Assembly (NCBI RefSeq): GCF_000949135.2
Contig: NZ_JTAN02000019.1
Location: forward strand, 930,001 to 994,000
DNA length: 64,000 nt
Reading direction: 5' to 3'
From: Burkholderia sp. USMB20
Lineage (GTDB): Bacteria > Pseudomonadota > Gammaproteobacteria > Burkholderiales > Burkholderiaceae
Position 1 is the stretch's first letter. The number at the start of each line of letters is the position of its first letter. Both the position numbers and the translations under genes were made by a program. Below the pieces are notes generated by a model, which saw only the letters and a list, made by a program, of their open reading frames with translations, was not told where the DNA came from and searched no databases. Positions 1 to 64,000 of this stretch are shown piece after piece.

Positions 1-551
1 CGAACGCTCATTCATCAGCCGATTGACTCGATCAGGCCACCGGCGTCTCAAAAATTCTTCACTTAAATTTGCACTCTTTCGGACATTGACGACCGAAAAA
101 GCAACAAATCCCCCCTCTGTGACAACAGAAGAAATGGTTACTGCACGTCGAATCCCGCCACGGATACCTGGCCAGTTAGCGAACGAACGTCGGAAAACCA
201 CGGAAAATAACCAACACGACGGCACACCTGCAAGGCACGTCCGGCATTGGCAGCCGGCCGATTGCGCCTGTTATCAGGGGTGTTCGACCGTCTCATGCAA
301 TCGAACTGCCCGCTCTGGTTCTCGCGACTTACAGCGCAGGGTCTCCCGACGCCGACATTATCGCATGGAAGTCGGACACACCCGAAATCACTCTGTAAGT
401 TATAGGATCAGTCCGCATCACGATCGACCGGTAATAAGCGGTAATTAATACGGACTGCATACCCGATTTAACAATGTTCGTGTCGTGGCAAACGGCATGC
501 GACACGCGGATTGAAACGTTTTACATGCCGCTGCTCCGGCGGGTGCGGTGG
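1..551. other. Intergenic region without a convincing gene
   Basis: This stretch is visibly less GC-rich than the rest of the window, and no open frame in it has Burkholderia-like codon use or a recognisable protein. The frames that exist read as arginine- and histidine-rich nonsense. It holds scattered AT-rich patches (around 60-130 and 430-450) and a short direct repeat, CGGTAAT twice at a 10-bp period (429-445). It probably carries the promoter of a leftward gene outside the window as well as sequences upstream of the mechanosensitive channel gene. I cannot assign a function. Confidence 0.5.
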
Positions 552-580
552 TTGTCTCGGTCATGCAGGTCGGTTATAAC
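552..580 (+). promoter_or_regulatory. Sigma70-type promoter upstream of the mscS-like gene
   Basis: TTGTCT (552-557) and TATAAC (575-580) are separated by exactly 17 bp. They sit 54 bp before the ATG of the channel gene, on the same strand. Match and spacing are good for a housekeeping sigma factor; no experiment supports it. Confidence 0.5.
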
Positions 581-633
581 CGTGCGACGAAAATCGGCCG
601 CAGGCCATTCTTTAAACCCGCCATGGAGCCCCC

Positions 634-1446
634 ATGCTGAACCTGGAATCCACCCAGCAATTCCTGATGACCCGCGGCCTCGACTTCGGCCTCAACCTCC
701 TCGCCGCGATCGTCCTGTGGTTCATCGGCCGCTGGGCGATCCGCCTCGGCACGCGCCTGCTGGGCAAGGTGGTACGCCGCAGCGGCAAGGTCGACCCGAC
801 GCTCACCGACTACCTGACCTCCGTCGTCAGCGTGCTGCTGACGATCCTGCTGATCCTCGCGATCCTGCAGATCTTCGGTGTTCAGACCACGTCGTTCGCC
901 GCCCTGCTCGCCGGCCTCGGCCTCGCGATCGGCACGGCCTGGGGCGGCCTGCTCGCGCACTTCGCCGCCGGCGTGTTCATGCAGGTGCTGCGTCCGTTCA
1001 AGATCGGCGACGTGATCAGCGCGGGCGGCGTCACGGGCACGGTGAAGGAACTCGGCCTGTTCGGCACGACGATCATCACCGCCGACAACGTCGTGACGAT
1101 CGTCGGCAACAACAAGATCTTCTCGGACAACATCGCGAACTACAGCGCGACGCCGCATCGCCGCGTGGACCTGACCGCGAAGATCGCGAACGGCGTCGAC
1201 GCGGCCGATGCGATCAACCGCCTGAAGACGCAGATCCAGTTGATCCCGAACGTGATGAAGGTGCCGGCGCCGGACGTCGGCGTGCTGCAGTTCACGCCGG
1301 AAGGCCCGCTGCTGTTCGTGCGTCCGTCGACGCAGCCGGAGAACTACTGGCAGGTGTACTGCGACACCAACCGCGTGATCCTCGAGACGTTCCGCGACGC
1401 GCAATACCCGACGCCCGAAACGCCGATCTTCCATCGCACGACCTGA
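634..1446 (+). CDS. Small mechanosensitive ion channel (MscS family)
   Basis: This 270-residue inner-membrane protein is a pore-forming channel that would release solutes when membrane tension rises on hypo-osmotic shock. Three membrane segments are visible: residues about 17-35, 62-83 and a glycine/alanine-rich pore helix at about 88-118 containing GLGLAIGTAWGGLLAHFAAG. This leads into the FKIGD motif that opens the beta domain (about 122-185), followed by an alpha/beta C-terminal domain. The length fits the three-helix MscS-type (YnaI/MscS-short) class. The ATG at 634 follows a GGAG-like sequence. The gene is monocistronic, with its own promoter upstream and a shared terminator downstream that faces the dedA gene. 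Confidence 0.88.
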   Translation: MLNLESTQQFLMTRGLDFGLNLLAAIVLWFIGRWAIRLGTRLLGKVVRRSGKVDPTLTDYLTSVVSVLLTILLILAILQIFGVQTTSFAALLAGLGLAIGTAWGGLLAHFAAGVFMQVLRPFKIGDVISAGGVTGTVKELGLFGTTIITADNVVTIVGNNKIFSDNIANYSATPHRRVDLTAKIANGVDAADAINRLKTQIQLIPNVMKVPAPDVGVLQFTPEGPLLFVRPSTQPENYWQVYCDTNRVILETFRDAQYPTPETPIFHRTT

Positions 1447-1561
1447 GGAACGGTGCCGCCAAGCGGTTCGCGGGATCTGACTGAAGCTGCCGGCGTCGAG
1501 CAGCCGGATCGGCCGATACCGCACATCGGCAATCGATCGGAGCGCACGAACCGTACGGACG

Positions 1562-1594
1562 AAAAAAAGCGTGGCAATGAACTGCCACGCTTTT
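1562..1594. terminator. Bidirectional Rho-independent terminator between mscS-like and dedA genes
   Basis: A perfect 12-bp stem, AAAAGCGTGGCA with TGCCACGCTTTT, encloses a 6-nt loop (1577-1582). It has A residues on the left and T residues on the right, so it can end transcription of both convergent genes. Confidence 0.85.
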
Positions 1595-1622
1595 CACTGC
1601 GCCGAAGCGAAAACGCGCAGGC

Positions 1623-2306
1623 TCAGTGGCCGCGCGTGTTCTGCGTACCGCCCGAATGCCGCCCGCGCACCAGCTTCCACAGCGCGCCGAGCGCGACCGG
1701 CACGATCGCCGCGCCGATCCCCGCCAGCACGATCACGTTCAGATACTGGCGGATGAACGGGATATTGCCGAAGAAGTAGCCGAGCAGCACCAGCAGCAGC
1801 ACCCAGAGCAACGCGCCGACCACGTTGAACAGCTGGAAGCGCGCGACGCTCATCGACGACGCGCCGGCAACAAACGGTGCGAACGTGCGCACGACCGGGA
1901 TGAAACGCGCGAGCACGATCGTCTTGCCGCCGTGCTTGTCGTAGAACGAGTGGGTCTTCTGCAGCGCCGCGCGATCGAGGAAGCGCTCGAGCACCGGGAT
2001 ATGCGTATTGAACACCTTCGGCCCGACCCAGCGGCCGATCAGGTAGTTCACGGTATTGCCGGCAATCGCCGCGACCAGCAGCAGCACGATCAGTCCGCCG
2101 ACGTTCATGTCGCCCGTCGCCGCGAACGCGCCGCCGATGAACAGCAGCGAATCGCCCGGCAGGAACGGCAACACGACGAGCCCCGTCTCGCAGAACACGA
2201 TCAGGAACAGCACCAGATACACCCACGCACCGTACTGCCGGATGAAGTCGCCGAGGAACGCGTCGATATGCAGGACCAGGTTGACGAAATGAAGCAGCGT
2301 ATCCAA
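1623..2306 (-). CDS. DedA family membrane protein
   Basis: DedA (SNARE-associated/VTT) proteins are polytopic inner-membrane proteins implicated in lipid flipping (undecaprenyl phosphate or phospholipid recycling) and membrane homeostasis. The core motif FLPGDSLLFIGG lies in the first third, and there are hydrophobic segments at the N-terminus, centre and C-terminus. I chose a TTG start at 2306: a GAGGAA ribosome binding site lies six bases upstream, and the protein then begins with the normal amphipathic DedA N-terminus, giving 227 residues. The longer frame to 2366 has an unlikely proline/arginine-rich extension. It converges with the channel gene and shares a terminator with it. Substrate unknown. 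Confidence 0.85.
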   Translation of the reverse strand: MDTLLHFVNLVLHIDAFLGDFIRQYGAWVYLVLFLIVFCETGLVVLPFLPGDSLLFIGGAFAATGDMNVGGLIVLLLVAAIAGNTVNYLIGRWVGPKVFNTHIPVLERFLDRAALQKTHSFYDKHGGKTIVLARFIPVVRTFAPFVAGASSMSVARFQLFNVVGALLWVLLLVLLGYFFGNIPFIRQYLNVIVLAGIGAAIVPVALGALWKLVRGRHSGGTQNTRGH

Positions 2307-2477
2307 ATGCGATTCCTCGAAGGCGAAAGGGCCGGAGCGGCCGAAAAGCGGAAGTGCCCGCCGCACAAGGCGGTGCGCGGAACGCAGTCATCATACCGAA
2401 ACTACCTTAAGGCTCCGTGAAAAAAACGTAAGCGGCCCCGGCCACGGCATCCGCCGCCGCCTCGCTATAATTCGGCC

Positions 2478-4472
2478 ATGTCCGAAATCACCGAAACGGC
2501 CGCAGGCGCCGTGCCCACGCCCGCCGCGCGCCCGCTGCGCGCGATCCAGCCCCTGCCCGATCAGCTGATCAGCCAGATCGCCGCCGGCGAGGTGGTCGAA
2601 CGCCCGGCGTCGGTCGTCAAGGAGTTGCTCGAGAACGCGATGGACGCCGGCGCGACGACGCTGCGCATCGTGCTCGAGGAAGGCGGGGTCAAGCGCATCT
2701 CGATCACCGACGACGGCTGCGGGATTCCGCCCGACGAACTGCCGCTCGCGCTGATGCGTCACGCGACGAGCAAGATCCGCTCGCTCGAGGAGCTCGAGGC
2801 GGTCGCAACGCTGGGTTTCCGTGGCGAAGCGCTCGCGTCGATCGCGTCGGTCGCCGAGATGTCGATCACGAGCCGCACGGCCGAGGTCGCGCATGCGACG
2901 AAGATCGACGCGACCACGGGCGCGCTGTCGCCGGCCGCCGGCGCGGTCGGCACGACGATCGAGGTGCGCGAGCTGTACTTCAACACGCCCGCGCGCCGCA
3001 AATTCCTGAAAAGCGAGCAGACCGAGTTCGGCCACTGCCTGGAAATGATCCGCCGCGCGGCGCTCGCGCGGCCGGACGTCGCGATCTCGGTGCTGCACAA
3101 CGGCAAGGCCGTCGAGCACTGGAACGCGACCGAACCCGCACAGCGCGTCGCGAAGATCCTCGGCGACGGCTTCGCGACCGCACACCTGCCGCTCGACGAG
3201 CAGGCCGGGCCGCTCGCCGTCTACGGCTGCGCGGGCCTGCCGACCGCGAGCCGCGGCCGCGCCGACCAGCAATACTTCTTCGTCAACGGCCGCTTCGTGC
3301 GCGACAAGCTGCTCACGCACGCGGTACGCGCGGCGTACGAGGATGTCCTCCACGGCGACCGTTACCCATCGTACGTGCTATTCCTCGATCTGCCGCCCGA
3401 AGCGGTCGACGTGAACGTGCACCCGTCGAAGATCGAGGTGCGGTTCCGCGATTCGCGCTCGATCCACCAGTACGTCTTCCACGCGGTGCAGCGCGCGCTC
3501 GCGCGCCATGCAGGCGCGTCGCCGGAAACCACCGCGGGCGGCCATGCCGCACAACTCTCACCGGCGCCGAGCGGCCCCGCGTCATTCCTGAATACGCCGC
3601 TCGGCCAGGGCGCGGCCACCGGCACGGGCGGCAGCGGCTTCTCGTTGGCGTCGTCCTCCTCGTCGTCGGGCAACACGTGGATGCGCCAGGCGCGCATGAC
3701 GCAGGGCACACTGCCGGTCGCGCAGCCGCTCGCGCTCTACGACGCGCTGTTCGGCCGCAAGGATACGGGCGCGGGCACGCCGGACGGCACGACGATCGTC
3801 GCGCGCGATGCGGCCGATGCGGCGGCTGCGCCGGTCGCGCCGCTGTCGGGCTTCGTCGCGTCGCCACTCGCCGCCACCGCGCACGACGAGCAGCCGCTCG
3901 GCTTCGCGCTCGGCCAGATCCACGGGATCTACGTGCTCGCGCAGAACGCGCACGGCCTCGTGATCGTCGACATGCACGCGGCGCACGAACGGATCCTGTA
4001 CGAACAGTTCAAGAACGCGCTCGCCGACCGCACGGTCGCCGTGCAGTCGCTGCTGCTGCCGATCTCGATGACGGCGACGCCGGTCGAGATCGGCACGGTC
4101 GAGGAAGAACGCGACACGCTCGAATCGCTCGGCTTCGACCTCGCGGTGCTGTCGCCGACGTCGCTCGCGATCCGTGCGGTGCCCGCGCTGCTGAAGGACG
4201 CGGACCTGCAGTCGCTCGCGCGCGCGGTGCTCGCCGACCTGCACGCGTTCGGCGGTTCGCGCGTGCTCACCGAACGCCAGCACGAGCTGCTCGGCACGCT
4301 TGCGTGTCACCACGCGGTGCGCGCGAACCGGCGCCTGACGCTCGACGAGATGAACGCGCTGCTGCGCCAGATGGAAGCGACCGAACGCGCGGACCAGTGC
4401 AATCACGGCCGGCCGACGTGGTATCAGCTCACGCTGAACGATCTCGACCGTCTCTTCATGCGCGGACAATGA
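2478..4472 (+). CDS. mutL: DNA mismatch repair protein MutL
   Basis: MutL couples mismatch recognition by MutS to strand incision. The N-terminal GHKL ATPase is clear: ENAMDAGAT, the Mg/ATP loop DDGCGI and [11 protein letters not shown] low-complexity Gly/Ser/Pro linker covers about residues 340-440. The C-terminal domain has [12 protein letters not shown] at residues 498-509, which fits the DQHA(X)2E(X)4E endonuclease motif with Met for Gln. It also has ACHHAVRA (Cys610) and CNHGRPTW (Cys641), the zinc/metal motifs. This implies the latent-endonuclease form found in bacteria without MutH. At 664 residues the length is normal. The stop overlaps the miaA start by ATGA, so the two are probably translationally coupled. 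Confidence 0.97.
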
Positions 4473-5446
4473 GCGCTGCACCGCAGTCCGCCCCGACGAC
4501 GATCGCCTGCCTGCTCGGCCCCACCGCCTCCGGCAAGACGGCCGCGGCGCTGGCGCTCGCCGCGCGCCGTCCGATCGAGATCGTCAGCGTCGATTCGGCG
4601 CTCGTCTACCGCGACATGGATATCGGCACCGCGAAACCGACGCGCGACGAGCGCGCGAGCGTGCCGCATCACCTGATCGACATCATCGACCCGGCCGATG
4701 CGTATTCGGCGGCCGAATTCCGCGCGGACGCGCTGCGCCTGATCGGCGAGATCGCCGCGCGCGGCCGCACGCCGCTGCTCGCGGGCGGCACGATGCTGTA
4801 CTACAAGGCGCTCACGCAGGGCCTCAACGACCTGCCGACCGCCGATCCGGCCGTGCGCGCCGAGCTCGACGCCGAGGCGGCGCGCGACGGCTGGCCGGCA
4901 CTCCACGCGCGGCTCGCGCAGGTCGACCCCGCGACGGCCGTGCGGCTCGCACCGAACGATTCGCAGCGGATCCAGCGCGCGCTCGAAGTGTTCCTGCTGA
5001 GCGGGCAGCCGATGTCAGTGCTGCTCGCCGCGCCGCGGCGCGCGGACGACGAAGCCGCTGCGTACCGCTTCGTGCCGGTCGCACTGGAACCATCCGACCG
5101 CGCGGTGCTGCACGCGCGCATCGCGCAACGCTTCGACGCGATGCTCGACGCGGGCTTCATCGACGAAGTCGAACGGCTGCGCCGCCGCGAGGATCTGCAT
5201 CTCGGCCTGCCGTCGATGCGCTGCGTCGGCTACCGGCAGGCATGGGAATTCCTCGACGGCGACACCGACTACCGGACCATGCGCGACAAAGGCATCTTCG
5301 CGACGCGCCAGCTGTGCAAACGGCAGATCACGTGGCTGCGCGCGATGCCGGAGCGGATCGTCGTCGACTGCGTCGCGCCGGATTCGACGGCGCAGGCGCT
5401 CGACACGCTTGAACGCGTGCTCGACGGTCGCATCGACGATCAATAA
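4469..5446 (+). CDS. miaA: tRNA dimethylallyltransferase MiaA
   Basis: MiaA transfers dimethylallyl from DMAPP to N6 of A37 in tRNAs that read UNN codons. The P-loop GPTASGKT is at residues 17-24, followed by [16 protein letters not shown] and HHLIDI, the substrate and tRNA contacts of the family. [10 protein letters not shown] and the C-terminal [12 protein letters not shown] are also typical. The ATG at 4469 overlaps the mutL stop by four bases and gives 325 residues, the usual length. A longer in-frame reading that runs back through mutL is only an out-of-frame shadow of that gene. mutL-miaA adjacency is common in proteobacteria. Confidence 0.97.
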
Positions 5447-5552
5447 CGGGGCAGGATCGCCGCGCATCGATCCTGCTTGCGCGCGATACCCTCGTCTTCG
5501 GTCATCGTCGTTCCTCCTTCGGCCGCCCGCCAATACGCCAAGCGCCGCACCA

Positions 5553-5590
5553 GAAAAAAAGCCGCCCGGATCGACTCCGGGCGGCTTTCG
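5553..5590. terminator. Terminator between miaA and purM
   Basis: An 11-bp stem, GCCGCCCGGA region with CCGGGCGGCTTT, is flanked on the minus strand by a seven-T tail and on the plus strand by TTT. It should act strongly for purM (minus) and weakly for miaA. Confidence 0.85.
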
Positions 5591-5617
5591 TTACTGCATC
5601 CTACTTGGCGCGCTGCG

Positions 5618-6673
<1,056 letters not shown>

Positions 6674-6911
6674 GGGGGAATGCGAGAAGGTCGGTAAAAT
6701 GCGATTTTACCCGAAGCCGGCCCGTTGGCCGGAATTCCCAGCACCGAATCGTCAGGGATTGCATCTTGGTCGACACGTCCCCGTTTTCATCGCCCCGCGA
6801 GCCGCGCCGGAAACCGCGCGCCGCCGTGCGTGCGGCCGCGTGTTCAGGCACCGGAGCAGCCCCCCGCGCGTGCCCGGCGTACGGCGCGCGTTTCATCAAC
6901 CGACCTGCATT

Positions 6912-7655
6912 GTGACTGTTGTGTCCCGTCAACTGACGCTCGATCTCGGCACGCCGCCGCCCGCCACGTTCGACAACTTCATCATGAATGAGGAGAACGA
7001 CGAGCTCATCTCGCGGCTCCAGAAGCTCGACCTCGCGCTCGCGGCGGGGCCCGTGCCGGACCGGTCGTTCTACATCTGGGGCGAGCCCGGCAGCGGCCGC
7101 ACCCACCTGCTGCAGGCGCTCGTGAGCGACGCGTCGTACGGCTACGCGCGCTACCTGACGCCGCAAAGCCCGCTCGGCGCGTTCACGTTCGACCCGCGCA
7201 TCGGCATCTACGCGATCGACGACTGCGACAAGATGAGCGACACGCAGCAGGTCGCGCTGTTCAACCTGTTCAACGAGGTCCGCGCGCACCCGTCGAGCGC
7301 GTTCGTCGCGGCGGGCCCCGCGGCGCCGCTCGCGCTCGACGTGCGCGAGGATCTGCGCACGCGCCTCGGCTGGGGGCTCGTGTTCCACCTGTCGCCGCCG
7401 TCCGACGCCGGCAAGATCGCCGTACTGAAGCTCGCGGCGAAGGAGCGCGGGATCGCGCTCACCGACGACATCGCCGCTTACCTGCTCACCCATTTCCGCC
7501 GCGACATGCCGAGCCTGATGGCGCTGCTCGACGCGCTCGACCGCTTCTCGCTCGAGCAGAAACGCGCCGTCACGCTGCCGCTGCTGCGCCGGATGCTGGC
7601 CCGCCCCGGCGACGACATCGCACCACCGGGCACAGGCCCGAACCGCTTCGAGTAA
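6912..7655 (+). CDS. hda: DnaA regulatory inactivator Hda
   Basis: Hda, bound to the DNA-loaded beta clamp, stimulates ATP hydrolysis by DnaA and so prevents re-initiation of replication. The N-terminal QLTLDLG fits the clamp-binding consensus. The AAA+ core follows, with GEPGSGRTHLLQAL, in which Arg replaces the P-loop Lys as is usual in Hda, and the Walker B-like IYAIDDCDK. The DNA-binding domain IV of DnaA is absent. I chose the GTG at 6912 (247 residues); a second GTG three codons later is equally possible. The long upstream extension in the same frame is Arg/Pro-rich noise. It heads a plus-strand run of housekeeping genes. Confidence 0.9.
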   Translation: MTVVSRQLTLDLGTPPPATFDNFIMNEENDELISRLQKLDLALAAGPVPDRSFYIWGEPGSGRTHLLQALVSDASYGYARYLTPQSPLGAFTFDPRIGIYAIDDCDKMSDTQQVALFNLFNEVRAHPSSAFVAAGPAAPLALDVREDLRTRLGWGLVFHLSPPSDAGKIAVLKLAAKERGIALTDDIAAYLLTHFRRDMPSLMALLDALDRFSLEQKRAVTLPLLRRMLARPGDDIAPPGTGPNRFE

Positions 7656-7666
7656 AATGCGCTTCC

Positions 7667-8344
7667 ATGACTAATCTGGCACTCTTTGACCTCGATCACA
7701 CGCTGATCCCGACCGATAGCGACCACGAATGGGGCCGCTTCATGGTGAAGCTCGGCATCGTCGACGCGGAAAGCTTCTCGCGTCAGAACGATCAGTTCTT
7801 CGCCGACTACAAGGCCGGCAAGCTCGACATCCATGCGTACCTGTGCGCGATGCTCACGCCGCTCGCGAAGTATTCGCGCGCGCAGCTGGCCGAATGGCAC
7901 GAGCAGTACATGCACGAGGTGATCCGCCCCGCGATGACGCCCGCCGCGCTCGAACTCGTGCGCAAGCACCTCGATGCCGGCGACCTGTGCTGCGTCGTGA
8001 CCGCGACCAACGAATTCATCACGCGTCCGATCGCGACCGCGTTCGGCGTCGACACACTGATCGCGTGCGAGGTCGAAACGACCGACGGCCATCCCGACTC
8101 GCCGTACACGGGCCGGCCGACCGGCACGCCGAGCTATCGCGAAGGCAAGATCGTGCGCACCGAAGCGTGGCTCGCGTCGCTCGGCAAGCACTGGGACGAC
8201 TTCGAACACAGCTACTTCTACAGCGACTCGCACAACGACATCCCGTTGCTCGAGAAAGTCACCGACCCGATCGCGACCAACCCCGACGACACGCTGCGTG
8301 CGCATGCAAGCGACCGCGGCTGGCGCATCCTCGATCTCTTCTGA
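7667..8344 (+). CDS. HAD-superfamily hydrolase, subfamily IB (SerB/CicA-like phosphatase)
   Basis: This predicted cytosolic phosphomonoesterase has 225 residues. Motif I, FDLDHTLIPTDSD, sits at residues 7-19 with both catalytic aspartates. Motif II is TATNEF (about residue 107), and motif III is DSHNDIPLLE (about 186-195), the metal-binding loop. The length and the PSP-like layout fit the HAD-IB group that includes phosphoserine phosphatase and CicA, but the substrate cannot be read from the sequence. It starts 11 bases after hda and ends 5 bases before pcnB, so it is probably co-transcribed with them. Confidence 0.88.
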   Translation: MTNLALFDLDHTLIPTDSDHEWGRFMVKLGIVDAESFSRQNDQFFADYKAGKLDIHAYLCAMLTPLAKYSRAQLAEWHEQYMHEVIRPAMTPAALELVRKHLDAGDLCCVVTATNEFITRPIATAFGVDTLIACEVETTDGHPDSPYTGRPTGTPSYREGKIVRTEAWLASLGKHWDDFEHSYFYSDSHNDIPLLEKVTDPIATNPDDTLRAHASDRGWRILDLF

Positions 8345-8349
8345 ACGTC

Positions 8350-9885
8350 GTGATCAAAAAATTCATTCGCAAGCTGCTCGGCCAGGACGGCGCCGAACAC
8401 ACGTCGCCCGTCGAGGCGCCCGCCGTCGAAACGGCCCCTGCCCCGCGCCCCGCGAAGGGGAGCCGCGGCGGCGGCGCCAAGAAGGCGCGCAGCAACCACG
8501 AGCCGACCGTCGTGCCGGCCAGCGTGCACCAGATCGATCCGTCGCTGATCTCGCGAAACGCCGTGCGCGTGACCGACACACTGCAGCAGGCGGGCTTTCG
8601 CGCGTTCATCGTCGGCGGTGCCGTACGCGACCTGCTGCTCGGCATCGCGCCGAAGGACTTCGACGTCGCGACCGACGCGACGCCGACCGAGGTGCAGCGC
8701 CTGTTCCGCCGCGCGCGCCTGATCGGCCGCCGCTTCCAGATCGTCCACGTGCAGTTCGGCCAGGAACTGATCGAGGTGTCGACGTTCCGCGCGCTGGTCG
8801 ACGCGCCGCCCGAAGCCGCCGCGGCCGAGCCGCCGAAGCGCCTGAAGCGCGACGAGCTCGATCGCCGCACGCACGCGGTGGACGCGAGCGGCCGCGTGCT
8901 GCGCGACAACGTGTGGGGCGAACAGCACGAAGACGCCGCGCGCCGCGACTTCACGATCAACGCGATGTACTACGACCCGTCGACGCAGACGGTGCTCGAC
9001 TACCACGACGGGATGGCCGACATGCGCGCCCGCCTGTTGCGGATGATCGGCGACCCGGCCACGCGCTTCCGCGAGGATCCGGTGCGGATGCTGCGCGTCG
9101 TGCGCTTCGCGGCGAAGCTCGGCTTCGAGATCGAGCCGCACACGCGCGAGCCGATCAACGCGCTCGCCGACCTGATCAACAACGTGCCGGCCGCGCGCCT
9201 GTTCGACGAAATGCTGAAGCTGCTGCTGTCGGGCCATGCGCTCGCGTGCCTGCAGCAGCTGCGCAAGGAAGGCCTGCACCACGGGCTGCTGCCGCTGCTC
9301 GACGTCGTGCTCGAGCAGCCGCAGGGCGAGAAGTTCATCACGCTCGCGCTGAACAACACCGACGCGCGCGTGCGCGCCGGCAAGCCGGTGTCGCCGGGCT
9401 TCCTGTTCGCGACGCTGCTGTGGCACGACATGCGCCAGCGCTTCGAGCAATACACGGCGGAGGGCGAAATCCCGGTGCCGGCGCTCCATCGCGCGATGGA
9501 CGACGTGCTCGACATGCAGACCGAGAAGCTCGCGATCCACAAGCGCTACTCGGCCGACATGCGCGAGATCTGGGGCCTGCAACTGCGCCTCGAAAAACGC
9601 TCGGGCCGCAGCGCGATGCGGCTGCTGGAACACCAAAGGTTTAGAGCGGGGTATGATTTCCTCCTGTTACGCTGCGAATCCGGCGAGCTCGATGCGGAAG
9701 TCGGACAGTGGTGGACGGATTTCATCGAAGGCGACGCGGCCGCCCGTGAGGCACTCCTCACGCAGGGCGGCTCGAAGGAAAAATCGCCCCGCAAGCGGCG
9801 CCGCCGCGGCGGTGCGCGAAACCGCAAGCCGGGCGAAGGCGCCGCCGAGCAGGCGCCGGACACCGCGGGCGGTTCCGACGACTGA
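8350..9885 (+). CDS. pcnB: Poly(A) polymerase PcnB
   Basis: PcnB adds 3' poly(A) tails that target RNA for decay. The class II nucleotidyltransferase head is clear: IVGGAVRDLLLG, then DFDVATDATP with the catalytic DxD, and RRDFTINAMYYDP. RMLRVVRFAAKLGFEI matches the neck domain. The C-terminus is a basic tail rich in Lys and Arg (about 470-500), typical of PAP rather than CCA-adding enzymes. The GTG at 8350 gives the start MIKKFIRKLLGQ and 511 residues. A longer frame entering from the upstream HAD gene is a shadow. The gene follows the HAD gene by five bases. Confidence 0.93.
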   Translation: MIKKFIRKLLGQDGAEHTSPVEAPAVETAPAPRPAKGSRGGGAKKARSNHEPTVVPASVHQIDPSLISRNAVRVTDTLQQAGFRAFIVGGAVRDLLLGIAPKDFDVATDATPTEVQRLFRRARLIGRRFQIVHVQFGQELIEVSTFRALVDAPPEAAAAEPPKRLKRDELDRRTHAVDASGRVLRDNVWGEQHEDAARRDFTINAMYYDPSTQTVLDYHDGMADMRARLLRMIGDPATRFREDPVRMLRVVRFAAKLGFEIEPHTREPINALADLINNVPAARLFDEMLKLLLSGHALACLQQLRKEGLHHGLLPLLDVVLEQPQGEKFITLALNNTDARVRAGKPVSPGFLFATLLWHDMRQRFEQYTAEGEIPVPALHRAMDDVLDMQTEKLAIHKRYSADMREIWGLQLRLEKRSGRSAMRLLEHQRFRAGYDFLLLRCESGELDAEVGQWWTDFIEGDAAAREALLTQGGSKEKSPRKRRRRGGARNRKPGEGAAEQAPDTAGGSDD

Positions 9886-9920
9886 CGCGCTCGCCGGCGA
9901 ACGACGTAGGAAGTGAAGCC

Positions 9921-10463
9921 ATGACGGTTGCATATATCGGACTGGGGGCGAATCTCGGCGATGCGCGCCAGACCCTGAAGGACGCGGTGGTGTGCCTCGC
10001 GCAGCAGCGCACCATCTCGATCCTCGGCAAATCGAGCCTGTATCGCACGGCGCCCTTCGAAGCGGGCGGCGACGATTACTACAACTGCGTCGTCAAGCTC
10101 GACACGACGCTGTCGGCCCGGGAGCTGCTCGCGCTCTGCCAGAAGATCGAACATCACTTCGGGCGCGAGCGCCCGTATCGCAACGCGCCGCGCACGCTCG
10201 ACCTCGACATCCTGCTGTTCGGCTCCGATTCGATCGACGAACCCGACCTGATCGTCCCGCATCCGCGCCTCACCGATCGCGCATTCGCGCTCGTGCCGCT
10301 CGTCGAAATCGAACCGGCGCTCGACATCCCCGCGCGCGGCCGCGCCGATGCGTTCCTCGCCGCCGTCGCCGATCAGCGCGTCGAGAAGGTGCAGACCTGC
10401 CAATGCCTGATGCAGAAGGCCCTTGCCGCCGGCGCTGACGCCGACAAGAACCCCTGCCGATGA
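9921..10463 (+). CDS. folK: 2-amino-4-hydroxy-6-hydroxymethyldihydropteridine pyrophosphokinase
   Basis: FolK transfers pyrophosphate from ATP to 6-hydroxymethyl-7,8-dihydropterin in folate synthesis. Motifs are GLGANLGD at residues 7-14, the substrate loop RPYRNAPRTLDLDILLFG, where DLDILL carries the two Mg-binding Asp residues, and VPHPRLTDRAFALVPL. The C-terminus carries a short extra tail with a Cys pair. An AGGAAG ribosome binding site precedes the ATG. The 180-residue length is normal. The stop overlaps the next start by ATGA, so it is translationally coupled to the deoxynucleoside kinase. Confidence 0.95.
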   Translation: MTVAYIGLGANLGDARQTLKDAVVCLAQQRTISILGKSSLYRTAPFEAGGDDYYNCVVKLDTTLSARELLALCQKIEHHFGRERPYRNAPRTLDLDILLFGSDSIDEPDLIVPHPRLTDRAFALVPLVEIEPALDIPARGRADAFLAAVADQRVEKVQTCQCLMQKALAAGADADKNPCR

Positions 10464-11146
10464 ACACCACTCCGCTGACCGTCACCGCGCCCGACCTGCG
10501 CGCCCCGCATCGCTACCTCGTGATCGAAGGCCCGATCGGCGTCGGCAAGACGACGCTCGCGCGCCTCTTCGCCGAGCGCTGGTCGATGCAGGCGCTGCTC
10601 GAACGCCCGCAGGACAACCCGTTCCTCGAACGCTTCTATCGCGACACCGCGCGCTATGCGCTGCCCGCGCAGCTGTCGTTCGCGCTGCAGCGCGCGCAGC
10701 AGGCGCGCGAACTGATCGGCGCGCTCGATACAGGCCGGCCCGTCGTCGCCGATTTCATGCCGCAGAAGAACGACATCTTCGCGCGGCTGAACCTGCCGGA
10801 AGACGAATGGCAGCTGTACCGGTCGATCGCGACGCACCTCGACGTGCCGCAGGCACCCGCGCCCGATCTCGTCGTCTACCTGCAGGCGAGCCCCGAGGTG
10901 CTGTTCTCGCGCATCCAGAAGCGCGGGCTGCCGATGGAGCTGCAGATCAGCGACGCGTACCTGCGCTCGCTCGTCGATGCATACAACGAATTCTTCTATC
11001 ACTACGACCGCACGCCGGTGCTGACGGTCGCAGCCGAACACCTGAACCCGCTGGATTCCCCCGAAGACCTCGCGCTGCTGGTCGAGCGCATCGACACGAT
11101 GCGCGGCCGCAAGGAATTCTTCGTCAAGGGCGAGACGACGCGCTGA
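10460..11146 (+). CDS. Deoxynucleoside kinase (deoxyadenosine/deoxyguanosine kinase type)
   Basis: This is a small cytosolic kinase that phosphorylates deoxynucleosides in nucleotide salvage. The P-loop [14 protein letters not shown] lies at about residues 23-36. The central block [22 protein letters not shown] and the Glu/Asp-Arg segments that follow fit the dNK/dGK fold, and there is a C-terminal LID-like basic region. Which base it prefers cannot be decided here. It overlaps folK by four bases and precedes panB; this folK-dNK-panB order is common in beta-proteobacteria. The 228-residue length fits the family. Confidence 0.87.
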
Positions 11147-11189
11147 CGCGTCCTCGCCTGTCGTTCCTCCCCATCGAACCGGATTTCCC

Positions 11190-12005
11190 ATGACCTATCT
11201 CCAGGAATCGAGCCGGCCTGCCGTCACGGTGCCCAAGCTGCAGGCAATGCGCGAAGCCGACGAGAAGATCGCGATGCTCACCTGCTACGACGCGAGCTTT
11301 TCCGCGCTGCTCGATCGCGCCGGCACCGACGTGCTGCTGATCGGCGACTCGCTCGGCAACGTGCTGCAGGGCCACACGACCACGCTCCCGGTGTCGCTCG
11401 ACGACATCGCGTACCACACCGCATGCGTCGCGCGCGTGCAGCCGCGCGCGCTCGTCGTCGCCGATCTGCCGTTCGGCACGTACGGCACGCCGGCCGAGGC
11501 GTTCGCGAATGCGGTCACGCTGATGCGCGCCGGCGCGCAGATGGTGAAGCTCGAAGGCGGCGAATGGCTCGCCGACACGATCCGCTTCCTCGTCGAACGC
11601 TCGGTGCCGGTGTGCGCGCACCTCGGCCTCACGCCGCAGTCGGTGCATGCGTTCGGCGGCTTCAAGGTGCAGGGCCGCACGGAAGCCGGCGCCGCGCAGT
11701 TGCTGCGCGATGCGCGGGCGATCGAAGATGCGGGCGCGCAGCTCGTGGTGCTCGAGGCGGTGCCGACGCTCGTCGCGTCCGAAGTCACGCACATGCTGAA
11801 GATCCCGACGATCGGCATCGGTGCGGGCCTCGATTGCTCGGGTCAGGTGCTGGTGCTGCACGACATGCTCGGCATCTTCCCCGGCAAGCGGCCGCGTTTC
11901 GTGAAGGATTTCATGCAGGGCCAGCCGAACATCCAGGCGGCCGTCGAGGCGTATGTGAGCGCGGTGAAGGACCGCACGTTCCCGGGCCCGGAACACTCGT
12001 TCTGA
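11190..12005 (+). CDS. panB: 3-methyl-2-oxobutanoate hydroxymethyltransferase
   Basis: PanB transfers a hydroxymethyl group from 5,10-methylene-THF to alpha-ketoisovalerate, giving ketopantoate for pantothenate and CoA. The sequence shows [28 protein letters not shown], with the Mg-binding Asp, and [27 protein letters not shown] and [18 protein letters not shown] follow. Its 271 residues are the standard length. It ends the hda to panB plus-strand series. panC and panD are not in the window. Confidence 0.96.
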
Positions 12006-12191
12006 CGCGGGACGGGCGTGCCGTGGCGCGCGGTCGGCGCTTGCTGCGGCACACTCGCTGACGTGGCCGCGATGCGGTGCGCCGTTTCTCGTAGTGCATT
12101 GCGGACAATACGTACTTTCTAACTCGTCCTATTCCTGCACACCTTCGTCGCTGCGACCATCAAACCTTCGTCAAGCGAAGGAGTGGAAAAG

Positions 12192-12644
12192 ATGGCGCAT
12201 GTGTATGAAAAGGCGGCTGAACATCGGCTGCTCGCCATCGCCGCGCTCGCATGCAGTCCGCTCGTCGCATTACCCGCGTCCGCTGCGACCGAAGACTGCC
12301 CCGCACGCGTTGCCGTTACCCAGCGGCTCGACGGTCAACCACCCGATGGCTGGAAAAGCTTCGACACGCAAAGCACCTACCCGCTTGCCAGCGTCACCTT
12401 CTGGTCAGGGCCGCCGGACCGGATGATGTCCTTGCTGCCGAACCGCTCGCGCTCCGAACCCAAAAGCGACGTCCATACCTGGTCGCTCGCTGAAAACCGT
12501 GAGGATTACTGGGTCTCATGCGACTACGGGAATACGAGCGTCGTGATCGCACGACCGCTCGGCAGACAGGCGCAGACTTGCGTCGCGCGTTACAGGCGTG
12601 GGCACGCCATCGTACAAAGCTGGCAATGCACGCCGGGGAAGTAA
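12192..12644 (+). CDS. Secreted STY0301-like protein of unknown function
   Basis: This is a predicted periplasmic protein of 150 residues. The ATG at 12192 has a strong GAAGGAG site eight bases upstream; a GTG three codons earlier would lie inside that site. A signal peptide with a hydrophobic core LLAIAALACSPLVALPASA precedes a mature part starting near ATEDCP. Four cysteines (CPARV, SCDYG, TCVARY, WQCTPGK) could form two disulphides. The spacing of CP, GW, the W-S-G-P block and the C-Y pair resembles the STY0301 family, whose function is unknown. GC content looks lower than the neighbours, so recent acquisition is possible. It converges on pabBC. Confidence 0.65.
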   Translation: MAHVYEKAAEHRLLAIAALACSPLVALPASAATEDCPARVAVTQRLDGQPPDGWKSFDTQSTYPLASVTFWSGPPDRMMSLLPNRSRSEPKSDVHTWSLAENREDYWVSCDYGNTSVVIARPLGRQAQTCVARYRRGHAIVQSWQCTPGK

Positions 12645-12651
12645 TCCGCGT

Positions 12652-14589
12652 TCAGGCCGGTGCGCTGCCTTGAATCAGCCGCGCCGCGACCGACCCGCGC
12701 AACGCATTGCAGATCATCAACTCGTCCGCGTTCAGCACATCGTCGAGCGTCAGCACACGCTCTTTTGCGCCTAGCGCCGGATCGTCGAGCAGCACACCGC
12801 GCATCACGCCGGGGAGCACGCCGCACGACAACGGCGGCGTCAACCAGACGCCATCACGCTTCACGAACACATTCGACCGCCCGCCTTCCGTCACCTCGCC
12901 GCGCTCGTTGACGAACAGCATGTCGAAGCCGCCGAGCGCTTCCGCCGCCTGCCACGCACGGTCGTACTCGGCACGGCGCGTCGTCTTGTGCAGCAGCAGC
13001 GCATCGTCCGCGCGGGTCGGCGCGAAGCCGTGCGCGGACGCGAGCATCACGCCGACCGGCCCCGCGGGCAGCGGCTTCAGTGCCGCGGCCGTGATGTCGA
13101 CCGTGCCGTCCTTCGCGAGTGCGAGCTTCATCCGGTACGGGCCGTCGCCGTCGAGCGCCGCGCAACGCGCGTCGATCTCGCGGCGCAACGCGTCGGCGTC
13201 GAGGCGGAAGCCGAACGCATCCGCGCTGCGCTGCAGCCGCGCGAGATGGCGCTCGAGATGCCGGATGCCGTCCGCACGTGTCGCGGCCGTGGTTTCGAAC
13301 AACTGGAAGCCGGGATCGGCATCGGTCAGGAATCGCGCTTTCAATTCGCACTCCGCATATTCGTCGGCGGCGACGCTGTCGAGCACGATGCCCGCGCCGA
13401 CACCCATCCTGCCGCGCCGCCGGCCGCTAGCGGCCGTTGCCGCGTCGCGCGTGCCGATCGTTGCGGCCGCATCGACGGCGATCGCATCGAGCGTCAGCGT
13501 CCGGATCGCGACCGACAGGCAGAAATCGCCGCAGCCGGCCACGCCGTCGGGCACCGCAGCGCCTGCCGAAAGGCCTTCCTTCGGTGCATCGAGCCAGCCG
13601 ATCGCGCCCGTATAGAGCCCGCGCGGCGTCGACTCGATCGCGTCGATCAGTTCCATCGTCTTGTGCTTCGGCGCACCGGTGATCGATCCGCACGGAAACA
13701 GCGCACGCAGCATCTGCGCGAACGTGGTGCCGTCGCGCCAGCCGGCCTCGACCGTCGACGTCATCTGCCACACCGACGCATACGGCTCGACCGAGAACAG
13801 CGCCGGCACCTTGACCGTGCCCGTGCGCGCGATCCGCGACACGTCGTTGCGCAGCAGGTCGACGATCATCACGTTTTCCGCGCGGTTCTTCGGATCGTTC
13901 GCGAGGAACGCGGCAGCCGCCGCATCGTCGCGCGGATCGGCCGAGCGCGGCGCGGTGCCCTTCATCGGCCGCGCGCGCAGCACGTCGCCGTGCTTCTCGA
14001 CGAACAGCTCCGGCGAGCACGACACGACCCACGCGCCGTCGGGCAGCGCGATCAGCGCGCCGTAACGCACGGGCTGACGCGCGCGCAGCCGCCGGTACAG
14101 CGCGAGCGGCGTGCCGAACATGTCGAAATTCAACCGGTACGTGTAGTTGATCTGATACGAATCGCCCGCCCGCAGCGCGTCGTGCACCGCGGCGATCGCC
14201 GCGTCGAACGCGTCGCGCGACACACTCTTCGCGACGTGCGCGACGCCCGCGATCGACGGCGGGCCGCCGCCGTCCTGCTGCGCGAGCCACGCATCGACTT
14301 CGTCGCGCGACAGGCGCTCGCAGCGCGCATACAGCAAAAAGCGCAGCGGGGCATGGCCCGGCTGCGCTCTGTCCAGATTGCGTCCGAATTCGTAGTCGCC
14401 GACGACGATCGCATGCAGCCCGTCGCGCAGATCCTGCGCCACCGCCGCATCGACTTCGTCGAGCCGTGCCGGATCCGTGCACACGCGTTCGCGCACGAAA
14501 CCGGAATACAAACGACTCGACCGCGCGGACGCGGTCGAGTCGCAATCGTCCAAGAGCGCGAACGACGCGCTCTCGTTGCCTTCAGTCAT
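12652..14589 (-). CDS. pabB: Bifunctional aminodeoxychorismate synthase component I / aminodeoxychorismate lyase (PabB-PabC fusion)
   Basis: The 645-residue protein would convert chorismate plus glutamine-derived ammonia to 4-amino-4-deoxychorismate and then to 4-aminobenzoate and pyruvate, feeding folate synthesis. Residues about 1-400 are the chorismate-binding domain: MKGTAPRSADPRDD, FLANDPKNRAENVMIVDLLRND, FPCGSITGAPKHKTMELI. From about 420 on it is a class IV PLP aminotransferase fold like PabC: FQLFETTAATR, LLLHKTTRRAEYD with the probable PLP lysine, and VTEGGRSNVFV. It follows dnaJ by four bases, so it may be co-expressed with the chaperone genes. The glutaminase partner PabA is not in the window. 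Confidence 0.93.
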   Translation of the reverse strand: MTEGNESASFALLDDCDSTASARSSRLYSGFVRERVCTDPARLDEVDAAVAQDLRDGLHAIVVGDYEFGRNLDRAQPGHAPLRFLLYARCERLSRDEVDAWLAQQDGGGPPSIAGVAHVAKSVSRDAFDAAIAAVHDALRAGDSYQINYTYRLNFDMFGTPLALYRRLRARQPVRYGALIALPDGAWVVSCSPELFVEKHGDVLRARPMKGTAPRSADPRDDAAAAAFLANDPKNRAENVMIVDLLRNDVSRIARTGTVKVPALFSVEPYASVWQMTSTVEAGWRDGTTFAQMLRALFPCGSITGAPKHKTMELIDAIESTPRGLYTGAIGWLDAPKEGLSAGAAVPDGVAGCGDFCLSVAIRTLTLDAIAVDAAATIGTRDAATAASGRRRGRMGVGAGIVLDSVAADEYAECELKARFLTDADPGFQLFETTAATRADGIRHLERHLARLQRSADAFGFRLDADALRREIDARCAALDGDGPYRMKLALAKDGTVDITAAALKPLPAGPVGVMLASAHGFAPTRADDALLLHKTTRRAEYDRAWQAAEALGGFDMLFVNERGEVTEGGRSNVFVKRDGVWLTPPLSCGVLPGVMRGVLLDDPALGAKERVLTLDDVLNADELMICNALRGSVAARLIQGSAPA

Positions 14590-14593
14590 ACCG

Positions 14594-15730
14594 TTACTCG
14601 AAGAAGCTCTTCACCCGGTCGAACCAGCTCTTGCTCTGCGGGCTGTGACGCGCACCGCCCTCGGCCAGCGACTTCTCGAACTGCTTGAGCAGATCGCGCT
14701 GCTGGTCGGTCAGCTTCACGGGCGTCTCGACCTGCACGTGTACGTACAGATCGCCCGCGATGCTCGAACGCAGACCCTTGATCCCCTTGCCGCGCAGGCG
14801 GAACGTCTTGCCCGACTGCGTGCCTTCCGGCACCGGGAACGACGCACGGCCGGCCAGCGTCGGCACCTCGATCTCGCCGCCCAGTGCGGCGGTCGTGAAC
14901 GGGATCGGCATCTGGCAGTGGAGATCGTCGCCGTCGCGCTCGAACACCGAGTGCGGCTTGATGTGGATCTCGACGTACAGGTCGCCCGGCGGCCCGCCGT
15001 TGATACCCGGCTCGCCGTTGCCGGCGGAGCGGATCCGCATCCCGTCGTCGATGCCGGCCGGGATCTTCACTTCGAGCGTCTTGGTTTCCTTCACCTTGCC
15101 CGAGCCGTGGCAGTGCACGCACGGTTCCGGGATGTAGGTGCCGGTGCCGTGGCACTTCGGGCAGGTCTGCTGGATGCTGAAGAAGCCCTGCGACATGCGC
15201 ACCGTGCCCTGGCCGTGACACGTCGGGCAGGTTTCCGGCTTCGTGCCGGGCTTCGCGCCCGACCCGTGACAGACTTCGCACGACACCCAGCTCGGCACGC
15301 GGATCTGCGTGTCGTAGCCGTGCGCGGCCTGCTCGAGCGTGATTTCCATGCTGTAGCGCAGGTCGGCGCCGCGATACACCTGCGGACCGCCGCGGCCGCC
15401 GCGCGCGGCACCGCCCGCGGCCTGGCCGAAGATGTCGCCGAAGATGTCGCCGAACGCATCCGCGAAGCCGCCGAAACCCTGTGCGCCCGCACCGCCCATG
15501 TTCGGATCGACGCCCGCGTGGCCGTACTGGTCGTACGCCGCGCGCTTCTGGTCGTCCGACAGCATTTCATAGGCTTCCTTCGCCTCCTTGAAATGCTCTT
15601 CCGCATCCTTGTTGTCCGGATTGCGGTCAGGGTGATACTTCATCGCAAGCTTGCGATACGCCTTCTTGATTTCGTCGTCGCTCGCGTTCTTCGCGACGCC
15701 CAGAACCTCGTAGTAATCCCGTTTCGCCAT
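14594..15730 (-). CDS. dnaJ: Chaperone protein DnaJ
   Basis: DnaJ delivers unfolded clients to DnaK and stimulates its ATPase. The J domain occupies residues 1-70 with the HPD triad in [13 protein letters not shown] Gly/Phe-rich stretch follows (about 75-115). Four zinc-binding CxxCxGxG repeats are intact: [27 protein letters not shown] and CVHCHGSGK. The C-terminal client-binding domains complete 378 residues, the normal type I length. It lies 264 bases downstream of dnaK and four bases upstream of pabBC on the same strand. Confidence 0.98.
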
Positions 15731-15947
15731 ATCGATTCACTGTGCCGTCGCGCGTCACGCACGCGGCGGCTCCTTTCGCCCGCAGTAAAGTCTCTCGACT
15801 CGTCTGGCGCTGCGCCGTCCGCGGACGGCTCGCGCAGCACCCGCCAAAAAACAAATGTGCCCGGAGGGCCGCGAAGCCCGCCAGGCGTGGAGTCGATCCG
15901 GCCATCCGGAAGGAAAGACAGACCGCTTTCAGTCGTTGGTCAACCGC

Positions 15948-15971
15948 GCCGCGCGCGTTTCCACGCGCGGC
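15948..15971. repeat. GC-rich hairpin between dnaK and dnaJ
   Basis: GCCGCGCG (15948-15955) pairs with CGCGCGGC (15964-15971) around an 8-nt loop, 24 bases after the dnaK stop on the minus strand. There is no T-run on either side, so it is not a typical terminator. It could pause polymerase or protect the dnaK message from 3' exonucleases. The rest of the dnaK-dnaJ gap shows nothing recognisable. Confidence 0.45.
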
Positions 15972-15994
15972 GTACGGTGCCATTGCAACCCGGC

Positions 15995-17938
15995 TTAGTC
16001 CTTCTTCACTTCCTTGAACTCGGCGTCGACGACGTCGTCGGCAGCCTGCTGCGCACCGCCCGCCTGGGCCGCGCCTTCCGCTGCACCCGCCGCGCCGGCT
16101 TGCTGCGCCTGCATGTCGGCGTACATCTTTTCGCCGAGCTTCTGCGAAGCCTGACCGAGTTCCTCGACCTTCGCGTCGATCGCCGCCTTGTCGGCCGACG
16201 TATCCTTCAGCACGTCCTCGAGCGACTTCAGCGCCGCTTCGATCTTTTCCTTCTCGCCCGCGTCCAGCTTGTCGCCGTACTCGGTGAGCGCCTTCTTCGT
16301 GCTGTGGACCAGCGCGTCGCCCTGGTTGCGCGAATCAGCCAGCTCGCGCAGCTTGTGGTCTTCCGCTGCGTTCGCTTCCGCGTCCTTGATCATCTGGTCG
16401 ATTTCAGCGTCGGACAGGCCCGAGTTCGCCTTGATCGTGATCTTGTTTTCCTTGCCGGTCGCCTTGTCCTTCGCGCCGACGTGCAGGATGCCGTTCGCGT
16501 CGATGTCGAAGGTCACTTCGATCTGCGGCACGCCGCGCGGCGACGGCGGGATGCCTTCGAGGTTGAACTCGCCGAGCAGCTTGTTGCCCGCTGCCATCTC
16601 GCGTTCGCCCTGGAACACCTTGATCGTCACGGCCGACTGGTTGTCGTCCGCCGTCGAATACACCTGAGCGTGCTTCGTCGGGATCGTCGTGTTCTTGTTG
16701 ATCATCTTCGTCATCACGCCGCCGAGCGTCTCGATGCCGAGCGACAGCGGGGTCACGTCGAGCAGCAGCACGTCCTTGCGGTCGCCCGACAGGACCTGGC
16801 CCTGGATCGCCGCGCCGACTGCGACGGCTTCGTCCGGGTTCACGTCACGGCGCGGATCCTTGCCGAAGAACTCCTTCACCTTCTCCTGCACCTTCGGCAT
16901 GCGGGTCTGGCCGCCGACCAGGATCACGTCGTCGATGTCCGACACCTTGACGCCGGCGTCCTTGATCGCGATGCGGCACGGTTCGATCGTGCGCTCGACC
17001 AGATCCTCGACCAGCGCTTCCAGCTTCGCGCGGGTGATCTTCAGGTTCAAGTGCTTCGGACCCGATGCGTCGGCCGTGATGTACGGCAGGTTGATTTCGG
17101 TCTGCTGGCTCGACGACAGCTCGATCTTCGCCTTTTCAGCGGCTTCCTTCAGGCGCTGCAGCGCGAGCACGTCCTTCGACAGGTCGACGCCCTGCTCCTT
17201 CTTGAACTCGCCGATGATGTAATCGATGATGCGCTGGTCGAAGTCCTCGCCGCCGAGGAACGTGTCGCCGTTGGTCGACAGCACTTCGAACTGCATTTCG
17301 CCGTCGACGTCCGCGATCTCGATGATCGACACGTCGAACGTGCCGCCGCCGAGGTCATACACGGCGATCTTGCGGTCGCCCTTCTCGGCCTTGTCGAGGC
17401 CGAACGCGAGCGCGGCTGCCGTCGGCTCGTTGATGATCCGCTTGACTTCGAGGCCCGCGATGCGGCCGGCGTCCTTGGTTGCCTGGCGCTGGCTGTCGTT
17501 GAAGTACGCCGGCACCGTGATCACGGCTTCCGTGACCGGCTCGCCGAGGTAGTCTTCGGCCGTCTTCTTCATCTTGCGCAGCACTTCAGCCGAAACCTGC
17601 GGCGGCGCGAGCTTCTCGCCGTGCGCTTCGACCCATGCGTCGCCGTTGTCGGCCTTGATGATCGCGTACGGCATCAGGCCGATGTCCTTCTGGACTTCCT
17701 TCTCTTCGAAGCGGCGGCCGATCAGGCGCTTCACGGCGAACAGCGTGTTCTTCGGGTTGGTCACGGACTGACGCTTGGCCGGCGCGCCGACGAGCACTTC
17801 GTTGTCGTCCATGTAGGCGATGATCGACGGCGTCGTGCGCGTGCCTTCCGAGTTCTCGATGACCTTGACCTGGTTGCCTTCCATGATGGCGACGCACGAG
17901 TTCGTGGTGCCGAGGTCAATACCGATGATCTTTCCCAT
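15995..17938 (-). CDS. dnaK: Chaperone protein DnaK (Hsp70)
   Basis: DnaK is the ATP-dependent Hsp70 that folds and refolds proteins together with DnaJ and GrpE and also restrains sigma32. The N-terminus [14 protein letters not shown] is the phosphate-1 motif. [13 protein letters not shown] and [18 protein letters not shown] are the other ATPase signatures. A substrate-binding domain and helical lid follow, with a flexible Gly/Ala/Gln-rich tail that ends in the conserved [10 protein letters not shown]. At 647 residues it is full length. It lies downstream of the thioredoxin-like gene, with a 147-base leader that holds an inverted repeat. Confidence 0.98.
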
Positions 17939-17969
17939 TTTTCCTAATCTCCAGAAATGCTTGTTTGCT

Positions 17970-18003
17970 GCGCGAAACCCCGCGTTTTTGGGCAGTTTCG
18001 CGC
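17970..18003. repeat. 9-bp inverted repeat in the dnaK leader
   Basis: GCGCGAAAC (17970-17978) and GTTTCGCGC (17995-18003) are perfect inverted copies around a 16-nt loop. They lie 32-65 bases before the dnaK start codon. No T-run follows, so a terminator is unlikely; an mRNA hairpin affecting translation or processing, or a protein site, is possible. It is not a CIRCE element. Confidence 0.5.
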
Positions 18004-18085
18004 GCCAGAATTCAACTCTGTTCCCGAAATGCGTCCGGCCGATCCGTTTTCAAGACCCGCCAAGCGATGCGGATATTAAATTTTT

Positions 18086-18526
18086 TCAATCGCCGCCGGT
18101 AGCCGGATCGTACGAACCGGCGTCGCGGCCCGACTGCGCGCCGGTCGCCGCGGCGATCTTCGCGCGCGCCGCCGACACCGCCGCCTGGAACTGCGCGAGG
18201 CCATGCCAGCCGGTCGCGCGGCCGAGCCGCTTGCCGCGGTGGAAGAAGAACCACGTCGGCACGCCGTGCAGGCCGAAGCGGCGCCCCAGCTCATGATGTT
18301 CGTACACGTTGCAATGGAACCACTTCAGATCCAGCGCGCGGATCGCGTCCGGCTGGGCGAGCATCGCCTTCTTGGCGATCTCGCAGTTGAAGCAGTCGAC
18401 GCCCCAGAAGAACACCACGGCGAGCGCATCCCCGGCGCCGGCGATCGCGGCGTCGAACGTGTCGGCCACCAGCGCCTGCATGTCGAACGCGTCGAACGCG
18501 GCCGGATCGACGCCGGCGGGAACCAT
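18086..18526 (-). CDS. Thioredoxin-fold protein within the grpE-dnaK cluster
   Basis: A 146-residue cytosolic protein with a thioredoxin-like fold. The active-site motif is WGVDCFNCEIAKKAM, a CxxC with Phe-Asn between Cys45 and Cys48 in place of the usual Gly-Pro. LKWFHCNVYEHHELGRRFGLHGVPTWFFFHRGKRLGRATG-type sequence (about 80-120) contains the cis-proline GVPTW and the following strand. It starts ten bases after grpE ends and precedes dnaK, so it is probably co-expressed with heat-shock chaperones. The partner is unknown. A redox or client-protection role under heat stress is an inference from context. The Ala-rich tail after about residue 125 is unusual. Confidence 0.85.
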   Translation of the reverse strand: MVPAGVDPAAFDAFDMQALVADTFDAAIAGAGDALAVVFFWGVDCFNCEIAKKAMLAQPDAIRALDLKWFHCNVYEHHELGRRFGLHGVPTWFFFHRGKRLGRATGWHGLAQFQAAVSAARAKIAAATGAQSGRDAGSYDPATGGD

Positions 18527-18536
18527 CGCGTCGGCC

Positions 18537-19082
18537 TTACTTCGGCTGGGCGACCGTGACGAGCGCCGGGCGCAGCACGCGGTCGGCGATCATGTAACCC
18601 TTTTGCAGGACGGTCACGACGGTGTTCGGCTCCTGCTCGGCCGGCACCATCGAAATCGCCTGGTGCTGGTGCGGATCGAACTTCTCGCCGACCGGGTTGA
18701 TCGCGACGACGCGGCCCTTCTCGAGCGCGCTCGTCAGCTGGCGCAGCGTCAGTTCGACGCCTTCGCGCACCTTCGTGATGTCGCCGGACGTATCGCCGAC
18801 GGCAGCCTCGAGGCTGTCCAGCACGGGCAGCAGGTGCTCCGCGAAGCCCTCGATCGCGAACTTGTGCGCCTTCGAGACATCTTCCTGCGCGCGGCGGCGG
18901 ACGTTCTCGGTCTCGGCCTTCGCCCGCAGGAAGCTCTCCTGCAGCTCGGCGACCTTGGCTTGAGCCTCCGCGAGCGCCGCGTCGGCTGCTTCGGCGGCGG
19001 GCGCCGCGCCTTGCGCCGCCTGCTTCTCGCTGCCGATGTCTTCGGCCGATTGGGTAGCCGGGTTCTCTTGCGTGTTTTCCAT
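18537..19082 (-). CDS. grpE: Nucleotide exchange factor GrpE
   Basis: GrpE releases ADP from DnaK. The 181-residue protein has an Ala/Glu-rich N-terminus (1-40), then a long coiled-coil helix (about 40-100) with [21 protein letters not shown], and a C-terminal beta domain containing [29 protein letters not shown]-type sequence (about 135-165) and [14 protein letters not shown]. It is the first gene of grpE-trx-dnaK-dnaJ-pabBC on the minus strand. A sigma32-like promoter lies about 80-110 bases upstream. Confidence 0.97.
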
Positions 19083-19432
19083 GTCGCTGAAAGTCGATTA
19101 GAGGTTGAAGCCAAATCGGCAACCGCCGGACCGTATGTCGGCGGCACCGCACATTGTTGGTGCAAATAAGGGCGAAAACTCCGATTTCAAGGGGGTTATT
19201 CACCGGCATTCGCCAATGCCGTGAAACAACCGCGCTGCGCGCCGCCGATTACGTGCATTTGTCGCCGGATCGGACGAAACGACCGGTAACAACGCTTACC
19301 AGGCAAGTACTAGCTCGGCACAGGGGGGTGCACTACACTCCATTCAAGCGTCGAAAAAGCGCGTTTACCCTAGCTTACCGGCGCCTGACATCCACCTGGC
19401 GCTGCATTCACAGTCCCATCGAGGCGCGTACC
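19083..19432. other. Intergenic region between grpE and the small membrane ORF
   Basis: Besides the heat-shock promoter, this stretch holds a 7-bp inverted repeat, CGGCATT/AATGCCG (19204-19221), just upstream of the promoter. No CIRCE sequence (TTAGCACTC-N9-GAGTGCTAA) is present, so HrcA is unlikely to act here. The remainder is of unknown use and presumably carries the promoter of the short plus-strand frame at 19433. Confidence 0.5.
19164..19191 (-). promoter_or_regulatory. Sigma32 (heat-shock) promoter of grpE
   Basis: Read on the minus strand, CTTGAAA (19191-19185) is followed after about 11-12 bases by GCCCTTATTT (19173-19164). This matches the RpoH consensus CTTGAA-N13/14-CCCCATNT reasonably well. 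It lies 82 bases or more upstream of grpE, on the same strand. Confidence 0.6.
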
Positions 19433-19594
19433 GTGAAACTGACCTTTGCCATATCGGTGGTCGCGCTGGTACTGATTGCCGGCACCACCACCATCTGCCT
19501 GTCCGGAGCCGTCACCGACCGCACGACCGAATACGGCAGCGCGCGGGCGACGTTCGACCAGATGTTCAGCTCCCACCAGAAAATCTGTCGATGA
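19433..19594 (+). CDS. Putative small secreted or membrane protein
   Basis: A 53-codon frame starts at GTG 19433 after a GAGG ribosome binding site (19421-19424). It begins with a clear signal sequence or membrane anchor, MKLTFAISVVALVLIAG, followed by about 35 polar residues with two cysteines. The 3' end overlaps the end of hslR on the opposite strand by 29 bases, so the two are convergent. I do not recognise the protein, and no function can be assigned. The regular signal-sequence pattern, unlike most antisense frames here, is the main reason to list it. Confidence 0.4.
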   Translation: MKLTFAISVVALVLIAGTTTICLSGAVTDRTTEYGSARATFDQMFSSHQKICR

Positions 19595-19973
19595 TGCGCC
19601 GGTCGCGCTTGGTCGGCCGGCCGTGCAGTTCCGCCGCCGGCTCGCGATAGGTGCGGCGCCGTTCCAGTTCGGCGAGCCGCGCGACGCGCCCCGCTTCCGT
19701 TTCCTCGTAAAGCGTCTGCGCGATGCTCGCGGGCCCGCGCACGTCGCAAATGCCAAGCACGGCAATGTGCCAGACGACACCGTCGATCGCAATCTCGACC
19801 TCGTCGCCGACGCGCACGTCCTTGGCCGGCTTCACCGCCGCGCCGCCGATCTTCACGTGGCCCTTGTCGACCGCGTCGGATGCGAGCGAGCGCGTCTTGA
19901 AGAAGCGGGCCGCCCACAGCCATTTGTCGATGCGCAGCTTCGCGCCGGGGTCCGTCGAAATCCTGTAGTTCAT
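19566..19973 (-). CDS. hslR: RNA-binding S4 domain protein (Hsp15-type ribosome recycling factor)
   Basis: Hsp15 binds the free 50S subunit carrying a nascent chain and helps rescue stalled translation after heat shock. The S4 fold is visible at residues about 12-60: LRIDKWLWAARFFKTRSLASDAV, then DKGHVKIGGAAVKPAKDVRVGDEV. The C-terminal half is basic, rich in Arg. The ATG at 19973 gives 135 residues, matching the family, whereas an upstream extension in the same frame runs into hemH. It starts only five bases after hemH ends, so hrcA-hemH-hslR may form one unit. Confidence 0.9.
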   Translation of the reverse strand: MNYRISTDPGAKLRIDKWLWAARFFKTRSLASDAVDKGHVKIGGAAVKPAKDVRVGDEVEIAIDGVVWHIAVLGICDVRGPASIAQTLYEETEAGRVARLAELERRRTYREPAAELHGRPTKRDRRIIDRFSGGS

Positions 19974-19978
19974 CGCGT

Positions 19979-21043
19979 TCAACTCACCGTTTCGGGCTGC
20001 GCGGCCTTCACCGGCCAGCCCTGCAGATTCTCGGCGACGATCTCGCCCAACGCGCCGATCCATGCGGGCGCGCCGTTCAGGCACGGAATCCGGTGGAACG
20101 CCTGGCCGCCGCCCGCGATGAACTCGTCGCGCACCTCCATCCCGATCTCCTCGATCGTCTCCAGACAATCGGCCGTGAAACCGGGACAGAACACGTCGGC
20201 CCGCCGCACCCCCGCCTCGCCGAGTTCGCGCAGCGTCGGCGCCGTGTACGGCTGCAGCCACTCGGCCTTGCCGAAGCGCGACTGGAACGTCACGCGGCAT
20301 TCGAGCGTCGACAGCCCGAGCGCGGCCATCAGCAGCGCGCCCGTCTGCTGGCACTGGTCGTGATAGGGGTCGCCCAGATCGAGCGTGCGCTTCGGCACGC
20401 CGTGGAAACTCAGCACGAGCTTGTCGCCGGCCGCGAAGTCGGGCCGGCCATGCTGCGCCCAGTACTGGCGAACCTGCTCGGCGAGCGCGTGGATGTAGGC
20501 CGGATGGTCGGCGTAGTGCCGCACCGTACGCACTTCCGGCTGGTTGCGCATCCGTGCGAGCGCGGCGAACGCGGCATCGAATGCCGTCGCGGTAGTGGAC
20601 GCCGAGTATTGCGGGTACATCGGCATCAGCAGCACGCGCTCGACGCCAGCACGCTTGAACTGCGCGAGCGCCTGCGCAATGCCCGGGCTGCCGTAGCGCA
20701 TCGCGTAGTCGACCGTCACCTGATAGCCGTTCGACGCGAGCAGGTGGCGCACGCCGTCGGTCTGGCGCTCGGTGTATACGCGCAGCGGCGAGCCTTCGGG
20801 CATCCAGACGGCCGCGTATTTCTTCGCGGACGCGCGACCGCGCAGCGGCAGGATCAGCGTGCGCAGCAGCACCTGCCAGACGACCTGCGGGATTTCGACG
20901 ACACGCGGATCCGACAGGAACTCGGCCAGATAGCGCCGCACCGCGCGCGGCGTCGGGGCGTCGGGCGTGCCGAGATTGATCAGCAGCACGCCGATGCGAT
21001 GGGCAGCTGCGACGCTCGAAGGCGGCTCAAGATCGAAACGCAT
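19979..21043 (-). CDS. hemH: Ferrochelatase
   Basis: HemH inserts Fe2+ into protoporphyrin IX, the last step of haem synthesis. Visible motifs are [27 protein letters not shown] at the N-terminus, [26 protein letters not shown] with the catalytic His, and [23 protein letters not shown] with the conserved acidic pair. The ATG at 21043 gives 354 residues; a longer start at 21085 adds an atypical leader. It lies between hrcA and hslR on the minus strand. Co-location of a haem gene with the heat-shock repressor is common in Burkholderia-like genomes. Confidence 0.96.
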
Positions 21044-21180
21044 GGGCAGGAACGTGCTCGGGGCACGCAGTCGGACGGCCCTCAATTATAGCGGGCCGTC
21101 TCGCCCGGGTCGGCTGGCCGTTCGGCCGACTGGCGGTGCGCACGGCGCCGCGGCACGATGGCGGGACGGTATCGGTCGGG

Positions 21181-22203
21181 TTACTGCTGGCTCAGCGTGA
21201 GCGACAGCAGCCGCGCGGTGATGTCGACGATCGGGATCACGCGGTTGTACGCCATGCGGGTCGGGCCGATCACGCCGAGCGTGCCGACGATCTGGCCGTT
21301 CACCTCGTAGGGCGCGGTCACGACGCTCATTTCCTCGATCGGCACGAGCGTCGATTCGCCGCCGATGAAGATCTGCACGCCCTGGGCGTGGCTCGACACG
21401 TCGAGCAATTGCAGGAGGCCCGTCTTTTGGTCGAACACGTCGAACAGCTTGCGCAGCCGCGCCATGTCGGACGACAGATCCGCCACTTCGAGCAGGTTGC
21501 GCTCGCCGGAAATGAGCACGGTGTCCTCGGTGTCGGGCACCTCGGTGCTGGCCGTCACGGCCGCATGCATCAGCGTGGTCATGTCGCCGCGCAGCTGGTC
21601 GATCTCGTCGCGCAGGCGGCGGCGCACCTCGTCGAACGACAGCCCGGCGAAGTGCGCGTTGATGTAGTTGGACGCCTCGGTGAGCTGCGACGGCGAATAG
21701 TCGCGCGGCGTCGCGAGCATCCGGTTCTGCACGTCGCCCTCGGGCGTGACGATGATCAGCAGGATGCGCTTGTCCGACAGCCGCATGAACTCGATCTGCT
21801 TGAACACGTGGCTGCGGCGCGGCGTCAGCACGACACCCGCGAACTGCGACAGGTTCGACAGCACGCTCGCCGCGGCCGCCACGACCCGCTGCTGCGGTTC
21901 GCCGGCCTGCAGCGTGTTCTGCACCTGGCGCGCGACGGCCTCGGCGTCGATCGGCGCCTCGACCGTCAGCATCGTGTCGACGAACAGCCGGTAGCCGCGC
22001 GGCGTCGGCACGCGGCCGGCCGACGTGTGCGGGCTCGACACGAGGCCGAGCTCCTCCAGGTCGGACATCACGTTGCGGATCGTTGCCGGGCTCAGTTCGA
22101 GCCCGGAGTAACGGGACAACGTGCGCGAGCCGACCGGCTGACCGTCGGCGATATACCGTTCGATCAGGGTTTTCAGGAGGGTTCGTGCGCGAGGATCTAG
22201 CAT
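21181..22203 (-). CDS. hrcA: Heat-inducible transcription repressor HrcA
   Basis: HrcA represses class I heat-shock genes by binding CIRCE operators, with GroEL as modulator. The 340-residue protein begins [21 protein letters not shown], followed by a winged-helix domain with [33 protein letters not shown]-like domain and the C-terminal [16 protein letters not shown] complete it. The ATG at 22203 matches the family start; the longer frame is a leader artefact. I find no CIRCE element anywhere in the window, so its targets (probably groESL) lie elsewhere. It is divergent from nadK, with 130 bases between. Confidence 0.96.
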
Positions 22204-22333
22204 GGTGGAAAATTTTAGCGCAACCGCGCGAGCACGGCGAGTGGCCGCGGCCACTGTCGCCCGGGCCGACCGATCCGGCCCCGTTCGCGCACAGCCGGTT
22301 CTTTTCGTCAACGAGCTATGGTGTAATGCCGGC

Positions 22334-23236
22334 ATGAAAACCGGTAATCAGTTCAACACCGTCGCGCTCGTCGGCCGGAGCAACACGCCCGGCATCGCCG
22401 AGCCGCTCGCCACGCTGGCTGGCTGCATCGCGAAGCTCGGCTTCGAGGTCGTGTTCGAAGCCGAAACGGCGCGCGAGATCGGCATCTCCGGCTATCCGGC
22501 GCTCACCCCGGCGGAGATCGGCGCGCGCGCGGACGTGGCGGTCGTGCTCGGCGGCGACGGCACGATGCTCGGCATCGGCCGCCAGCTCGCGCCGTACAAG
22601 ACACCGCTGATCGGGATCAACCACGGGCGGCTCGGCTTCATCACGGACATCGCGGCGGCCGACATGCAGGCGCGCGTCCCGGTGATCCTGTCGGGCAAGT
22701 TCGAGCGCGAGGAGCGCTCGCTGCTCGAGGCCCGGATCATGCGCGACGGCGAACCGATCTACCACGCGCTTGCGTTCAACGACGTCGTCGTGAACCGCAG
22801 CGGCTTTTCCGGGATGGTCGAGCTGCGCGCGTCGGTCGACGGCCGGTACATGTACAACCAGCGTTCGGACGGCCTGATCGTCGCCACGCCGACCGGCTCG
22901 ACCGCCTACGCGCTGTCGTCGGCCGGCCCGATCCTGCATCCGCAGCTCCAGGGCATCGTGCTCGTGCCGATCGCGCCGCACGCGCTGTCGAACCGGCCGA
23001 TCGTGCTGCCCGACGATTCGAAGATCGCGATCCAGATCGTCGGCGGCCGCGACGTCAACGTGAACTTCGACATGCAGTCGTTCACGTCGCTCGAGCTGAA
23101 CGACACGATCGAGGTGCGCCGCTCGAAGCACACGGTGCCGTTCCTGCACCCGGTCGGCTACAGCTACTACGCGACGCTGCGCAAGAAGCTGCACTGGAAC
23201 GAACACGCATCGAACGAAGACGACAAGGCGTCCTGA
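22334..23236 (+). CDS. nadK: NAD kinase
   Basis: NadK phosphorylates NAD+ to NADP+. The [11 protein letters not shown] motif (about residues 70-80) and the segment [19 protein letters not shown] (about 180-200), both nucleotide-binding hallmarks of the family, are intact. [16 protein letters not shown]-like sequence follows. The ATG at 22334 gives 300 residues with the N-terminus FNTVALVGR. It is divergent from hrcA and precedes recN by 19 bases, so the two are probably co-transcribed. Confidence 0.96.
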
Positions 23237-23255
23237 CGCACCCACGCCCGACACC

Positions 23256-24905
23256 ATGCTCCGCCACCTCTCGATTCGCGACTTCGTCATCGTCGCCGCG
23301 CTCGATCTCGAATTCGACAGCGGCTTTACCGTCTTTTCCGGCGAAACCGGCGCCGGCAAATCGATCCTGATCGACGCGCTGGCCCTCGCGCTCGGCGAAC
23401 GCGCCGACGCGAGCGTCGTGCGCGCCGGCTGCGGCCGCGCCGACATCACCGCCGAATTCACGCCGCACGACCGCGTCGCGCGCTGGCTCGACGAACACGC
23501 GTTCGACGCCGAGGACACCGTGATGCTGCGCCGCGTGATCGACGCGAACGGCCGCTCGCGTGCATTCATCAACGGCACCAGCGCGACGCTCGCGCAGCTG
23601 CGCGAGCTCGGCGAGATGCTGGTCGACATCCACGGTCAGCACGCGCACCAGCTGCTGATGCGGCCCGACGCGCAGCGCGAGCTGTTCGACACGCACGCGG
23701 GGCTCGTGGCCGATGCCGCGAACGTCGCACGCGCGTGGCGCGTCTGGCGCGACGCAACGCAGGCGATCGACGCCGCGAAGGCGCATGAGCGCGAACTGCA
23801 GCTCGAACGCGAGAAGCTCGCCTGGCAGCTCGCCGAACTCGACAAGCTCGCACCGCAACCCGGCGAATGGGACGAAGTCGGCAGCGAGCACAAGCGCCTG
23901 TCGCATTCGGCGAACCTGATCGCCGGCGTGCAGGGCGCGCTCAACGCGCTGTCCGAGGCCGACGACGCGATGCTCCCGCAGCTCGGCGCGATCGTGTCGA
24001 AGCTGCGCAGCCTGGCCGACTACGACACGGGGCTCGGCGACGCGCTCGCGTCGCTCGAACCGGCCGAAATCCAGCTGCAGGAAGCCGTCTATTCGCTGTC
24101 GCACTACGCGCAGCGCCTCGATCTCGACCCGGCCCGGCTCGCGCAGGTCGAAACGCGCCTCGACGCGCTGCACTCGACCGCCCGCAAGTTCCGGCTGCCG
24201 CCCGACACGCTGCACGAGGAACATGCGGCACGCCGCGCGCAGCTCGCCGCGCTCGACGCGGCCGCCGATCTCGGCGCGCTCGAAGCCGCGCAGGCGAAGG
24301 CATGGGAAGCCTATCTCGCCGACGCGAAACACCTGTCGACGGCCCGCGCGCAGGCCGCGAAGGCGCTCGGCACGGCCGTCACGGCCGGCATGCAGGAACT
24401 GTCGATGGCGGGCGGCAGCTTCGAAGTCGCGCTCGTGCCGCTCGCCGACGGCGGCCCGCACGGGCTCGAACAGGTCGAATTCCGGGTCGCCGGGCACCCG
24501 GGCGTGCCGCTGCGGCCGCTCGCGAAAGTCGCGTCGGGCGGCGAACTCGCACGGATCAGCCTCGCGCTGGCCGTGATCGCTAGCGCCGCCAGCCCGACGC
24601 CGACGCTGATTTTCGACGAAGTCGACACGGGGATCGGCGGCGGCGTCGCCGAGGTGGTCGGCCGCCTGCTGCACCAGCTCGGGCGCGACCGCCAGGTGCT
24701 GTGCGTGACGCACCTGCCGCAGGTCGCCGCACGCGGCGACCATCACTTCCAGGTCGCGAAAGGCGCCGACGAGCGCGGCGGCACCGTCTCGTCGGTCGTC
24801 CCGCTCGACAAGGCGAGCCGGGTCGAGGAAGTCGCGCGGATGCTCGGCGGGCTCGAGATCACCGCCACCACGCGCAAGCACGCGAAGGAAATGCTGGCGG
24901 CCTGA
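23256..24905 (+). CDS. recN: DNA repair protein RecN
   Basis: RecN is an SMC-like ATPase that acts early in double-strand break repair. It has the N-terminal LRHLSIRDFVIVAALDLEF, the Walker A box GETGAGKSIL (about residues 30-38), two long coiled-coil arms (about 150-370), the ABC signature VASGGELARISLALAVI and the Walker B region LIFDEVDTGIGGGVAEVVG. The length, 549 residues, is normal. It sits in one unit with nadK and converges on glnE. No LexA box was identified upstream; the nadK-recN gap of 19 bases leaves little room. Confidence 0.96.
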   Translation: MLRHLSIRDFVIVAALDLEFDSGFTVFSGETGAGKSILIDALALALGERADASVVRAGCGRADITAEFTPHDRVARWLDEHAFDAEDTVMLRRVIDANGRSRAFINGTSATLAQLRELGEMLVDIHGQHAHQLLMRPDAQRELFDTHAGLVADAANVARAWRVWRDATQAIDAAKAHERELQLEREKLAWQLAELDKLAPQPGEWDEVGSEHKRLSHSANLIAGVQGALNALSEADDAMLPQLGAIVSKLRSLADYDTGLGDALASLEPAEIQLQEAVYSLSHYAQRLDLDPARLAQVETRLDALHSTARKFRLPPDTLHEEHAARRAQLAALDAAADLGALEAAQAKAWEAYLADAKHLSTARAQAAKALGTAVTAGMQELSMAGGSFEVALVPLADGGPHGLEQVEFRVAGHPGVPLRPLAKVASGGELARISLALAVIASAASPTPTLIFDEVDTGIGGGVAEVVGRLLHQLGRDRQVLCVTHLPQVAARGDHHFQVAKGADERGGTVSSVVPLDKASRVEEVARMLGGLEITATTRKHAKEMLAA

Positions 24906-25164
24906 CGCCGGCTTCGTCGGCCGAATGCAGAAGATCGGCGCATGCGCCGGTCCCGGACCGCCGACGAACCCCACGTTTTTCGGCACGTGGCGTGTCGCTT
25001 TTCCCGGAACAGGCCTGCAGCGGCACGGCGAGCTGGCAGACCGATCTACCGGTCGAACCGCTCGCACGGCGCAGTTTTTCGATGGACGGCCGCCGCCCGG
25101 GCGCGCCCGCCCTGCCCCGCGGATTCGAGCGTCCTGCCGCGAACGCCGAATTCAAACGTCCGAC
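24906..25164. other. Intergenic gap between convergent recN and glnE
   Basis: No coding potential or strong T-tailed hairpin is visible in this 259-base stretch. Short GC-rich inverted pieces exist but none forms a convincing intrinsic terminator. Confidence 0.5.
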
Positions 25165-27966
25165 TCAAACTCCCGTTTCGACTGCGCCGAACACACGCTC
25201 CCACAACGCCGTCACGGCCGCCCGCTCGTCGGCCACCAGCGCCGGATCGACCCGCGCCTTCTCCATCCCGTCGAGCCGCAGCTTGTGCTGCAGCTTCCGG
25301 TACTTGCGATACGCGGCGCCGACGCGCTCGGCCTCGTCCTCGCCCATCAGCCCGAATCGCGCGACCTCGCGCAGCAGTGCGATGTTGCCGGTGTTGCGGA
25401 TCAGCTCGGCATCGCTCGACGCATGCAGCAGCACCCAGTACTGGACGATGAACTCGATGTCGACCATCCCGCCGCGATCGTGCTTCAGGTCGAACAGCTC
25501 GGTCTGGTTCGGGTGGCCGGCGAACACCTTGCCGCGCATGTCGACGATTTCCTTCGCGAGCACCGCCCCGTCGCGCGGCGTCGTCAGCACCTGCTGGCGG
25601 ATCGCCTCGAAGTCCGTGCCGATCTGCGGATCGCCCGCGCTGTAGCGGGCGCGCGTCAGCGCCTGGTGTTCCCACACCCACGCGGTGTTGGCCGCGTCGC
25701 CCTCGCGCAACTGGTAGCGGCGGAACGCGTCGAGATCGGTCACGAGCAGCCCGGCCTCGCCGTTCGGCCGCAGCCGCAGGTCGATGTCGAACAGCGCGCC
25801 CGCGCCGGTCGCGGTCGTGAGCCACGTGATCAGCCGGCGCGTGAACGTCGTGTAGACGTCCGCCGAGCGCTCGTCGGGGTCGTCGTACAGGAAGATCAGG
25901 TCGAGATCCGATGCGTAGCCGAGCTCCTTGCCGCCGAGCTTGCCGTACGCGATCACCGCGAACTTCGGCACGTCGCGGTGGCGCTTCGCGAGCTGCGACC
26001 AGACGACTTCGATCGTCACGTCGAGCACCGCGTCGGCGAGTTCCGACAGGCGGTCGCTCACATGCTCGACCGACAGCTGGCCGGCCAGGTCGATCAGCAG
26101 GATGCGGAACACCTCCGCGTGCTGCGCGTGTCGCAGCAGGTCCATCTGCTGCTCGGGGCCGTCGGCGGCCGCGAGGCGCGCACGCAATGCGTCCTTGAAC
26201 GCAGGCCAGTCGAACGGGCTCGCGATCGCTTCGTCGTCGAGCAGTTCGTCGAGCAGCTGCGGATGGCGGATCAGGTAGCCGCCGCCCCAGCGCGTCGCGC
26301 CGAGCACCGACAGCACGCGGTCGAGCGCGGCCGGATACTCGGTCAGCAGCGCGAGATAGACGCCGCGCCGGCTGACCGTCTCGAGCAGGTCGAACAGCCG
26401 CACGATGGTGTCGTCGCGGCGCGCGGCGTCGATCCGCGGCGCGGCCTCGAGCGCGCGCTGCGCGACGCTGTCGAAACGCTGCCGGCTCTTTTCCGGCAGG
26501 CCCGCGTAGCGCGACGACTGCCAGATCGCGCGCAGCCGCGCGAGCACGGCCGCCGGATCGGTGAAGCCCACGCCGTCGAGGCGCGCGAGCAGCGCGTCGT
26601 CTTCGCCGTCGTCGGCGAGCGCCCCGCTCCAGATCCACGTCGCGGCCGTGTCCTCGCCCGCCGCGCAGGGGCCGCCGTTCACCTTGTCGGCAAAGATCTG
26701 GTCGAACTGCGCCTCGACGAACGTCCGGTGACCGTCGAGCACCGTCATCAGCGCCGCATAGTCGGCAAAGCCGAGCGACGCGGCCAGCACCGCCCGCTCG
26801 CCCGCATCGACCGGCATCGCGTGCGTCTGCGCGTCGTCGCGGTACTGCAGCCGGTGCTCGAGCGTGCGCAGGAAGTTGTAGGCGTCGGTCAGGCGCTCGC
26901 GCACGTCCTCGCCGATCAGCCCGCGCGCCTGCGCATGGCGCAGCACCGCGAGCGTCGGCCGCACGCGGAATTCCGCATCCTGGCCGCCGCGGATCAGCTG
27001 GAACACCTGCGCGCTGAATTCGATCTCGCGGATTCCGCCGCGCCCGAGCTTGATGTCGTCGGCCTTGTCGGGCCGCATCGACGCTCGGCGCGCGGCTTCC
27101 TGGCGAATCTGCTGGTGCAGCGCACGGATCGCGCCGATCACGCCGAAGTCGAGATAGCGGCGGTATACGAACGGCTTGACGATCGATTCGAGCTGCGCCG
27201 CCAGCCGCCGCGCCGCGTCGCTGTCACCTTCGGATACGAGCCGCCCCTTGATCCACGCGTAGCGCTCCCATTCGCGCCCCTGCACGTAGAAATACTCCTC
27301 TAGCATCCCGAGACTGCAGACGAGCGGCCCCGAATCGCCGTTCGGGCGCAGCCGCATGTCGACGCGAAACACGTAGCCGTCGGCCGTGACCTCGGACAGC
27401 ACGCCGATCAGGCGCCGGCCGAGCCGCGTGAAATATTCCTGGGTGGACAGCGGCGAGCGCGTGCCGCCGGCCGTTTCGCCGTCGTCCTCGTAGACGAAGA
27501 TCAGGTCGATGTCCGACGACACGTTCAGCTCGCGGCCGCCGAGCTTGCCCATCCCGACCACGCCGAGCACGACGCGCTGGCCGTCGGCGCCGCGCGGCTC
27601 GCCGTACATCGCCTCGAGTTCGGCCGACAGCAGCGCGAGCGAGCGTTGCACGGCCACTTCGGCGAGATCGGTCATCGCGCCCGTCACCTCGGCGACGCTC
27701 GCGACGCCGCGCAGGTCGCGCTCCGCGACCGCGCCGAACACCTCGATACGCAACTGCCGCAGCGCGCGCTTCAGCTGCTCGTCGCCCGGCGCGGCCGTGC
27801 CGGCCGGCGCGGCGAGCAGTTCGGTCAGACGCGCGTCGAGCTGCGCGCGCGTGAGCGGCGCGGCGGCCCACGCGGCGATCTGGCCGGACAGCGCGGGACG
27901 CGCGGCCGCCGCGCGGGCGATGTAGCGGGAATAGGACGTGCTGATCAGGGCGGAAGCGTCGGTCAT
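25165..27966 (-). CDS. glnE: Bifunctional glutamine synthetase adenylyltransferase/deadenylyltransferase
   Basis: GlnE switches glutamine synthetase off by adenylylating a tyrosine and on by removing AMP, under control of the PII protein. The 933-residue protein has two nucleotidyltransferase domains. The N-terminal one (removal) has GKLGGRELNVSSDIDLIFVYEDD at about residues 140-165. The C-terminal one (addition) has GKLGGKELGYASDLDLIFLYDDPDE at about 670-700. A regulatory linker joins them. Both catalytic Asp pairs are present. It is transcribed away from yhdP, with 227 bases between the starts. Confidence 0.96.
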   Translation of the reverse strand: MTDASALISTSYSRYIARAAAARPALSGQIAAWAAAPLTRAQLDARLTELLAAPAGTAAPGDEQLKRALRQLRIEVFGAVAERDLRGVASVAEVTGAMTDLAEVAVQRSLALLSAELEAMYGEPRGADGQRVVLGVVGMGKLGGRELNVSSDIDLIFVYEDDGETAGGTRSPLSTQEYFTRLGRRLIGVLSEVTADGYVFRVDMRLRPNGDSGPLVCSLGMLEEYFYVQGREWERYAWIKGRLVSEGDSDAARRLAAQLESIVKPFVYRRYLDFGVIGAIRALHQQIRQEAARRASMRPDKADDIKLGRGGIREIEFSAQVFQLIRGGQDAEFRVRPTLAVLRHAQARGLIGEDVRERLTDAYNFLRTLEHRLQYRDDAQTHAMPVDAGERAVLAASLGFADYAALMTVLDGHRTFVEAQFDQIFADKVNGGPCAAGEDTAATWIWSGALADDGEDDALLARLDGVGFTDPAAVLARLRAIWQSSRYAGLPEKSRQRFDSVAQRALEAAPRIDAARRDDTIVRLFDLLETVSRRGVYLALLTEYPAALDRVLSVLGATRWGGGYLIRHPQLLDELLDDEAIASPFDWPAFKDALRARLAAADGPEQQMDLLRHAQHAEVFRILLIDLAGQLSVEHVSDRLSELADAVLDVTIEVVWSQLAKRHRDVPKFAVIAYGKLGGKELGYASDLDLIFLYDDPDERSADVYTTFTRRLITWLTTATGAGALFDIDLRLRPNGEAGLLVTDLDAFRRYQLREGDAANTAWVWEHQALTRARYSAGDPQIGTDFEAIRQQVLTTPRDGAVLAKEIVDMRGKVFAGHPNQTELFDLKHDRGGMVDIEFIVQYWVLLHASSDAELIRNTGNIALLREVARFGLMGEDEAERVGAAYRKYRKLQHKLRLDGMEKARVDPALVADERAAVTALWERVFGAVETGV

Positions 27967-28193
27967 CGAAAAAGCGGGCCTGGCGGTAAGGCCCCGCTGC
28001 GGGACAACGCGTGCGCGCCCCGCTGCCGACAGGCCCCTTGGACTCGGCGCGGTGTCGCGACGCGGGTACGCCGCCGCGACAACCGCGCGCAGGAAAGCCC
28101 GTGCCGTGCGGCCTCAACGGCCGCCGGCACGAACCCGTGTGATACATTTCAACGTCAGTCTGCAAAACTACCATATCGCCGCCCTTCCGCCGC

Positions 28194-31100
28194 ATGTCCG
28201 ACCGTCAGGAATCCGCCGTAGCTGAGCCCGAAGCGGGACCTCCGAAGCACGATCATCCGGTCCTGCGTCGCGTGTTCAGGGTGACGCTGGCAGTCGGGAT
28301 CGGCACGTACTTCGTCGCGTCCGGCGCGTTCCTCGGGATGCGCTACGTGCTGCTGCCGCGCATCGACGAATACCGCCCGCGCATCGAGCGCGCGGTGTCC
28401 GACAAGCTGCACGCGCAGCTTTCGATCGGCAAGCTGTCTCCGCACTGGTCCGGCATGCAGCCGGGCGTCGAAGTCGCCAACCTCACCATTCGCGGCCGTG
28501 ACGGCCAGATCGCGCTGTCGGTCCCGCACGCGACGGCCGCGCTGTCGTGGATGTCGCTGCTGCGGCTGTCGCCCGCGCTGTCGAGCCTGATCGTCGACCA
28601 TCCCGACCTCGTCGTCGCGCGCGCGGCCGACGGCTCGCTGAGCGTCGCGGGCGTCGGCGTCGCGACCACCCATGGCGGCAACGACACGTTCGGCACGTGG
28701 CTGCTGAAGCAGGAAGCGATCGTGCTGCGCAACGGCACGCTGCGCTGGCGCGACGCGCAGCACGACGCACCGGAGCTCGCGCTGTCCGGCATCCGCCTCG
28801 CGGTGCTCAACCACGGCCGCGAGCACAAGGCCGCGCTGCAGGCGCCCGCGAACGGCACGCTGCTGCTCGGCCCGCTCGATTTCCGCGCGCGTTTCCGCCA
28901 CAAGCCGCTCGCGCCGATCGGCAAGCCGACGAACTGGACCGGCGACGCGTACCTGTCGACCGGTCCGGTCGACCTGCAGACGCTCGGCCGCTATCTCGAC
29001 ATTCCGCTCACGATCCACGCGGGCCGGATCGACAACGCGATCTGGGCGACCTTCCAGGACGGCCACCTGCGCTCCGCGGGCGGCGACCTGCAGGGCGCCG
29101 ACGTCGTGCTGCGCGTGCGGCCGACCCAGCCGCGCCTCGACGTGCCGACGGTCGGGTTCGGCTGGGACATGGCGCTGGACGCCGGCCACGACTACACGCT
29201 GCACCTGACGCGCTTCAACGCGGAGCTCGGCCAGCCGCCGCTGCCGGACGGCACGCCGCTCGCCCGTTCGCTCGCGCTGTCGACGCTGACTGCCCGCTAC
29301 CGCGTGCCGACCGCCGACCAGGGGCAGCTGCTCAGCGTCGTCGGCGACCGTGTCGATCTCGGCATCCTCAGCGAGTTCATCCGCGGGCTGCCGCTGCCTG
29401 CGCGGCTGCGCAACGAGCTGATCAAGCTCGACCCGCGCGGGATGGTGTCGAACTATCACATCGAGGTCGAACGCGCGAAGCCGGCGCGGGCCGACCTGGC
29501 CGACGAAGAGCGGCGCATGGGCGCCGCGCCGATCGTCCGCTACCGCTTCCTCGGCGATCTGCAGGGCATCAGCGTCGCCGCGCAGGAGCCGCCGCCGGGT
29601 CTTTCCCCGCGCGGTCACCCGCGCGCCGGCTGGCCGGGCGTCGAGAATTTGTGGGGCCACATCGATGCGAGCGAAACCGGCGGCAGCGCGCACTTCGACA
29701 CGGTCAATGCGGCGGTCACGGTACCCGGCGAATTCGACGAGCCGCGCCTGACCTTCGACCGGCTGCGCGGCAACGCGAAATGGGTGATCACGCCGGCGCC
29801 GGGCGAGAAGCACGCGCGCGTCGACGTGACGTTGCCCGACCTGTTCGTCGCGAACCCCGATGCGGAAATCGCGGTGTCGGGCACGTACACGAACCCCGGC
29901 CACGGCCGCGGCTCGCTCGACCTGCGCGCGGATTTCGCGCGCGCGTCGGTTGCGCGCATCCCGCGCTACCTGCCGACCGGGATGTCCGAGCACCTGCGCG
30001 ACTATCTCGGCCATGCGCTGCAGGACGGCCAGGTGACCAAGGGGGCGTCGATCGTCGCGCGCGGCCCGCTCGAGAAATTCCCGTTCGAACACGAGCCGGA
30101 CGCCGGCGTGTTCCACATCGTCGCGCCGTTCACCGGCGGGCGCTTCGAGCCGACGCCGTACCCGCCGCGCAAGCTCGCGAACGGCACGCCGAGCGTCTGG
30201 CCCGCACTCGACGGAATCGACGGCGTGTTCGAGCTCGCGCAGAACAAGCTGCGCTTCGACATCGCGCGCGCGCACTACAAACGCGTCGCGCTGACGAAGG
30301 TCGCCGGCCGGATCGACGATCTCGGCAATCCGTCGAAGTCGCCGCTCGTCATCGACGGCCATGCGCAAGGCCCGCTCGCGGACCTGATCGACTACGCGGA
30401 CAACAGCTCGCTCGGCGCGATGAGCGGGCACATCGGCCAGCGGATCGATGCGCAGGGGCCCGCGGCGCTCGCGCTCAAGATCACGATTCCGCAGCACGTT
30501 CCGCATCCGCATACGCACGTCGAGGGCACGCTCGCGTTCGGCGGCAACACGCTGTCGACCGACGGCGTGCCGCCGCTGTCCGCGCTGCGCGGCAGCGTGC
30601 GCTTCAGCGAGGCCGGCGCGTCGCTGCACGAGCTGTCGGGGCGCTTCCTCGGTGGCCCGGTGCGCGCGAACGGCAACTTCCAGTCGCACGGCCCGTACGC
30701 GGTGGACGTCGACGGCAAGCTCGCGCTCGACGCCGCGCGCGGCCTGAACCTGCGGGGCACGGCCGCGGCGCTGCTCGAGCACGTGGTCGGCGACGCGCCG
30801 TACCAGCTCGCCGTGCGCGGCGCGCCGGGCCGCCTGCCGGAGGTCACCGCGCATTCCGACCTGACGGGCGTCGCGCTGAATTTCCCGGCGCCGTTCGCGA
30901 AACCGGCCGGCACGCCGATGCCGTTCCGCTTCACGCTGCAGCCGGCCGCCCAGGCCGGCGGCAAGCGCCTCGAGCATGCCGACCTGACGCTCGGGCCCGT
31001 GTCCGCGACCTACCTGCTCGACGCGACGCCCGGCCAGCCGCTGCGCGCGGTGCGCGGCGCGATGGGCATCCACCGGATGCCCGACCTGCCGCAGGACGGC

Positions 31101-32393
31101 GTGAGCGCCGCCGTCGACGTCGACGAACTGGACGCCGACGCGTGGCTCGCGCTCGCCCGCACGCTGCAGCACGACACGCCGCGCGCGCCGGAGCCGCAGG
31201 CCGCGCCGCGCGTCGACGTCGCGAGCTTCACGCCGAAGCGCTTCGCGCTCCACTTCGGCACGCTGAAGCTGCTCAAGCGCAACTGGGAAAACGTGATCAT
31301 CGGCGCGTCGCACGTCGACGAGCTGTGGCAGGCGAACATCGCGTCGAACCAGGTCTCGGGCTACCTGTCGTGGGCGCCGGGCGGCGGCCACAACGGTGCG
31401 GGCGTGCTGAACGCGCGGCTCGCGAAGCTCGTGATCCCGCAGAGCGCGCAGCACGACCTCGTCGGCCGCGCGATGAACCTGCCGACGCCGACCGACCGGC
31501 CGATGCCGTCGGTCGACCTGATCGTCGACCAGGTCGTCGCGCGCGATCACGACATCGGCAGGCTCGTCGTCAACGCGCGCAACCTCGAGGAAGACGGCGT
31601 GCCGGTATGGCAGCTCGACAAGTTCGAACTGGCGAACCCGGCCGCGAAGCTGACGGCGACCGGCAACTGGCGCACGTCGCGCCGCGCGCTGGCCCGCGGC
31701 GTCGACGAAAACGATGCGCCGCGCCGCAGCGTGTTCGACTTCAAGCTCGACGTCGGCAACGCGGGCGCGCTGCTCGACCTCGTCGGCCTGCCGCGCACGC
31801 TTGCAAACGGCCACGGCACCGTGACCGGCAAGGTCGGCTGGCGCGGCGGCCCGACCGCGGTCGATCTGCCGTCGCTCGGCGGCCAGGTCGCGCTCGACCT
31901 GGAACACGGCCAGATCCTGAAGGTCGATCCGGGTGCCGCGAAACTGCTCGGCGTGCTGAGCCTGCAGAGCCTCGCGCGCTTCCTGACGCTGAATTTCCGC
32001 GACGTGATCGGCAAGGGGCTGCCGTTCGACAAGATCACGGGCACCAGCCGGATCTCGAACGGGATCGCGCGCACCGACGACTTCTCGATGACGACGGCAC
32101 CGGCGAACGTGACGGTGCGCGGCGCGGTCGACCTCGGCGCCGAGACGCAGGACCTGCACGCGCACGTCGCGCCGAAGATCGGCGCCGGCACGGCGGCAAT
32201 CGCGGCCGCGATCATCAATCCGCTGCTGGGTGTCGGCGTGCTGGCCGCGAACTACGCACTGTCGGAGACGCTGTCGCACGCGTTCGCGCTCGACTACGCG
32301 ATCACGGGCTCGTGGGCCCATCCGCACATCGAGCGGGTGCGAGGCGATCAGGGTAAGATGAATCACGGTCCGGCCGATGCGGCGAGCCACTGA
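28194..32393 (+). CDS. yhdP: YhdP family AsmA-like membrane protein
   Basis: This is a very large inner-membrane-anchored protein of 1399 residues. A single membrane segment at about residues 26-50 is followed by a long periplasmic part rich in beta repeats. AsmA/YhdP/TamB-type proteins form hydrophobic grooves that bridge the envelope; YhdP in E. coli is thought to move phospholipids to the outer membrane. The C-terminal region (about 1240-1380), with DVIGKGLPFDKITG and HVAPKIGAGTAAIAA, is the AsmA-like domain. It lies between glnE and a nitrilase gene, the conserved order in beta-proteobacteria. The symbol is by similarity. Confidence 0.88.
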   Translation: MSDRQESAVAEPEAGPPKHDHPVLRRVFRVTLAVGIGTYFVASGAFLGMRYVLLPRIDEYRPRIERAVSDKLHAQLSIGKLSPHWSGMQPGVEVANLTIRGRDGQIALSVPHATAALSWMSLLRLSPALSSLIVDHPDLVVARAADGSLSVAGVGVATTHGGNDTFGTWLLKQEAIVLRNGTLRWRDAQHDAPELALSGIRLAVLNHGREHKAALQAPANGTLLLGPLDFRARFRHKPLAPIGKPTNWTGDAYLSTGPVDLQTLGRYLDIPLTIHAGRIDNAIWATFQDGHLRSAGGDLQGADVVLRVRPTQPRLDVPTVGFGWDMALDAGHDYTLHLTRFNAELGQPPLPDGTPLARSLALSTLTARYRVPTADQGQLLSVVGDRVDLGILSEFIRGLPLPARLRNELIKLDPRGMVSNYHIEVERAKPARADLADEERRMGAAPIVRYRFLGDLQGISVAAQEPPPGLSPRGHPRAGWPGVENLWGHIDASETGGSAHFDTVNAAVTVPGEFDEPRLTFDRLRGNAKWVITPAPGEKHARVDVTLPDLFVANPDAEIAVSGTYTNPGHGRGSLDLRADFARASVARIPRYLPTGMSEHLRDYLGHALQDGQVTKGASIVARGPLEKFPFEHEPDAGVFHIVAPFTGGRFEPTPYPPRKLANGTPSVWPALDGIDGVFELAQNKLRFDIARAHYKRVALTKVAGRIDDLGNPSKSPLVIDGHAQGPLADLIDYADNSSLGAMSGHIGQRIDAQGPAALALKITIPQHVPHPHTHVEGTLAFGGNTLSTDGVPPLSALRGSVRFSEAGASLHELSGRFLGGPVRANGNFQSHGPYAVDVDGKLALDAARGLNLRGTAAALLEHVVGDAPYQLAVRGAPGRLPEVTAHSDLTGVALNFPAPFAKPAGTPMPFRFTLQPAAQAGGKRLEHADLTLGPVSATYLLDATPGQPLRAVRGAMGIHRMPDLPQDGVSAAVDVDELDADAWLALARTLQHDTPRAPEPQAAPRVDVASFTPKRFALHFGTLKLLKRNWENVIIGASHVDELWQANIASNQVSGYLSWAPGGGHNGAGVLNARLAKLVIPQSAQHDLVGRAMNLPTPTDRPMPSVDLIVDQVVARDHDIGRLVVNARNLEEDGVPVWQLDKFELANPAAKLTATGNWRTSRRALARGVDENDAPRRSVFDFKLDVGNAGALLDLVGLPRTLANGHGTVTGKVGWRGGPTAVDLPSLGGQVALDLEHGQILKVDPGAAKLLGVLSLQSLARFLTLNFRDVIGKGLPFDKITGTSRISNGIARTDDFSMTTAPANVTVRGAVDLGAETQDLHAHVAPKIGAGTAAIAAAIINPLLGVGVLAANYALSETLSHAFALDYAITGSWAHPHIERVRGDQGKMNHGPADAASH

Positions 32394-32444
32394 CGCGCGC
32401 ACGGTGCCGGGCCGCACCCCATTTATGACGCAACCGATCCAGCG

Positions 32445-33272
32445 ATGACCGATCACACCCGTTCCGCCACGCCCTTTCGGGTCGCCGCGCTGCAGATGGT
32501 GAGCACGCCGGACGTCGCACGCAATCTCGCCGAAGCCGGCCGCCTGATCGCGGAAGCGGCCGGCGACGGCGCGCAGCTCGTCCTGCTGCCCGAGTATTTC
32601 TGCTTCATGGGCCATCGCGACACCGACAAGCTCGCGCTCGCCGAACCCTACCGTGACGGCCCGATCCAGCGCTTCCTGTCGGAGGCCGCGCACCGTCACG
32701 GCATCTGGGTGATCGGCGGCACGCTGCCGCTGAAGGCGCCGGAGCCCGATCGCGTGCTGAACACGACGCTCGTGTTCGACCCGAACGGCCAGGAAGCCGC
32801 CCGCTACGACAAGATCCACCTGTTCAACTTCGAGAAAGGCGACGAATCGTTCGACGAGGCGCGCACGATCCGCGCGGGCGACACGGTCGTCGCGTTCGAC
32901 GCGCCGTTCGGGCGGGTCGGCCTGTCGGTCTGTTACGATCTGCGCTTTCCGGAGCTGTATCGCAGGATGGGCGACTGCGCGCTGATCGTCGTGCCGTCGG
33001 CGTTTACGTATACGACGGGCCGCGCGCACTGGGAAATGCTGCTGCGCGCGCGGGCCGTGGAGAACCAGTGCTACGTGCTCGCGGCCGCGCAAGGCGGCAA
33101 GCACGAGAACGGCCGGCGCACCTGGGGCCACAGCATGCTGATCGACCCGTGGGGCGAGATCGTCGCGGTCCGCGACGAAGGCGCGAGCGTCGTGACCGGC
33201 GCGCTCGATCCGCAGCGCATCGCCGACGTGCGCCAGAGCCTGCCCGCGTGGCGGCATCGCGTGCTGGCCTGA
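32445..33272 (+). CDS. Carbon-nitrogen hydrolase (Nit/omega-amidase type)
   Basis: A 275-residue cytosolic amidase of the nitrilase superfamily. The catalytic triad is complete: Glu50 in LLPEYFCF, Lys123 in YDKIHLFNF, and Cys163 in VCYDLRFPELYR. The length and the absence of extra domains fit the Nit1/Nit2 branch, whose members clean up deaminated glutathione or act as omega-amidase; which one is not decidable here. It follows yhdP by 51 bases and precedes tldD. Confidence 0.9.
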   Translation: MTDHTRSATPFRVAALQMVSTPDVARNLAEAGRLIAEAAGDGAQLVLLPEYFCFMGHRDTDKLALAEPYRDGPIQRFLSEAAHRHGIWVIGGTLPLKAPEPDRVLNTTLVFDPNGQEAARYDKIHLFNFEKGDESFDEARTIRAGDTVVAFDAPFGRVGLSVCYDLRFPELYRRMGDCALIVVPSAFTYTTGRAHWEMLLRARAVENQCYVLAAAQGGKHENGRRTWGHSMLIDPWGEIVAVRDEGASVVTGALDPQRIADVRQSLPAWRHRVLA

Positions 33273-33364
33273 ACCGCTGAACCGCCCGGCGCTTGAAACG
33301 CTGCCCGGCCAACCCATCTGCCCAGAACGCACCCGACAACTTTTTGAGAACCCTCGATACCCGC

Positions 33365-34831
33365 ATGAACATCATCGAACCCGGCATCCGCAATCTTGCG
33401 CTGGCGAAGGACATCCTCCTCACGCCGTACGGCCTCGACGAGAGCCTGCTCACGCGCACGATCGCCGACATCTTCACGCATCGCGTCGACTACGCCGACC
33501 TGTACTTCCAGGCGACCCGCAGCGAAGCGTGGAGCCTCGAGGAAGGCATCGTGAAGTCGGGCAGTTTCAGCATCGACCAGGGCGTCGGCGTGCGCGCGGT
33601 CGCGGGCGACCGCACCGCGTTCGCGTACTCGGACGACCTGTCGCCGGAAGCGATCGCGCAGGCGGCCGCGGCCACCAAGGCGATCGCGGCGGCCGGCGGC
33701 GGCCGCCAGAAGATCAAGGCGGCCACTTCCCTGAAGGGCATCTCGGGCCGCGACCTGTACCTGCCGTCCGATCCGCTCGCGTCGCTCGACGCGACCGCGA
33801 AGGTCAAGCTGCTCGAGCGCATCGAGCAGATGGCGCGCGGGCGCGACCCGCGCGTCACGCAGGTGATGGCGGGCCTCGCCGGCGAATACGACGTCGTGCT
33901 GGTCGCGCGCAGCGACGGCGCGCTCGCGGCCGACATCCGCCCGCTGGTGCGCGTGTCGGTCACGGTGATCGCCGAACAGAACGGCCGCCGCGAGATCGGC
34001 TCCGGGGGCGGCGGCGGCCGCTTCGACTACGGCTACTTCACCGACGACGTGCTGTCGCGCTACGTCGACGACGCCGTGCACGCGGCGCTCGTCAACCTCG
34101 ACGCGCGCCCCGCGCCGGCCGGCGCGATGACCGTCGTGCTGGGGCCGGGCTGGCCGGGCGTGCTGCTGCACGAGGCGATCGGCCACGGCCTCGAGGGCGA
34201 CTTCAACCGCAAGGGTTCGTCGGCGTTCGCCGGCCGGATCGGCGAGCAGGTCGCCGCGAAGGGCGTGACGGTGGTCGACGACGGCACGCTGCCGAACCGC
34301 CGCGGCTCGCTGAACATCGACGACGAAGGCAACCCGACGCAGTGCACGACGCTGATCGAGGACGGCATCCTGAAGGGCTACATCCAGGACACGCTGAACG
34401 CGCGCCTGATGAAGATGCCCGTCACCGGCAACGCGCGGCGCGAGTCGTACGCGGCGCTGCCGATGCCGCGCATGACCAACACGTACATGCTGAACGGCGA
34501 CAAGGATCCGAAGGAAATCATCGCGTCGGTGAAGAACGGCCTGTACGCGGTGAACTTCGGCGGCGGCCAGGTCGACATCACGAACGGCAAGTTCGTGTTC
34601 TCGGCGTCCGAGGCGTACATGATCGAGAACGGCAAGATCACCTACCCGGTGAAGGGCGCGACGCTGATCGGCAGCGGCCCGGAATCGCTGAAGTACGTGA
34701 GCATGATCGGCAACGACATGTCGCTCGACTCGGGCGTCGGCGTGTGCGGCAAGGAAGGCCAGAGCGTGCCGGTGGGCGTCGGCCAGCCGACCCTGCGGAT
34801 CGACAAGATGACGGTCGGCGGTACGGCATAA
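33365..34831 (+). CDS. tldD: Metalloprotease TldD
   Basis: TldD pairs with TldE (PmbA) to form a zinc protease that degrades unfolded peptides and matures some bacteriocins. The active site HEAIGHGLEGD (His269, Glu270, His273) is intact, preceded by VVLGPGWPGVLLHE. The C-terminal part has VNFGGGQVDITNGKFVFSASEAY and ATLIGSGPE. The ATG at 33365 gives 488 residues, the family length. The frame to 33293 adds a non-homologous leader. The partner gene pmbA is not in this window. Confidence 0.95.
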   Translation: MNIIEPGIRNLALAKDILLTPYGLDESLLTRTIADIFTHRVDYADLYFQATRSEAWSLEEGIVKSGSFSIDQGVGVRAVAGDRTAFAYSDDLSPEAIAQAAAATKAIAAAGGGRQKIKAATSLKGISGRDLYLPSDPLASLDATAKVKLLERIEQMARGRDPRVTQVMAGLAGEYDVVLVARSDGALAADIRPLVRVSVTVIAEQNGRREIGSGGGGGRFDYGYFTDDVLSRYVDDAVHAALVNLDARPAPAGAMTVVLGPGWPGVLLHEAIGHGLEGDFNRKGSSAFAGRIGEQVAAKGVTVVDDGTLPNRRGSLNIDDEGNPTQCTTLIEDGILKGYIQDTLNARLMKMPVTGNARRESYAALPMPRMTNTYMLNGDKDPKEIIASVKNGLYAVNFGGGQVDITNGKFVFSASEAYMIENGKITYPVKGATLIGSGPESLKYVSMIGNDMSLDSGVGVCGKEGQSVPVGVGQPTLRIDKMTVGGTA

Positions 34832-34849
34832 CCGCATCGCGGCGCAGAC

Positions 34850-34893
34850 AATCCGCGCATTTTGACAAAAGCGCGCGGATTCTCCGCATTTTT
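34850..34893 (+). terminator. Candidate terminator downstream of tldD
   Basis: AATCCGCGC (34850-34858) and GCGCGGATT (34873-34881) form a perfect 9-bp stem with a 14-nt loop. TTTTT follows at 34889-34893 after seven bases. The delayed T-run makes this a moderate candidate. It would insulate the aroG promoter from upstream reading. Confidence 0.5.
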
Positions 34894-34905
34894 GAGCACC
34901 CCCGG

Positions 34906-34934
34906 TTGCCAGCGACGCGGCGACCGGGTATAAA
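34906..34934 (+). promoter_or_regulatory. Sigma70 promoter of the aroG leader
   Basis: TTGCCA (34906-34911) and TATAAA (34929-34934) are separated by exactly 17 bp. Transcription should begin near 34941, about 30 bases before the leader-peptide ATG. Confidence 0.7.
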
Positions 34935-34971
34935 TTCCGAATCAACTTTTTTGACGAACCGAATCTCCGTC

Positions 34972-35037
34972 ATGTCCGCCAAGTTTTATTTTTACTTTTT
35001 TTGGCATCTCAGACCGCTGGCGGATCGAGAGGGTTGA
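34972..35037 (+). CDS. Aromatic amino acid leader peptide of aroG
   Basis: A 21-residue frame starts at ATG 34972. Codons 5-11 read Phe-Tyr-Phe-Tyr-Phe-Phe-Trp, seven aromatic residues in a row, and the frame ends at TGA 35035-35037, 29 bases before the attenuator terminator. This is the arrangement of a ribosome-mediated attenuation leader: stalling on Phe, Tyr or Trp codons when the charged tRNA is scarce would favour expression of DAHP synthase. The ribosome binding site is weak. No function is expected for the peptide itself. Confidence 0.8.
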   Translation: MSAKFYFYFFWHLRPLADREG

Positions 35038-35099
35038 TGGCGCGTGAAGCGCAACCGAAATTCCCGAAAAAACCGCCGGCGAACCCGGCGGTTTTTTTT
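34975..35099 (+). promoter_or_regulatory. Transcription attenuator of aroG with alternative RNA helices
   Basis: Four pairing segments can be read. Segment 1, TCCGCCA (34975-34981, codons 2-4 of the leader), pairs perfectly with segment 2, TGGCGGA (35018-35024). Segment 2, as CTGGCGG (35017-35023), also pairs with segment 3, CCGCCGG (35073-35079), with one G-U pair: an antiterminator. Segment 3 pairs with segment 4, CCGGCGG (35085-35091), in the terminator. A ribosome stalled on the aromatic codons would cover segment 1, release segment 2 and block the terminator. Confidence 0.78.
35067..35099 (+). terminator. Attenuator terminator upstream of aroG
   Basis: The stem CCGCCGG/CCGGCGG has a 5-nt loop (35080-35084), extended by six A-T pairs, and is followed by eight T residues (35092-35099). 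It stands 130 bases before the aroG start. Confidence 0.9.
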
Positions 35100-35229
35100 C
35101 GCCCTTCGCCACCCGGTCGCCGCCGCAGCGGATCCCGCGGCCCCGACCGAAATCACTGAATCGCTTGAATCGATGAATCTGCCGCACGCGCACTGACCGA
35201 ACGGCGCCCGCAAAACCAGGAGAAACAGC

Positions 35230-36303
35230 ATGCCCCCGCACAACACCGACGACGTCCGCATCCGCGAACTCAAGGAACTGACGCCGCCCGCCCACCTGAT
35301 CCGCGAATTCGCGTGCTCCGAGGCCGCGTCCGAGCTGATCTACAACTCGCGCCAGTCGATGCACCGCATCCTGCACGGGATGGACGACCGGCTGATCGTC
35401 GTGATCGGGCCGTGCTCGATCCACGATACGAAGGCGGCGATCGAGTACGCGGGGCGGCTCGTGAAGGAGCGCGAGCGCTTCAACGGCGAGCTGGAAATCG
35501 TGATGCGCGTGTACTTCGAGAAGCCGCGCACGACGGTCGGCTGGAAGGGGCTCATCAACGATCCGCACCTCGACAACAGCTTCAAGATCAACGAAGGGCT
35601 GCGCACCGCGCGCGAGCTGCTGCTGCAGATCAACGAGATGGGGCTGCCGGCCGCGACCGAATACCTCGACATGATCAGCCCGCAGTACATCGCCGACCTG
35701 ATCTCGTGGGGCGCGATCGGCGCGCGCACGACCGAGTCGCAGGTGCACCGCGAGCTGGCGTCGGGGCTGTCGTGCCCGGTCGGCTTCAAAAACGGCACCG
35801 ACGGCAACGTGAAGATCGCGGTCGACGCGATCAAGGCCGCATCGCAGCCGCACCATTTCCTGTCGGTGACCAAGGGCGGCCATTCGGCGATCGTGTCGAC
35901 GGCCGGCAACGAGGACTGCCACGTGATCCTGCGCGGCGGCAAGACGCCGAACTACGACGCGGACAGCGTGAACGCCGCGTGCGCGGACATCGGCAAGGCC
36001 GGCCTCGCCGCGCGCCTGATGATCGACGCGAGCCACGCGAACAGCTCGAAGAAGCACGAGAACCAGATTCCCGTGTGCGCGGACATCGGCCGCCAGGTCG
36101 CGGCCGGCGACGAGCGCATCGTCGGCGTGATGATCGAGTCGCACCTCGTCGAGGGGCGCCAGGACCTGAAGGAAGGCTGCCCGCTGACCTACGGCCAGAG
36201 CATCACCGACGCGTGCATCGCGTGGGACGACAGCGTGAAGGTGCTCGAAGGCCTCGCGGAATCGGTGAAGGCACGCCGCGTCGCGCGCGGCAGCGGCAAC
36301 TGA
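35230..36303 (+). CDS. aroG: 3-deoxy-7-phosphoheptulonate (DAHP) synthase, class I
   Basis: AroG condenses phosphoenolpyruvate and erythrose 4-phosphate, the committed step to chorismate and Phe, Tyr and Trp. The 357-residue protein shows IGPCSIHDTKAA, MRVYFEKPRTTVGWKG, IGARTTESQVHRELASGLSCPVGFKNGTDG-type sequence (about residues 165-195), DASHANSSKKHENQ and VVGVMIESHL-like metal and PEP-binding parts. It belongs to the E. coli AroF/AroG/AroH group (I-alpha). Which amino acid inhibits it cannot be read safely. An AGGAG ribosome binding site precedes the ATG. Expression is probably set by the attenuator just upstream. Confidence 0.95.
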   Translation: MPPHNTDDVRIRELKELTPPAHLIREFACSEAASELIYNSRQSMHRILHGMDDRLIVVIGPCSIHDTKAAIEYAGRLVKERERFNGELEIVMRVYFEKPRTTVGWKGLINDPHLDNSFKINEGLRTARELLLQINEMGLPAATEYLDMISPQYIADLISWGAIGARTTESQVHRELASGLSCPVGFKNGTDGNVKIAVDAIKAASQPHHFLSVTKGGHSAIVSTAGNEDCHVILRGGKTPNYDADSVNAACADIGKAGLAARLMIDASHANSSKKHENQIPVCADIGRQVAAGDERIVGVMIESHLVEGRQDLKEGCPLTYGQSITDACIAWDDSVKVLEGLAESVKARRVARGSGN

Positions 36304-36382
36304 CAGGCGATACCGGTCCGGACCGTGGCTTCCCGCCTGCCGACGGGTTGCCATGGTTCGACTGCGACCGGCATCCGGTTCT

Positions 36383-36411
36383 GCTAGACTAGCTAACACC
36401 CCCTAGCTAAC
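36383..36411 (+). promoter_or_regulatory. Probable promoter and autoregulatory operator of the toxin-antitoxin pair
   Basis: An extended -10 (TGCTAGACT, 36383-36391) overlaps two direct copies of CTAGCTAAC (36389-36397 and 36403-36411) spaced 14 bp apart. Each contains the palindrome TAGCTA. The GGAGG ribosome binding site and ATG of the antitoxin follow directly. Such paired short palindromes are typical targets of Phd/YefM-type antitoxins. Confidence 0.5.
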
Positions 36412-36422
36412 CGGAGGTACTC

Positions 36423-36692
36423 ATGTCGACCGTCAACATGCATGATGCCAAGTCGCGGCTTTCAAGTCTCGTCGAGGCACTGGAACTGGGGCGCGAATCC
36501 GAAGTCGTGATCGCCCGCAACGGCCATCCGGTCGCCCGCATCGTTCCCTACACGGCGCCGCGCCGCATCGGCGCCGCTCGTCAGCTGCTTGCCGGCCTGA
36601 ACATCCCGACGACGGTCGAAGCATTCAATTCCGGCGACGAATCGATCGCAGCCGATTTCGATGCCAGCGCCGAGCGAGGACTCGCGCCGTGA
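36423..36692 (+). CDS. Type II antitoxin, Phd/YefM family
   Basis: An 89-residue antitoxin that should bind and neutralise the downstream PIN toxin and repress the operon. The N-terminal DNA-binding part reads STVNMHDAKSRLSSLVEALELGRESEVVIARNGHPVARIVPY (about residues 2-43; pattern typical of the prevent-host-death fold). The C-terminal part is acidic and probably wraps the toxin. The ribosome binding site GGAGG lies six bases before the ATG. The stop overlaps the toxin start by GTGA. The local GC content is lower than in aroG, so the pair may be acquired. Confidence 0.88.
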   Translation: MSTVNMHDAKSRLSSLVEALELGRESEVVIARNGHPVARIVPYTAPRRIGAARQLLAGLNIPTTVEAFNSGDESIAADFDASAERGLAP

Positions 36693-37078
36693 AGCTGTTG
36701 CTCGACACGCATATCGCGCTGTGGGCGGCTGAAGGCGCGCCGCAACTGTCGCCGACCGCCGTCGCATTGATCGAGGATCCGCAGAACACGCTGTACGTCA
36801 GCGCCGCGTCTATCTGGGAAATCTCGATCAAGTATCGTAAAGGCAACCTCCCCGTTCATCCACGCGATGCCCGTTCGGCATTCCGGCTCGCTGGCTTCGC
36901 GGAATTGTCGATCAATAGCGATCACGCCGAGGCGGTCGCTGCGTTGCCGGATTTCCCTGACCATGCCGATCCGTTCGATCGCATGATGGTCGCGCAGGCG
37001 CTACATGAAGGCATGCCGCTCGTCAGTGCCGATCCGAAGGTATGGCGCTACCACGCAACACTGATGCTACGCGCCTGA
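36689..37078 (+). CDS. PIN-domain ribonuclease toxin (VapC-like)
   Basis: A 129-residue PIN-domain nuclease that would cleave RNA and stop growth when free of antitoxin. The acidic active-site residues are all present: Asp6 in LLLDTHIALW, Glu44 in SIWEISIK, Asp97 in DPFDRMMVAQA and Asp115 in LVSADPKV. So the toxin is predicted to be active. The GTG start overlaps the antitoxin stop, implying coupled translation. The pair lies between aroG and hmpA and is followed by a bidirectional terminator. Its RNA target is unknown. Confidence 0.9.
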   Translation: MKLLLDTHIALWAAEGAPQLSPTAVALIEDPQNTLYVSAASIWEISIKYRKGNLPVHPRDARSAFRLAGFAELSINSDHAEAVAALPDFPDHADPFDRMMVAQALHEGMPLVSADPKVWRYHATLMLRA

Positions 37079-37104
37079 AGTCGCCTGCCTGGCGCAGCAC
37101 GAAC

Positions 37105-37131
37105 AAAAGCCCGACTCGCGCCGGGCTTTTT
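37105..37131. terminator. Bidirectional terminator between the toxin gene and hmpA
   Basis: AAAAGCCCG (37105-37113) pairs perfectly with CGGGCTTTT (37122-37130) around an 8-nt loop, with T residues on both strands after the stem. It serves the convergent toxin gene and hmpA. Confidence 0.9.
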
Positions 37132-37163
37132 CATTGCCTCGGCCGGAACCGGCCGTCAGATCC

Positions 37164-38372
37164 TCACTCGAGCGCACCCGAGCCGAAGATCTCGGTGTTG
37201 ATGCGTTCCGGCGCGACGCCGAGCGCGACCAGCGCGTCGCGTTGCGCCTTCATGAACGCGATCGGGCCGCAGATGTAGTAGTCGGCGTCAGGCACAAGCG
37301 CGTATTGCTTCACGCGTTCCGGCGTCAGGCGCCCTTCGAGGTCGTGATCGACGCCAACCCGGTCGGTCGGCCCCACCAATTCATATAGCACCGTGCGCTT
37401 GACGTTCGCGTGTTCGCGCACCGTATCGTTCAGCCAGTCGCGGAACGCATGCACCGCGCCCGACCGGCATGCGTGGACGAACCGCACTCCACGCGTGCTG
37501 CCTTCGCCGACCAGCGTCGAGGCCATCGACACCATCGGCGTGAGCCCGACGCCGCCTGAGATCAGCACGACCGGCGTATCGGCGCCGCGCTTCAGCGAGA
37601 ATTCGCCCATCGGCGCGGTCACCTCGACGATCGCGCCCTCCTCCACGCCGTCATGCATCAGCGTCGACACCTTGCCGGCCGGGATCGCTTCCGGCTGGCC
37701 GGCCTCGCGCTTCACCGAGATGCGCAGCCACTTGCCGTGCGGCGCGTCGGACAGGCTGTACTGGCGCGGCTGATCGACGCCGAGATCGCCGACGAAGCGC
37801 TTCACCGTGACGTACTGGCCCGGCGCGAAGCTCGGCGCGTCGCCGCCGTCGGCGGGCGTCAGGTAGAACGACGTGATCTCGTCGCTCTCACGCACCTTGC
37901 GGGCAACCTTGAACGGACGGAAGCCGCTCCACGCTGCGCCCGCGTACAGGTCGGCCTCGGCGCCGATCAGGATCTGCGCGAGCTGGCCGTACGCCACGCG
38001 CCATGCCTCGAGCGTCTCGGCATCGACCGCATCGCCGAGCACTTCGACGATCGACGCGAGCAGGTTCTCGCCGACGATCGGGTAATGCTCGGGGCGGATG
38101 TTCAGGCTCGCGTGCTTGTGCGCGATGTGCGACACCGCCCCGCCGAGCGCGCCGAGGTTGTCGATGTTCGCCGCATACGCATAGACCGCCTTCGCGAGCG
38201 TTTCCGGCTGGCTGCCGGTCTTCTGGTGCGTCTGGTTGAACAGGTTCTTCAGTTCCGGATGCCGCGCGAACATGCGCTGGTAGAAATGCTTCGTGATCGT
38301 CGCGCCGTGCACGGCGAGGACAGGGGCAGTGGCCTTCACGCGAGCCATCTGGTCAGCGGTGATGTGGGTCAT
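37164..38372 (-). CDS. hmp: Flavohaemoprotein, nitric oxide dioxygenase
   Basis: Hmp oxidises NO to nitrate using NAD(P)H and O2 and protects against nitrosative stress. Residues 1-140 form a globin with proximal His85 in SHIAHKHASL. A FAD domain follows with RQYSLSDAPHGKWLRISVKR. The NAD domain has LISGGVGLTPMVSM and YICGPIAFM. The 402-residue length is normal, and all three domains are complete. A palindromic NsrR-like site lies just upstream. It converges on the toxin gene. Confidence 0.96.
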   Translation of the reverse strand: MTHITADQMARVKATAPVLAVHGATITKHFYQRMFARHPELKNLFNQTHQKTGSQPETLAKAVYAYAANIDNLGALGGAVSHIAHKHASLNIRPEHYPIVGENLLASIVEVLGDAVDAETLEAWRVAYGQLAQILIGAEADLYAGAAWSGFRPFKVARKVRESDEITSFYLTPADGGDAPSFAPGQYVTVKRFVGDLGVDQPRQYSLSDAPHGKWLRISVKREAGQPEAIPAGKVSTLMHDGVEEGAIVEVTAPMGEFSLKRGADTPVVLISGGVGLTPMVSMASTLVGEGSTRGVRFVHACRSGAVHAFRDWLNDTVREHANVKRTVLYELVGPTDRVGVDHDLEGRLTPERVKQYALVPDADYYICGPIAFMKAQRDALVALGVAPERINTEIFGSGALE

Positions 38373-38384
38373 GTTCGTTCTCCG

Positions 38385-38413
38385 TTAAACATGCTCGTAC
38401 GATACATCTTTAA
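38385..38413 (-). promoter_or_regulatory. Candidate NsrR operator upstream of hmp
   Basis: A 29-bp imperfect palindrome begins TTAAACATG and ends TACATCTTTAA on the plus strand. It lies 13-41 bases before the hmp start. Its AAGATGTAT half-site resembles the NsrR consensus AAGATGYATT. NsrR repression of hmp is well known in proteobacteria, but the second half-site is degenerate. Confidence 0.45.
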
Positions 38414-38466
38414 AAACAGACGTCCGTCGGGCAAATTGTCGCAGTGCGGAAACACGACGCCGGGCG

Positions 38467-39018
38467 TCAGCGGACGCGCCCGCGCTCCCACAGCACGTCC
38501 GAGCCGCCATCCGCGCGGTTCAGCACACGCGCCAGCACGAACAGCAGGTCCGACAGCCGGTTCACGTAACGCCGCGGCGCGTCATTGAGCGTGTCGGTAC
38601 GCCCGAGCGCGACGATCGAGCGCTCCGCGCGGCGGCACACCGTCCGGCACACGTGCGCGAGCGACGCCGCACGCGAGCCGGCCGGCAGGATGAATTCCTT
38701 CAGCGGCGGCAGCGTCGCGTTGTAGTCGGCCAGCCACGTGTCGAGGCGCGCGAGGTGCGTGTCGTCGAGCACCGCATGGCCGGGAATGCACAGCTCGCCG
38801 CCGAGATCGAACAGGTCGTGCTGGATCGTGACGAGCGCCGTGCGCACGTCGTCCGGCAGCGTCTCGGCGAGCAGCACGCCAAGATTCGAGTTCAGTTCGT
38901 CGACGTCGCCGATCGCGGCGATCCGTGCGTCGTCCTTGCCGATGCGCCGGCCGTCGCCGAGGCCCGTGGTGCCGTCGTCGCCCGTGCGCGTCGCGATCTT
39001 GCTCAAGCGGTTGCCCAT
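38467..39018 (-). CDS. Cob(I)yrinic acid a,c-diamide adenosyltransferase (PduO type)
   Basis: This enzyme adds the adenosyl group to cob(I)alamin to make coenzyme B12. The ATP-binding N-terminus reads SKIATRTGDDGTTGLGDGRRIGKDDARI. The signature VCRTVCRRAERSIVALGR (about residues 123-140) and the end YVNRLSDLLFVLARVLNR are typical of PduO-type enzymes. Its 183 residues fit the family. It lies 94 bases upstream of hmp on the same strand. No cobalamin riboswitch is visible upstream. Other B12 genes are not in the window. Confidence 0.92.
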   Translation of the reverse strand: MGNRLSKIATRTGDDGTTGLGDGRRIGKDDARIAAIGDVDELNSNLGVLLAETLPDDVRTALVTIQHDLFDLGGELCIPGHAVLDDTHLARLDTWLADYNATLPPLKEFILPAGSRAASLAHVCRTVCRRAERSIVALGRTDTLNDAPRRYVNRLSDLLFVLARVLNRADGGSDVLWERGRVR

Positions 39019-39158
39019 GCGAATGTCCTCTCGTGCGCGGCCGCGATGCGGCCCGGTTGGGTTGGTACGCGATTATCGCAGCCCGCGGCGGCGGGCGCAG
39101 CGGGCGTTCCAGCGTAGAATGGACCGAAAGTTTGACAAGCAGTCGTCAGGAGACATTC

Positions 39159-40568
39159 GTGAATCACCCTGCCCCGCCGGCCGCCACGCGCCGCCCGCTG
39201 CCCCCCGCCATGCTCGATGCGCTGCGCGCCGCCTTCGGCGAGCGCGTGTCGACCGCCGACGCCGTGCGCGCCCATCACGGCCGCGACGAATCGCCGTTCG
39301 ATCCGCAGCTGCCCGACGCCGTCGTGTTCGCCCGCAACGCCGATGAAGTCCGCGAAGTCGTGTCGCTGTGCGCGCTCTACAGCGTGCCGCTGATCCCGTA
39401 CGGCGCCGGCTCGTCGCTCGAAGGTCATCTGCTCGCGGTGCGCGGCGGCGTCTCGCTCGACCTGTCGGAAATGAACCGCGTGCTGTCGATCAACGCGGAA
39501 GACCTGACGGTCACGGTCGAACCGGGCATCACGCGCAAGGCGCTCAACGAAGCGCTGCGCGACACCGGCCTGTTCTTCCCGATCGATCCGGGCGCCGACG
39601 CCAGCATCGGCGGGATGACCGCGACCCGCGCATCGGGCACCAATGCCGTGCGCTACGGAACCATGCGCGAGAACGTGCTCGGCCTGACCGCCGTGCTCGC
39701 CGACGGCCGCGTCGTGAAGACGGGCTCGCGCGCGCGCAAGTCGTCCGCCGGCTACGACCTCACGCGCCTGTTCGTCGGCTCCGAAGGCACGCTCGGCGTG
39801 ATCACCGAGATCACGCTGCGCCTGCATCCGCTGCCCGAAGCCGTGTCGGCCGCGATCTGCACGTTCCCGTCGATGGGCGACGCGGTGCGCACGGTGATCG
39901 AGACGATCCAGATCGGCGTGCCGATCGCGCGCGTCGAATTCGTCGACGCGCTCGCGGTGCGCTCGATCAACCGCCATTCGAACCTGACGCTCGCCGAAGC
40001 GCCGACGCTGTTCTTCGAATTCCACGGCACCGAGGCCGGCGTGAAGGAACAGGCCGAGCTCGTGCAGGCGCTCGCGGGCCAGAACAACGGCCAGGGCTTC
40101 GAATGGGCGACCCGCCCCGAGGACCGCACGCGGCTCTGGGCCGCGCGCCACAACGCGTACTTCGCGATGCTGCAGCTGAAGCCCGGCTGCCGCGCGGTGA
40201 CGACCGACGTGTGCGTGCCGATCTCGCAGCTCGCCGCGTGCGTCGAGGAAACTGAGATCGACCTGCGCGCGTCGTCGCTGCCCTGTCCGATCGTCGGCCA
40301 CGTCGGCGACGGCAATTTCCACGTCGCGATCCTGATCGATCCCGACAAGCCCGAGGAAATCGACGAAGCCGAACGCATCAACGACCGGATCGTCGAGCGC
40401 GCGCTGCGCCTCGGCGGCACCTGCACCGGCGAACACGGCGTCGGGCTGCACAAGATGCGCTTCCTGCCGAAGGAGCACGGCGACAACGCGATCGACGCGA
40501 TGCGCGCGATCAAGCTGGCGCTCGATCCGCGCAACCTGATGAATCCCGGCAAGATCTTCACGTGCTGA
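39159..40568 (+). CDS. FAD-linked D-lactate dehydrogenase-like oxidoreductase
   Basis: This 469-residue flavoprotein oxidises a 2-hydroxy acid, most likely D-lactate, and passes electrons to the respiratory chain. The FAD-binding PP-loop segment reads VPLIPYGAGSSLEGHLLAV. GGMTATRASGTNAVRYGTMRENV and the C-terminal GHVGDGNFHVAIL, GEHGVGLHKM and DPRNLMNPGKIF match the DLD/LDHD branch. A GTG start at 39159 follows a CAGGAGA ribosome binding site. It lies 37 bases before glcD, so it is probably part of the same operon; the real substrate may be glycolate-related. Confidence 0.85.
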   Translation: MNHPAPPAATRRPLPPAMLDALRAAFGERVSTADAVRAHHGRDESPFDPQLPDAVVFARNADEVREVVSLCALYSVPLIPYGAGSSLEGHLLAVRGGVSLDLSEMNRVLSINAEDLTVTVEPGITRKALNEALRDTGLFFPIDPGADASIGGMTATRASGTNAVRYGTMRENVLGLTAVLADGRVVKTGSRARKSSAGYDLTRLFVGSEGTLGVITEITLRLHPLPEAVSAAICTFPSMGDAVRTVIETIQIGVPIARVEFVDALAVRSINRHSNLTLAEAPTLFFEFHGTEAGVKEQAELVQALAGQNNGQGFEWATRPEDRTRLWAARHNAYFAMLQLKPGCRAVTTDVCVPISQLAACVEETEIDLRASSLPCPIVGHVGDGNFHVAILIDPDKPEEIDEAERINDRIVERALRLGGTCTGEHGVGLHKMRFLPKEHGDNAIDAMRAIKLALDPRNLMNPGKIFTC

Positions 40569-40605
40569 CACGGCGGCGCGCCGCCGCGCCCCGGCTGGAG
40601 ACCCA

Positions 40606-42099
40606 ATGAACGCTTCCGTCGAACTGTCGAGCGCGACCCGCGCGCAGCGCCAGCGCGAAGTCGTGCAGGCGCTGATGGCCGTGCTGCCGACGCATTGCCT
40701 GCTGTTCCGCGACGAAGACACCGCGCCGTACGAATGCGACGGCCTGTCGGCGTACCGCCGGCTGCCGCTCGCGGTCGCGCTGCCCGAAACCGAATCGCAG
40801 GTGCAGCGGATCGTGCAGATCTGCCGCCGCATGGAAGTGCCGATCGTGCCGCGCGGCGCCGGCACGAGCCTGTCCGGCGGCGCGCTGCCGATCGCGAACG
40901 GCGTCGTGCTGTCGCTCGCGCGCTTCACGCGCATCGTCGAGGTCGATCCGTACGCGCGCACGGCCACCGTGCAGCCCGGCGTGCGCAACCTCGCGATTTC
41001 GGAAGCCGCCGCGCCTTACGGGCTGTATTACGCCCCCGATCCTTCGTCGCAGATCGCCTGCACGATCGGCGGCAACGTCGCCGAAAATTCCGGCGGCGTC
41101 CATTGCCTGAAATACGGGCTGACGGTGCACAACGTGATGCGCGTGCGCGCGGTCACGATCGACGGCGAGGTCGTCGAATTCGGCTCGCTCGGTCTCGACG
41201 CGCCTGGCCTCGACCTGCTCGCCGTGATGATCGGCAGCGAAGGGATGTTCGCGATCGTCACCGAAATCACGGTGAAGCTGATCCCGAAACCGCAGACCGC
41301 GCAGCTCGTGATGGCGAGCTTCGACGATGTCGTGAAGGGCGGCGAGGCGGTCGCCGCGATCATCGCGTCGGGCATCATCCCGGCGGGGCTGGAGATGATG
41401 GACAAGCCGGCCACCCAGGCCGTCGAGGCGTTCACGCACGCGGGCTACGACCTCGACGCGAAGGCGATCCTGCTGTGCGAATCGGACGGCACGCCCGAAG
41501 AAGTCGCGGAGGAAATCGTCCGCATGACGGCCGTGCTGCGCGAGCATGGCGCGACGCGCATCCAGGTGTCGCGCAACGAAAGCGAGCGGCTGCGCTTCTG
41601 GTCCGGCCGCAAGAACGCGTTCCCGGCCGCCGGGCGCATTTCCGCCGACTATTACTGCATGGACGGCACCGTGCCGCGCCGTGCGATCGGCCCGCTGCTC
41701 GCCCGCATCGAGCAGCTCGAGACGCGCTACGGGCTGCGCTGCATCAACGTGTTCCATGCCGGCGACGGCAACATGCATCCGCTGATCCTCTACAACGCGA
41801 ACGATCCGGACGAGCTGCACCGCGCCGAGCAGTTCGGCGCGGAAATCCTCGAATGCTGCGTGGAATTCGGCGGCAGCGTGACGGGCGAGCACGGCGTCGG
41901 CATCGAAAAGCTGAATTCGATGTGCGTGCAGTTCTCGCCGCAGGAGCGCGATGCGTTCTTCGCGGTCAAGCGCGCGTTCGATCCGGCCGGGCTGCTGAAC
42001 CCCGACAAGGGCATCCCGACCCGCGCGCGCTGCGCCGAATACGGCCGCCAGCACGTGCGCGGAGGGCTGCTGCCGCACCCCGACCTGCCGCGCTTCTGA
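40606..42099 (+). CDS. glcD: Glycolate oxidase FAD subunit GlcD
   Basis: GlcD is the flavin subunit that oxidises glycolate to glyoxylate together with GlcE and GlcF. At 497 residues it has VPIVPRGAGTSLSGGALPI, IGGNVAENSGGVHCLKYGLTVHNV, GLRCINVFHAGDGNMHPLI, TGEHGVGIEKL and AFDPAGLLNPDKGIPT. A GGAGA ribosome binding site precedes the ATG. It leads the glcDEF set, following a related dehydrogenase gene. No glcC regulator or permease is adjacent. Confidence 0.94.
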   Translation: MNASVELSSATRAQRQREVVQALMAVLPTHCLLFRDEDTAPYECDGLSAYRRLPLAVALPETESQVQRIVQICRRMEVPIVPRGAGTSLSGGALPIANGVVLSLARFTRIVEVDPYARTATVQPGVRNLAISEAAAPYGLYYAPDPSSQIACTIGGNVAENSGGVHCLKYGLTVHNVMRVRAVTIDGEVVEFGSLGLDAPGLDLLAVMIGSEGMFAIVTEITVKLIPKPQTAQLVMASFDDVVKGGEAVAAIIASGIIPAGLEMMDKPATQAVEAFTHAGYDLDAKAILLCESDGTPEEVAEEIVRMTAVLREHGATRIQVSRNESERLRFWSGRKNAFPAAGRISADYYCMDGTVPRRAIGPLLARIEQLETRYGLRCINVFHAGDGNMHPLILYNANDPDELHRAEQFGAEILECCVEFGGSVTGEHGVGIEKLNSMCVQFSPQERDAFFAVKRAFDPAGLLNPDKGIPTRARCAEYGRQHVRGGLLPHPDLPRF

Positions 42100-42279
42100 G
42101 CGCCGCGCGGTGCGCGGCCCGTGCCGCCGCGCGGGCCGCGATGTGCCGCCCTGCCCGCGCCGGCCGTGCGCGCGGCGACGCCCGCATGCATTCGTCATGC
42201 GTGGCTTAGGGATAGTCGCGATGTGGATTCGCGCCACCCCGGTACAATCGACCGGACAACAACGAGGCAGCAATACAAC

Positions 42280-43368
42280 ATGGAAGAGGACGACATCGTC
42301 GCCGGATGGGCCGAACGCGTCCGCGCCGCCAGTGCCGACGGCCGGCCGCTGCGGATTCGCGGCGGCGGCACCAAGGACTGGTACGGCCAGGCGCTGGACG
42401 GCGAAATACTCGACACGCGCGCGTTTCAGGGCGTCGTGTCGTACGACCCGGCCGAACTCGTCGTCACGGTCCGCGCGGGCACGCCGCTCGCGCAGCTCGA
42501 GGCCGTCCTCGCCGAGTGCGGCCAGATGCTGCCGTTCGAGCCGCCTCACTTCGGCCGCGCGGCCACCGTCGGCGGCTGCGTCGCGGCGGGCCTCGCGGGG
42601 CCGCGCCGCGCGACCTGCGGCGCGCCGCGCGATTTCGTGCTCGGCGTCACGCTGATGAACGGCCGCGGCGAAGCGCTGCGCTTCGGCGGGCAGGTCGTGA
42701 AGAACGTCGCCGGCTACGACGTGTCGCGGCTGATGGCCGGCTCGCTCGGCACGCTCGGGCTGATGCTCGAGCTGTCGATCAAGGTGCTGCCGGTGCCCGT
42801 CGCCGAAGTCACGCTGAAGTTCGAGATGACCGCGACCGACGCGGTGCGCAAGCTCAACGAATGGGGCGGCCATCCGCTGCCCGTCAGCGCGAGCGCGTGG
42901 CGCAACGGCACGCTCGTGCTGCGGCTGTCGGGCGCCGAGGCGGCCGTGAAATCGGCGAAGACGCTGCTCGGCGGCGAAGTCGTCGACGCGGTCGAGGCCG
43001 AGCGCTTCTGGGCAGCCGTGCGCGAGCACACCGACCCGTTCTTCAACGGCATCCCGCCCGGCTATGCGCTGTGGCGGCTCGCGCTGCCGTCGATCACCGA
43101 ACCGATGCACCTGCCCGGCACCCAGCTGATGGAATGGGGCGGCGCGCAGCGCTGGTGGATCACCGACGCCGACGCGCAGACGGTGCGCATGAGCGCGAAG
43201 CAGGCCGGCGGCCATGCGACGCTGTTCCGCGCGGGCGAGTCGTACGACCGCAGCGCGGGCGTGTTCACGCCGCTGCCCGCGCCGCTGATGAAGATTCACC
43301 GCGGGCTGAAGGCTGCGTTCGATCCCGCACGCATCTTCAACCGCGGCCGGCTTTACCCTGATCTCTGA
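42280..43368 (+). CDS. glcE: Glycolate oxidase subunit GlcE
   Basis: GlcE is a shorter FAD-binding companion of GlcD. It has 362 residues beginning at ATG 42280 with EEDDIVAGWAERVRAA; the longer upstream frame is a spurious extension. RIRGGGTKDWYG, TVGGCVAAGLAGPRRATCG and GGQVVKNVAGYDVSRLMAGSLGTLG are the family blocks, and the C-terminus ends FDPARIFNRGRLYPDL. The substrate-binding cap of GlcD is reduced. It lies 180 bases after glcD and seven bases before glcF. Confidence 0.94.
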   Translation: MEEDDIVAGWAERVRAASADGRPLRIRGGGTKDWYGQALDGEILDTRAFQGVVSYDPAELVVTVRAGTPLAQLEAVLAECGQMLPFEPPHFGRAATVGGCVAAGLAGPRRATCGAPRDFVLGVTLMNGRGEALRFGGQVVKNVAGYDVSRLMAGSLGTLGLMLELSIKVLPVPVAEVTLKFEMTATDAVRKLNEWGGHPLPVSASAWRNGTLVLRLSGAEAAVKSAKTLLGGEVVDAVEAERFWAAVREHTDPFFNGIPPGYALWRLALPSITEPMHLPGTQLMEWGGAQRWWITDADAQTVRMSAKQAGGHATLFRAGESYDRSAGVFTPLPAPLMKIHRGLKAAFDPARIFNRGRLYPDL

Positions 43369-43375
43369 GGGATCG

Positions 43376-44602
43376 ATGCAAACGAACCTCGCCGATTTCA
43401 TCCGCAATACGCCCGACGGCGACGAGGCCGACGCGATCCTGCGCAAGTGCGTGCATTGCGGCTTCTGCACCGCGACGTGCCCGACCTATCAGCTGCTCGG
43501 CGACGAACTCGACGGCCCGCGCGGCCGCATCTACCTGATCAAGCAGATGGTCGAAGGCGCGCCCGTCACGCGCAGCACGCAGCAGCACCTCGACCGCTGC
43601 CTCACCTGCCGCAGCTGCGAGACGACCTGCCCGTCGGGTGTCCAGTACGGCCGGCTCGTCGAAATCGGCCGCAAGCACGTCGAGGCTCAAGTGCAGCGCC
43701 CGGTGCAGCAACGACTCGTGCGTCGCGTGCTCGCCAGCCTCGTGCCGAACGCGGCGCTGTTCTCGCCGCTCATGCGGCTCGGCCAGCACATGCGGCCGCT
43801 CTTGCCGAAACGGCTGCGCGACAAGGTGCCGCCGCGCACGCGGCTGCTCGAATGGCCGCAGCGCCCCCATTCGCGCAAGATGCTGATGCTCGCCGGCTGC
43901 GTGCAGCCGTCGATGCTGCCGAACATCAACATCGCGACCGCGCGCGTGCTCGACGCGCTCGGGGTCGAGACGATCGTCGCGCCCGACGCGGGCTGCTGCG
44001 GCGCGATCCGCCTGCACCTGAACTATCACGACGAAGCGCTCGACGACGCGCGCCGCAACATCGACGCGTGGTGGCCGTACGTCGAGCAAGGCGCCGAGGC
44101 GATCGTGATGAACGCAACGGGCTGCGGCGCGACGGTGCTCGAATACGCGCACCTGCTGCGCGACGATCCGGCCTATGCGGAGAAGGCGCAGCGCATCGTC
44201 GCGCTGACGCGCGACATCTCCGACGTGCTGCTCGCGTTCGAGGCCGAGATCGCGACGCTCGCGCGGCGCCGCGCGATCCATACCGTCGCGTACCACCCGC
44301 CGTGCACGCTGCAGCACGGCCAGCAGTCGCGCGGCAAGGTCGAGCGCCTGCTCGAGACGCTCGGCATCGACGTGCGGCTGCCGGCCGACAGCCATCTGTG
44401 CTGCGGCTCGGCCGGCACCTATTCGCTGACGCAGCCGTCGCTGTCGTACCGGCTGCGCAAGCAGAAGCTGCTGAAGCTGCAGGCACTCGAGCCGCAGATG
44501 ATCGTGTCCGGCAACGTCGGCTGCATCGCGCACCTGCAAAGCGGCACGCAGATTCCGGTCGCGCACTGGATCCAGCTCGTCGAACATCTGCTGTACGGCT
44601 GA
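43376..44602 (+). CDS. glcF: Glycolate oxidase iron-sulfur subunit GlcF
   Basis: GlcF carries electrons from the flavin subunits to the membrane quinone pool. Two ferredoxin-type clusters are present: CVHCGFCTATCPTYQ (about residues 22-36) and CLTCRSCETTCPSGVQYG (about 76-93). Two CCG-type cysteine domains follow (GCVQPSMLPN, DAGCCGAIRLHLNYH; PPCTLQHGQQ, HLCCGSAGTYS). The length of 408 residues is normal. A GAGG ribosome binding site lies five bases before the start. It closes glcDEF. Confidence 0.95.
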   Translation: MQTNLADFIRNTPDGDEADAILRKCVHCGFCTATCPTYQLLGDELDGPRGRIYLIKQMVEGAPVTRSTQQHLDRCLTCRSCETTCPSGVQYGRLVEIGRKHVEAQVQRPVQQRLVRRVLASLVPNAALFSPLMRLGQHMRPLLPKRLRDKVPPRTRLLEWPQRPHSRKMLMLAGCVQPSMLPNINIATARVLDALGVETIVAPDAGCCGAIRLHLNYHDEALDDARRNIDAWWPYVEQGAEAIVMNATGCGATVLEYAHLLRDDPAYAEKAQRIVALTRDISDVLLAFEAEIATLARRRAIHTVAYHPPCTLQHGQQSRGKVERLLETLGIDVRLPADSHLCCGSAGTYSLTQPSLSYRLRKQKLLKLQALEPQMIVSGNVGCIAHLQSGTQIPVAHWIQLVEHLLYG

Positions 44603-44680
44603 CGCGGATGGCCGGCCCCGCCGGCGCCCCGTCCGTATAATGGGCGAACCGATGCAGCGCGTGCCGTGCCGCATCCGCTG

Positions 44681-44716
44681 CCGCGTTCGTCACCGCGTTC
44701 GTCGCCGCATTCGTCA
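44681..44716. repeat. Three 12-bp tandem repeats before yggS
   Basis: CCGCGTTCGTCA, CCGCGTTCGTCG and CCGCATTCGTCA follow each other directly, with a degenerate fourth copy after them. They lie 46-82 bases upstream of the yggS start. In the frame of yggS they are open and read as arginine-rich residues, but that extension is not family-like. Confidence 0.7.
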
Positions 44717-44762
44717 TCATTCGCCGCCGTACTCGCTTCCCGTGCCTGCTTCCATGCCCGTC

Positions 44763-45461
44763 ATGTCCGATTTCGCCGTCCGTCTCGATTCCGTTCACCG
44801 CCGCATCGCCGACGCCGCCCGCGCGGCCGGCCGCGATCCCGCCACCGTCTCGCTGCTCGCCGTGTCGAAGACGTTTCCCGCCGACGACGTGCGCGCCGCG
44901 CATGCGGCCGGCCAACGCGCGTTCGGCGAGAACTACGTGCAGGAATCGATCGACAAGATCGACGCGCTCGCGGATCTGCGCGCCGCGCTCGAATGGCATT
45001 TCATCGGGCCGCTGCAATCGAACAAGACGCGCCCGGTCGCCGAACGGTTCGACTGGGTCCATTCGGTCGACCGGCTGAAGATCGCGCAGCGCCTCGCCGA
45101 ACAGCGCCCCGCGCACCTGCCGCCGCTCAACGTATGCGTGCAGGTGAACATCAGCGGCGAGGCATCGAAGAGCGGTGTCGCGCCGGCCGACGTGGCCGAC
45201 GTCGCGCGCGCGGTCGCCGCGCTGCCGGCGCTGCGCCTGCGCGGCCTGATGGCGATTCCCGAGCCGGCCGACGATATCGATGCGCAACGCGTGCCGCATC
45301 GCACGCTGCGCGCGCTGTACGACGCATTGCGTGCCGACGGCCTGCCGCTCGACACGTTGTCGATGGGCATGTCCGCCGATCTCGAGGCCGCGGTGCTCGA
45401 AGGCGCGACCATCGTGCGCGTCGGCACCGCAATCTTCGGCGCCCGCGATTATTCGCACTGA
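44763..45461 (+). CDS. YggS family pyridoxal phosphate homeostasis protein
   Basis: YggS (PLPBP) binds PLP without a known catalytic reaction and keeps B6 vitamer and amino acid pools balanced. The PLP lysine lies in LLAVSKTFP, followed by FGENYVQESIDKI, WHFIGPLQSNK, VNISGEASKSG, RGLMAIPEP and LSMGMSADLEAAVLEGATIVRVGTAIFG-type sequence near the C-terminus. The ATG at 44763 gives 232 residues, the family length. An open frame extends back to 44640 but is Arg-rich and repeat-derived. It lies 50 bases upstream of proC, a common pairing. Confidence 0.92.
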   Translation: MSDFAVRLDSVHRRIADAARAAGRDPATVSLLAVSKTFPADDVRAAHAAGQRAFGENYVQESIDKIDALADLRAALEWHFIGPLQSNKTRPVAERFDWVHSVDRLKIAQRLAEQRPAHLPPLNVCVQVNISGEASKSGVAPADVADVARAVAALPALRLRGLMAIPEPADDIDAQRVPHRTLRALYDALRADGLPLDTLSMGMSADLEAAVLEGATIVRVGTAIFGARDYSH

Positions 45462-45511
45462 GCGCCGCCCTTTTCCGCCTTCCCGTTCACTCACTTGCTC
45501 AATTCGACACC

Positions 45512-46324
45512 ATGAAAATCGCATTCATCGGCGGCGGCAACATGGCCGCGGCCCTGATCGGCGGCCTGATCAAGCGCGGCGTCGCCGCTGACGGCCTGTA
45601 TGCCATCGACGTCAACGAAGACGCCCGCGCGCGCACCGCGCAGCAGTTCGGCATCCGCACCGGCGCGGCCGTGGACGCGACGCTCGCGGACTACGACGCG
45701 ATCGTGCTCGCGGTGAAACCGCAGGTGCTGAAGGACGTCGCGCAGGCGCTCGCGCCGCACCTGACGTCGCAGCTCGTGATCAGCATCGCGGCCGGCATCC
45801 GCGGCACCGACCTCGCCCGCTGGCTCGGCGACTACGCACGCGTCGTGCGCACGATGCCGAACACGCCGGCGCTGGTCGGCATGGGCGTGACGGGCCTCGC
45901 CGCGCTGCCGGGCGTCGACGCGGCCGGTCGCGAGCTCGCGTCGAACGTGCTCGGCGCGGTCGGCGAGATCGTCTGGTTCGACGATGAAGCGCAGCTCGAC
46001 GCGGTCACGGCGATCTCGGGCAGCGGCCCGGCGTACGTGTTCTATTTCATCGAAGCGCTGCAGGAAGCCGCGCGCCGCCTCGGCATGAACGACGAACAGG
46101 GCCGCGCGCTGGCGGTCGCGACGTTCGCGGGCGCCGCGCAGCTCGCCGCGCAGTCGGGCGAACCGGCGAGCGTGCTGCGCGAGCGCGTGACGTCGAAGGG
46201 CGGCACGACGGCCGCCGCGCTCGCGTCGTTCGACGCGCAAGGCGTGAAGGAAGCGATCGTGCGCGGCGCGCTCGCGGCCGAGGCACGCGCGAAGGAAATG
46301 GGCGACGAGCTCGGTCGCGCGTAA
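45512..46324 (+). CDS. proC: Pyrroline-5-carboxylate reductase
   Basis: ProC reduces pyrroline-5-carboxylate to proline with NAD(P)H. It starts KIAFIGGGNMAAALIGGL, a Rossmann GxGxxA-like fold, and has LAVKPQVLKDV, VVRTMPNTPALVGMGVTG, VTAISGSGPAYVFYFIEAL and RERVTSKGGTTAAAL. The ATG at 45512 gives 270 residues. It is followed by a terminator with long A and T tracts and converges on ubiA. It is probably co-transcribed with yggS. Confidence 0.97.
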   Translation: MKIAFIGGGNMAAALIGGLIKRGVAADGLYAIDVNEDARARTAQQFGIRTGAAVDATLADYDAIVLAVKPQVLKDVAQALAPHLTSQLVISIAAGIRGTDLARWLGDYARVVRTMPNTPALVGMGVTGLAALPGVDAAGRELASNVLGAVGEIVWFDDEAQLDAVTAISGSGPAYVFYFIEALQEAARRLGMNDEQGRALAVATFAGAAQLAAQSGEPASVLRERVTSKGGTTAAALASFDAQGVKEAIVRGALAAEARAKEMGDELGRA

Positions 46325-46363
46325 GCGCCGCGTCGTCGGCGGGGCTTGCCCGGCCGCGCCAGC

Positions 46364-46391
46364 AAAAAAAGCGGCCGCGGCCGCTTTTTTG
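46364..46391. terminator. Bidirectional terminator between proC and ubiA
   Basis: A symmetric GC stem (GCGGCC/GGCCGC) is flanked by seven A residues on the left and six T residues on the right, extended by GCCAGC/GTTGGC-type pairing. It ends both proC and ubiA. Confidence 0.88.
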
Positions 46392-46426
46392 TTGGCATCG
46401 CGCGCCGGCGAGGCGCCCGTACCGCT

Positions 46427-47119
46427 TCAATTGGCAGCCGGCCCCGCCAGCAGGTAATGCACGGCGATCCCCGCGAACAGCACGCCGCCGAGCCAGTTGT
46501 TGTGCCGGAACGCCGCGAAGCACGGCATCCGCTCGCGATCCTTGATCAGCGTGTAGTGATACAGCGCGCAGCCGACCGCCGCGGCCCAGCCGGCCCAGTA
46601 CGCGAGACCGAAGCCGAGCGTCACGCCGATCCACACGTAGATGCCGAGCGTCACCGCATAGCACGCCATCACGGCCGCGACGTCGAAGCGGCCGAACGTC
46701 AGCGCGGACGTGCGAATGCCGATCTTGATGTCGTCGTCGCGGTCGACCATCGCGTATTCGGTGTCGTACGCGACCGACCAGAAGATGTTCGCCACCAGCA
46801 TCACCCACGCGAGCGTCGGCACCGTGTCCTGCACGGCCGCGAACGCCATCGGGATGCCGAAGCCGAACGCGATGCCGAGATACGCCTGCGGAATCGCGAA
46901 GAAACGCTTCATGAACGGGTACGAACCGGCGACGAACAGCGCGACGACCGACAGCTCCTTCGTCAGCGTGTTGAGCGGCTGGATCAGCAGGAACGCGATG
47001 AACGACAGCACCACCGCGATCGCGACGGCTTCCCATGCGCGGATCTTGCCCGACGTCAGCGGCCGGTCGGCCGTGCGCTTCACGTGACGGTCGAAATCGC
47101 GGTCCGCATAGTCGTTCAT
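46427..47119 (-). CDS. Possible separately translated C-terminal UbiA fragment
   Basis: If the frameshift is real, translation could restart at ATG 47119, which overlaps the stop of the N-terminal fragment (ATGA). It would give a 230-residue protein that holds both Asp-rich motifs and most membrane helices but lacks the first helices. Whether such a split enzyme works is unknown. This overlaps the frameshifted-gene entry and is listed only to record the possible product. Confidence 0.3.
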
Positions 47120-47298
47120 CGCGCAGCCGCCGAGCGCATCAGCAGCGTGCCGAGCGCGAAGATCACCAGCAGCGGCCAGCGCGGATGACCGTCCGACGCG
47201 ATCCACAGCGCGTTGAGCGTCGGCCAGAGCAGCAGCAGGCTGCCGATCGGCTTGTCCATCCGGACGAGCCGCAGGTACAGGGGAAAGCGGGGGAGCAT
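46427..47298 (-). pseudogene. ubiA: 4-hydroxybenzoate octaprenyltransferase, frameshifted
   Basis: UbiA prenylates 4-hydroxybenzoate in the membrane, an early ubiquinone step. The N-terminal part (47298-47116) reads [15 protein letters not shown]-like family sequence and continues through [15 protein letters not shown] and [14 protein letters not shown], then hits a stop. The remaining protein is in another frame from about 47119: [19 protein letters not shown] with the NDxxDRDxD motif, then [19 protein letters not shown] with the second Asp motif and several membrane helices. One G appears missing in a GGG run near 47126-47131. Joined, it would be about 290 residues. The upstream stop and a downstream ATG overlap as ATGA. 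Confidence 0.88.
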
Positions 47299-47353
47299 GG
47301 CGAACCACCGGGAAGAGAATCCCGGCATTTTAGAGCCGAGCGGCGGTTCGCGT

Positions 47354-47488
47354 CATGTCGGGACGGCCCGCAGCCGGGTGCGGCGGCGCGCGCGCAGGCT
47401 GCTCGGGCCCGCTGCACGCGGCCGAGCAGCCGCGTACGTCAATCAGGGGACAGATGCGTGGGCAGGGCGGGCCCGCCCTGCCCGACAT
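47354..47488. repeat. Nested inverted repeats between dps and ubiA
   Basis: A perfect 24-bp palindrome (47460-47483) is formed by GGGCAGGGCGGG and its complement. An 8-bp inverted repeat, CTGCTCGG/CCGAGCAG, spans 47399-47429, and ATGTCGGG (47354-47361) faces CCCGACAT (47481-47488). No T-run follows any of them, so they are not typical terminators. Nothing coding is seen in 47299-47581. Confidence 0.6.
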
Positions 47489-47581
47489 TCGATGCCGATG
47501 CGGGCAATCCGACCCCGCTTCGACTTCGGGACACCGCCCAGTTGACACTGGCCGCACGACGCACGGCCGGTCACGCCGGAT

Positions 47582-48070
47582 TCAGGCAAGCAGCGACCGC
47601 AGCATCCACGCGGTCTTTTCATGCGTCTGCAGGCGCTGCGTCAGCAGGTCGGCGGTCGGCTCGTCGCTCGCCGCATCGGCGATCGGGAAAATTTCGCGCG
47701 CGGTGCGCACGACCGTCTCGTGCCCTTCGACGAGCTGGCGGATCATCTCTTCGGCCGCCGGCACGCCGTTCGCTTCCGGCACCGACGACAGCTTCGCGAA
47801 ATCCGCGAACGTGCCCGGCGCGACGACGCCGAGCGTGCGAATGCGCTCGGCGACCAGGTCGACCGCGAGCCACAGTTCGTTGTACTGCTCTTCGAACATC
47901 AGATGCAGCGTGTTGAACATCGGACCCGTGACGTTCCAGTGGAAGTTGTGGGTCTTCAGGTACAGCGAAAACGTATCGGCGAGCAGACGCGACAGGCCGT
48001 CCGCGATCTTCTTGCGGTCCTTGTCGCTGATGCCGATGTTGATCTGCGTGGCGTTGCCTTTCCTGGCCAT
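47582..48070 (-). CDS. dps: Dps family DNA-protecting ferritin-like protein
   Basis: Dps forms a 12-subunit shell that oxidises and stores iron with H2O2 and shields DNA. The ferroxidase signature is intact: [28 protein letters not shown], then [11 protein letters not shown] (together about residues 45-90). The 162-residue length is normal, and the Lys-rich N-terminus may aid DNA binding. It lies downstream of oxyR and katG on the same strand, the known oxyR-katG-dpsA arrangement of Burkholderia, so OxyR-dependent induction is likely. Confidence 0.95.
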
Positions 48071-48190
48071 CTTCGGGACTCCTCATTCGAAATGTTGAAC
48101 CGGCGAAAACGCGTCGAGCAATCCGCATGCCGCGCCGTGCGGCATCCGTTCGCGACGTGCCAGTCTAGCGCGGCGCGCGATTCGCTGCGC

Positions 48191-48325
48191 TCAGCCGCCG
48201 AGCGCGTGCAGCGCCTGCGCGACCAGCTCGGCCGCCCCGCCGATGACGATCGCGAAACCGACGATACGGCGCGCCAGCTCGGCCGGCGTGAACGCGGCGC
48301 GCATGTTCAGCATCATTTGCGTCAT
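48191..48325 (-). CDS. Small membrane protein between katG and dps
   Basis: A 44-residue frame starts at ATG 48325 with an excellent GAAGGAG site eight bases upstream. It begins TQMMLNMRAAFTPAELARR and continues with a hydrophobic helix, IVGFAIVIGGAAELVAQAL (about residues 21-39), so it is probably a single-pass membrane protein. It lies downstream of the katG terminator and upstream of dps on the same strand. I do not recognise a family, and the role is unknown. Confidence 0.65.
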   Translation of the reverse strand: MTQMMLNMRAAFTPAELARRIVGFAIVIGGAAELVAQALHALGG

Positions 48326-48361
48326 GGTCGTCACTCCTTCGACAAGACCTTGAATCGGAAG

Positions 48362-48393
48362 AAAAAACGGCCGGTCGTGCGACCGGCCGTTTC
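48362..48393 (-). terminator. Terminator of katG
   Basis: On the minus strand, AAACGGCCGGTCG pairs with CGACCGGCCGTTT across a very short loop, and the stem is followed by a T-run (TTTTTTC). It lies 37 bases after the katG stop. Confidence 0.9.
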
Positions 48394-48429
48394 ACGTTAC
48401 AGCATGACTGCGTCAGCACATCGCGACTT

Positions 48430-50724
<2,295 letters not shown>

Positions 50725-50832
50725 TCAGGCCGCGCGGCCTTCGATGCGGGTTGCGGGACTTCGGACATGCAACGCTCCCTCATGGCTGAACGGCGGTGAG
50801 TCGGGGAACACCGAACCGGCATGCAACGGCAC

Positions 50833-50970
50833 TCATCCGCCATACGTACGGTCCGCCAGGTACGCGAACGCAATCGGGCGCAGGCTCCGGGCCGCGGCCC
50901 TCGCACGATTGACGACCTCGTCGCGCGACGGGATGTTCCGCTGCGCGTGCTGCAGTACCGACCGCATCAT
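50833..50970 (-). CDS. Small protein upstream of katG
   Basis: A 45-residue frame starts at ATG 50970 (or the next codon) behind a near-perfect AAAGGAGGA Shine-Dalgarno sequence. It is basic and alanine-rich, begins MRSVLQHAQRNIPSRDEV, has no hydrophobic segment, and ends 216 bases before katG. It lies between the oxyR terminator and katG on the same strand, so it may be the first gene of the katG transcript. I do not recognise it and cannot assign a function. Confidence 0.6.
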   Translation of the reverse strand: MMRSVLQHAQRNIPSRDEVVNRARAAARSLRPIAFAYLADRTYGG

Positions 50971-51032
50971 GACATCCTCCTTTGACGCTTGCATTCAACG
51001 TGCGAATCGAACCGCCGATCCGACGCGATCCA

Positions 51033-51047
51033 TGAGAATGATTCTAA
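51033..51047. promoter_or_regulatory. Fur-box-like sequence upstream of katG
   Basis: TGAGAATGATTCTAA is a 7-1-7 inverted repeat that closely fits the Fur consensus TGATAATNATTATCA. It stands in an AT-rich patch (about 51030-51100) that probably holds the promoter of the small ORF and katG. Iron-dependent control of a haem catalase is plausible. Confidence 0.5.
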
Positions 51048-51096
51048 TTACATCTATCGATTATTTGAATTTAATAAATTTTATCTATTCAATAGG

Positions 51097-51126
51097 CAAA
51101 AATAAACGGGGTCGCCAGACCCCGTT
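51097..51126 (-). terminator. Terminator downstream of oxyR
   Basis: On the minus strand AACGGGGTC pairs with GACCCCGTT around a 4-nt loop (TGGC), followed by TATTTTTG. It lies about 60 bases after the oxyR stop and separates oxyR from the katG promoter region. Confidence 0.85.
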
Positions 51127-51160
51127 CATCCGCCTGCTTCGGGAGCACTGCTCCCTGCTC

Positions 51161-51193
51161 AGTTCACTCAGTTCACTCAGTTCACTCAGTTCA
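51161..51193. repeat. 9-bp tandem repeat at the end of oxyR
   Basis: AGTTCACTC occurs three times without interruption (51161-51187), with a fourth partial copy (AGTTCA). On the oxyR strand each unit reads GTG-AAC-TGA, so the last Asn codon and the stop are repeated in frame. Confidence 0.9.
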
Positions 51194-52145
51194 TCGTCGC
51201 CGGCATGTCGAGCTTCGCGACGCCCGGCAGCTCGCACGCGGCGATCGCCTCGCTGATCGCGTCGATCGCGGGCATCCGCGTGAAGCTCTTGCGCCACACC
51301 AGCACGACGCGGCGATCCGGCACCGGTTCGTTGAACGGCACGTACGACAGCAACTCGGCGTCGGGGCCGTTCGCGCGCGGACCAACCTCGGCGACCGACA
51401 TCCGCGGCAGCACCGTGATGCCGACGCCGCTCGCGACCATGTGGCGAATGGTTTCAAGCGACGAGCCCTCGAAGGTCTTCTGGATGCCGTCGGCCGTCTG
51501 CGAGAAGCGCATCAGCTCCGGGCACACGCCGAGCACGTGATCGCGGAAGCAATGGCCGTTGCCGAGCAGCAGCATCGTTTCCTGCTTCAGGTCCTCGGCA
51601 TCGATTTCCTCGCGCTTCTCCCACGGATGGCCGGCCGGCAGCGCGACGACGAACGGCTCGTCGTACAGCGGCCGCACCATCAGGCCGGTTTCGGGGAACG
51701 GCAGCGCCATGATCGCGGCGTCGATCTCGCCCTGCTTCAGCAGTTCGAGCAGCTTCAGCGTGTAGTTTTCCTGCAGCATCAGCGGCATCTGCGGCACGCG
51801 CTGGATCATCTGCTTGACGAGCGTCGGCAGCAGGTACGGCCCGATCGTGTAGATCACGCCGAGCCGGAACGGGCCGACGAGCGGGTCCTTGCCCTGCTTC
51901 GCGATCTCCTTGATCGCGAAGGTCTGCTCGAGCACGCGCTGCGCCTGCGTGACGATCTGGTCGCCGATCGGGGTCACGCTCACTTCGCTCGCGCCGCGCT
52001 CGAAAATCTGCACGTTGAGCTCGTCTTCGAGCTTCTTGATCGCCACCGACAGCGTCGGCTGGCTCACGAAGCACGCTTCGGCCGCGCGACCGAAGTGCCG
52101 TTCGCGCGCGACCGCGACGATGTATTTCAATTCAGTCAGGGTCAT
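51186..52145 (-). CDS. oxyR: Hydrogen peroxide sensor and regulator OxyR
   Basis: OxyR is a LysR-type regulator that forms an internal disulphide on H2O2 exposure and activates peroxide defence genes. The N-terminal helix-turn-helix (about residues 18-37) contains RAAEACFVSQPTLSVAIKKLE. The redox cysteines Cys199 and Cys208 lie in GNGHCFRDHVLGVCPE with the same numbering as E. coli OxyR. The 319-residue length is normal. It lies downstream of recG and upstream of katG, all minus. A promoter and OxyR-like half-sites precede it, so it may regulate itself. Confidence 0.96.
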   Translation of the reverse strand: MTLTELKYIVAVARERHFGRAAEACFVSQPTLSVAIKKLEDELNVQIFERGASEVSVTPIGDQIVTQAQRVLEQTFAIKEIAKQGKDPLVGPFRLGVIYTIGPYLLPTLVKQMIQRVPQMPLMLQENYTLKLLELLKQGEIDAAIMALPFPETGLMVRPLYDEPFVVALPAGHPWEKREEIDAEDLKQETMLLLGNGHCFRDHVLGVCPELMRFSQTADGIQKTFEGSSLETIRHMVASGVGITVLPRMSVAEVGPRANGPDAELLSYVPFNEPVPDRRVVLVWRKSFTRMPAIDAISEAIAACELPGVAKLDMPATMN

Positions 52146-52161
52146 TGTGGGTCAATCAGGG

Positions 52162-52187
52162 ATATACAGGCGATAGGTTTAATTTAT
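52162..52187. promoter_or_regulatory. Candidate OxyR autoregulatory site
   Basis: Three tetranucleotides spaced by exactly seven bases, ATAT (52162-52165), ATAG (52173-52176) and TTAT (52184-52187), approach the OxyR pattern ATAG-N7-CTAT-N7-ATAG-N7-CTAT. They overlap the -10 of oxyR. A fourth element is not recognisable. Confidence 0.4.
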
Positions 52188-52212
52188 ACACCCGTTGGCA
52201 CCGGTTCGCCAA
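52183..52212 (-). promoter_or_regulatory. Sigma70 promoter of oxyR
   Basis: On the minus strand TTGGCG (52212-52207) and TATAAA (52188-52183) are 18 bp apart and lie 38 bases before the oxyR start. Confidence 0.5.
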
Positions 52213-52282
52213 GTTTCTCTGTATCGCAACACGCCGAATCAGCGCTGAATGGCGGTTTTAAATCCGACCCTGAATGCGCGAA

Positions 52283-54622
52283 TCAGGCCTTCAGATATTG
52301 CTCGCGCGCGCCGAGCCAGCGGGCGAGATGCTGCGTGACCACGTCGGGATACGCGGCGATCAGCCGCGCCGCCGCGTCGCGGGCCGGATCGATCAGCCAG
52401 CCGTCGGTCTCGAGGTTCGCGAAGCGCAGCATCGCCGCGCCGGACTGGCGCGCGCCGAGGAATTCGCCGGGGCCGCGGATCTCGAGGTCGCGCCGCGCGA
52501 TCTCGAAGCCGTCGGTCGTCTCGCGCATCGTCTTCAGCCGCTCGCGGCCGGTCAGCGACAGCGGGCCCGTGTACAGCAGCACGCACACCGACGCCGCGGT
52601 GCCGCGCCCGACGCGGCCGCGCAGCTGGTGCAACTGCGCGAGGCCGAAGCGCTCCGCGTGCTCGATCACCATCAGCGAGGCATTCGGCACGTCGACGCCG
52701 ACTTCGATCACGGTCGTCGCGACGAGCAGCTGCACGTCGTTGCGCGTGAAGGCCTCCATCACGGCCGCCTTGTCGGCCGGCGACAGCCGCCCGTGCACGA
52801 GCCCGACCTTCAGCTCGGGCAGTGCCGCGGCCAGCGTTTCATAGGTTTCGACGGCCGTCTGCAACTGCAGCGTCTCGCTCTCCTCGATCAGCGGACACAC
52901 CCAGTACACCTGGCGGCCGGTCAGCGCGGCCTCGCGCACGCGGGCGATCACCTCCTCGCGCCGCGCGTCGCCGACGAGGCGCGTCAGCACCGGCGTGCGG
53001 CCCGGCGGCAGCTCGTCGATCGTCGACACCTCGAGGTCCGCGTAATACGTCATCGCGAGCGTGCGCGGGATCGGCGTGGCCGACATCATCAGCTGGTGCG
53101 GCTGGAAATCGCGCGCGCCGTTGGCCGCGTTCGCGGCCTTCGCGCGCAGCGCGAGACGCTGCTCGACGCCGAAGCGGTGCTGCTCGTCGACGATCACGAG
53201 GCCGAGCCGCGCGAATTCGACGGTGTCCTGGATGATCGCGTGCGTGCCGATCACGAGCTGCGCGGTGCCGAGCGCCGCGGCCTCGATCGCCGCGCGCTTC
53301 TCCTTCGCCTTCAGGCTGCCCGCGAGCCATGCGACCGTGACGCCGAGCGGTTCGAGCCACGCGCGCAGCTTGCGCGCGTGCTGTTCCGCGAGGATTTCGG
53401 TCGGCGCCATCAGCGCGGCCTGGTAGCCGGCGTCGATCGCCTGCGCGGCCGCCAGCGCCGCGACGACCGTCTTGCCGCTGCCGACGTCGCCCTGCAGCAG
53501 CCGCTGCATCGGGTGCGCGAGCGTGAGGTCGTGCGCGATCTCGTCGACGACGCGCGACTGCGCGCCCGTCAGCGTGAACGGCAGCGCCGCGTAAAGGCGT
53601 GTGGTCAGCGCATCGGCATCGGTCGCGGCGCGGCGCGGCATCGCGGGCGCCGCGCGCGTGCGGCGCTCCTCGTGCGCGCGCTTGAGCGACAGCTGCTGCG
53701 CGAGCAGCTCCTCGAACTTGATGCGGGTCCACGCCGGATGCGAGCCGTCCATCAGCGCGGCTTCGTCGGAATCGATGGCCGGGTGGTGCAGGATGCGCAC
53801 GGCCTGCGCGAGCGTCGGCACGCCGAGCGGCTTCAGGTAGTCGCGCTCGATCTCGGGCGGCAGCAGCTCGGGCAGCGGCGTGCGCTCGACCGCGTTCTCG
53901 ATCGCCTTGCGCAGATACGCCTGCGACACGCCGGCCGTGCTCGGATAGACGGGCGTGAGCACCTGCGGCAGCGGCGCATCGGCCTCGACGACGCGCACGG
54001 CCGGATGCACCATCTCCATCCCGAAGAAGCCGCCGCGCACGTCGCCGCGCACGCGCAGCCGCTGGCCGACGGCCATCTGCTTGACCTGCGAGCCGTAGAA
54101 ATTGAGGAAGCGCAGCACGAGCTGCTCGCCGTCGTCGTCCTGGATCTTCACGACGAGCTGCCGACGCGGCCGGTACGCGACCTCGTTGTCGAACACGACG
54201 CCTTCGGTCTGCGCGATGCCGCCCGGCAGCAGTTCGCCGATCGGCGTGAGCGTGGTTTCGTCCTCGTAGCGCATCGGCAGATGCAGCACGAGATCGATCG
54301 AGCGCGTGAGGCCGAGCTTCGCGAGCTTGTCGACGGTCTTCACGGGTTTGTCGGCGGCCGGCTTCTTCTTGCGTTTCGCACCGGATTGTCCCGCTGCGCC
54401 CGCCTCGTCGCTGCCCGCGCCCGGTTCGGCGTCGGGCGCGGCCGCGGCCGGCTGCGCGAGCCGGCCGTCGGCACCGCGCTTCGGGCCCGTGCGGCGCGGC
54501 GCGATACTGCGCGGCGGCTCGTGCTCCCCCGCGCTGCGCGCGGGCAACGCGGCATCGTCCGCGTCGAACGGATCGGCGGAATCGGCAACGGCGGCGGTGG
54601 AACGGCGTGGTGACACAGGCAT
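52283..54622 (-). CDS. recG: ATP-dependent DNA helicase RecG
   Basis: RecG drives branch migration and reverses stalled replication forks. The 779-residue protein has an extended low-complexity N-terminus (about 1-95, Ala/Pro/Lys-rich), a wedge/OB region (about 95-300), then helicase motifs: [14 protein letters not shown] (Walker A), [15 protein letters not shown], the DEQH box in [12 protein letters not shown], and [12 protein letters not shown]. Motif V-VI includes [37 protein letters not shown]-type sequence near residue 660-695. The long N-terminal tail is unusual compared with E. coli but common in Burkholderia. It is divergent from queA. Confidence 0.96.
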
Positions 54623-54789
54623 CGGATCGTCTGGGTGCTTCGCAAGGCAAGTACAATAGCGGCTTTCACGTCGTCCGAACGAACGACGCCGGCCAGGCCG
54701 CGCATCCCGCCATCATAGCGGCTCGCGCGCCCCATTCATGCGTTTCCGCCCTGTCGGCGGCGCCCGCCGGCCGTTTCGAACCAGCCCGC

Positions 54790-55857
54790 ATGTTCACGCT
54801 TTCCGATTTCGATTTCAATCTGCCTCCCGAGCTGATTGCGCAAACCGCGCTGCCAGACCGTACCGCGAGCCGCCTGCTCGAGGTCGACGGCACCGTCGAG
54901 CCCGCGCGCCTCGTCGATCGCCGCTTCGCCGAGCTGCCGTCGTGCATCGCGCCCGGCGACCTGCTCGTGTTCAACGATACCAAGGTCCTGAAGGCACGCT
55001 TCTTCGGCCAGAAGGCCAGCGGCGGCAAGATCGAGGTACTGATCGAGCGCGTGACCGGCACGCACACCGCGCTCGCGCAGATCCGCGCGAGCAAGTCGCC
55101 GGGCGCCGGCACGACGCTGCGCCTCGCCGACGCGTTCGACGTGACGGTCGGCGAGCGCGTCGAGCCGTTCTTCACGCTGATCTTCCCTGAGCCGTGCCTC
55201 GACCTGATCGAGCAGTTCGGCCGCCTGCCGCTGCCGCCCTATATCGAGCACGATCCGGACGCGACCGACGAAACGCGCTACCAGACCGTCTACGCGAGCA
55301 ATCCGGGCGCGGTCGCCGCGCCCACGGCCGGGCTCCATTTCGACCAGCCGCTGCTCGAGCAGCTCGACGCGATGGGCGTCGAGCGCGCGACGCTGACGCT
55401 GCACGTCGGCGCCGGCACGTTCCAGCCGGTGCGCGTCGACAACATCGCCGAGCACAAGATGCACAGCGAGTGGTATGACCTGCCGCAGTCGCTCGTCGAC
55501 AAGATCGCCGCGACCCGCGCGCGCGGCGGCAATGTGATCGCGGTCGGCACGACCTCGATGCGCGCGCTCGAAGCCGCGGCGCGCAGCGCCGACGAAGCCG
55601 GCCGCCCGCTCGCGGCGACGCAGGCCGAGACCGACATCTTCATCACGCCCGGCTACGCTTTCCGGATCGTCGACCGGCTCGTCACGAACTTCCACCTGCC
55701 GAAGTCGACACTGCTGATGCTGGTGTCGGCGTTCGCGGGCGTCGAGACGATCCGCGCCGCGTACCGGCACGCGATCGACGCACGCTACCGCTTCTTCAGC
55801 TACGGCGACGCGATGCTGCTCACGCGGCGCGATACGCCGGAGGCGCCGCGCGCGTAA
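54790..55857 (+). CDS. queA: S-adenosylmethionine:tRNA ribosyltransferase-isomerase
   Basis: QueA transfers and isomerises the ribose of SAM onto preQ1 in tRNA to make epoxyqueuosine. The start [29 protein letters not shown]-like sequence (residues 2-30), [48 protein letters not shown] and [17 protein letters not shown] are family hallmarks. The ATG at 54790 gives 355 residues; the frame open to 54607 would overlap the recG start. It precedes tgt, the enzyme that installs preQ1. Confidence 0.96.
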
Positions 55858-57264
<1,407 letters not shown>

Positions 57265-57495
57265 CGGGCCGGCGGCCCGCAGCGCGCCCGTCACATAGGA
57301 CGTGTACTAAATAATGCGTTCTGAGTGCCGGTCGCGACCGCCAAACATTACAATTGCCTTTCTAAACAAGTCGCAACGGTGTCGTTTCACGCTTAACAGC
57401 TTGATCCGAAAGCGCATTTGCCGAGCCGTTCGCGCATGGGGCCGGTGGTAGAATAACCGGCTTATTTTTCGATCTTCCCCTACGGAGAGACCAAC

Positions 57496-57819
57496 GTGCC
57501 GTTCATTTCCAATGCCTTCGCGCAAGGCGCCGGTGGCGCCGAATCGAGCCTGATGAGCTTCCTGCCGCTCATCCTGATGTTCGCGGTGCTGTACTTCATC
57601 ATGATCCGTCCGCAGATGAAGCGCCAGAAGGAACACCGCAACATGCTCGCGGCCATGGCGAAGGGCGACGAAGTCGTCACGAGCGGCGGCCTCGTCGGCA
57701 AGGTGACGAAGGTCACCGAAGGCTACATCGGCGTCGAGATCGCCGAAGGCACCGAAATCACCGTGCAGAAGGCTGCGGTCACGACCATTCTGCCGAAGGG
57801 CACGATCAAGTCGCTGTAA
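57496..57819 (+). CDS. yajC: Preprotein translocase accessory subunit YajC
   Basis: YajC associates with SecD and SecF at the SecYEG translocon. The 107-residue protein has one membrane helix (about residues 20-37, SFLPLILMFAVLYFIMIRPQMKRQKEH-like) followed by a small cytosolic domain with MAKGDEVVTSGGLVGKV and VQKAAVTTILPKGTIKSL. The GTG start at 57496 follows GGAGAG. It lies 106 bases before secD, the usual yajC-secD-secF order, 231 bases after tgt. Confidence 0.95.
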   Translation: MPFISNAFAQGAGGAESSLMSFLPLILMFAVLYFIMIRPQMKRQKEHRNMLAAMAKGDEVVTSGGLVGKVTKVTEGYIGVEIAEGTEITVQKAAVTTILPKGTIKSL

Positions 57820-57925
57820 GGTTTTCACCGAGCGTCCGGCTCCCCGCGCCGTGCCCGCCTGACAGCGCGGGCCGCCGCGGCGCCGGACGCGACGCTTTCA
57901 CGCCAACCACCCGTTCGGCCCCCTC

Positions 57926-59956
57926 ATGAATCGTTATCCACTCTGGAAATATGTCGTGATGGTCGTGGCGCTCGCCATCGGCCTTCTGTACACATTGCCC
58001 AACTTCTTCGGCGAAGCGCCGGCGGTGCAGGTGTCGAGCGGCAAGGCCACGGTCAAGCTCGACTCGACCACGCTGACCCAGGTCGAATCCGCGCTCGCGT
58101 CCGCGCAGATCACGCCGGACGACGTCACCTTCGAGAACACGGCGTCCAACGCGAACATCCGCGTGCGCCTGAAGGACACCGATACGCAGCTGCGCGTCAA
58201 GGACCTGCTGCAGAAATCGCTGAACACCGACCCGAACGATCCGCAGTACGTCGTCGCACTGAACCTGCAGAGCGCGTCGCCGCGCTGGCTGACCGCGCTG
58301 CATGCCCTGCCGATGTATCTCGGCCTCGACCTGCGCGGCGGTGTGCATTTCCTGCTCCAGGTCGACATGACGGGCGCGCTCACCAAGAAGCTCGACTCCG
58401 ACGCGTCCGACGCCCGTGCGCTGCTGCGTGACAAGAACATCCGCGACGGCGGCGTGAGCCGCGTCGACCAGTCCGTCGTCGTCAACTTCAGCGACGCGCA
58501 AACGGCCGAAGACGCCCGCAAGGTGCTCGCCGCGTCGGTCACCGAACTGCAATGGGCGACCCAGCCCGGCGGCGGCGGCACGCAAGTCGTCGGCACGTTC
58601 ACGCCGGCCGTGCAGAAGGCCGTCGAGGACGCCGCGCTCAAGCAGAACCTGACCACGCTCCACAACCGCGTGAACGAACTCGGCGTGTCCGAGCCGATCC
58701 TGCAGCAGCAGGGCAGCGACCGTATCGTCGTCGAACTGCCGGGCGTGCAGGACACCGCGAAGGCGAAGGACATCATCGGCCGCACCGCGACGCTCGAGGC
58801 GCGCCTCGCCGATCCGCTCAACACGCACCCGAACCCGAACGACCCCGTGCCGCCGGGCGAGGAGCTGTTCACGCAGGGCAACCAGGCGCCCGTGCTGCTG
58901 AAGAAGGACGTGATCTTCACCGGCGACCGCATCATCGACGCGTCGGCCGGCTTCGACGAACACCAGCGTCCGTCGGTCAACATCCGCCTCGACTCGGCCG
59001 GCGGCCGCTCGGTGCGCGCGGTGTCGCGCGAGAACATCGGCAAGCCGATGGCGATGGTGCTGTTCGAGAAGGGCAAGGGCGAGGTGCTGACGGTCGCGAC
59101 GATCCAGTCCGAACTCGGCGACCGCTTCCAGATCACGGGCCAGCCGACGCCGCAGGCGGCGGCCGATCTCGCGCTGCTGCTGCGCGCCGGTTCGCTCGCC
59201 GCACCGATGGACATCATCGAGGAACGCACGATCGGCCCGAGCCTCGGCGCGGACAACATCAAGATGGGCGTTCACTCGGTGATCTGGGGCTTCTGCGCGA
59301 TCGCCGTGTTCATGATCGCGTACTACATGCTGTTCGGCGTGATCTCGGTGATCGGCCTGTCGGTGAACCTGCTGCTGCTCGTCGCGGTGCTGTCGCTGAT
59401 GCAGGCGACGCTGACGCTGCCCGGTATCGCCGCTATCGCGCTCGCGCTCGGTATGGCGATCGACTCGAACGTGCTGATCAACGAGCGCGTGCGTGAAGAA
59501 CTGCGCGCCGGCCAGCCGCCGCAGCTCGCGATCCAGGCCGGTTACGCGCATGCGTGGGCGACGATTCTCGACTCGAACGTCACGACGCTGATCGCCGGCC
59601 TCGCGCTGCTCGCGTTCGGCTCGGGCCCGGTTCGCGCATTCGCGATCGTGCACTGCCTCGGCATCCTGACGTCGATGTTCTCCGCGGTGTTCTTCTCGCG
59701 CGGGATCGTCAACCTCTGGTACGGCGGCCGCAAGAAGCTGAAGTCGCTCGCGATCGGCCAGGTGTGGAAGCCGGAAGGCGCCACGGCCGGTGCCGCAGGC
59801 GCAGCGTTCGGCGCGGCCGACGAATCGACCGACACCGCGCGCGCCGCGAAGCTCGCCGCACCCGCGAAGGGCGACGCACCGCGCGCCGGCAAGCCGCAGC
59901 TGCGCAACCGCGCGCAGCAGGGCGTGTCGCCGAAGAAACCGGGCTCGACCCAATAA
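57926..59956 (+). CDS. secD: Protein translocase subunit SecD
   Basis: SecD with SecF uses the proton gradient to pull proteins through the Sec channel. Residues 8-26 are the first membrane helix. The large periplasmic P1 region holds the GLDLRGGVHFLLQVDM motif (about 132-147) and the GNEL-like RVNELGVSEPILQQQG. Five further helices lie between about 445 and 620, with IALALGMAIDSNVLINERVREELR. An Ala/Lys-rich C-terminal tail of about 50 residues follows. At 676 residues it is longer than E. coli SecD mostly because of that tail. secF follows 18 bases later. Confidence 0.97.
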   Translation: MNRYPLWKYVVMVVALAIGLLYTLPNFFGEAPAVQVSSGKATVKLDSTTLTQVESALASAQITPDDVTFENTASNANIRVRLKDTDTQLRVKDLLQKSLNTDPNDPQYVVALNLQSASPRWLTALHALPMYLGLDLRGGVHFLLQVDMTGALTKKLDSDASDARALLRDKNIRDGGVSRVDQSVVVNFSDAQTAEDARKVLAASVTELQWATQPGGGGTQVVGTFTPAVQKAVEDAALKQNLTTLHNRVNELGVSEPILQQQGSDRIVVELPGVQDTAKAKDIIGRTATLEARLADPLNTHPNPNDPVPPGEELFTQGNQAPVLLKKDVIFTGDRIIDASAGFDEHQRPSVNIRLDSAGGRSVRAVSRENIGKPMAMVLFEKGKGEVLTVATIQSELGDRFQITGQPTPQAAADLALLLRAGSLAAPMDIIEERTIGPSLGADNIKMGVHSVIWGFCAIAVFMIAYYMLFGVISVIGLSVNLLLLVAVLSLMQATLTLPGIAAIALALGMAIDSNVLINERVREELRAGQPPQLAIQAGYAHAWATILDSNVTTLIAGLALLAFGSGPVRAFAIVHCLGILTSMFSAVFFSRGIVNLWYGGRKKLKSLAIGQVWKPEGATAGAAGAAFGAADESTDTARAAKLAAPAKGDAPRAGKPQLRNRAQQGVSPKKPGSTQ

Positions 59957-59974
59957 GGCCCCGGAGACGAAGCC

Positions 59975-60925
59975 ATGGAATTTTTCCGCATCCGTAAAGA
60001 CATTCCGTTCATGCGGCACGCGCTGGTGTTCAACGTGATCTCGCTGGTCACGTTCCTCGCCGCCGTGTTCTTCCTGTTCCACCGCGGGCTGCACCTGTCC
60101 GTCGAATTCACCGGCGGCACGGTGATCGAGGTCCAGTACCAGCAGGCCGCGCAGCTCGAACCCGTGCGCGACACGCTCGGCAAGCTCGGCTATGCCGATG
60201 CGCAGGTGCAGAACTTCGGCACGTCGCGCAACGTGCTGATTCGCCTGCAGCTGAAGGAAGGCCTCACGTCCGCGCAGCAGAGCGACCAGGTGATGACCGC
60301 GCTGAAGGCGCAAAGCCCCGACGTGACGCTGCAGCGCGTCGAGTTCGTCGGCCCGCAGGTCGGCCGCGAGCTTGCGACCGACGGTCTCCTCGCGCTCGCG
60401 TGCGTGGTGATCGGCATCGTGATCTACCTGTCGATCCGCTTCGAATGGAAGTACGCGGTCGCCGGTATCATCGCGAACCTGCACGACGTCGTGATCATTC
60501 TCGGCTTCTTCGCGTTCTTCCAGTGGGAGTTCTCGCTGGCGGTGCTCGCGGCCATCCTCGCGGTGCTCGGCTACTCGGTCAACGAGTCGGTCGTCATCTT
60601 CGACCGGATCCGCGAAACGTTCCGCCGCGAACGCAAGATGAGCGTGCAGGAAGTGATCAACCACGCGATCACGACCACGATGTCGCGGACGATCATCACG
60701 CACACGTCGACGGAAATGATGGTGCTGTCGATGTTCTTCTTCGGCGGCCCGACGCTGCACTACTTCGCGCTCGCGCTGACGGTCGGCATCATGTTCGGCA
60801 TCTACTCGTCGGTGTTCGTCGCGGGCTCGCTCGCGATGTGGCTCGGCATCAAGCGCGAAGACCTGATCAAGGAAAAGAAGACCGCGCACGATCCGGACGA
60901 TCCGAACGCGGGCGCGCAGGTTTAA
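59975..60925 (+). CDS. secF: Protein translocase subunit SecF
   Basis: SecF is the second half of the SecDF motor. The 316-residue protein has an N-terminal helix (about 15-37), a periplasmic segment with LHLSVEFTGGTVIEVQY, and five more helices with VLGYSVNESVVIFDRIRETFRRERK and the conserved TMSRTIITHTSTEM. A cytosolic tail of about 25 charged residues ends it. It follows secD by 18 bases, and a strong terminator stands 28 bases after its stop. Confidence 0.97.
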   Translation: MEFFRIRKDIPFMRHALVFNVISLVTFLAAVFFLFHRGLHLSVEFTGGTVIEVQYQQAAQLEPVRDTLGKLGYADAQVQNFGTSRNVLIRLQLKEGLTSAQQSDQVMTALKAQSPDVTLQRVEFVGPQVGRELATDGLLALACVVIGIVIYLSIRFEWKYAVAGIIANLHDVVIILGFFAFFQWEFSLAVLAAILAVLGYSVNESVVIFDRIRETFRRERKMSVQEVINHAITTTMSRTIITHTSTEMMVLSMFFFGGPTLHYFALALTVGIMFGIYSSVFVAGSLAMWLGIKREDLIKEKKTAHDPDDPNAGAQV

Positions 60926-60952
60926 GCGCCGTACCGCTTCGGCTGATACCGG

Positions 60953-60983
60953 AAGGCCGGTCCCTCGTGGACCGGCCTTTTTT
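60953..60983 (+). terminator. Terminator of the yajC-secDF unit
   Basis: AAGGCCGGTCC (60953-60963) pairs perfectly with GGACCGGCCTT (60969-60979) around a CTCGT loop, followed by TTTT to 60983. Confidence 0.92.
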
Positions 60984-61085
60984 CATGGGCGAGCCGCCGC
61001 CCTCCTCGTCCGTCGCGACTGCACGGACCGTCGGCTACAATCGCGTCACCGTCCCGCCCCGCCACCCGCCGAAGCCGCGGTCCTC

Positions 61086-62666
61086 ATGATGCCAGCCACG
61101 CGTGTCGTTCATCGCATCGTCGCCTGGAGTACCGGTGCAGCCGCCGCGGCTGCGTTCGTTGCATGCGCATCGGCCGCGCGCGCGCAATCCGCGTCCGCGC
61201 CGCCTGCCGTCCCGCCTGCCGTCCCGCCTGCGGCCCCGTCCGCGGCCGCGGCGGCCGCTGCTGCCGCCGCGTCGCAACCGTCACCCTGCCCGCCCGACTG
61301 GGAACCGCAGCTCTGCGAACTGAAGGCCGCGGTCGACGTGCTGAAGAAGCAGCACCTGACCGACGTCGACATCGGCGCGCTGCTCGACGCCACCGTGCAC
61401 GAGGGGATCAAGACGCTGCCGCACGCGCGCTTCTTCAACGCGAAGGAGGAGCAGGAACGGCGCGACGACGAGCGCCGCGCGCGCGACGGCACGCCGGGCA
61501 TCGGCATCGTGTTCGAGACACGGCCCGACGGGCTGCACATCCTCGACGTCATCCCCGACGCGCCCGCCGAACAGGCCGGCGTGCGGCCCGACGATCTCGT
61601 CGTCGCGATGAACGACCGGAGCGTCGTCGGCATCGACAGCAGCGAGGTCGTGAAACTCGCGAAGGGCGACGCGGGCGTGCCGCTCAAGCTCACGGTCCGG
61701 CGCGGTCCGAACCACGCGACGCTGACCTTCGCGCCGGTCCGCGCGATCGTCCGGCCACACCCGGCGACGACGAAGCGGCTCGCCGGCGACATCCTGTACA
61801 CGCGGCTGTCGAGCTTTCCGGAGCCCGCGGTCGGCAATACGATCGATGCGGTGCAGGCCGCGCGCCGCGCGGGGCCGCCGGTGAAAGGCGTGATCCTCGA
61901 CCTGCGCATCAACGGCGGCGGCGCGCTGAATGCGGCGATCGGCATCACCGCGCTGTTCGCCGGGCGCGACCGTACCGCGATGGTCACGCTCGAGCGCGAC
62001 GGCACGAAGCGCCGCCGCTTCACGACCAACTGGCCCGACTACGAACTGCCGGTCATGCGCGGCCAGGATCCGCTCGCGCCGCTGCAGGCCGACGACTGGT
62101 GGCGCACCGTGCCGCTCGTGGTGCTCGTCGACGGACAGAGCGCGTCGGCCGCCGAAGCGACCGCGGCGGCACTGAAGGATCTCGGCCGCGCGCGGCTGCT
62201 CGGGATGCCGACCTACGGAAAGGGACTCGCGCAGACCGGCGTCGACCTGATCGACGGCACGCGCCTCGCTTTCACGTTCGCGCGCAACCTGCGGCCGAAC
62301 GGCTGCCCGATGGACGGCTACGGCGTCGTGCCGGACTGGCTCGTGCCGCCGCGCCGCGACTCGGACGTCGACGGCGTGCTGCTGTGGTACCGCGAAGTCG
62401 ATCTCGCCCGCGCGCCGTATGCGGACCGGGTCGCGCCCGACCCGTTCGCGCAGGTCCGCAAGGCGCGGCAGGCACTGCGTGAAGCCCGCGTGCGCGCGAA
62501 GATCGATACGGCGAAGAGCGCGGCGCTTCCGCAGCGCGAATTCGGCACGGCAAGTGACTGGCAGCTCCGGCAAGCGCTGAATGCGCTCGCGCAGCGCGCG
62601 GTCGCGACGATCGAGGCGAAACCATCGTTGATGCCGGCGAAGCCGACGTGCGAGCCGGAAGGCTGA
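61086..62666 (+). CDS. S41 family C-terminal processing peptidase (Ctp-like), secreted
   Basis: A 526-residue periplasmic serine protease. A signal peptide (about residues 1-34, ending ARAQ) precedes an Ala/Pro-rich stretch. A PDZ domain follows (about 140-215: GTPGIGIVFETRPDGLHILDVIPDAPAEQAGVRPDDL-type sequence). The S41 core has the Ser-Lys dyad: Ser354 in GQSASAAEATAAALKD and Lys379 in MPTYGKG, 25 residues apart as in Tsp. Substrates are unknown. It stands after the secF terminator, so it has its own promoter, and it converges on an MHS transporter gene. Confidence 0.85.
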   Translation: MMPATRVVHRIVAWSTGAAAAAAFVACASAARAQSASAPPAVPPAVPPAAPSAAAAAAAAAASQPSPCPPDWEPQLCELKAAVDVLKKQHLTDVDIGALLDATVHEGIKTLPHARFFNAKEEQERRDDERRARDGTPGIGIVFETRPDGLHILDVIPDAPAEQAGVRPDDLVVAMNDRSVVGIDSSEVVKLAKGDAGVPLKLTVRRGPNHATLTFAPVRAIVRPHPATTKRLAGDILYTRLSSFPEPAVGNTIDAVQAARRAGPPVKGVILDLRINGGGALNAAIGITALFAGRDRTAMVTLERDGTKRRRFTTNWPDYELPVMRGQDPLAPLQADDWWRTVPLVVLVDGQSASAAEATAAALKDLGRARLLGMPTYGKGLAQTGVDLIDGTRLAFTFARNLRPNGCPMDGYGVVPDWLVPPRRDSDVDGVLLWYREVDLARAPYADRVAPDPFAQVRKARQALREARVRAKIDTAKSAALPQREFGTASDWQLRQALNALAQRAVATIEAKPSLMPAKPTCEPEG

Positions 62667-62775
62667 CCTGCCAATACGATTGCAGGCCCCGGCTCAATCC
62701 GGCCCGGTCATCAGGCACGACAAAACCACCGCACCCTCGGAAAGCGGCTGACGCACCGCCAGCGTCGCCGCGACC

Positions 62776-64000
62776 TCACCGGAACCCGAACCGCCGCCGC
62801 AACACCACCAGCGCCGCGAGGCTCAGCACGGCCGCGAACATCAGGTAGAAGCTCGGCGCGGTCTTCATCCCGGTCGCGCGGATCAGCCACGCGATGATGA
62901 ACGGCCCGAAGCCGCCGAAGATCGTCACCGCGACGTTGTACGCGAGCGACATCCCGGTCGTGCGCGTCTGCACCGGAAACACTTCGGACAGCAGCCCCGG
63001 CAGCGCCGCGAAATAGCCGGTCATCAAAAACGCAAGCAGCACCTGCAGCGCGATCAGCGTGCCGAAGCCCGGATGCGCGACGAGATACGCGAACGCCGGA
63101 TAGATCAGCACGAGAATGCCGACGGCCGGCGCGAGCATCACGCGTACGCGGCCGTAACGATCCGACCAGTGGCCGACGAGCGGCGCGAACGCCATCTGGA
63201 TCACGCCGACGACGAGGATCGCCGCGAACGCGGCCGACGGCGCGAGGCCGAGCTGCTTCACGCCGTAGGTCGGCATGAACAGCACGAGATAGGTCGCGAC
63301 GGTGCCGAGCACCACCACGCCCATCGCGGCGACGAGCCGCGCCTTGTGCGACGCGAACGTGTCGCGCAGCGGGTTCGCGGTGCTTTCCGCCGCGAGGAAT
63401 TCGGGCGTCTCGTCGACCTTCGAGCGGATGTAGTACGCGACGGGCCCGAGCAGCAGTCCGAAGAAGAACGGGATGCGCCAGCCCCACGCGGCCATCTGCT
63501 CGGCCGTGAGCTGCGCGTTCAGCACGGTGCCGAAACCCGCCGCGAGCAGCGTCGTGAGCCCCTGGCTCGCGACCTGCCAGCTCGCGAAGAAACCGCGCCG
63601 CCCGGGCACATGCTCGGCCAGGAACGCGGTCGCGCTGCCGAATTCGCCGCCGGCCGAAAAGCCCTGCATCAATCGCGCGGCGACGAGGATCAGCGGCGCC
63701 GCGACGCCGATCGTCTGGTAGGTCGGCAGTACCGCGATGACCAGCGTGCCGGCCATCATCAGCAGGATCGACAGCGTGAGCGCGGCCTTGCGGCCCGCGC
63801 GGTCGGCGTACGCGCCGAGCACGATCGCGCCGAGCGGGCGCATGAAGAACGACACACCGAACGTGCCGAGCGTGAGCAGCAGCGACACGGTGTCGTTGCC
63901 GGCCGGAAAGAACAGCTTCGAGATCGTCACCGCGAAGAAGCCGTAGACGACGAGGTCGAACCATTCGAGCGCGTTGCCGATCGACGCGGCGACCACCGCG
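62776..64000 (-). CDS. MHS-family (metabolite:H+ symporter) MFS transporter, 5' end outside window
   Basis: This is a polytopic inner-membrane proton symporter, probably for a small organic acid, but the substrate cannot be read. The visible N-terminal sequence VVAASIGNALEWFDLVVYGFF is the start of helix 1 in MHS proteins such as ProP, KgtP and ShiA. The A-motif loop GAYADRAGRKAALTLS, MQGFSAGGEFGSATAFLAEHVPGRRGFFASWQ-like segment and the second half's GHWSDRYGRVRVML are also typical. The C-terminus ends at 62776. The gene starts beyond base 64000, so only about 408 residues are present. Confidence 0.9.
   Translation of the reverse strand, partial: AVVAASIGNALEWFDLVVYGFFAVTISKLFFPAGNDTVSLLLTLGTFGVSFFMRPLGAIVLGAYADRAGRKAALTLSILLMMAGTLVIAVLPTYQTIGVAAPLILVAARLMQGFSAGGEFGSATAFLAEHVPGRRGFFASWQVASQGLTTLLAAGFGTVLNAQLTAEQMAAWGWRIPFFFGLLLGPVAYYIRSKVDETPEFLAAESTANPLRDTFASHKARLVAAMGVVVLGTVATYLVLFMPTYGVKQLGLAPSAAFAAILVVGVIQMAFAPLVGHWSDRYGRVRVMLAPAVGILVLIYPAFAYLVAHPGFGTLIALQVLLAFLMTGYFAALPGLLSEVFPVQTRTTGMSLAYNVAVTIFGGFGPFIIAWLIRATGMKTAPSFYLMFAAVLSLAALVVLRRRFGFR

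Follow-up and report, generated by a model that had tools for sequence, protein, structure and literature searches.

Within the 64,000-nucleotide stretch of Burkholderia sp. USMB20 DNA analysed here (the window), a gene for a class I DAHP synthase, aroG, is preceded by a short leader, and tldD lies upstream of that leader in the same direction as aroG. The nearest named AroG is that of Burkholderia sp. LMG 13014 (L001), which is 99% identical. Just 3′ of tldD, at 34874-34888, lies a small stem-loop whose tail is T-rich on either strand, possibly the tldD terminator. Directly after aroG, at 36423-37078, a pair of genes resembles a Phd/YefM antitoxin and a PIN-domain toxin (PF02604, PF01850). 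A search of plasmids returned 13 records that contain DNA resembling aroG at 60-80% identity, each covering less than 80% of the query.

The leader region contains a promoter, a 21-codon frame with seven aromatic codons, a terminator and three possible pairings, each of them where the initial annotation had read it (Table 1). In the antiterminator, 35017-35023 (CTGGCGG) pairs with 35073-35079 (CCGCCGG), with one G-U pair and a possible extension to 35016 with 35080. In the terminator core, 35073-35079 pairs with 35085-35091 and is followed by eight T residues at 35092-35099; the distance from the terminator to the aroG ATG is 130 nt. RNA folding gives a 14-bp terminator hairpin at 35066-35098, and the fold of the leader RNA is better than that of dinucleotide shuffles (z = -2.79; 3 of 200 shuffles as good). 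A simple terminator scan of the window does not include 35073-35099 in its output, though folding shows the hairpin there, and a simple consensus promoter scan finds no site at the leader promoter, because its rule demands T as the sixth letter of the -10 box and so misses TATAAA. TTGCCA or TTGTCA together with TATAAA recurs 5′ of the leader in loci L001-L011, with TTGCCG in that of Trinickia (L008). The attenuator-like layout 5′ of aroG is real, and more than chance.

Table 1. Features of the aroG leader region, in positions of the window
Feature	Positions	Strand	Remarks
-35 box TTGCCA	34906..34911	+	Read in the sequence; TTGCCA/TTGTCA recurs here in relatives
-10 box TATAAA	34929..34934	+	17-nt spacer to the -35 box; ends 37 nt 5′ of the leader ATG
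5′ UTR stretch AUCAACUUUUUUGA	34941..34954	+	Might pair over 14 bp with 35025-35038, lengthening the protector (weak to moderate confidence)
Leader peptide ORF MSAKFYFYFFWHLRPLADREG, 21 codons	34972..35037	+	ATG at 34972, TGA at 35035-35037; no Shine-Dalgarno sequence
Aromatic run FYFYFFW (leader codons 5-11)	34984..35004	+	TTT TAT TTT TAC TTT TTT TGG
Region 1 (protector strand) TCCGCCA	34975..34981	+	Perfect pairing with 35018-35024 (TGGCGGA)
Region 2 GCTGGCGGA (5′ strand of antiterminator)	35016..35024	+	Pairs with 35073-35080; covariation
Region 3, common to antiterminator and terminator	35073..35080	+	Covariation in both helices
Region 4 and eight U (intrinsic terminator)	35085..35099	+	Predicted stem 35066-35079 with 35085-35098; covariation
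aroG, class I DAHP synthase, 357 aa	35230..36303	+	PF00793; NCBIfam NF006723 AroG, 606 bits (cut-off 568)

Conservation of this layout was judged with a strict test in three parts: a short ORF in which a stretch of 10 codons includes no fewer than five F, Y or W; a terminator whose stem has five or more G-C pairs and whose end is U-rich; and a pairing of 5 bp or more that joins RNA downstream of the run to the 5′ arm of the terminator. It was applied to the 420 nt upstream of the 80 best AroG loci of at least 591 matching relatives, a named set that is biased to close ones and includes one locus (L054) with too little upstream DNA to judge. The window and 40 of the 80 named loci passed, compared with none of 379 upstream regions of other ORFs. 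In a same-order sample of AroG loci at 62-81% identity (the best 60 among the matches listed, G001 and G284 being left out), 17 passed and 43 failed, and the test was passed by 42 of 48 AroG loci found through the covariance model described below. Second AroG paralogues, about 60% identical and located in the same or related genomes, had the leader in none of six cases, including L170 (G001:C3:1890614-1891657). An earlier form of the criterion wrongly turned down terminators with a stem that continues into the U-tract, and seven aroG genes with shifted starts were counted among its controls; in that form, none of 1040 dinucleotide shuffles made from 52 positive regions combined leader, terminator and antiterminator.

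The loci with the element include those of Burkholderia, Paraburkholderia, Caballeronia, Trinickia, Cupriavidus, Oxalobacteraceae, Bordetella, Xanthomonas, Stenotrophomonas and Dyella, to which Devosia (L045, L060, L071) was added by eye, outside the strict test, as were L078, L032, L218 and L165. Failures include Rhodocyclaceae, Azoarcus, Thauera, Methylotenera, Ferrovum (L063), Chromobacterium and Chitinimonas, and none of eight enterobacterial or three Vibrionaceae aroG loci passed. The layout is kept in many alpha-, beta- and gammaproteobacteria, and what had been taken for an unusual device of this organism belongs to aroG genes far more widely and is no oddity of one organism. For comparisons of the leaders themselves we used 99 distinct sequences, five of them added by hand (L045, L060, L071, L078 and L218); L180, whose region 2 core has another form, was dropped. 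At a locus of the symbiont Candidatus Burkholderia humilis (L012), about 175 to 28 nt 5′ of aroG, the frame is shifted within the aromatic run relative to its kin, has no stop codon after region 2 and continues through the terminator region, which could reflect decay of the control or an assembly error.

A covariance model (R1) was built from 45 aroG leaders and searched against genomes at increasing distance. In the nearest family, presumed to be Burkholderiaceae, 48 of the 60 genomes searched match at E <= 0.01, and 43 of the matches are full-length, one per genome, with E <= 2.6e-8; all 43 adjoin AroG and 39 of them pass the strict test. The weak matches in that family (L153-L156) have no AroG nearby. 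Across 274 genomes of the class, 77 reach E 0.01. Among the class-wide matches listed, most are partial and lie at the terminator end, and five are full-length with E < 1e-9, each with AroG nearby; the weak ones (L095-L119) have no AroG in their vicinity. Ten of the match regions were read individually. One (L094) is an aroG leader, another (L101) has an aromatic-rich frame with no pathway gene downstream on its strand, and the others, apart from L109, resemble terminators or coding ends. At L109:1501-1635 (G282; weak R1 match, E 1.6e-4), a short frame with IYYF and a terminator precede a gene for an MFS transporter (PF07690), which may be a further aromatic leader or a chance likeness.

Around G225, whose AroG groups with that of Stenotrophomonas, 12 of 61 genomes match R1 at E <= 1e-5, 11 of them over the full length. 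A search of 398 genomes from the whole phylum gave 52 matches at E <= 1e-5, all full-length, of which 21 are in families outside the window's class. Forty-three of the 52 were inspected: 39 precede AroG, three pheS and one pheA, the last four with E values of 1.7e-8 to 2.7e-7. One pheS and the pheA product were identified by NCBIfam, and the other two pheS by their likeness to that pheS. The pheA locus and two of these pheS loci, when submitted to Rfam, reach the gathering score of the Phe_leader family. A model made from aroG leaders alone therefore recovers known Phe attenuators, which amounts to an unplanned positive control.

The alternative pairings were examined in two alignments, one of 45 sequences (A1) and one of 103 distinct rows fitted to helix 3:4 only (A3); all 97 loci aligned to the model match it over its full length. 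Controls were 500 shuffles that preserve the make-up of each column and leave relatedness in. For the terminator helix (3:4), 95.6% of cells are paired in A1 and 96.4% in A3, and doubly changed cells number 21 against 4.2 in shuffles (A1) and 54 against 13.6 (A3). As many pairs changed on both sides as in this helix occur in 2 of 500 shuffles for A1 and in 13 for A3, and as many further pair types in 53 and 0, respectively. For the antiterminator helix (2:3), the paired cells are 82.9% (A1) and 88.0% (A3), the doubly changed cells 14 against 3.9 and 26 against 11.3, and the covariation score, which in A3 is 0.091 compared with 0.057 in shuffles, is reached by 0 of 500 in either alignment. Two other measures of this helix are not decisive, namely pairs changed on both sides (reached by 82 of 500 shuffles in A1 and 2 in A3) and further pair types (28 and 175), so that three of five are clear. 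When the partner strand is slid by 1-3 columns, all helix 2:3 scores fall with two exceptions, both in A3: pair types are equal at +1 and +2, and double-change pairs at +3. Pairs flanking the helix are formed in 255 of 396 cases compared with 224.7 after permutation (0 of 5000 as high, with relatedness left in). By these comparisons, both the antiterminator and the terminator helix covary.

The protector helix (1:2) presents another picture. Its paired cells (69.7% in A1, 69.0% in A3) are close to those of shuffles (68.8% and 67.7%), as are its covariation scores (0.217 and 0.142 against 0.215 and 0.143), and it is thus unsupported by covariation. The complementarity of region 1 beats shuffled segments (p <= 0.05) in 20 of 99 leaders, where about five are expected, and 19 of these are in the window's family, the other being from Rugamonas. 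In Trinickia L008 and three similar relatives (L085, L086, L088), region 1 is broken and region 2 intact. An extended protector that includes the 5′ UTR could form 14 bp in Burkholderia and 12 bp with other letters in L003 and L081; it is weak in L004, L006, L090 and L121 and beats shuffles (p <= 0.05) in 7 of 30 leaders. We suggest that protection of region 2 by region 1 is largely a Burkholderiaceae feature. The initial annotation had described three mutually exclusive helices and had called for their covariation, and for conservation of the aromatic run, to be checked across relatives. That comparison upholds the antiterminator, the terminator and the aromatic class of the run, but not the 7-bp protector as a general feature, since it does not covary and is found mostly in the window's family.

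Conserved alternative helices would also be expected of an RNA that itself binds an aromatic compound as a riboswitch, the open frame being incidental. We consider this scarcely credible, the least probable of the readings weighed here, because RNAalifold, applied to the 45 leaders, predicts the terminator hairpin only and no aptamer-like structure, and because the conserved feature is a class of codons in an open frame.

Folding of the window's RNA is consistent with a switch between the two covarying helices. The segment 35015-35080 folds as the antiterminator (-27.6 kcal/mol) and 35015-35099 as the terminator (-33.6 kcal/mol); as the terminator is the more stable once region 4 has been made, antitermination must be kinetic. 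The RNA freed beyond a stalled ribosome, taken through region 3, folds into helix 2:3 in 91 of 99 leaders, which is weak as a test because the control with shuffled region 2 is itself high (1035 of 1980).

Region 2 lies in a different reading frame of the leader in 15 of 99 relatives, and is therefore kept there as RNA and not as peptide. This observation bears on a further scenario, in which the main product acts in trans, either as a small RNA (the terminated transcript of about 160 nt) or as a functional peptide. A short terminated RNA is indeed expected, and there are attenuator RNAs that act in trans, such as rnTrpL of S. meliloti. However, the peptide is unconserved across families beyond its aromatic content, there is no Rfam match at gathering, and the conserved position before aroG points to action in cis. 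We regard a main role in trans as improbable, while noting that trans action and attenuation are compatible and not exclusive. In Massilia sp. YIM B02443 (L023), a one-base gap relative to neighbouring sequences changes the frame of region 2 and the end of the peptide, and the region 2 RNA is intact.

Across the 99 leaders, the main run contains 3-9 aromatic codons (median 7). The sequences of the runs diverge (FYFYFFW, FYFWYYGF, FFTGYFYF, AYSYWYF, YFFFYF, HWFFFGFF) and the aromatic class is kept. Together the runs hold 674 aromatic codons: 387 Phe, 222 Tyr and 65 Trp. Sixty leaders combine all three amino acids, 36 have Phe and Tyr, two Phe and Trp, and one Phe alone. Among 24 leaders sharing the peptide MS[AT]KFYFYFF, third-position variation between T and C affects four of the six run codons; as these leaders were chosen by their peptide, nothing can be concluded from the lack of other change. 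In the runs, 76% of Phe codons are TTT, compared with 16% in the aroG stretches of those loci; in four genes of the window the share is 7% (3 of 42). Perhaps slower decoding is favoured, or an unstructured U-rich stretch.

Two readings of the sensed amino acids follow from these counts. It had been proposed that the charging of all three aromatic tRNAs is sensed at once, and this is too strong: Trp is missing from 37 of 99 runs, including all 13 of the named Oxalobacteraceae. Moreover, since one scarce tRNA would suffice for a stall, the logic of the sensor would be OR and not AND. The other extreme is a sensor of Phe and Tyr only, in which Trp codons are incidental. It would account for the 36 leaders with Phe and Tyr alone and for the small share of Trp among run codons, and the nearest solved structures to the window's AroG, its best PDB matches, include Phe-regulated DAHP synthases. 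It also finds a parallel in the aroR leader of C. glutamicum (Phe-Tyr-Phe), which, according to the review PMC11802643, is reported to answer Phe and not Tyr. Yet Trp is present in 62 of 99 runs and in all 16 inspected phylum-wide leaders outside the window's class, and in the window the Trp codon is the last one that still leaves region 2 free. We therefore consider a restriction to Phe and Tyr possible but rather unlikely, and favour an aromatic-class sensor in which Trp would be optional.

The spacing between run and antiterminator argues, on geometric grounds, for a role of the ribosome. Counted from the A-site at the final aromatic codon, region 2 lies at a median distance of 12 nt (10th-90th percentile 11-18; 99 leaders), and a distance of about 12 nt fits the leading edge of a stalled ribosome. 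By that figure, region 2 would stay accessible during a stall at any of the seven run codons of the window. The stop codon is at least 21 nt beyond region 2 in 30 of the 99 leaders, and masking of region 2 by a terminating ribosome is therefore not direct there.

The spacing also weighs against the idea that the hairpin merely ends an upstream transcript, from tldD or a small RNA, and that aroG has its own promoter within 35100-35229. The gap before aroG has room for a promoter, and tldD is oriented suitably. Against this, the promoter scan found none in the gap (it also missed the accepted leader promoter), the terminator stem ends at most 70 nt before aroG in 65 of 99 relatives, and a terminator of tldD has no need for an aromatic run, a covarying antiterminator or a spacing that fits a ribosome. 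We consider this arrangement very improbable.

Translation of the leader may begin in an unusual way. A Shine-Dalgarno-like 4-mer precedes 1 of 99 leader starts compared with 78 of 99 aroG starts. In 14 of 23 leaders, which were picked by hand, the hexamer most like a -10 box (4 of 6 letters) stops 6-10 nt short of the ATG; in Burkholderia the distance from the box to the ATG is 37 nt. These 14 include Xanthomonadaceae, Bordetella and Devosia; the hexamer is 7-10 nt 5′ of the ATG in L043, L056, L064, L068, L020, L045, L071, L078 and L091, and L042, L060 and L074 are misfits by hexamer score. A spacing of 6-10 nt may point to a leader mRNA that is itself leaderless in those lineages. Leaderless genes are reported in B. 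cenocepacia (PMC4603805) and C. metallidurans (PMC7563307), as far as the accessible parts of both papers go. We infer that initiation at the aroG leader is independent of a Shine-Dalgarno sequence, or leaderless.

Taken together, these observations suggest that aroG is controlled by a ribosome-mediated transcription attenuator, to which we assign a probability of roughly 0.88. The logic of such attenuation, already put forward in the initial annotation, is borne out by the aromatic run, the covarying antiterminator and terminator and the ribosome-edge spacing. Comparison of sequences establishes the aromatic class of the run, helices 2:3 and 3:4, the spacing and the association with aroG; from these we infer translation of the leader, stalling, the amino acids sensed and the ends of the transcript. 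What is sensed is probably the charging of tRNA-Phe and tRNA-Tyr, and in the window also that of tRNA-Trp, with the pathway on when they are scarce. In the proposed mechanism, RNA polymerase would begin at about 34941, and a ribosome would enter the leader without a Shine-Dalgarno sequence. When charged tRNA-Phe, tRNA-Tyr or, in the window's lineage, tRNA-Trp is scarce, the ribosome would stall within codons 5-11 with its leading edge just 5′ of region 2, which would pair with region 3 once the latter is made; the terminator would be blocked and aroG transcribed. When the aromatic tRNAs are charged, the ribosome would pass over region 2 to the stop codon, regions 3 and 4 would pair, and transcription would end near 35099 with an RNA of about 160 nt. 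If the leader is untranslated, region 1, perhaps together with the U-rich 5′ UTR, would sequester region 2 in Burkholderia, and the terminator would form.

The distribution of the element may be compared with the history of the gene. In a tree of 88 AroG rows, of which 50 carry the element (six by eye), the presence or absence of the element requires 9 changes compared with 28.7 for shuffled labels; the element therefore mostly follows the gene. The Devosia proteins sit with those of xanthomonads (100/95), and the two together with Bordetella (99/92). It is possible that the Devosia copies of the element arrived with a transferred aroG.

In gammaproteobacteria, the same metabolic step is controlled by TyrR and TrpR, which are DNA-binding repressors and, in the accessible text of PMC5343134, are described as absent from the other proteobacterial classes. 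The available part of PMC1173090 has a table of putative attenuators upstream of tyrA operons. Within the portion of the open-access literature that could be consulted, no attenuator of aroG is described for alphaproteobacteria, betaproteobacteria or xanthomonad gammaproteobacteria; attenuator surveys beyond it (Panina 2001, Vitreschak 2004, Lopatovskaya 2010) may list part of the cases. A broader scenario, to which we give an even chance, is that an old pan-aromatic sensor of tRNA charging (Phe and Tyr, usually Trp) controls entry into the shikimate pathway in alpha-, beta- and xanthomonad gammaproteobacteria, so far undescribed and in the place that TyrR and TrpR hold in enterobacteria, with its set of amino acids retuned by lineage, a start without a Shine-Dalgarno sequence, and leaderless RNA in several lineages. 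A conserved attenuator at aroG would offer a direct and testable account of how pathway entry is controlled in these bacteria. The R1 model is usable for annotation, the submitted aroG loci having no Rfam match at gathering, and the lineage differences in Phe, Tyr and Trp content offer a natural set of leaders from which the specificity of sensing could be read.

Among known systems, the Phe_leader attenuators, whose leader genes are pheL and pheM, share with the aroG element a short ORF with an aromatic run, an antiterminator and a terminator. Phe_leader (Rfam RF01859) sits before pheA or pheST in enterobacteria; the aroG element differs in that codons for Tyr, and often for Trp, are present as well. 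With the model of this family the window obtains 18.6 bits (E 1.2, over 34962-35100), compared with a gathering score of 55, and at gathering there was no Rfam match in the window or in 18 submitted aroG loci (12 + 6). Of 21 weak Rfam matches in the leader region (E <= 10), Phe_leader alone spans the whole element, and the others were dropped. The aroG element thus stands outside Phe_leader as Rfam defines it. The enterobacterial ilv and thr attenuators resemble it in that one leader senses several end products of a branched pathway; they differ in having branched-chain or Thr/Ile codons and canonical initiation.

Two systems precede DAHP synthase genes themselves, and both are likened to the aroG element by their descriptions. 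The uORFC-13-1 motif before aroF is likewise a predicted uORF attenuator, with at least one Phe codon; in the accessible text it is confined to Acholeplasma and environmental sequences (PMC8632094). In C. glutamicum, aroR before aroF likewise combines ribosome-mediated attenuation with aromatic leader codons; it has three such codons, Phe-Tyr-Phe, and belongs to another phylum (Neshat et al. 2014, as presented in the available parts of PMC11802643 and PMC4046766). By analogy, aroR appears to be the closest functional precedent for the aroG element, and the mode of action would be that of the trp and phe attenuators.
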